The translations under genes and the position numbers were made by a program. Below the pieces are notes generated by a model. It had not been told where the DNA came from. It did not search any database and saw only the letters and a program-made list of their open reading frames with translations. A stretch of 22,438 nt of DNA, taken from a virus. The stretch's first letter is position 1, and every line of letters starts with the position of its first letter. Below are positions 1-22,438 of the stretch, in pieces. Location of the stretch: positions 1-22,438 of IMG/VR virus record IMGVR_UViG_3300032893_000288; one strand, given 5' to 3'.

Positions 1-647
1 GTAGCTGAAACATATGAGGCAGCAATATCAGTATTTGCAGAGACATTTGTCGGTGCGCTCACTGAAATTGAAATATATTGCAGATGAGATGCTGCAGAAA
101 TGACATTAGTGAAAACAATAATGAAATAACCACCGAGCAAGAATACACGCGGACTCCCAGTCACTGTTCCAGAAGAAACCGGAATGACAGTCGGGGAAAC
201 AATATTCTGCCCAGTGGTTGAGTCAGCTATAATATATTTGTAGCTAGCCGTGCCATTATTTACTTCGGTATAGACGGTACAAACAAGCCCATTTTGAGCT
301 ATCACTGAATCGCATTGTGTCTGATTAAAAGCAGATCTAGCCACAGCCAAAGTTGACAAAGTCAATGGCTGCATATTGCCTTTGGAAATAGAAGTTTGCG
401 AAGCTTGAGAAAAAGCCTGAAGTGATGTGCCCACTGCAGTTAAATTACCATTGAATGTGGTTATATATGAGGGAGAGCCAGAAATAGTACCAAGTTCAGG
501 AAAACCATTTCTTTTTTTTAAAAGCCCAGCTTCTGTAAAAACAGTATTGGTTAGCTCTAAAAATTGACCAGCGGGAATTTGCCAAGGATCTGCCTTGGTA
601 TTAAGTCCATTGGAAAAATTTATTGCTGCAGCCCTTCTTTCAAACAA
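1..647 (-). CDS. Neck/tail hub-like virion protein, N-terminal part (C-terminus outside window)
   Basis: The reading frame is open from a TTG at 647 to the left edge (215 codons, no stop). A clear AAAGGTGA ribosome binding site lies 4-5 nt before the TTG, and an in-frame stop just upstream rules out an earlier start. The protein begins MFERRAAAINFSNGLNTK and continues with AGLLKKRNGF. This opening (RRAA-INFS-GL-TK, then a 'GLLxKRNGF' turn) is what I recognise from large podoviral neck or tail-hub proteins that lie at the end of the head-to-tail gene run. The remainder is Ser/Thr/Ala-rich beta-strand sequence, compatible with a beta-propeller or beta-sandwich. It follows the tail-fibre gene with a 10-nt gap and is probably co-transcribed with it. 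The frame is seen directly. The function is inferred from family resemblance and position. Confidence 0.7.
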   Translation of the reverse strand, partial: MFERRAAAINFSNGLNTKADPWQIPAGQFLELTNTVFTEAGLLKKRNGFPELGTISGSPSYITTFNGNLTAVGTSLQAFSQASQTSISKGNMQPLTLSTLAVARSAFNQTQCDSVIAQNGLVCTVYTEVNNGTASYKYIIADSTTGQNIVSPTVIPVSSGTVTGSPRVFLLGGYFIIVFTNVISAASHLQYISISVSAPTNVSANTDIAASYVSA

Positions 648-657
648 AGAATCACCT

Positions 658-2148
658 TTACGTATTTGTGTTAGTTATCGAAACGTTTTCATAAACAATG
701 ATAATCTGGCCATCAGAACCATTGCCTCCGCGAGCACTATTTTCTGAGGCCGTAGCGCCAGATCCACCGCCGCCTCCACCATTTGTTCCGTCTCCGCCAG
801 CAGGACCTACTGAACTTTGAATGCCTGCAGCACCAGCGGCACCTGCTCCGTCTCCAGCGCCGCCACCACCACCACCTGACGCAGCACCGGTTATACCGCC
901 GCCTGCACCGCCTGCTGCAAAAATACTTCCACCACCAGTGCTTCCTGGAGTATTTCCAGCGCTTGATCCAGAGCCAGCACCGGCCACAGGATTGAATTGC
1001 ACACTGCCGCCGCTAGAAGAGCTGCCCTGTTGACCGCCGCCTCCACCAAGCCCGATGTTCTTAAATTGAACAGTGCTAAAACTTGATGCAGATCCATTAC
1101 TGCCATTATTGCCATTAGATGTATTGTTTGTTTGTGCAGCCCCGCCAGCACCCCCAGCGCCTACAACAATCGCGTATTGAGTGCCTGGAGTTACTGTTAA
1201 TGGAAGAGAATAGCTTGCGGATCCTCCACCACCCGCCCCGCCACATTGATTGCCTGGAGCTGAGTTGCCAGTACCTGAACCACCACCTCCAGCACCACCT
1301 CGTCCCCATACTACGATTTCATTGCATCCCGCTGGCGCTGTCCACGTATAAGTGCCGGCAACATTAAAAATGGCCACATTCGTGCGTCCAGCTAAAGTAG
1401 AAGGATTCACAAATTTGGTCGTGTTTGTGCCCACGTTGACTTCAGTTTGAGATGCAGCAGTTAGTTGTGTAGTGGCAACCAATTGATTTGCAATGATTTG
1501 AATTGTCACTCCATCTACTGTCCATGGAGCTGCCATGTTTCCACTGCTATCTAATGTCATAAAACTTTGCATTGCAGGCAAAGATGGCAAAGTAACTGAA
1601 TAATCTGCTGCCATGGCATTCGGAGGTTGGAGAGTTAGTCCTTTAGAGTTTGCAGAAGAATTTCTAAAGACATAGCTTCCGGCATCCATATTAGCGGCCG
1701 TCGCTGTGGCCGACTGCCAAATAAATGTGCCTCCAGCAAAACTTGCCGATGCAGTGCCCGATGGAAGGCCAGTGATAGAGCCAGCACCGGCATTCACAGA
1801 GCCGTTTGTGGTTATTTTGATTTGATTGCCACCAGTCACATCATTGTAATAAAGCTCGTTACCAGAAACATAAAGACATCCTACATCTGATCCAGAGTTT
1901 GGAATTGGAACAGATTGAGGAGAAAATCTAGCACTTCTTAACAAGATGGCATTGTTGTTTTGAAATGTGAGATCTGAATTGATATTCAAGCCATTTGGTT
2001 GAATCTGTTGCCCAGAGCCAGAGCTATGATTGTGTTGATCCAAAATAATCATGCAGGCAGATAAATTGTCAGCCCAATCAGGTCCTGGATCTACTCCAGG
2101 AACTGGATTTGGAAGATTCATGTAAACAGTTGGATTGGTATTACTCAT
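658..2148 (-). CDS. Tail fibre/appendage protein with glycine-rich C-terminal domain
   Basis: This 496-aa protein has an N-terminal Asn/Pro-rich segment with a DQHNHSSGSGQQI stretch (about residues 36-48), a middle of beta-rich repeats, and a C-terminal glycine-rich domain. The domain opens near residue 265 with GTYTWTAPAGCNEIVVWG and then alternates GGAGGGG-type tracts with hydrophobic patches up to about residue 485. That arrangement is typical of phage fibre tips of the Gly-rich type, where polyglycine helices pack into a receptor-binding sandwich. The start at 2148 has GAGGTG six bases upstream and overlaps the stop of the preceding gene (TAATG), implying translational coupling. The likely role is host recognition at the virion tip. 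The glycine tract has a strong GC-rich composition compared with the neighbouring genes. The exact receptor cannot be told from sequence. Confidence 0.8.
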   Translation of the reverse strand: MSNTNPTVYMNLPNPVPGVDPGPDWADNLSACMIILDQHNHSSGSGQQIQPNGLNINSDLTFQNNNAILLRSARFSPQSVPIPNSGSDVGCLYVSGNELYYNDVTGGNQIKITTNGSVNAGAGSITGLPSGTASASFAGGTFIWQSATATAANMDAGSYVFRNSSANSKGLTLQPPNAMAADYSVTLPSLPAMQSFMTLDSSGNMAAPWTVDGVTIQIIANQLVATTQLTAASQTEVNVGTNTTKFVNPSTLAGRTNVAIFNVAGTYTWTAPAGCNEIVVWGRGGAGGGGSGTGNSAPGNQCGGAGGGGSASYSLPLTVTPGTQYAIVVGAGGAGGAAQTNNTSNGNNGSNGSASSFSTVQFKNIGLGGGGGQQGSSSSGGSVQFNPVAGAGSGSSAGNTPGSTGGGSIFAAGGAGGGITGAASGGGGGGAGDGAGAAGAAGIQSSVGPAGGDGTNGGGGGGSGATASENSARGGNGSDGQIIIVYENVSITNTNT

Positions 2149-2432
2149 TAGAACACCTCGATATTAACAATAACTGCGGCATTAGAGGTCAAAGTAAGCG
2201 TTAAATCATTCATTGGTGCTGATCTGTAAATTGTTGCAGTCCCTTGAATATCAACAATAGACCAGCCTTGCATTTTTCTGCCAAGCTTATGATTGATAAC
2301 GGTTACTCCATTAAGAAGAGAAATATTTTGTAAGATAGAGCTATTGTTTAATGGATTGGCTAAAATTGGATCTAGCTGAGATTTCCATTTTGTCTGAATT
2401 TTTTCCCAATCCTGCATTAGTGGTAATGCCAT
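2148..2432 (-). CDS. Small virion-associated protein of unknown function
   Basis: This is a 94-aa protein between the neck protein and the tail fibre. I chose the ATG at 2432 because it overlaps the TGA of the upstream gene (TGATG) and has a G-rich SD-like stretch just before it. A TTG at 2444 would add four residues. The N-terminus is helical (QDWEKIQTKWKSQLDPIL) and the C-terminal half is beta-rich, ending in a Leu-Thr alternating strand and a VNIEVF finish. Small proteins with this helix-then-strand build and a hydrophobic C-terminal strand are common next to fibre genes in podovirus-like metagenomic phages, where they are thought to be fibre adaptors or trimerised spikes. I do not recognise a named family. 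The position in the tight virion operon supports a structural role, which is inference. Confidence 0.65.
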   Translation of the reverse strand: MALPLMQDWEKIQTKWKSQLDPILANPLNNSSILQNISLLNGVTVINHKLGRKMQGWSIVDIQGTATIYRSAPMNDLTLTLTSNAAVIVNIEVF

Positions 2433-3520
2433 CAACCACCCCAACCAAATCCGTTACCAAATCCAGATGTGCCAAAACCACCAAATGATCCAAAGTTTTG
2501 ATCTCCACATCTAGCTCTCGTATTGGAAACTGTATTGGATTGACCAACATCTCGGTTAGAAGCAGTGGCTCTGATGCGCTCTAAAAGAATATTTCTCTCA
2601 GACATGAGAACTTGTGCTTGCTCATAGAATTCTCTTTTAGTTAAAGCCTTGATTGCCGCATCAACAATCACATATTCTGACCATCCAGAGATGCTAAAAG
2701 GCATCATGTCAGTGTCTTTCAGCATCTGAGTCAAGATAGGCACATACCAAAGCTGCACATATAAAGAGGCTTGTGGTTGAGGAATGAAATAAAGATTTGA
2801 TCCAAAATCACAATAGGCTAGTCCATAAATGCTTTGCACGGTTCCAGAAAGCTGGAGTGTTGAATATCTATTTCTGTCAATCCAATTGAATTTTGGCAAA
2901 GTAAACCATTGCCCATTGCCAGGATTCACGGATACATCAACGCCTGTTACTTTAAAAAAGGCTTGAGCATTGCTATAAAGACTCCCGTCAGGAAGTGGCA
3001 CAAAAGCCATTCCTTGTGAGACTGTGAACGTGGCTGTTGGGATTTGAACTGGCGGAGCTAAGAAATATTTATCTCCAAAATGCGTGATCAATTCATCATA
3101 GAGAGAATTGGCACTTTGATTGATATTGAAATTCCATTCATCATCGGTGAGAAATTGACTTTTTATCATGTCGGCATGAAGCCTTGAATGATATCTCAAA
3201 TAACCAAGATTAATTTGTCCTGGTAAACAGGGCGTGATAGTGAGCGGAAGATTGTTAGATCCATTTGAATTGTATGAACTTGTACCGGCTGAGCTGATTG
3301 AAGCTACTTGATACCAATATTGAGTGCCAACAGTAACAGTATTATCAAGAAAATTATTGACTGATGGAGTTGCAACGGTTGAATAGCTGCCCTGAAGTCC
3401 AGTTGTGGATCTTTGCACTGAATATCCGGTGGCGCCTGAGACCTGACTCCAAGAAAGATAGATTTGCCCATTGCCTGTCGTAATAACAATTTGACTAGGT
3501 ATTGAGGAAAGTACTGACAT
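2432..3520 (-). CDS. Head-to-tail adaptor/neck protein with N-terminal fibronectin type III domain
   Basis: The 362-aa product starts at the ATG at 3520, with AGGAGAG seven bases before it. The upstream TTG at 3523 is disfavoured. Residues about 8-96 have the hallmarks of a fibronectin type III fold: an LSWSQVSGATGYSVQRS strand pair and the YWYQVAS strand that normally carries the conserved Tyr. From about residue 102 to 340 follows a different module beginning INLGYLRYHSRLHADMI, with DEWNFNINQS and, later, SGWSEYVIVDAAIKALTKRE and a C-terminal helix containing ASNRDVG. I recognise this as a connector-type protein widely seen between capsid and fibre genes of short-tailed phages. The C-terminus is a Gly/Phe-rich tail. 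The adaptor role follows from family resemblance and gene order. The FN3 domain may decorate the neck or bind carbohydrate. Confidence 0.7.
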   Translation of the reverse strand: MSVLSSIPSQIVITTGNGQIYLSWSQVSGATGYSVQRSTTGLQGSYSTVATPSVNNFLDNTVTVGTQYWYQVASISSAGTSSYNSNGSNNLPLTITPCLPGQINLGYLRYHSRLHADMIKSQFLTDDEWNFNINQSANSLYDELITHFGDKYFLAPPVQIPTATFTVSQGMAFVPLPDGSLYSNAQAFFKVTGVDVSVNPGNGQWFTLPKFNWIDRNRYSTLQLSGTVQSIYGLAYCDFGSNLYFIPQPQASLYVQLWYVPILTQMLKDTDMMPFSISGWSEYVIVDAAIKALTKREFYEQAQVLMSERNILLERIRATASNRDVGQSNTVSNTRARCGDQNFGSFGGFGTSGFGNGFGWGG

Positions 3521-3531
3521 CAACTCTCCTT

Positions 3532-3576
3532 TAAATAGAAAGAGAGTTCATCCTTGAACCCTCTAATCTTTTTTAA
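3532..3576. terminator. Hairpin with flanking A/T tracts between two virion genes
   Basis: The hairpin at 3541-3564 has a five-base-pair GTTCA/TGAAC stem, one mismatch, then four more pairs, with a TCCT loop. It is followed on the plus strand by TCTTTTTT. On the minus strand, the direction of the genes, it is followed by a weaker TCTTTCTATTT run. It lies in the 60-bp gap between the gene ending at 3581 and the one starting at 3520. This fits a bidirectional or leaky terminator that lowers expression of the genes downstream of the capsid module. Confidence 0.4.
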
Positions 3577-3580
3577 GATC

Positions 3581-4669
3581 TTACTCGTTATTGCCACCGA
3601 CGCGTGCAGCTTGTTCGAGCAAGAATTGCATATAGAAAATGGATCCATCAGCCGGAGCCGTTGGAACCCTAGTGGTTACGCTTGAGCTCGAAGGAGCCAA
3701 AGTTTGCAGCAAAATCCAACCACCACTATTTGGTGATCCACCTATGGGAATTGGAGCAAGACTTAAGTTAGGATCACCTAAAATCTCAACATCAGTAATT
3801 CCAGAAGTTGTGAGCGCCTTCACAAGGCCTGTTGATCCACCACCAGTTGAATATCCAGCAGCTGTAGCAATAAAGCTAACATCGACTGCAGGAGTAACGC
3901 CCTTAGGCACACCTACATGCTGCCAATCAGATAGATTGGTAGTAAAATTCACGATATTGAAAGTAAACCCAGTGGGAATAACGCCATCAGCCGGAGGACC
4001 AGCTAAAGGAGTTGTAGTGGTGCTAGTTACAGTCACAGTTGTAGTGCCAGAGGCTGTGAAAGAATTTACTCCAGAAATGCCAGACGGCAAATTCTGAATC
4101 GTGGTTACAAGGGCCGTGCCGATTGTGGCTGCAGTATCATTTGTTGAGATGCTTTGCTGCACCAAAGTACCTGATACTCCAGATGGAGCAGATCCAACGC
4201 CTGAAACCTTAAACCAAATGATGAAAGTATTGCCGTAAGCGTCAAAGAGTTTAAACCAGGTGCTGGCAAGAGACCCAGAAACATCGGCTATCGGTTGAAT
4301 CGTGGCAGAACCAGCTGTGCCCACGCCCACTGAAACAATCTGATAAGGAAGACCAGCAGTTAAGGCTGATCCATTAATTGCAAGGTTACCGCCAGTTACA
4401 GGAGGTCTGACATTCCAAGGACCCCCATAAACCCGAGTGTAATTGTAAGCCAATTCGATCAAAATATATCCGGATGCTGGATTCGGATTGCTGGCCGAAG
4501 GAGTAGCAGAAGTATGCATGAAAACATTCTTAATGCCTTGACCACGAACATTGATTGTTCCATTGCCACCAGTATCAGTGCTTGACACTGTCCATTTAGC
4601 ATCTAAGATTACTGGTTTTGATTGAAAACTATAAAATTTACCATAGTTGTTGCCTAAATTATGTCCCAT
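3581..4669 (-). CDS. Virion structural protein, probably a decoration or capsid-associated protein
   Basis: The 362-aa product is Gly/Ser/Thr-rich and almost entirely beta-strand in appearance, with no signal peptide or membrane helix. A central part (about residues 135-215) has a repeating pattern 'WFKLFDAYGN-xFIIWFKVSG ... TIGTALVTTIQNLP ... TTTVTVTST'. Domains of this pattern recur in phage structural proteins. The C-terminus has a helical QFLLEQAARVGG ending. The start ATG at 4669 is preceded by GGAG eight bases upstream. In gene order it is the first minus-strand gene after the major capsid protein, once the plus-strand island is ignored. That is where decoration, minor capsid or head-completion proteins usually sit. 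I do not recognise a named family, so the role is inference from position and composition. Confidence 0.6.
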   Translation of the reverse strand: MGHNLGNNYGKFYSFQSKPVILDAKWTVSSTDTGGNGTINVRGQGIKNVFMHTSATPSASNPNPASGYILIELAYNYTRVYGGPWNVRPPVTGGNLAINGSALTAGLPYQIVSVGVGTAGSATIQPIADVSGSLASTWFKLFDAYGNTFIIWFKVSGVGSAPSGVSGTLVQQSISTNDTAATIGTALVTTIQNLPSGISGVNSFTASGTTTVTVTSTTTTPLAGPPADGVIPTGFTFNIVNFTTNLSDWQHVGVPKGVTPAVDVSFIATAAGYSTGGGSTGLVKALTTSGITDVEILGDPNLSLAPIPIGGSPNSGGWILLQTLAPSSSSVTTRVPTAPADGSIFYMQFLLEQAARVGGNNE

Positions 4670-4710
4670 TTAAGAGCTCCACCTATTCCCCAAAGATTTA
4701 ATTACCGCTT

Positions 4711-4733
4711 GAAGGGTGGGGCACCCATACTTC
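4711..4733. other. Inverted repeat/hairpin in the divergent intergenic region
   Basis: GGGTG and CACCC (4714-4718 and 4722-4726) form a tight five-base-pair stem with a GGG loop, flanked by GAAG/CTTC that extends the structure. It lies in the divergent gap 4670-4802 between the minus-strand structural gene and the plus-strand island. It may protect or regulate the leader of either transcript. I see no gene in this gap. Confidence 0.35.
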
Positions 4734-4739
4734 GGCTTC

Positions 4740-4770
4740 TTGTCCTAGGTGAAATACATAGGACTACAAT
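4740..4770 (+). promoter_or_regulatory. Candidate promoter and operator of the plus-strand glycosylation island
   Basis: A TTGTCC hexamer (4740-4745) and a TACAAT hexamer (4765-4770) resemble sigma-70 -35 and -10 boxes, but the 19-bp spacer is longer than ideal. A perfect 6-bp inverted repeat, GTCCTA (4742-4747) and TAGGAC (4759-4764), fills the spacer and abuts the -10 box, which is how a repressor operator is often placed. The first plus-strand gene starts 33 bp downstream. Both the promoter and the operator are inferred from sequence pattern only. Confidence 0.35.
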
Positions 4771-4802
4771 AGGGATTATTTGGTCTTTATAAGGAGAATG
4801 AC

Positions 4803-5303
4803 TTGGATCGATTAGACGAAATGATCGATGTTGAGAGACAAAAGTTAAATGTCGCAAAATATTTCAGAGCCATAAATCCTACTTTCATTCCAATTCATTT
4901 AACCGGCGGCATCGGTGATGTTGTCATGAGTATTGAAGCTTTAGAAGAGCTGCACAAATTCTATCAATTTGTGGTTTTTACTGAGCATCTAGAAGTTTTT
5001 GAATATTTTAGTGATCTTCCTGCCATGCGCGGCTTGCCCCTTATAAGCTGGCATTTAGAATTCAATACTATTGCTAGATTCAGATTCTCAGAGCAGTTTT
5101 CTGGTTTTTTAATGCCACAACAAAAAGAGCTTTTCTTAAAGCAGCAAGAATTGTTTCTTAAAGAGCCTGAACTCTATAGTCTTTGCTGTAATCATCCGCG
5201 TCAAGACTTTTTGCTATGCCAACATGCGCAAGAAAAGAATCTTAATAGGCGAAATTTTGTGCTTTATTCATTGGGGCTAATAAATGCAGATCACGATTCA
5301 TGA
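4803..5303 (+). CDS. Glycosyltransferase family 9-like protein, N-terminal half
   Basis: This 166-aa product starts at TTG (4803), seven bases after AAGGAG. The nearby ATG at 4798 runs into a stop after five codons. Residues 31-50 (IHLTGGIGDVVMSIEALEEL) match the first Rossmann loop of GT-B enzymes of the heptosyltransferase family (GT9), whose consensus is 'GGIGDxVMxxPAL', followed by VVFTEHLEVF-type strands. The protein stops at residue 166, about half the usual GT9 length of 320-350 aa. The C-terminal nucleotide-sugar half is supplied by the next ORF in another frame (+1), overlapping by 20 bp. Either the enzyme is a split two-subunit form or a frameshift has broken it. GT9 enzymes add heptose or related sugars to lipopolysaccharide or other glycans. 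The acceptor here is unknown. Confidence 0.7.
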   Translation: MDRLDEMIDVERQKLNVAKYFRAINPTFIPIHLTGGIGDVVMSIEALEELHKFYQFVVFTEHLEVFEYFSDLPAMRGLPLISWHLEFNTIARFRFSEQFSGFLMPQQKELFLKQQELFLKEPELYSLCCNHPRQDFLLCQHAQEKNLNRRNFVLYSLGLINADHDS

Positions 5304-5790
5304 TGGCTTTGATGTGAATAATAAATCCATTGTCCACGGGAGATGCACAAAGCAATGGAAATGGGATTATTGGAATAAACTTGTTCGATTGATCAAAAAT
5401 AGCTGCGATGCCACCATTATTCAACTGGGCGCTGTGACTGGCCGCGAAATCGATGGAGTGGATCAGTGTCTTTTGAATAAAACCACCATTCTTGAGGCCA
5501 TTAAAATACTTGAAAAATCTAAGTTTCATATTGATGGAGATTCTGGTCTTGTGCATGTTGCCACAAAATTAGGCATTCCATGCATTGTACTCTTTGGTCC
5601 AACGCCAGATTATTTTTATGGTTATAAAAAGAATGTGAACATCAGATCTAATGTATGTAAAGAAGCTTGCTTTTGGATTAAGGATAACTGGATGGATAAA
5701 TGCCCACTTGGCTATGCGACTCCAAAATGTCTGGATGCGATTACGGCAGACGATGTATTTGAGAAAATAAGAAAAAAAGGACTTTTGTAA
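5284..5790 (+). CDS. Glycosyltransferase family 9-like protein, C-terminal half
   Basis: This 168-aa product opens directly with the second Rossmann domain of a GT-B enzyme (ITIHDGFDV at residues 3-11, then KQWKWDYWNKLVRLI). It carries the GT9 donor-binding signature DGDSGLVHVATKLGIP (84-99) followed by VLFGPTP (102-108). The Cys-rich end (CKEAC, MDKCPLG, TPKCL at about 125-150) resembles the tail of GT9-like enzymes from bacterial surface-glycan loci. The ATG at 5284 follows an in-frame TAA immediately upstream, so translation in this frame cannot have begun earlier. The ribosome binding site (TTGGGGC) is weak, suggesting re-initiation after the N-terminal ORF, which ends 20 bp inside this one. 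The stop overlaps the ATG of the methyltransferase gene (TAATG). Together the two halves have every landmark of one complete enzyme. Confidence 0.75.
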   Translation: MQITIHDGFDVNNKSIVHGRCTKQWKWDYWNKLVRLIKNSCDATIIQLGAVTGREIDGVDQCLLNKTTILEAIKILEKSKFHIDGDSGLVHVATKLGIPCIVLFGPTPDYFYGYKKNVNIRSNVCKEACFWIKDNWMDKCPLGYATPKCLDAITADDVFEKIRKKGLL

Positions 5791-6446
5791 TGGAGATGGG
5801 ATCAGGACAACGATGGGGACCAATTAGCTATGCTCAACACGGTGACGATTTATTTATCATCAATCTTTTCGAACTTATCGGCATTGACAAGCCAAGTTAC
5901 TTGGATTTGGGAGCTAATCATCCTTTTCATATCAGCAACACTGCTTTGCTTTATCAACGAGGTTCCCGAGGCATAAATATAGACGCCAATCCACACGTAA
6001 TAAAGACATTTGATATTCATCGTCCAGGAGATATGAATATCAATATTGCCATAGGTTTTGGCAAAGAGATGACTTTCAAGATGTTTGATAAAACCAGTGG
6101 GCTTAATACTTTCAGTGAAAAAGAAGTAAAAAAGCTAGAAAAGCTTGGAATGTATGTAAATGATCAAATATCTATGCCGACCATAAGTTTGAATACTCTC
6201 ATTGAGAATCTGAATATTCCTTGGCCAGATTTTCTGAATGTTGATCTTGAGGGGATGGATTATGAAATAATGAAAAATACTCGAATTCCAAGACATGATG
6301 GACCGAGTATCATATGCATTGAAACAAGACGACACGAAACAAGACGCATGAAAGAAGTCGTATGTGGACATGGTTATGATTTATTGGCGCGTCTTGGCGA
6401 GAATCTGATCTTCGTTCGAAGCGATCAATACTTAAATTGTTTTTAA
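5790..6446 (+). CDS. FkbM-family SAM-dependent methyltransferase
   Basis: The 218-aa protein has the two defining stretches of FkbM-type methyltransferases. One is the SAM-binding motif I, YLDLGAN (37-43), followed by INIDANP (62-68, where the acidic residue normally binds the ribose of SAM). The other is the PDFLNVDLEGMDYEI block (146-160), which matches the family's 'DFLxIDVEGxE' signature. The length is normal for the family. The start ATG overlaps the upstream stop, so it is translationally coupled to the glycosyltransferase. FkbM enzymes O-methylate sugars or hydroxyl groups, and they often sit in glycan biosynthesis loci. The natural reading is methylation of a glycan added by the neighbouring GT9 enzyme. 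The target (capsid, fibre or host envelope) is not visible. A terminator follows immediately. Confidence 0.85.
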   Translation: MEMGSGQRWGPISYAQHGDDLFIINLFELIGIDKPSYLDLGANHPFHISNTALLYQRGSRGINIDANPHVIKTFDIHRPGDMNINIAIGFGKEMTFKMFDKTSGLNTFSEKEVKKLEKLGMYVNDQISMPTISLNTLIENLNIPWPDFLNVDLEGMDYEIMKNTRIPRHDGPSIICIETRRHETRRMKEVVCGHGYDLLARLGENLIFVRSDQYLNCF

Positions 6447-6447
6447 A

Positions 6448-6478
6448 GGGCCCGGATTACTCCAGGCCCAATATTTTT
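6448..6478 (+). terminator. Intrinsic terminator between convergent FkbM and capsid genes
   Basis: GGGCC (6448-6452) pairs with GGCCC (6465-6469). A GGA/TCC extension inside encloses a TTAC loop. The stem is followed by AATATTTTT on the plus strand. It starts one base after the FkbM stop, and its T-run overlaps the stop of the capsid gene read on the other strand. It ends the plus-strand island cleanly and may act in both directions. Confidence 0.7.
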
Positions 6479-7814
6479 ACTGTTGCAAAGGCACAACAGC
6501 ATTTGCTCCAGGAGCATTACAGGTCAATTGAGCATAGTAACCTACGCGCAATTCCACTGCATCACTTCCCGGCACAGGAAAACCAAGTTGATCATAAAAA
6601 CCGGGGAAAGTTAAGAATTGGGGAACTTTACCCAAGCTTCTCAACTTCCAAGTTTTTAGAGTAATCACAAAAGCTGTTTGAGCAGGACAGTTACGATCTT
6701 GCAAAATCGCAATCTCTCCATTAGCTGTAGGCAGAACAAGTGCTTTAAAGCTAATGTCGATCTCATCATGCTTCACAGACACATAATTGGCTTGCGAAGT
6801 TAATTGCTTCACCAAAGTCTGATAAGAAACAGGATTGATCAAGATATAATCCGGATCTCCTGCTTCAGATGACTGAGCAGCTAATTGGTTCACAGCATCA
6901 ATCAAAGCATCTTGAATGCTCTCAGATGCACCACCTGCAAAGCGCAAGCCTGCAAGCTTGGTAGGAGATACTGATCGGTTTACACCAAAAAAGTTATCGC
7001 TACCACCAGGCGCAACTGACGGAATCCACGCGCCCAAACCTGCAATCTTAAGCATGTTTGCAGAAGATAGACCGTTTGCAATGAAGTTCACGTCACCAGC
7101 TTGTGCCAAGTATGGAAATGATGTTGACCAACCGGTGGGCGTACCAGCAGCACCGCCTTGAGTGGCAGATACTGTTACGGTTCCAAGACCAGTATCAACA
7201 GCAATTACATAACCAAGATTGGCTCCAGTAGATTGCGTAGGAGTCAATCCAGACACTGAAAAGCTAACCAAGGCCATACCAATTGCAAATTGATAAACCA
7301 TGCCTAAGTTATCAAGCGTGATAACACCAGTGCTGATTGAACCATTACCTAAACCATAGGTACCACGAGTACCAGAACCATCTCCGTACATATCATGACC
7401 TAAGTCATTTGAGATGTTACGGAAAGCAGCTTTAACGTTCAATTCAGCTGCGGGCATGAAAGCACCAATATTGGCACTAGATGCGCGCAAGAAATCGTTG
7501 GTTAAAGTTGCAACTGAATAGTTCGATACGCGAGTACATTGAAACTCTACAGTTTGCGGAGCTGTTTGATAAGTTTGTGCAGTGCCTAGAGCTGCAGATC
7601 GACCTGCACCAGTGTCATACATAACGGGCACTGGAAAGCTCTTACCACCCATTCCCATTTCCGTTTCATCTTTTGGACAGATAGCCAAAAATGGGTTTTT
7701 ATCAAACACAAGGTCTTTCATGACCCATGCATCATCACTATAGAGTTCTTTTAGAATCGCGATATTATCTGTTGCGTTACTATACGCTATCGCGGGATTT
7801 GCGGGAGTTCCCAT
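6477..7814 (-). CDS. Major capsid protein (HK97-fold type)
   Basis: The 445-aa product sits immediately after the scaffold gene and has the traits of HK97-fold capsid proteins. It has an N-terminal arm with KDLVFDKNPFLAICPKDETE (33-52), then GGKSFPVPVMYDTGAGRS (the E-loop region, about 56-73). It has a long spine-helix candidate (AAELNVKAAFRNISNDL, near 122-138) followed by GDGSGTRGTYGLG, a turn common to this class of capsid proteins in uncultured phages. The C-terminal half has the P-domain and A-domain style VNQLAAQSSEAGDPDYILINP. There is no separate protease gene nearby. The start ATG at 7814 follows AAGGAAGG by six bases. It is four nucleotides downstream of the scaffold stop. Size, order and motif pattern agree; assignment to a formal family would need a structure search. 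Confidence 0.88.
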   Translation of the reverse strand: MGTPANPAIAYSNATDNIAILKELYSDDAWVMKDLVFDKNPFLAICPKDETEMGMGGKSFPVPVMYDTGAGRSAALGTAQTYQTAPQTVEFQCTRVSNYSVATLTNDFLRASSANIGAFMPAAELNVKAAFRNISNDLGHDMYGDGSGTRGTYGLGNGSISTGVITLDNLGMVYQFAIGMALVSFSVSGLTPTQSTGANLGYVIAVDTGLGTVTVSATQGGAAGTPTGWSTSFPYLAQAGDVNFIANGLSSANMLKIAGLGAWIPSVAPGGSDNFFGVNRSVSPTKLAGLRFAGGASESIQDALIDAVNQLAAQSSEAGDPDYILINPVSYQTLVKQLTSQANYVSVKHDEIDISFKALVLPTANGEIAILQDRNCPAQTAFVITLKTWKLRSLGKVPQFLTFPGFYDQLGFPVPGSDAVELRVGYYAQLTCNAPGANAVVPLQQ

Positions 7815-7817
7815 TTA

Positions 7818-8729
7818 TTACCTTCCTTGTAGTTGCCTTCTTTCGAGAACGCGTCTTCGCGCTTCGGCATATCTTTCCTCATCAGAAAGATGCTGCAGGC
7901 TTTTTTGTGGCCGGTTATTCGAGCCAGCCATCATCTCGTTAGTTAAAGTTTTTCCAATCGTGGGTTTTGGCAGCATGGGTTTTTCATTCTCTACCCTTCG
8001 AGCCATTTCCTGCTCGACTTCTGTCAAAGAATCCCACTTCTTTTTCTCTTCTGTTAAAAAGCCCTCAACCATTTCGCAGGCCTTCGTTACAGTAAGAGAA
8101 GTCCCATCTTCATCAAAAGTATCAATGATCAGCTGCAACACATGTTCTTCAGCGTTCATCTTTTTAACTTTTGAAAAGTTAGGATTGCTTGCAACAATCT
8201 CGTTTATCTGCTGACGATATTCAGCCTTTGTTTCTTCAAACTGAGAATTGATGCTTTCTTCTCGTTGCTTCTCGAAATTTGAGAGTTTTTGCTCAAGCTC
8301 TTGAAGTCTTTTATCCCTTGGATCTTCAGCCTCAGTCTTATTAAGAGTGTACTTAACGTAGTCCTCATAATTCATACCGAGAGCTTCAGCCTCAGAATAA
8401 TCCTTGGCATCAAGTTTTGACTTTAGCTGCTCAAATTGAGCGGCTTTAGCCAATTTCTCTTCAATTTCTTTTTCACGCTCTTTAAGAGACAGCTCTCGTT
8501 GTCTGATAGCTGCTTCTCTGCGAGCGATAATTGAAGCCTTGGGCGATAATCTTAATGATTCTTCATTACCGGCAGAATCTTCAGCCAGATTATCTAGCTT
8601 ATCCTTGATCGTCTGGTCTTTATTGATCTTAGGCATTGGTCTAGGTCTGGTAGAAACTGTCCTGATAGGAATCGGCTTTTCGACTTCTTTGGGCAAGACT
8701 GTATTCACGATTGCTTCATGCGTAGGCAT
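7818..8729 (-). CDS. Capsid scaffolding protein
   Basis: The 303-aa product is highly charged, with a Lys/Arg/Pro basic N-terminal region. A long coiled-coil-like segment (about residues 65-200) is built of KEREKEIEEKL and RLQELEQKLSNFEKQ heptads. A C-terminal Arg-rich helix ends in RYAEARRRVLERRQLQGR. Scaffold proteins are typically this size, helical, low in aromatic residues, and encoded between portal and capsid, as here. The basic C-terminal helix is the usual capsid-contact element. The start ATG at 8729 has AAGGAG seven bases upstream. There is no protease signature, so this is probably a scaffold without a fused protease. Function is inferred from position and physical features. Confidence 0.8.
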   Translation of the reverse strand: MPTHEAIVNTVLPKEVEKPIPIRTVSTRPRPMPKINKDQTIKDKLDNLAEDSAGNEESLRLSPKASIIARREAAIRQRELSLKEREKEIEEKLAKAAQFEQLKSKLDAKDYSEAEALGMNYEDYVKYTLNKTEAEDPRDKRLQELEQKLSNFEKQREESINSQFEETKAEYRQQINEIVASNPNFSKVKKMNAEEHVLQLIIDTFDEDGTSLTVTKACEMVEGFLTEEKKKWDSLTEVEQEMARRVENEKPMLPKPTIGKTLTNEMMAGSNNRPQKSLQHLSDEERYAEARRRVLERRQLQGR

Positions 8730-8756
8730 ATATTTCTCCTTGTTTTGGTTTTCTGC

Positions 8757-10673
8757 TTACACTTGCACGTTAGAAGTAGGTGCAACTGATGGCTGAGGCG
8801 GAGCCACTGGAAGTTGCGGTTGAGCTTGTGGAGGAGGCTGAGGCGCCTGAGGTACCGCCTGAGCTTTCATATTTTGAATCGCTACAAAGTAATCTCTTAG
8901 AAGCTGCATCTTTGATTCTTCAATATCGGTAATGGCGTATTTGTTTATGTAGTTTGTAACTAAGCGCGTTGCGAGATCTGTTGGATCAAGCATGAAAACA
9001 TCTGGAGGGTTATAGCCTTTTTTGCCCTTCTCAACGATCTGATCTAAATCATAGAGAATACGTTCACGCAATGCATTAGCAAGTGAATCTGTTTGTTGAA
9101 AGTCTGGATCTTGACGCAAGAATCTGAATTCATCACTGGTGATTTCACCTGATGCGAGCATTTCAGATAATCTCGCTTGGCGTCCAGCTGGATCTGAAGG
9201 AAGAGATGATTCTTCCATACAGCGAATGACATAAGTATCTCGCAAGATCGCAGCTTCTGGCAGCTCAATTTCTCTTGTGCCATCTCGATTGGGATAGACC
9301 GTGGTGTATTCGCCAGTTTCTTTAGCAATATCTTTGGCACAATCGATGATCAAATAAGACAAATCAGTATAAAATTTTTGATATCTATTTTGCAGCGCTG
9401 CAAATCTTGTGTCTTGATTATCCAGATAAACCCTTTGCGCCTCTCCTGAATTGAGACCTGCTGGCTTTTTATTGGCTGCAGCCATGGCAGAAATGCCAGA
9501 CATTTGATATGCATTTTCAATAAGCCATTTGATCCATTCATAGATCTCTGGACTATTGCTTTGAGCATTAATAAATTCAGGTGGATTGGTTTTGTATTTG
9601 ATAATGGTACCAATATTGTTATTGAACGCTGTCTCTAAAATCTTAGACATTTCATCAATGAGAATGCGTGGCACCCCCATGAGCTCAATAGATTGAGATG
9701 CAACGATGAGAAGTTTGTAAATCTCCATCTGAGTGGGCATCAGGATTTCAGCTAATCCTTGAGAAAACCAACCCACAACGTTTGGATTGTAATCAAGCTT
9801 TGCAAAAGGAAATGTAGGTTTAGTCCACGACTCATCTAAAAGAACACCAGCAGAGCATACGATTGCATGTCTGCCGTCTTTGGCATCTTCACCAGAAGGA
9901 AGTCTCCAGCCTTCTGAGACAATAAATTGATCTGAAACTGTATCAGTTGATAAAGGGGTGTTATCAACTTTGCCATTTTGAGCTTTAAGAATGATATCTG
10001 CTTTGTCTGGCATGAGCGACAAAAGCATTCCTCGATCAACTAGCTTTTTTTGGATAAGACTTCTAGGATTACCGTAATAAGCATCATTATAATCAGCCAA
10101 AAGCTCGGTCTCAAGAGTACGCTCAAGATGAACCTTCTTTGCTTGTGGAAAAACTTTGATAAGCCCATTTCCCAAAACACATGTATCTCTTAAAGCTAAA
10201 GCGCCTAAATCATAGGCATTAGTTCTATACAGCTCTCCTTGCATAAAATTATTGAGCGTGATGGCCAGATGTCTTTCTTTGTAATGGCCATTGTCAGTCA
10301 AAAACACAGGCTTTGGTTTGTCTTGAGTGATTCTTGACACGAGAGTGTCTGTACAAGAATACACAACATTTGCCGTAGGTCTACCAATGGGAAGCTGTTG
10401 GGAATTATCAAGTGTGCCGACATTCGCGAGATAGTTGTAAAGGGGTTTACCAGAAAACAATCTAGTAAAAATTGAGGCTTGTCTGATGCGAATTTGATGG
10501 ACTTTTGTAAGATAATTGGTCGTAGAAAGAAGCTGATCTTTTAGCTCTTCATCTGATTGAGCAAGCCACCATTTGAAAGACTGATCCATGTCTTTCATCT
10601 TCTTTAAGGCTTTGGTTTGAACTACAATTTCTTTTGAAGGCGGCTTTTCATTGATCTTTTCAATTGATGGCAT
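8757..10673 (-). CDS. Portal protein
   Basis: The 638-aa product is within the usual size range for podoviral portal proteins (500-750 aa) and sits between the packaging genes and the scaffold. It has Trp/Tyr-rich N-terminal helices, a long central portion with the pattern VVGWFSQGLAEILMPTQMEI (a helix typical of the portal wing-to-stem transition), ending in a Pro/Gln-rich tail (about 605-638: PQAPQPPPQAQPQ). That disordered tail could contact the tail machine or packaged DNA. The ATG at 10673 has GGAAGG six bases upstream and overlaps the stop of the preceding gene (TAATG). The upstream gene order small proteins-TerL and the downstream scaffold-capsid order make the assignment firm. Twelve copies would form the DNA entry vertex and dock the terminase. 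Confidence 0.88.
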   Translation of the reverse strand: MPSIEKINEKPPSKEIVVQTKALKKMKDMDQSFKWWLAQSDEELKDQLLSTTNYLTKVHQIRIRQASIFTRLFSGKPLYNYLANVGTLDNSQQLPIGRPTANVVYSCTDTLVSRITQDKPKPVFLTDNGHYKERHLAITLNNFMQGELYRTNAYDLGALALRDTCVLGNGLIKVFPQAKKVHLERTLETELLADYNDAYYGNPRSLIQKKLVDRGMLLSLMPDKADIILKAQNGKVDNTPLSTDTVSDQFIVSEGWRLPSGEDAKDGRHAIVCSAGVLLDESWTKPTFPFAKLDYNPNVVGWFSQGLAEILMPTQMEIYKLLIVASQSIELMGVPRILIDEMSKILETAFNNNIGTIIKYKTNPPEFINAQSNSPEIYEWIKWLIENAYQMSGISAMAAANKKPAGLNSGEAQRVYLDNQDTRFAALQNRYQKFYTDLSYLIIDCAKDIAKETGEYTTVYPNRDGTREIELPEAAILRDTYVIRCMEESSLPSDPAGRQARLSEMLASGEITSDEFRFLRQDPDFQQTDSLANALRERILYDLDQIVEKGKKGYNPPDVFMLDPTDLATRLVTNYINKYAITDIEESKMQLLRDYFVAIQNMKAQAVPQAPQPPPQAQPQLPVAPPQPSVAPTSNVQV

Positions 10674-10951
10674 TATTGACCTTCCAAGTTAGTCATTTGC
10701 GAATAGTCTGGAAAAAGTTTATCCACCAATTCTTCATCTGAAAGCTTCAGCAGTTTGGCCACTTCATTTACGTGATGAGGAATTTCTTCGTTGACTGGAG
10801 GAGCGGCGGCTGCGTGAGGCGGCTCTTTTTCTTTTAATGGCTCGATGGGCTTTGTGGATTCTTTGTTCATTCGAACTTCGAACTCCACGTTCTTGAAATA
10901 AGAAACGCCATATTGCTTCATAAGAGAAAATAGGATTTCTTCTTTTTGCAT
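10673..10951 (-). CDS. Small protein of unknown function upstream of portal
   Basis: The 92-aa product has a Lys/Glu/Pro-rich middle (EPLKEKEPPHAAAAPP, about 37-52) between two amphipathic parts. The C-terminal half (HHVNEVAKLLKLSDEELVDKLFPDY) reads as two short helices. There is no strong ribosome binding site. The ATG at 10951 comes two bases after the upstream gene's stop, so it is likely translated by re-initiation. I do not recognise a family. It lies in the run of small charged proteins between TerL and portal. Such genes often encode head-assembly helpers or packaged small proteins, but nothing here proves that. Confidence 0.6.
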   Translation of the reverse strand: MQKEEILFSLMKQYGVSYFKNVEFEVRMNKESTKPIEPLKEKEPPHAAAAPPVNEEIPHHVNEVAKLLKLSDEELVDKLFPDYSQMTNLEGQ

Positions 10952-10953
10952 CT

Positions 10954-11244
10954 TTACATCGCAAGTCGATCAAAGATTTTAGCAATTCGAGCCATTTGTT
11001 TTTTAAGCTCAGCCATACTCTGAGAAGTCCCGTTGATATCCTCATCTGCTGGATCACTGGGCGCCTCCGACTTTTCTGGAAGATCCATTGTTTCTTCCAT
11101 CTGAGCTTTTTGCTTAAGATTTAAAATGTCTTGTGGATTCATTTGCGGCAAAGCAGCAGTATCCACCATGTTATCCACACCTTCTTCAGCAAGCTTTTTT
11201 CTGCGCATTCTGATCTTTTCAGACATAGCTTTGGCACTTAACAT
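10954..11244 (-). CDS. Small charged protein of unknown function
   Basis: This 96-aa protein has a basic N-terminus (KAMSEKIRMRRKKLAEE), an acidic centre (PEKSEAPSDPADED, about 56-69), and a C-terminal helix (MAELKKQMARIAKIFDRLAM). Its ribosome binding site, GGGAG, lies seven bases before the ATG at 11244, inside the last codons of the upstream gene. It has no recognisable motifs. As a helical, highly charged protein encoded just before the portal it could be a minor head or scaffold-like factor. That is only positional inference. Confidence 0.6.
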   Translation of the reverse strand: MLSAKAMSEKIRMRRKKLAEEGVDNMVDTAALPQMNPQDILNLKQKAQMEETMDLPEKSEAPSDPADEDINGTSQSMAELKKQMARIAKIFDRLAM

Positions 11245-11247
11245 TTT

Positions 11248-11715
11248 TTACTCCCTGCAGCTTAAAACAATCGCTTTGATTGATTCTAAGATTTCTTTTT
11301 TGTCTTTACGCTCAATGGCCTGCATCAATTCATCAGCAAGCATATCCATCATTTCGTGCTCTTCTCCATCTTCCATTTCATTAACTTCCCCACCCTCTGC
11401 CATTTTAGGCATAGGTAGACTCATGATTCGCTCATGTTCATCCATAAAATCTTTGTGCATACGATTGCGCTCCTCGCTTTTAAGCTTCATTTCTTCATCA
11501 TGTTCTTTTTCACCCACTTCGCCGCCTTCGGAATAATGAGAAGGATGCTTACAGCCTAGGCCCATGCATCCGCCTGAGGACATATGCTTTCGTCTAGCTT
11601 CTCGTTGTTCTGAATAAGCGATTGCCACTGCTTGTTTTTGAGGCTTGCCCGCGTGAATCTCAGCTTCCACGTTATGCTCAAAGGCTCGCTTGGACTTGCC
11701 ATGCATTAAAGGCAT
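11248..11715 (-). CDS. Phage protein with basic 'KxFxxNVxxEIxAGKPQKQAVAIA' head and a short helical C-terminal motif
   Basis: The 155-aa product opens with GKSKRAFEHNVEAEIHAGK then PQKQAVAIAYSEQREARR. This is a short basic motif I recognise from many phage genomes, where it occurs in small proteins or at the ends of virion proteins. Its role is unknown. The middle is Met/Glu/His-rich and contains CMGLGCKHPSHY, two copies of an (A/S)EGGEV unit and long acidic stretches. The C-terminal helix (about 125-152, ADELMQAIERKDKKEILESI) is closely similar to one in the next upstream gene. The start at 11715 has AAGGAT upstream, seated in the last codons of that gene. A regulatory, DNA-packaging or capsid-associated role are all possible. 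The high Met content is unusual. Confidence 0.65.
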   Translation of the reverse strand: MPLMHGKSKRAFEHNVEAEIHAGKPQKQAVAIAYSEQREARRKHMSSGGCMGLGCKHPSHYSEGGEVGEKEHDEEMKLKSEERNRMHKDFMDEHERIMSLPMPKMAEGGEVNEMEDGEEHEMMDMLADELMQAIERKDKKEILESIKAIVLSCRE

Positions 11716-11718
11716 AAA

Positions 11719-11925
11719 TTATCCTTCCGTAGCTTCATCAAAAATGGAGTAAATAAGAGCTTCGATGGCTTCTCTAAAGCCTTGAGCATCTTTGTGCTCA
11801 AGAGCTATTAGAAGCTCATCCATGACATGATCTTGGACTTGTTTATCGTAAGAAGCGTTAACAACCCGTTCTTCAGGTTCTTTTGAGATAGGCCATCTGC
11901 TATTTTCAAGAAAGGGCAACTTCAT
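11719..11925 (-). CDS. Small protein sharing a helical motif with its neighbour
   Basis: This 68-aa product contains DELLIALEHKDAQGFREAI (about 36-54), which repeats the pattern 'DELxxAxExKDxxxxxExIxALxxS' of the C-terminus of the adjacent gene. The two genes look like a duplicated helical module, one on its own and one fused to a basic head. The ATG at 11925 has AAGGG only one base upstream. The TTG two codons later has the same AAGGG at a better distance of about seven bases, so the protein may begin at the TTG (11919). It begins 24 bp after the TerL stop. No function is known. Confidence 0.6.
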   Translation of the reverse strand: MKLPFLENSRWPISKEPEERVVNASYDKQVQDHVMDELLIALEHKDAQGFREAIEALIYSIFDEATEG

Positions 11926-11949
11926 GCCCTTGATTAGATGGTCTTTATT

Positions 11950-13425
11950 CTACCATTTGTGCCAAGGATTAAGGCCTTTTGGATCAGTTTGCCATGATCC
12001 AAAGCTTTCCTTGTTCTCGCGTATTTCTTTTTCGCGCCTTACCTTTTCCATCATAGCTTGAAGATGTTTTTCTTCTTGTTCCCGATAATAACCTTCGGTG
12101 CCAAAGGCGTGCTTTATTGGTTCTGGACGCGACGTGTAGTGATATCCATTGCGCCAGGCATATAGCATAGCATCACATAAATGATTAGAAAGTCTTGGAT
12201 CTTCTTTTTTGGGGAAAAGAATCTCTTCGCCATCACATTTCCAGATAAGCGATTTCAATTCTCCAATGAGTGCTGAGCAAGTTTGATTAATTCTGATTTT
12301 CCCCTGGACCAAATCTCCATTGAGGATTTCAATGAACGTAGCCTTGTCTTGTTTGTCCGCATATTCAAAAGGGATGCTAGATCTTGCTCGCATTGACTCA
12401 ACGCCTTGTTTATTCGCTCCATCAATAATGACTTTTGCGGGTCGATATAAATCATCTCGCATGAACTCCTGGACCTTTTCTACAACTTGATCAAAGGTCA
12501 TTTTGGGTTTATTGAAAGTTTTAATAATGTAAAGTTCAGGATAATGATCGTGATAAGCTGCTAGAACGAAAGCATTATCATCTTCCCAACCAGTATCCAC
12601 ACCAAGAATGTAAGTCCAGCCATTAGGAGCACTTCTAGGCAGCTCGCTATAAAGGTTACGCGCCTCATCAAACTTATATACGAGCTTTTCTTCATCTACT
12701 ACCCATTCATTTAAATATGCTTGTCTGAATCTAGCCGTATTCATGAGATGCGGCTGGTATTCTTTGATAAAATCTAACTCCTCTTTCCATTGTTTGGCCA
12801 TGTAAGGATTATCATACGCAGACCACTGATGAAGAGACCAACCAGCTTCTTTACCAGTCGTAATATCATAAAACAGACCACGAGTAATGTTAGAAGCCAT
12901 CCCAGACAAAACGATAGTACCGCGTAAATCAGCAATCGCAGGTCTAAGTACAACATATACCAGATCTCTGAGATCAATTCCGAAAAGGGCAGCTTCATCA
13001 ATAACGACCAGCTTATATTTACGTCCAAATAGTTTTTTTCTTTCATCTTCATCTACGTCTACACCTGCACAGTAAATGACACTACCATTTGGCATGGTAG
13101 CTGTGAGTTCCGTTTCATGGAATTTGATTCCAAGCTCACACCGTTGATTGATATGCTTGAGGACGTCTTTCCAAATAATTCCTTTAGCTGAGAGTCTAGT
13201 GAGTCCAAGATAAAGGCAATTGCACCCGGCATTTTCATAGGCGTCTCTGATAAGATAAATACCATCGGCATAGCTTTTTGCACCTCTGCGCGTTGTGAAC
13301 GTCGCTTTGAGTCTGTGCGAGTCTTCGATGAATTTGATTTGTTTATTGAACGCAATTGATTTCCAATCGAACTCTTTGGTTGGGGTTATTTCTATAGCTG
13401 CTTGAACATAGGCGTCAAGATCCAA
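11950..13425 (-). CDS. terL: Terminase large subunit (packaging ATPase and nuclease)
   Basis: The 491-aa protein has the two terminase modules. The ATPase part has a Walker A-like TTRRGAKS (44-51), Walker B with catalytic Glu in LVVIDEAA (139-146), and a C-motif-like SGM at 174-176. The RNase H-like nuclease part has its three acidic positions at D277 (GVDTG), D335 (IIDG) and D418 (HLCDAM). It translocates DNA through the portal and cuts the concatemer. The start is TTG at 13425, with AAGGAAG about four bases upstream. It overlaps the end of the methyltransferase gene by 11 bp. The Walker A loop departs from the textbook GxxxxGKS by having Ala before the Lys and no first Gly, as in some other terminases. 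The module order and the position before the portal fit a normal packaging operon. Confidence 0.95.
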   Translation of the reverse strand: MDLDAYVQAAIEITPTKEFDWKSIAFNKQIKFIEDSHRLKATFTTRRGAKSYADGIYLIRDAYENAGCNCLYLGLTRLSAKGIIWKDVLKHINQRCELGIKFHETELTATMPNGSVIYCAGVDVDEDERKKLFGRKYKLVVIDEAALFGIDLRDLVYVVLRPAIADLRGTIVLSGMASNITRGLFYDITTGKEAGWSLHQWSAYDNPYMAKQWKEELDFIKEYQPHLMNTARFRQAYLNEWVVDEEKLVYKFDEARNLYSELPRSAPNGWTYILGVDTGWEDDNAFVLAAYHDHYPELYIIKTFNKPKMTFDQVVEKVQEFMRDDLYRPAKVIIDGANKQGVESMRARSSIPFEYADKQDKATFIEILNGDLVQGKIRINQTCSALIGELKSLIWKCDGEEILFPKKEDPRLSNHLCDAMLYAWRNGYHYTSRPEPIKHAFGTEGYYREQEEKHLQAMMEKVRREKEIRENKESFGSWQTDPKGLNPWHKW

Positions 13426-14545
13426 TGCGCTTCCTTGCTATTTCGCAATATTCTGGATTCATTTCGATTCCAATGAAACTATAGCCCAATGACCTTGCCG
13501 CAACGCCCGTTGTTCCGCTTCCACAAAATGGATCAAGTACTGTAGATGCGGGCGGAGCGATGAGCCGGATGAGGTATTCCATAAGTTTTACTGGTTTCAC
13601 GGTCGGATGATTATTGCCGCCTGTCGGCCGGTGGTCATGGTCTGGGAATTTGCCGGATGGATCAGCGCTATTTGGCCGTGCGCCTTCTTTTTCTTTTATT
13701 TCACCCTCAAACCCACGATTGCGCTCTGATTTGCTAGCTTTTGCGCAATAGAAAAAGCGGGAGGCGCCGCCACTCTGCTCATCCAACAATTTGGCAGCTT
13801 CTTCATCAAACAAAACATTTGCTGGCCAGCGGCCTTCAGATCTCAATAATTCACCATTGCGCCCATCTGAAGATCTAAAATGTAAATCCTTGCCTGTGCG
13901 AAATTTGGGGTTTGGCACCTGTTGAATTGTTCCGGCGATCCGACTCGCATCAATATTCATCGCACCAACTCCCCACTTGAGCACATTCAGCGCCACAGTC
14001 TTTTCACTTAAGGGCTTGCGAGCTAAAACAATTGGCTCATTGGCTGGCTTTAGGGCCGTACCCCATCCTTCCCATTTTTTAGCGTCTTCTGTTGCGGGAG
14101 CTGTGATTGTGCCTGTGCCTGTATGTGGTTGACCAAGCATTGCCACGCCAGGATCTTTGCCAAGAGATTCGCCCATTCTATGATTTGGGTTATTCCCTAT
14201 CACCTTTCTTTCAGCGCCATGCATCTTATCAATAGCCTTAGAAACATCCATCGACTTAGGAAAACCTGATCCAAATAGCCATTGGAGTTGATCTCTTATT
14301 TCGAATCCGGCGTCTTCGATAGCAGATATAAGTCTGTGATAAGTGCGAGTACTGCCAAAAGACAAAAGATGCGCTCCTGGTTTGCAGACTCGAATGACTT
14401 CGGACCAAATAGCCAAAGAAGGCACATCATAATCCCATTTCTTTCCCATAAACTTTAAGCCATATGGCGGATCCGTCACCACAGCATCAATACTATTTGC
14501 TTCCAGTGTCTTTAACTTCTCGAGACAATCCCCCTCGATTATCAC
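13415..14545 (-). CDS. Orphan DNA adenine/cytosine-N4 methyltransferase
   Basis: The 376-aa protein is an N6/N4-type DNA methyltransferase of the beta class: catalytic motif IV DPPY (25-28) precedes the SAM-binding motif DPFCGSGTTG (338-347). DPPY favours N6-adenine but does not prove it. Between them is a long target-recognition region (about 110-300), with a typical TVKPVKLMEYLI before the SAM motif. The GTG start (14545) follows GGGGGAG, and the gene overlaps the TerS gene by 53 bp and TerL by 11 bp. No restriction endonuclease gene lies nearby in the window, so it is an orphan. Plausible roles are protecting phage DNA against host restriction or marking the packaging site. Confidence 0.92.
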   Translation of the reverse strand: MIIEGDCLEKLKTLEANSIDAVVTDPPYGLKFMGKKWDYDVPSLAIWSEVIRVCKPGAHLLSFGSTRTYHRLISAIEDAGFEIRDQLQWLFGSGFPKSMDVSKAIDKMHGAERKVIGNNPNHRMGESLGKDPGVAMLGQPHTGTGTITAPATEDAKKWEGWGTALKPANEPIVLARKPLSEKTVALNVLKWGVGAMNIDASRIAGTIQQVPNPKFRTGKDLHFRSSDGRNGELLRSEGRWPANVLFDEEAAKLLDEQSGGASRFFYCAKASKSERNRGFEGEIKEKEGARPNSADPSGKFPDHDHRPTGGNNHPTVKPVKLMEYLIRLIAPPASTVLDPFCGSGTTGVAARSLGYSFIGIEMNPEYCEIARKRIGS

Positions 14546-14921
14546 TTATCTCCCCCTCAAGATGTTTCACAGCTTGTTTCATTGCTTCTAGTTTCTGCTC
14601 TGGCGTCATGCCCTCAAGTACATTGTTCTGAATATGCTCAATTGATTTGCGCTTAGAGTAAAGATACTCGCAAGCTTTTTCTGCACATCTAGCTCTCAGT
14701 TCAGGCGAAATAGTGTAGTCTGTAAATGTGCTTTTGCCATCAGCTGATTCTTTAATCATCACACTTGAATCATATCCCAGTGCTTCCCAGTCTCCTTTAG
14801 CGAATTTAAGTAAAATTTCAAATGGATCACACTCAAGGCGCCCCGCTGTTTCTTCCACCATGCGAGAATATTTGCTTATTGCTCCTTTTGGTCTGCCCGG
14901 ATTGCCTGGCTTAAAACCCAT
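14493..14921 (-). CDS. Terminase small subunit-like protein
   Basis: This 142-aa product starts FKPGNPGRPKGAISKYSRMV, the 'KPGNPGRPKGA' basic arm often seen at the start of small-terminase-like DNA-binding proteins. It is followed by DPFEILLKFAKGDWEALGY and ELRARCAEKACEYLYSKR, a helix pattern found in small terminases of several podoviral groups. The C-terminal 35 residues are acidic to neutral helices that could bind TerL. The ATG at 14921 has AAGGAT eight bases upstream. Its position before TerL (with a methyltransferase gene in between) fits the usual TerS-TerL order. It would recognise the packaging site and regulate TerL. The call rests on motif pattern and position. Confidence 0.75.
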   Translation of the reverse strand: MGFKPGNPGRPKGAISKYSRMVEETAGRLECDPFEILLKFAKGDWEALGYDSSVMIKESADGKSTFTDYTISPELRARCAEKACEYLYSKRKSIEHIQNNVLEGMTPEQKLEAMKQAVKHLEGEISDNRGGLSREVKDTGSK

Positions 14922-14960
14922 GATAAATCCTTGATATTACAGGGTACTGCGTCATATATT

Positions 14961-15037
14961 TGGCTGGCATGGCATGATTCGAACATGCGACCGTCGCCTT
15001 AACAGGGCGATGCTTCTACCAACTGAGCTACATGCCA
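14961..15037 (-). tRNA. tRNA-Asn (anticodon GTT)
   Basis: Read on the minus strand, the 77-nt sequence folds as a cloverleaf. The acceptor stem TGGCATG pairs with CATGCCA, followed by discriminator G and an encoded CCA end. The anticodon stem TCGCC/GGCGA encloses the loop CTGTTAA, giving anticodon GTT (Asn). The T arm GCATG/CATGC encloses TTCGAAT. The D-arm has only three clear pairs (GCT/AGC), with the conserved TAGCTCAGTTGGTAGA pattern, so it is slightly degenerate. It sits between TerS and a small unknown gene. It may supply extra Asn decoding for phage genes. No integrase is present in the window to make it an attachment site. Confidence 0.93.
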
Positions 15038-15042
15038 TTTGT

Positions 15043-15363
15043 TTATAATACTCGCATATCTCGCACATTACTCATTGGAATCATATCACGCTTGCCTTGA
15101 GCTTCCCAAACAAGAAAATGAGGCGTAGCCCAAAGTTTAGCTTGCTTTTCTTTTTTTGCACCTTCACTTGGATTTGCATCAAAAAGCTGAAATTGAGGAG
15201 TATCATTCCAAGATCTAACGGCATTTTGGAAAACCACCCATTGAAGTGGAATGCCTAAAGCTTTCAATCCCTCAAATGAATCTTGTTTAGTAGTTTCTTG
15301 AACAACTTCTTTTGGCGGTCGTCCTCGGCGAGGCTTATCTTCAGTGGTAGTTTCCTGATTCAT
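15043..15363 (-). CDS. Small protein with RGRPPK motif, unknown function
   Basis: The 106-aa product has an N-terminal basic stretch KPRRGRPPKE (about 10-19), which resembles an AT-hook DNA-binding element. After it comes a beta/alpha region with PLQWVVFQNAVRSW, WATPHFLVWEAQGKRDMI and a terminal NVRDMRVL. The ATG at 15363 has AAAGGAG eight bases upstream, and it overlaps the acetyltransferase gene by 23 bp. The protein may bind DNA through the RGRP element, but this is a short motif and weak evidence. I do not recognise the C-terminal part. It is the last protein gene before the tRNA. Confidence 0.6.
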   Translation of the reverse strand: MNQETTTEDKPRRGRPPKEVVQETTKQDSFEGLKALGIPLQWVVFQNAVRSWNDTPQFQLFDANPSEGAKKEKQAKLWATPHFLVWEAQGKRDMIPMSNVRDMRVL

Positions 15364-15757
15364 ATTCTTCTCCTTTGACTTTTAGGTTCTTCTTTTCTGC
15401 AATGATCTTTCCAATTTTTGTAAGATCATTTGTAACTGTCGAAATAGTTTTTGGCATGAGTAGATTGCCAATTCCTTTTTCTCTAAACTCTTCTTTGACA
15501 TAAATCCAATTTAAATGATCTTTGGTGTAAACACAATAGCCAAAGATGACTCGCATATCATCTTCAGCGCAAGCAATTCTGACTTTTGCATGCTTCAAAA
15601 TTTCTTTAATCTGGTGTGAGAGTTTTCTAAACACCATTTTCGGAGTGCCGGGCTTTTCAGTGACTGCCATATAGTAACTAGAGTTTCTCCAAGAAGAATA
15701 GATGAACGCCTCATCTGTATCTGGTTTGAATTCTCTAATTATCACGTTCACAGTCAT
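15341..15757 (-). CDS. GNAT-family acetyltransferase-like protein
   Basis: This 138-aa protein has the GNAT topology: an N-terminal IREFKPDTDEAFIYSSW beta-alpha start (7-23), then IACAEDDMRVIFGYCVY strands (61-77). The acetyl-CoA motif A follows: a beta-4 strand WIYVKEEFREKGIGNLL (84-100). Its REKGIG fits the R/Q-x-x-G-x-G/A pyrophosphate loop. GNATs transfer an acyl group from acyl-CoA to an amine. The substrate is unknown. It is at the short end for GNATs, and its C-terminal part after motif A is Lys-rich. The ATG at 15757 overlaps the end of the upstream gene by 23 bp and has no strong ribosome binding site. Phage GNATs can modify phage or host proteins. Confidence 0.75.
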   Translation of the reverse strand: MTVNVIIREFKPDTDEAFIYSSWRNSSYYMAVTEKPGTPKMVFRKLSHQIKEILKHAKVRIACAEDDMRVIFGYCVYTKDHLNWIYVKEEFREKGIGNLLMPKTISTVTNDLTKIGKIIAEKKNLKVKGEEYESGNYH

Positions 15758-16154
15758 AAAATTCTAACCATTCTAGGAGTCTTTCAATCACCTGATGCAC
15801 ACAGGTTTTTGATCTATTCACTTTAAATGCGATGAATCTCTCTGATTTTCCGTCAACATGCATATCCCAAATAATCTGAGCTTCATCTTTGGTTACGCTA
15901 TTAAAATGATTAGTAACGGTAGAGCAAATATCATCAAAAGACGCATGGCAAGAAAGATGGGAGACGCGCTCATAGTATTTTGAATTCTTGATTTGTTTTT
16001 GTCGCCCATATTGAGTAGCAAATCTAACGGAATGAAGTTCAAGTAAAGGTCTTGATTCAAGAGCGGTATTTTCAATGTCCTCAAAGCCTTCACTTTTAAG
16101 TCTTTCATACCATTTAATTTGTAGTTGTTTGTTCTGATGATTCAGAGGCACCAC
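15735..16154 (-). CDS. Putative helix-turn-helix regulatory protein
   Basis: The 139-aa product has a C-terminal region (about 90-130) that reads as a helix-turn-helix: DEAQIIWDMHVDGKSERFI then AFKVNRSKTCVHQVIERL. The form 'R-IA-KxNRSKTxVHxxI' is like the recognition part of sigma-region-4 or RinA-type late-gene activators. The N-terminal half (KWYERLKSEGFEDIEN) is helical and resembles small phage proteins of unknown role. A GTG start at 16154 is used because no ATG lies in frame before residue 98. It overlaps the end of the upstream gene by 41 bp, and its ribosome binding site is poor. It may regulate late transcription toward the structural genes. That is inference from the HTH and its position. 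Confidence 0.6.
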   Translation of the reverse strand: MVPLNHQNKQLQIKWYERLKSEGFEDIENTALESRPLLELHSVRFATQYGRQKQIKNSKYYERVSHLSCHASFDDICSTVTNHFNSVTKDEAQIIWDMHVDGKSERFIAFKVNRSKTCVHQVIERLLEWLEFYDCERDN

Positions 16155-16620
16155 CAGGGATTGTTGTTAGACTTGCTCCATTACTGAGTTTAGAGCGCTT
16201 TTGTTGTTTTTGCTTTCTTTTTTCTTCAGCCTCAGCTTTAAGTCTAGCCTCAAGATTGGCTTTATTTTCTGCTTGAATGGCAGCTTGCCTGAGCCTCATG
16301 GCTTCTTTAATTTCCTGATCAATGATCCAGCTTGTTGAATTAGCAATAGACTTCCAAATAACTTTGCTGATTTCAGCAATAGATGTAATATCTTTATCGT
16401 TACCCACGTGATGAATATAGCCAGCAACGACTTGCCTCACGGCATTGTTCACCGGAACATTTAAATGCTTGCAGCAAGTTTCAATTAAGTTCTCAAAGCC
16501 TTTTCTAGTGATAGGAAACATAATAGCATCACCAAGCTCTGCTTTAGAGAAATTCTCTCCTCTGTCTTGTTCATGAATTGGTAATTCCTCTTGCTTGGTC
16601 GATTGAGTAGTTTCCATCAT
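16114..16620 (-). CDS. Charged protein of unknown function with C-terminal coiled-coil segment
   Basis: This 168-aa product has an AAGGAG ribosome binding site. The ATG at 16620 is 3 bases after it and the ATG at 16617 is 6 bases after it, so either may be used. The centre is globular and helical (FENLIETCCKHLNVPVNNAV, then IWKSIANSTSWIID). It is followed by a strongly charged helix (about 105-145) of RLRQAAIQAENKANLEARLK type and a Ser/Thr/Gln-rich tail. No catalytic motif is visible. Its start lies inside the upstream gene (50-bp overlap), pointing to translational coupling. It could be a DNA-binding or replication accessory protein, but I do not recognise the family. Confidence 0.55.
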   Translation of the reverse strand: MMETTQSTKQEELPIHEQDRGENFSKAELGDAIMFPITRKGFENLIETCCKHLNVPVNNAVRQVVAGYIHHVGNDKDITSIAEISKVIWKSIANSTSWIIDQEIKEAMRLRQAAIQAENKANLEARLKAEAEEKRKQKQQKRSKLSNGASLTTIPGGASESSEQTTTN

Positions 16621-16825
16621 ATTCTCCTTGTTTTTTTATTAAATTAGCCTCGGTAATTGTTTCAGCTAGAACTTTAATAGCTTTTTTTTTGCCAACAAGC
16701 GCAATTCCTTTTTTCAACTTCTCTTCAGCCCCGGCTTTAGTCCAAGCAAACATTAGGGTTTCTTTTTTGATGTGAGGAAAAACTTTTCTCAAGATCAGAA
16801 ATACTTCACGTTGATTTCGGTTCAT
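16571..16825 (-). CDS. Small basic protein of unknown function
   Basis: The 84-aa product is Lys-rich (about 15 Lys), mostly helical in appearance, starting NRNQREVFLILRKVFPHIKK and ending GEYDGNYSIDQARGITNS. It overlaps the preceding gene's stop by 20 bp and the next gene by 50 bp, the usual spacing in this tightly packed cluster. The ribosome binding site (AGAAG) is weak. There is no motif I recognise. Its basic charge would suit nucleic acid binding. Confidence 0.5.
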   Translation of the reverse strand: MNRNQREVFLILRKVFPHIKKETLMFAWTKAGAEEKLKKGIALVGKKKAIKVLAETITEANLIKKQGEYDGNYSIDQARGITNS

Positions 16826-17033
16826 TTGTTTTTTCTTCTAATGCACGCAGTTCTAATCCCAATTGATCCATGCGTTTTTTTAACTCACTAATCTCTTTAG
16901 GTAAAAGCTCAAGCAAATAAGCTTTATGTCCCCATTGAGCACAGAGTTTTGTATAGTCATCATTAATGGCTTTAGCATCTCTAACATTTTCCATAGAAAA
17001 GCCATTCTGATTGAAATGCTTATATCCTGGCAA
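16806..17033 (-). CDS. Small helical protein of unknown function
   Basis: The product (75 aa from the TTG at 17033, or 62 aa from an ATG at 16994) has a 'DAKAINDDYTKLCAQWGHKA' start and a C-terminal coiled-coil helix rich in Leu/Glu/Lys (LLPKEISELKKRMDQLGLEL). Neither start has a good ribosome binding site, and the frame stays open up to about 17133 without another canonical start codon. The gene's 5' end abuts the non-coding region 17034-17607, where its promoter would have to be. I give the TTG version with low confidence in the exact start. Confidence 0.5.
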   Translation of the reverse strand: MPGYKHFNQNGFSMENVRDAKAINDDYTKLCAQWGHKAYLLELLPKEISELKKRMDQLGLELRALEEKTNEPKST

Positions 17034-17097
17034 GGAAATATTTTCATGACTGATCGTATAAAGTGGGCTGGGGGATCTTGAAAATCCCCCGGAACCC

Positions 17098-17154
17098 TGA
17101 CAATATCTTGCGTGTATGGTAGTTAATACATACTATGACAATATGGTGCGTGTA
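17098..17154. repeat. Imperfect direct repeat at the candidate RNA promoter
   Basis: TGACAATATCTTGCGTGTA at 17098-17116 and TGACAATATGGTGCGTGTA at 17136-17154 match in 17 of 19 positions, with a 38-bp period. The first copy contains the -35-like TTGCGT, and the second overlaps the -10 box and probable transcription start. Two same-orientation copies spaced about 3.6 helical turns apart could be regulator-binding sites. They could also come from a duplication. Confidence 0.6.
17108..17136 (+). promoter_or_regulatory. Sigma-70-like promoter for the non-coding region
   Basis: TTGCGT (17108-17113) and TACTAT (17131-17136) are separated by exactly 17 bp, close to the consensus TTGACA/TATAAT. Initiation would be near 17143, just before the first hairpin of the candidate RNA, and no protein gene lies downstream on this strand. 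The match is good, but it is short and predicted only. Confidence 0.5.
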
Positions 17155-17547
17155 AAGTCAAAAAATCACGCGGTAGCCCTAAGCCCAATAAGCTTTGGCG
17201 TGGCAGAGAAGGAAAACCAAGGGGAGCTAGTGAACAATACTCGATCATACCGACAGCCTAGCTTAAAAGGGGATCTTCTCTTGGCCACAAGATATCTCTC
17301 TAAAAAAGGAAACTCTGTACGAGCCAGGGGGCTAACCATCCCCGAACGCTTCTTTGAGTATTTCTTTGCGTAGACTACCGATCTAACGGCGTGCCGCATA
17401 GCACGCAATTGGTGAGGGAGTTATCCTTATAGGAGAGAAAAGAATAGCACTTGGCACTATTACCTCAAATCCCTAGGTGGGTGGGTAAAAGAGTCGGTGG
17501 TATTTGTCTTAAGCCCGTCTTAATTTACTTTACTAAAGTATTTTTTT
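17143..17547 (+). ncRNA. Candidate large structured non-coding RNA, about 400 nt
   Basis: This stretch has no credible protein gene, is richer in G+C than its AT-rich flank, and is bounded by a promoter and an intrinsic terminator on the plus strand, opposite to all nearby genes. Local helices visible by eye are GCGTG/CACGC (17148-17152 with 17167-17171), CTTTGG/CCAAGG (17193-17198 with 17217-17222, one G-U), AGCTAG/CTAGCT (17225-17230 with 17258-17263), GGGG/CCCC (17327-17330 with 17340-17343), GCGTGC/GCACGC (17389-17394 with 17401-17406), AATAG/CTATT (17443-17447 with 17457-17461) and TGAGG/CCTCA (17413-17417 with 17463-17467). Such large ornate RNAs are known from phages (for example GOLLD and ROOL types), often near tRNAs. 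I cannot match this to either, and its length is shorter than both. The 5' end is set by the predicted promoter. Confidence 0.55.
17526..17547 (+). terminator. Intrinsic terminator of the candidate RNA
   Basis: TACTTT (17526-17531) pairs with AAAGTA (17535-17540) around an ACT loop, followed at once by seven T residues. The stem is AT-rich but complete. No protein gene on the plus strand ends nearby, so its most likely client is the non-coding RNA upstream. It is directly followed by a perfect 14-nt palindrome, TTATTAATTAATAA (17546-17559), in a very AT-rich segment that runs to about 17580. I see no further gene in 17548-17607. Confidence 0.6.
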
Positions 17548-17607
17548 ATTAATTAATAACCATTAAATAACTATAACTCTCTCACAAAGTAATCAGCCCG
17601 AAGGGGT

Positions 17608-17970
17608 CTATGAATCTACCTTGATCTTTGGGTTTAAGAACAATCTTAGAAGATCATCCAGTTTTAGACATGCATAAGTCTCAGATCTGTTTTTAGAGAA
17701 CACTAGCACTGGCGTGTGCTCGGTATTCAATGCATGAGACTCAGCCTGTTTAAGTGCTGCCCAGATATTGAGCTTCTCTTGGTTCTTGCATTCAAAAGTA
17801 AAGGGATAAAGATCTCTTGCAGCTTTGGATAGCTTTAAATCCTCTCCAGGGGCACCAGAAGAGGTCACAGTGATATCTGAGGGGTCAAGAGTAGGGCATG
17901 AGGCCAGAAGCTTACCTTGAAGCTCCTGGCAGAGTTTACGGCCTTTGGCTTTGGCATTGGAAGTTTTCAT
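17608..17970 (-). CDS. PD-(D/E)XK-family nuclease (Holliday-junction-resolvase-like)
   Basis: I start this at the ATG at 17970, which overlaps the upstream gene's TGA (ATGA). This gives 120 aa. An upstream in-frame start at 18006 would lie inside that gene. The residues fit a PD-(D/E)XK fold: a basic N-terminal helix (SNAKAKGRKLCQELQGKL), D44 in PGEDLKLS, then the E60-x-K62 in FTFECKNQEKL. The strand-helix pattern LNIWAALKQAESHA and the PVLVFSKN strand follow. The 'GED...ECKN' pattern is like small phage nucleases of the Holliday-junction-resolvase kind, which process branched DNA before packaging. It is encoded downstream of the secreted beta-helix gene and probably translated by coupling to it. 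The exact DNA substrate is not evident. Confidence 0.75.
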   Translation of the reverse strand: MKTSNAKAKGRKLCQELQGKLLASCPTLDPSDITVTSSGAPGEDLKLSKAARDLYPFTFECKNQEKLNIWAALKQAESHALNTEHTPVLVFSKNRSETYACLKLDDLLRLFLNPKIKVDS

Positions 17971-19373
17971 TGCATGATCCCCGGAGGAACCATATCCCAA
18001 CCCCAAGGAGATAAGACTTTAATCGCCTGAGGCCAGATCAATGTACAGTTGCTTGTAGTGAGATAAGGCTCAGGTGCTGGAGTGCCACTGTTTTGAATAC
18101 AGATATCAGCATTAATTCCTTGATTAGTGCCAATCGGGATTTTATTGTGCGTCAAAGTATTGTTTACATACGTGCATTGCTGACAATCTTGAATAAACAC
18201 ATCATCACTGGCTCCGGTGAAAGTGTTATTCATGGCAAGAAAGTATTTTAAACCATACTGTCCCCCATGCCCAGAATAGTAGTAAATGTAGGCAGTCTGA
18301 TCTGAGGGCTCACCACTTTGTGCCACCCATCCAAATGGGCCCAGGAATTGATTATGAAAAAGCTTGATGTTAATTGAGCCGCCCTTGAAATCAGATCCAA
18401 TCGGACCTTTAAGCACTTTATTATTTGCCACAATCGAGTTTGCCACGGCTACAAAATCAATTCCTTGCTTTTTTTCGCTCACCCCGAAATTATTCACAAG
18501 ATTCCCGTACACATTCAAATTTGTGCACTGAGAAGCTTTGATTCCATCTGAATAAGTGTTCTCTATCTTATTTCCCATGATGTTCATAAATCCGCATAGC
18601 TCTGTGTAGTTGGTGGGAGTGCCGTGTCCATAAGCATGAATTCCTCCCCCGTCAGCTTGCTCTGATTGAGCCACATACAAGCCAGAGATGGTGCCATTAT
18701 GGGCTGAGCCTTTAATTTGAATCGCATCAGCAGTGGCGTTTTTGATAATCACTGGCCAAGATGAATTGTCCGGATCAAAATTTGGATTTACCTTATGAAG
18801 CGTATCTTCCATTGCAATAATTGAGAGATTTTTATCCAAGCGAAAGCCGGCATAAGTACCTGGCAAAACTAAAACTTGGCCTCCAGCAGGAGCCGCGTTG
18901 ATGGCATCTGAGATAGTTTTATAAACTTTAGGCAGTCCCACAGATTGCAATCCATCATCATCCACCCACAAGGCTTGTGGACTTATCCAATTTGGAATCG
19001 TGAGCTTAAACCAAAATGAGTTAATGTATTTGCCAGTTGAATCATATCCATCAGCCTGCACCCGGTATGAACCCTGCATTAAAGTCCATGACCAATTAAA
19101 AGGAGAATTAGTGCTAGCTGACTGAAGTAGTATTTTGCCGTCCGGAGATTTTAGATCAAATCTCACTCGCTTGATGTTTGTATTGGTGAGCGCTTTAAAA
19201 TGCGCATTTGCTGGAATTTTTGTCATATCAAATGTATATGACGCACCATTTGTAAATGGCCCGTAACTTGTGGCCGTATCATTGATCTGATCACCATTGA
19301 TATCAATAAGACTAAGCCCAGTTATTTGAGCCTGCGCTGAGATAGAAATTAATAATAAAAATAAATATTTCAT
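17967..19373 (-). CDS. Secreted right-handed beta-helix protein (pectate-lyase-like) with signal peptide
   Basis: The 468-aa product begins with a Sec signal peptide: MKYLFLLLISISAQAQ, with a short basic N-end, a hydrophobic core, and likely signal-peptidase cleavage after AQA (residue 15). After it comes an Ig-like domain (about 20-127) with RVRFDLKSPDGK and GSYRVQADGYDSTGK. The linker (WVDDDG) leads to a right-handed beta-helix (about 150-430) that starts KVYKTISDAINAAPAGGQVL, the usual first coil of pectate-lyase-like folds, and continues with Asn/Gly-rich coils. Such folds serve as glycan lyases, adhesins or surface-bound enzymes. I see no assignable catalytic triad. A promoter lies just upstream, and GGAGAG precedes the ATG by five bases. 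A phage gene with an export signal is unusual and suggests an effect outside the cytoplasm. Confidence 0.75.
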   Translation of the reverse strand: MKYLFLLLISISAQAQITGLSLIDINGDQINDTATSYGPFTNGASYTFDMTKIPANAHFKALTNTNIKRVRFDLKSPDGKILLQSASTNSPFNWSWTLMQGSYRVQADGYDSTGKYINSFWFKLTIPNWISPQALWVDDDGLQSVGLPKVYKTISDAINAAPAGGQVLVLPGTYAGFRLDKNLSIIAMEDTLHKVNPNFDPDNSSWPVIIKNATADAIQIKGSAHNGTISGLYVAQSEQADGGGIHAYGHGTPTNYTELCGFMNIMGNKIENTYSDGIKASQCTNLNVYGNLVNNFGVSEKKQGIDFVAVANSIVANNKVLKGPIGSDFKGGSINIKLFHNQFLGPFGWVAQSGEPSDQTAYIYYYSGHGGQYGLKYFLAMNNTFTGASDDVFIQDCQQCTYVNNTLTHNKIPIGTNQGINADICIQNSGTPAPEPYLTTSNCTLIWPQAIKVLSPWGWDMVPPGIMQ

Positions 19374-19398
19374 GAATGCTCTCCTCTAATTTTAGGAA

Positions 19399-19427
19399 AG
19401 CATAGAAGGGTTATTTTGTGTTGTCAG
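19399..19427 (-). promoter_or_regulatory. Promoter of the secreted beta-helix gene
   Basis: On the minus strand CTGACA (19422-19427) and TATGCT (19399-19404) are spaced by 17 bp, a fair sigma-70-type promoter with initiation near 19392, 20 bp before the ATG at 19373. An inverted repeat (ATTTTGTG with CGCAAAAT, 19413-19435) overlaps it and could be an operator or the terminator of the preceding gene. This implies separate transcription of the secreted gene. The gap 19374-19448 contains no gene. Confidence 0.4.
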
Positions 19428-19448
19428 CGCAAAATTGTTTGAATTGGC

Positions 19449-19742
19449 TCATTTCTCCTCCAAAGATTTGAGCCATTCTTCGGCCATGGGTTTATAATGG
19501 TCAAATTCCTCACAAAACTCTTCTGTGGCTATCATTGCTAGAATAAATTTCGCCCGCTCTAGTTCGATTTGCAGCGCTTCATAGGCAGAATATTCGATGA
19601 CATGAACCTTACCATATTTCTTGAAATCTTTTTCAATAAGCTTTAAATCTGTTGATACAATTACTTGTCCCCATTCGTCTTCATATTCAGAAACATTTTG
19701 TATCCACCATTCTCTTATCTTCTCATTTTTTGACAAAGTCAT
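19449..19742 (-). CDS. Small acidic protein of unknown function
   Basis: This 97-aa protein is rich in Glu, Trp and Lys. It begins TLSKNEKIREWWIQNVSEYE and has helices such as ALQIELERAKFILAMIATEE near residues 56-75. Its ATG at 19742 overlaps the stop of the zinc-ribbon gene (ATGA), so the two are translated as a coupled pair, possibly partners. There is no recognisable domain. It is followed by a promoter-containing gap before the secreted beta-helix gene. Confidence 0.55.
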   Translation of the reverse strand: MTLSKNEKIREWWIQNVSEYEDEWGQVIVSTDLKLIEKDFKKYGKVHVIEYSAYEALQIELERAKFILAMIATEEFCEEFDHYKPMAEEWLKSLEEK

Positions 19743-19930
19743 AGAGTCTTTTCATTCTCTTTGATTTTTGGATACGGAAAGAAATCTTCGCATGACCAGT
19801 CATCGGTGAGAACCTCTCCATGCTTTATACATTGTCCGATTACTTCAGTAATAGAGTCATCGAATTCATTAAAGATGCAGTAAATATTCTTAAGGAACTT
19901 GCCACATATCGGGCACTTCATGGCTCTCAT
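19739..19930 (-). CDS. Small cysteine-rich (zinc-ribbon-like) protein
   Basis: A 63-aa product starting at the ATG at 19930, eight bases after GGAG. A TTG at 19948 is in frame but lies before that ribosome binding site. Cysteines at C6-x2-C9 (KCPICGK), C18, C34 followed by H37 (CIKHG) and C47 form a zinc-ribbon-like set, although C18 and C47 leave the ligand choice open. Such small proteins often bind nucleic acid or regulate transcription. Directly upstream is the foldable non-coding stretch ending in a T-run, which may form part of this gene's leader. It is coupled to the downstream 97-aa protein. Confidence 0.6.
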   Translation of the reverse strand: MRAMKCPICGKFLKNIYCIFNEFDDSITEVIGQCIKHGEVLTDDWSCEDFFPYPKIKENEKTL

Positions 19931-19946
19931 TTCTCTCTCTCCTTTC

Positions 19947-20150
19947 AAAAAGTGGGCTTTCAGCTTAGGCCACGCGCGACTCTGGCCTCATCGTCGAACA
20001 TAATACCGTTGTTCTAGACCATCTCGGTAAAGATGTGCGTGTCTCCAGTGGTTCAGCTTCAGACCTCTTTAGGCCCTATGCCACAGTCACAAGTTAATTA
20101 CTCCTGTTACCTGCCACAGCTTCCCACGCCGCCAAGCTTACTTGCCCATG
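19947..20150 (-). ncRNA. Candidate structured RNA or leader, about 200 nt
   Basis: This stretch lies directly after the stop of one gene and before the ribosome binding site of the zinc-ribbon gene, with no ORF of its own. On the minus strand its two ends pair: TGGGC with GCCCA (plus-strand positions 20144-20148 and 19953-19957), followed by AAGCT with AGCTT (20134-20138 and 19962-19966) and GCC with GGC (20131-20133 and 19968-19970) past a bulged A. Inside are CATCT/AGATG (20020-20024 with 20031-20035) and GAACA/TGTTC (19996-20000 with 20010-20014). The closing stem is followed by C then TTTTT. The GGC at 19968-19970 can instead join GGCCA/TGGCC (19968-19972 with 19983-19987), an alternative helix. 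The GC content is above the neighbours. It could be a riboswitch-like leader or an independent RNA. I know of no matching class. Confidence 0.45.
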
Positions 20151-20666
20151 TCACTTCAATTTCCCTTTGCGCTCAAGTAAAGACTTCGTCTTTCTCAGCA
20201 CGCTCAAAAACTTGCTCTCATAAAGACCTTTTTCATTTGATGGATCTTTTTTTAGATTGAACTCTTGATATGACGGCAATTTTTGTGTCATCTCCCAACA
20301 ATCATGAAGTTCTTGTAGAATTGATTCAGCATTTTCCTCTGTTATCGGCTCGATTTTGATGAGCAAAGCGCGTTTACTTGGATTTTCCTCAGGTCCGCAT
20401 CCCTCATACCATCCACCCCAGTTCTTATGACTAACGACTTCGTTAGCATTCTCAAACAATGGCTTGATTTCACGGTCATACCATGAATCAAAATCGCCAG
20501 ATAATATAATATCTCCTGAACCTCCAATTCCATGATTTGGAAAAAGAATAGAATAGCTAGCTTTAATAAATTTTGGCTTAGGTGGCATCCATTTCATTTT
20601 ATTATTCCAATCATTATAAAATTCCCAATCGTCATAGAATTCATGGTCGTCCACTTGATTATTCAT
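20151..20666 (-). CDS. Protein of unknown function, acidic and aromatic N-terminus
   Basis: A 171-aa product from the ATG at 20666, or 178 aa from a GTG at 20687. I choose the ATG since it overlaps the upstream zinc-finger gene's stop by 8 bp, but neither start has a good ribosome binding site. The N-terminus is very rich in Asp/Glu/Trp/Tyr (DDHEFYDDWEFYNDWN). A middle GIGGSGDIILSGDFDSW is followed by WGGWYEGCGPEENPSKRA, and the C-terminus is a basic helix (LSVLRKTKSLLERKGKLK). I do not recognise the family. The acidic, aromatic first part resembles DNA-mimic-type sequence, which is only a composition-based remark. Confidence 0.5.
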   Translation of the reverse strand: MNNQVDDHEFYDDWEFYNDWNNKMKWMPPKPKFIKASYSILFPNHGIGGSGDIILSGDFDSWYDREIKPLFENANEVVSHKNWGGWYEGCGPEENPSKRALLIKIEPITEENAESILQELHDCWEMTQKLPSYQEFNLKKDPSNEKGLYESKFLSVLRKTKSLLERKGKLK

Positions 20667-20772
20667 TCCATGTTCTGCAGTAATCACACATTTTTTGCTG
20701 CTTCAAGTCCGGAGATTTGAATATGCATCCACATCTTAAACATTTTCTCTCTCCTCCTTTGACTTCTCTCAT
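20659..20772 (-). CDS. Small zinc-finger protein (CxxC...CxxC)
   Basis: A 37-aa protein with C11-x2-C14 (KCLRCGC) and C29-x2-C32 (MCDYCR), a classical small four-cysteine zinc knuckle of the 'RCLRCGxxFxSxxxxxxxCxxC' type common in phages. I chose the ATG at 20772, ten bases downstream of the preceding stop, because a longer start (GTG 20847) would run through the upstream gene. The GGAGG nearby lies inside the frame and could instead serve an alternative short ORF. Such proteins likely bind nucleic acid or RNA polymerase. The start is uncertain. Confidence 0.6.
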   Translation of the reverse strand: MREVKGGERKCLRCGCIFKSPDLKQQKMCDYCRTWNE

Positions 20773-20782
20773 ACCAATTTTT

Positions 20783-21013
20783 TTACGTAACAATTTTATT
20801 TCTCGACTCAATGGACGAGATGTCTTTGAGTGCGGTCCCCCCGCCACAATTCCCCCTCAGCTTTTCAATATGCTCTCTTAGTTGTTTATAGGCTTCAGAT
20901 GACCAATCCACAAATCTTGCCTCTCCCAAAGCAGAATGAATGAATTTAATCTCTCCATCGGTGATTTCAATCTCAAATCCAGCGGCCATAAGATGCTTAT
21001 ATAGAAAGTTCAT
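20783..21013 (-). CDS. Small protein of unknown function
   Basis: This 76-aa product has a helical YKHLMAAGFEIEITDGEIKF start and a C-terminal EHIEKLRGNCGGGTALKD. I choose the ATG at 21013, which overlaps the stop of the upstream gene (ATGA). The ATG at 21019 is two codons earlier and equally possible. It has no strong ribosome binding site, in keeping with translational coupling. I see no domain that I can name. Confidence 0.5.
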   Translation of the reverse strand: MNFLYKHLMAAGFEIEITDGEIKFIHSALGEARFVDWSSEAYKQLREHIEKLRGNCGGGTALKDISSIESRNKIVT

Positions 21014-21732
21014 TTGCATTCTTTTAAAAGCTGTAAAAGCTTATTCGCAAATTTTGTATAAGCAGCGGACCAGGCAGCGGAGCTGGCAGCGGACCAGGCA
21101 GCGAATCTGGCAGCGAATCTGGCAGCGGACCAGGCAGCGAATCTGGCAGCGGACTCGGCAGCGGAGCTGGCAGCGGACTCGGCAGCGGACTCGGCAGCGG
21201 AGCTGGCAGCGGACTCGGCAGTGGACTCGGCAGCGAATCTGGCAGCGAATCTGGCAGCGGACCAGGCAGCGGACCAGGCAGCGGACTCGGCAGTGGACTT
21301 GGCAAGAGACGGTCCTTTAGGATATTTTTCCCATAGCTCAATACATTTATCGATTGCTGATTTGCATTCTGGATATTTTGAATGATCGAAATTATCAAAA
21401 TTAGATTTCAAAATGAAAATTACAAATGGTGCTTTGATTTTATTTAAATCGGCACCTATATTAATTGTAGATAAAAACTTTACCGGCCAAAGTTTAGCTT
21501 CATTAGAAGGTAATTGTTCAAAAATAGCATCTTCAACTAGAGCTAACCATTCTGGTATACCAAGCTCTTCTTCATAAGAAGAATGATTTGATGAATGGAT
21601 CGTGCATCCAACAGCACATCCTTTACCATTTTCCCAATAGACACCTTTTACAATTTCATCTGCTTTAGCATGTGCTTTAATGCGATTTAGATATTTTTGT
21701 TTGATTTTTTCATCATTATGAAATGCTTGCAT
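21010..21732 (-). CDS. Phage protein with Ala-rich four-residue tandem repeats
   Basis: I start this 240-aa protein at the ATG at 21732, seven bases after GAGG. The longer reading to 21819 would extend through the upstream gene. The N-terminal half has a '[20 protein letters not shown]' helix and the block [20 protein letters not shown] (about 34-53), then [21 protein letters not shown] recognise this opening from a phage protein family that also ends in 'AAWSAAR' repeats, but I cannot name its function. From about residue 143 to 225 there are roughly twenty units of four residues such as [12 protein letters not shown] and SAAE, with a final helix [10 protein letters not shown]. The repeat-encoding DNA is itself a 12-bp tandem array. 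The role is unknown. Confidence 0.75.
21062..21301. repeat. Twenty-copy 12-bp tandem repeat inside a coding region
   Basis: Twenty consecutive 12-bp units begin GCAGCGGA or GCAGCGAA (two begin GCAGTGGA) and end in a few variants (CCAG, GCTG, CTCG, TCTG, CTTG). They are in phase with the coding frame, giving four-residue repeats. The array keeps open frames on both strands by periodicity alone, so ORFs called elsewhere over it are artefacts. Such arrays change length readily by slipped-strand replication or recombination. Confidence 0.95.
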
Positions 21733-21916
21733 TATCAACCTCTTCTGGATCTGGAATAAAAACTCTTTCCATTTCAACAAGCTCAATAAGCTGTCGAATG
21801 TCCCAAAGAACACAATCAAACCAATTTAATAATTCAAGATCAGAAGCAGTTCTTTTTTCTTTGAGCTGCTCTATTAAAGCCTGTCGTTGTTGAATGTAGT
21901 CTATGACTCTATTCAT
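21716..21916 (-). CDS. Small helical protein of unknown function
   Basis: A 66-aa product from the ATG at 21916, four bases after the preceding stop with AGGA seven bases upstream. It is helical throughout (VIDYIQQRQALIEQLKEKR, then LELLNWFDCVLWDIRQLIE) and has an acidic C-terminus. It overlaps the repeat-protein gene by 17 bp. No family is recognised. It may be a partner of one of its neighbours. Confidence 0.55.
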   Translation of the reverse strand: MNRVIDYIQQRQALIEQLKEKRTASDLELLNWFDCVLWDIRQLIELVEMERVFIPDPEEVDNASIS

Positions 21917-21917
21917 A

Positions 21918-22199
21918 TCAAAATCCTGGATCATCTGAATCCCATCCGGGAGGTTCAGGAAAAGCTGCTTGCTGGCGTTGTTGAGGTTTAGGCGATTGAG
22001 CTTTTTGTTGTGAAGCTTTCGGTGACACTGAAATTAAATAATCAGGATGAGTAGGTTTAGTTTTTTTTGAATTCACTGACATGTTCACCCAACTATTAAC
22101 CAGATCCACATCTTGCATTTCTTGTTCTTTGAAAGAAATTGAGATGTAATCTCCCTTTTCTCCTTTTTTAAACCAACCAGCACCTACGATTTTTGACAT
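21918..22199 (-). CDS. Small putative single-stranded DNA-binding-like protein with acidic tip
   Basis: A 93-aa protein from the ATG at 22199, which has AAAGGAG seven bases upstream. Earlier in-frame starts to 22295 lack such a site and lie inside the upstream gene. Residues 1-60 form a beta-rich domain (SKIVGAGWFKKGEKGDYISI). They are followed by a Pro/Gln/Ser/Lys linker (about 61-80) and an acidic, hydrophobic end, PGWDSDDPGF. A flexible linker followed by a D-rich tail ending in Pro-x-Phe is the layout of bacterial and phage SSB proteins, whose tip recruits partners. Its place next to a RecB/Cas4-like nuclease fits DNA recombination or replication. The N-terminal domain is small for an OB fold, so this remains an inference. 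Confidence 0.6.
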   Translation of the reverse strand: MSKIVGAGWFKKGEKGDYISISFKEQEMQDVDLVNSWVNMSVNSKKTKPTHPDYLISVSPKASQQKAQSPKPQQRQQAAFPEPPGWDSDDPGF

Positions 22200-22438
22200 T
22201 GTTCTTCTCCTTTGAAGATGAATTTGGGCGAACCATTTTTGAATTCTTTTTGATAAGGGCCTTTGCATTCTTGTAGATATGGACAATAAGAGCATGGAAA
22301 TGGAGCGATAATTCTGCCAGTTGGTTTATCACGAAATTTTTCTGAGATTAAGCCAAATGGAGCGGCTGGAATATTTTCATCAATAGCCATTTTGAATTCA
22401 GTGTAAACACGATCAGCAAGAAATGGATCATAGTCGAA
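22184..22438 (-). CDS. RecB/Cas4-like nuclease, C-terminal end (N-terminus outside window)
   Basis: The frame is open from the right edge of the window to a stop at 22184 (84 residues visible). An ATG at 22390 lies inside, but the frame continues upstream without a stop, so the gene is cut by the window. The end contains a cysteine set: C-x2-C-x5-C in FPCSYCPYLQEC, and a last Cys in EEQCQKS. Cas4/AddB-type PD-(D/E)XK exonucleases close with such a cluster, which binds an iron-sulphur centre. PCSYCPY-type ends are known in phage exonucleases of the PDDEXK family. The catalytic core lies outside. It overlaps the SSB-like gene by 16 bp. The partial extent limits certainty. Confidence 0.65.
   Translation of the reverse strand, partial: FDYDPFLADRVYTEFKMAIDENIPAAPFGLISEKFRDKPTGRIIAPFPCSYCPYLQECKGPYQKEFKNGSPKFIFKGEEQCQKS

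Follow-up and report, generated by a model that had tools for sequence, protein, structure and literature searches.

A candidate structured RNA in the longest non-coding gap of a soil-type phage genome, and two covarying RNA families in this phage and its relatives

Introduction

A functional structured RNA may be encoded on the plus strand (positions 17143-17547) within the longest non-coding gap found in a phage genome of soil type. We regard this as a plausible but unproven orphan, with a chance a little short of even. The window, that is the whole stretch of DNA analysed, is a complete IMG/VR virus record of 22,438 bases. The phage in the window and its relatives carry two covarying RNA families without a match in Rfam, denoted here A and E. 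Family A comprises RNAs of about 120-240 nt, of which 30 copies from diverse phage contigs were aligned, and family E comprises intergenic RNAs of about 200-400 nt in four terminase-related phages; covariation is strong in both. The large RNAs of phages form a small group about which little is understood, and the candidate, if real, would add an RNA class.

Genomic setting and coding content of the gap

The minus strand carries most genes of the window, including the terminase, portal-like, capsid and tail genes and small early-type genes. The candidate had been described as lying on the strand opposite to all its neighbours, which is true of the immediate neighbours but not of all genes, since plus-strand ORFs lie at 4803-6446. 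These are three ORFs between the minus-strand capsid and tail genes, sugar-transferase-like and methyltransferase-like by eye only, and the first two overlap and may be a single broken or frameshifted gene. The gap, its two flanking genes and the tRNA gene of a shorter gap are as follows.

17034-17607: non-coding gap that separates the RusA-like/PDDEXK gene from the first small gene in the packaging/structural run
Ending at 17608, minus strand: gap-flanking gene for a RusA-like/PDDEXK endonuclease (phrog_244, PF24608)
16806-17033, minus strand: gap-flanking gene of 75 residues, which starts at 17033 and opens the run towards terminase
14961-15037, minus strand: tRNA-Asn (GTT), occupying most of a 121-bp gap

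At 574 bp the gap is the longest in the window, the next being 220, 133, 121 and 75 bp, and two of these next-longest gaps house RNA genes, namely the tRNA-Asn and an A-family RNA. ARAGORN found neither a tRNA nor a tmRNA in the gap itself. The G+C content of the candidate, said in the first-pass annotation to exceed that of its surroundings, is higher than upstream (0.44-0.49 at 17100-17500, against 0.34-0.42), but values of 0.47-0.49 are seen again at 17700-18100. In the gene run after the candidate, the product of 15735-16154 (minus strand) has a weak, below-cutoff likeness to the phage antitermination protein Q (Pfam E 0.0014).

The gap indeed holds no credible protein gene, as had been claimed: no frame is coding by codon score, and a six-frame read-through gave no PHROG and a single sub-threshold Pfam match (E 0.17). 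A short unusual protein, encoded by an 85-codon plus-strand ORF (17116-17373) or an 80-codon minus-strand ORF (17166-17408), is hard to credit. Both frames are open, and ORFs of at least 85 codons arise in only about 4.5% of simulated sequences, but their codon scores are negative (-0.04 and -0.18 respectively, against +0.10 to +0.29 for the genes of the window), they have no match in Pfam or PHROG, by tblastn in phages or in IMG/VR pattern scans, and no Shine-Dalgarno sequence was seen ahead of the plus-strand one. That the gap is the non-coding remnant of foreign DNA, or of a gene that has decayed or was lost recently, is improbable, though less so. Such an origin would fit the complete lack of relatives, the near-open plus frame interrupted by two stops, and the fact that the region is missing at the syntenic place in relatives; however, codon scores are non-coding in all frames, and the read-through gave no more than the sub-threshold Pfam match mentioned above.

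Repeat, promoter-like and terminator-like sequences

The repeat, promoter-like and terminator-like sites near the two ends of the candidate are listed here.

17098-17116, plus strand: direct repeat copy 1, TGACAATATCTTGCGTGTA
17136-17154, plus strand: direct repeat copy 2, TGACAATATGGTGCGTGTA, 17/19 identical to copy 1, at 38-bp spacing
17108-17136, plus strand: weak promoter-like sequence, TTGCGT (17108-17113), 17-bp spacer, TACTAT (17131-17136), with 7/12 consensus bases
17132-17161, minus strand: promoter-like sequence, TTGACT, 18-bp spacer, CATAGT, with TG before the -10 (extended -10), with 9/12 consensus bases, not above chance as a scan result
17526-17547, plus strand: weak terminator-like stem UACUUU/AAAGUA followed by T7 (-1.6 kcal/mol)

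The 19-bp direct repeat, which was absent from the first-pass annotation, is the strongest sequence feature of the promoter-like area, and no further copy occurs in the window at up to three mismatches. Its position beside the late operon suggests a regulatory role for part of the gap. The promoter and terminator that had been assigned to the candidate exist as sequences, and both are weaker than the scan thresholds. The TTGCGT/TACTAT pair with its 17-bp spacer exists, but it was not listed by the promoter scan and at 7/12 is not above chance; likewise the T7 run is present at 17541-17547, but the stem before it has six base pairs, with one G-C pair, falls below the scan threshold and is likewise not above chance. 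The minus-strand extended -10 site (17161-17132) overlaps the proposed plus-strand promoter and reads into the gene at 16806-17033. A promoter of the T7 RNA polymerase type (TAATAC..ACTAT) was considered and rejected, the spacing being wrong and a second copy lacking in the window.

We propose that the packaging/structural run would begin with a regulatory segment, 17098-17161, which has the 19-bp repeat and weak promoter-like sequences in both directions. It is possible, though on the unlikely side, that the gap holds nothing else, i.e. that it is a late promoter/operator region (19-bp repeats, minus-strand extended -10) plus spacer, from which no stable RNA is made. The repeat pair overlies the promoter-like sequence, the structural run begins with the gene that follows the gap, at a place where relatives change strand, and the fold energy of the candidate is indistinguishable from that of a coding control. 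Phage late-promoter/operator regions are similar to the gap in their place upstream of a structural run, their direct repeats and their promoter-like sites, but the gap has about 390 bp of extra non-coding sequence. These 390 bp past the repeats would make an unusually long spacer for this genome, and they are fairly rich in G+C and fold better on one strand only.

Predicted fold of the candidate

The predicted elements of the candidate RNA are given below, with pairing probabilities (P).

17143-17515, plus strand: candidate structured RNA, main folded part (MFE z -1.7 to -2.0; 3/150 and 5/100 shuffles)
17152-17158, plus strand: 5' arm of a predicted end-closing helix, GUAAAGU (P 0.98 in the 17143-17547 fold, 0.69 with flanks)
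17527-17533, plus strand: 3' arm of the same helix, ACUUUAC, overlapping the putative terminator stem
17200-17288, plus strand: predicted long arm, GUGGC/GCCAC, AGAGAAGG/UCUUCUCU and GAGCUAG/CUAGCUU (P 0.91-0.99)
17389-17406, plus strand: predicted hairpin, GCGUGC-CGCAUA-GCACGC (P 1.0)

On the plus strand the predicted fold is more stable than 92-98% of shuffles. For 17140-17550 the z score is -1.91 (2/100 dinucleotide shuffles), and for 17143-17547 it is -1.5 (12/150 dinucleotide shuffles) or -1.8 (5/100). The predicted helices persist under moderate changes of the boundaries. The pairing of 17152-17158 with 17527-17533 competes with the proposed terminator stem. At least seven local helices had been reported for the candidate; this count did not hold up, since the MFE fold has 3-4 hairpin helices (of at least 4 pairs), against 4.4-4.9 in shuffles.

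The controls limit what can be read from these values. The A-family RNA of the window has a z of -1.8 to -1.9 and four E RNAs have -0.8 to -1.0, while a coding control (from 12500) reaches -1.3 to -2.0, about as good as the candidate. The modelled fold does not surpass both the proven RNAs and the coding control, so it fits a structured RNA without demonstrating one.

The two strands differ in their folding. The minus strand of the candidate region as a whole is ordinary (z -0.4 to -0.7), which speaks against a cis-acting structured element on that strand, either at the 3' end of the RusA-like transcript or as a leader of the late operon. Such an element would suit the flanking genes, all of which are on the minus strand, and the arm at 17197-17296, which folds equally on both strands (z -2.3 and -2.5); we give it a small chance, below that of a decayed gene.

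Returning to a plus-strand RNA, we suggest that about 17143-17515/17547 would encode a phage-specific untranslated RNA, made divergently from the structural genes. Its ends would be paired, and its fold would comprise a long arm, hairpins and a multi-branch domain; it may act in trans during infection.

Searches for relatives of the candidate

None of the 4227 families of Rfam 15, which include ROOL, GOLLD, group I and II introns, 6S, RNase P and tmRNA, matched the gap, either at gathering thresholds or at E values up to 10, in agreement with the failure to match it to a known RNA in the first-pass annotation. The same result led us to reject a group I or group II intron. Collecting homologues by nucleotide search, which had been proposed as a check, was unsuccessful, as blastn in phage and plasmid collections gave nothing or chance matches. 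A scan of IMG/VR with the repeat motif returned three stretches, all chance matches, and translated-pattern scans for both halves of the candidate in IMG/VR and GTDB contigs yielded none that was confirmed. The complete records of 50 terminase relatives share just chance matches of 14-18 nt with the candidate, and in the long non-coding gaps of relatives, taken on both strands, the best z of 2.65 is below the top of the shuffle control (3.59). At the syntenic place in the closest terminase relatives that have the region, L083 and L085 (71% and 63% terminase identity), there is other sequence and no such RNA.

A divergent member of family E had been suspected by eye because GGCCAC, GAAAC, ACGAGCC, CTACC, a hairpin and CAATT occur in the order seen in E. 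This was dropped after an alignment test and a covariance model: in pairwise alignments of the candidate with E RNAs, 66-387 of 400 dinucleotide shuffles reach the score, and the best match to the E model (R1) is 2.4 bits over 14 nt with filters off, which is noise. A likeness by eye to family A (GCGTG..AAAG..CACGCGG, GAGTCG) fails in the A model (R2), where the best score with filters off is 4.9 bits on the wrong strand and at most 3.2 bits on the plus strand. At the sensitivity used, these sequence comparisons indicate that 17098-17547 belongs to neither E nor A.

The reading of the candidate as an orphan RNA is thus partly supported. In its favour are the non-coding nature of the gap, the lack of an Rfam match, a plus-strand fold at least as good as those of the proven A and E RNAs, the great length of the gap in a compact genome where two of the next-longest gaps house RNA genes, and the presence of E RNAs in the clade. 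Against it are the failure to find a homologue, the lack of a match to E or A, the weak promoter and terminator, a coding control that folds alike, and the absence of the RNA in L083 and L085. Tentatively, and with roughly one chance in three, 17143-17547 (plus strand) may be the sole known member of a further class of phage RNAs of about 400 nt, apart from GOLLD, ROOL, E and A, and placed divergently at an early/late junction. If so, each phage of the clade would tend to carry its own fast-changing structured RNAs.

Family E RNAs in related phages

The closest model for the candidate, by analogy, would be the unrelated E-family RNAs of sister phages. Four members were found.

L145, 1679-1885, minus strand
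L169, 5846-6042, plus strand
L152, 2558-2788, plus strand
L180, 496-697, minus strand; this fourth member is that of the contig of L085, read in L180

The members have a common core, AAGAGCCC-N-TGGCGnnGGGGG, and score 131-194 bits with their own model and z 3.6-20.6 in alignments to each other. In alignment A2, 85% of cells are paired and 17 of 36 pairs have two-sided changes; the covariation score was reached by no shuffle, and sliding the partners destroys the covariation. These figures are biased in favour of the structure, because it came from the same four sequences. Scanning IMG/VR with the E pattern gave nine stretches, namely the four members and five that look like coding or chance matches. 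No Rfam match at gathering threshold was found in the scanned A- or E-bearing records L169, L145, L114 and L152.

E RNAs sit close to junctions where gene blocks of opposite orientation meet. The candidate is similar to them in its phage clade, its size of a few hundred nt, its intergenic place, its lack of an Rfam match and its position near such junctions. However, E RNAs covary and are found by their own model, whereas the candidate, as described above, scores as noise and aligns with them no better than shuffles do.

Family A RNAs and the member in the window

The A-family RNA of the window is a solid result, belonging to a covarying phage family that is absent from Rfam 15 by these searches.

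19962-20140, minus strand: A-family RNA of the window (67.6 bits, E 4.5e-14, with model R2 built without the window sequence)

It lies about 2.4 kb from the candidate gap, within a 220-bp gap bounded by the gene that ends at 20151 and by the start codon that comes next on the minus strand, and is followed by U5, a Shine-Dalgarno sequence and the ATG of the gene at about 19739-19930. It has no match in Rfam at E values up to 10. Helices P1, P2, P3 and a 3' hairpin are conserved with covariation in the family and are present in the window member.

In alignment A4 (23 sequences), 95.9% of cells are paired, and two-sided changes number 113, compared with 30.7 in shuffles. All 11 pairs of helix P1 and the 3' hairpin, which are outside the search pattern, show two-sided changes. 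After refitting with seven more copies, which leans the alignment towards the model, 97.8% of cells are paired, and two-sided changes rise to 161, compared with 41.9 in shuffles. Of the 29 stretches returned by a second pattern scan, about two dozen are true members by inspection.

A T run and, after it, a start codon also come next to many other A members on their downstream side, and the downstream genes, read by eye, are of many kinds. Phage records with an A RNA have one to three copies, with tandem pairs in several cases; in G059, G065, G055 and G061 the two copies are about 20-80 nt apart, and the second is often much diverged. No A RNA was found in 299 genomes from the phylum of one host MAG, in a search run without a positive control. 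In the open-licence literature on phage RNA families and on GOLLD/ROOL-type RNAs no matching description surfaced, and an earlier description is possible.

Family A occurs in diverse uncultivated phages just upstream of various genes. Its role, as a leader element or a free RNA, is directly testable because there is a member in the window, copies number one to three per genome and they lie just upstream of phage genes. The candidate resembles the A-family RNA in being in the window, in its predicted end-closing helix and in its intergenic place; A RNAs, however, are shorter and usually come immediately before a gene of their own strand, and their model does not match the candidate.

ROOL and GOLLD are large structured RNAs that often occur in phages (PMC12286853). 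Compared from its one sequence, the candidate is shorter than either and has no match to them in Rfam at E values up to 10.

Other elements in the window and in other phage records

Just past the terminase gene, the following records have a conserved element of about 80 nt in an intergenic position (75-88% identity), which is inverted in some phages.

L094, 5853-6089
L102, 10278-10610
L106, 2373-2718
L122, 5923-6228
L131, 6780-7115

A 571-nt non-coding stretch in another record (L126, 600-1170, minus strand) has a very stable predicted fold of -189.7 kcal/mol, and is neither A nor E by the models. In the window, 21010-21819 (minus strand) encodes a protein with a long repeated tail rich in Ala, Trp, Arg and Phe, which has relatives of about 60% identity in L120 and L130.
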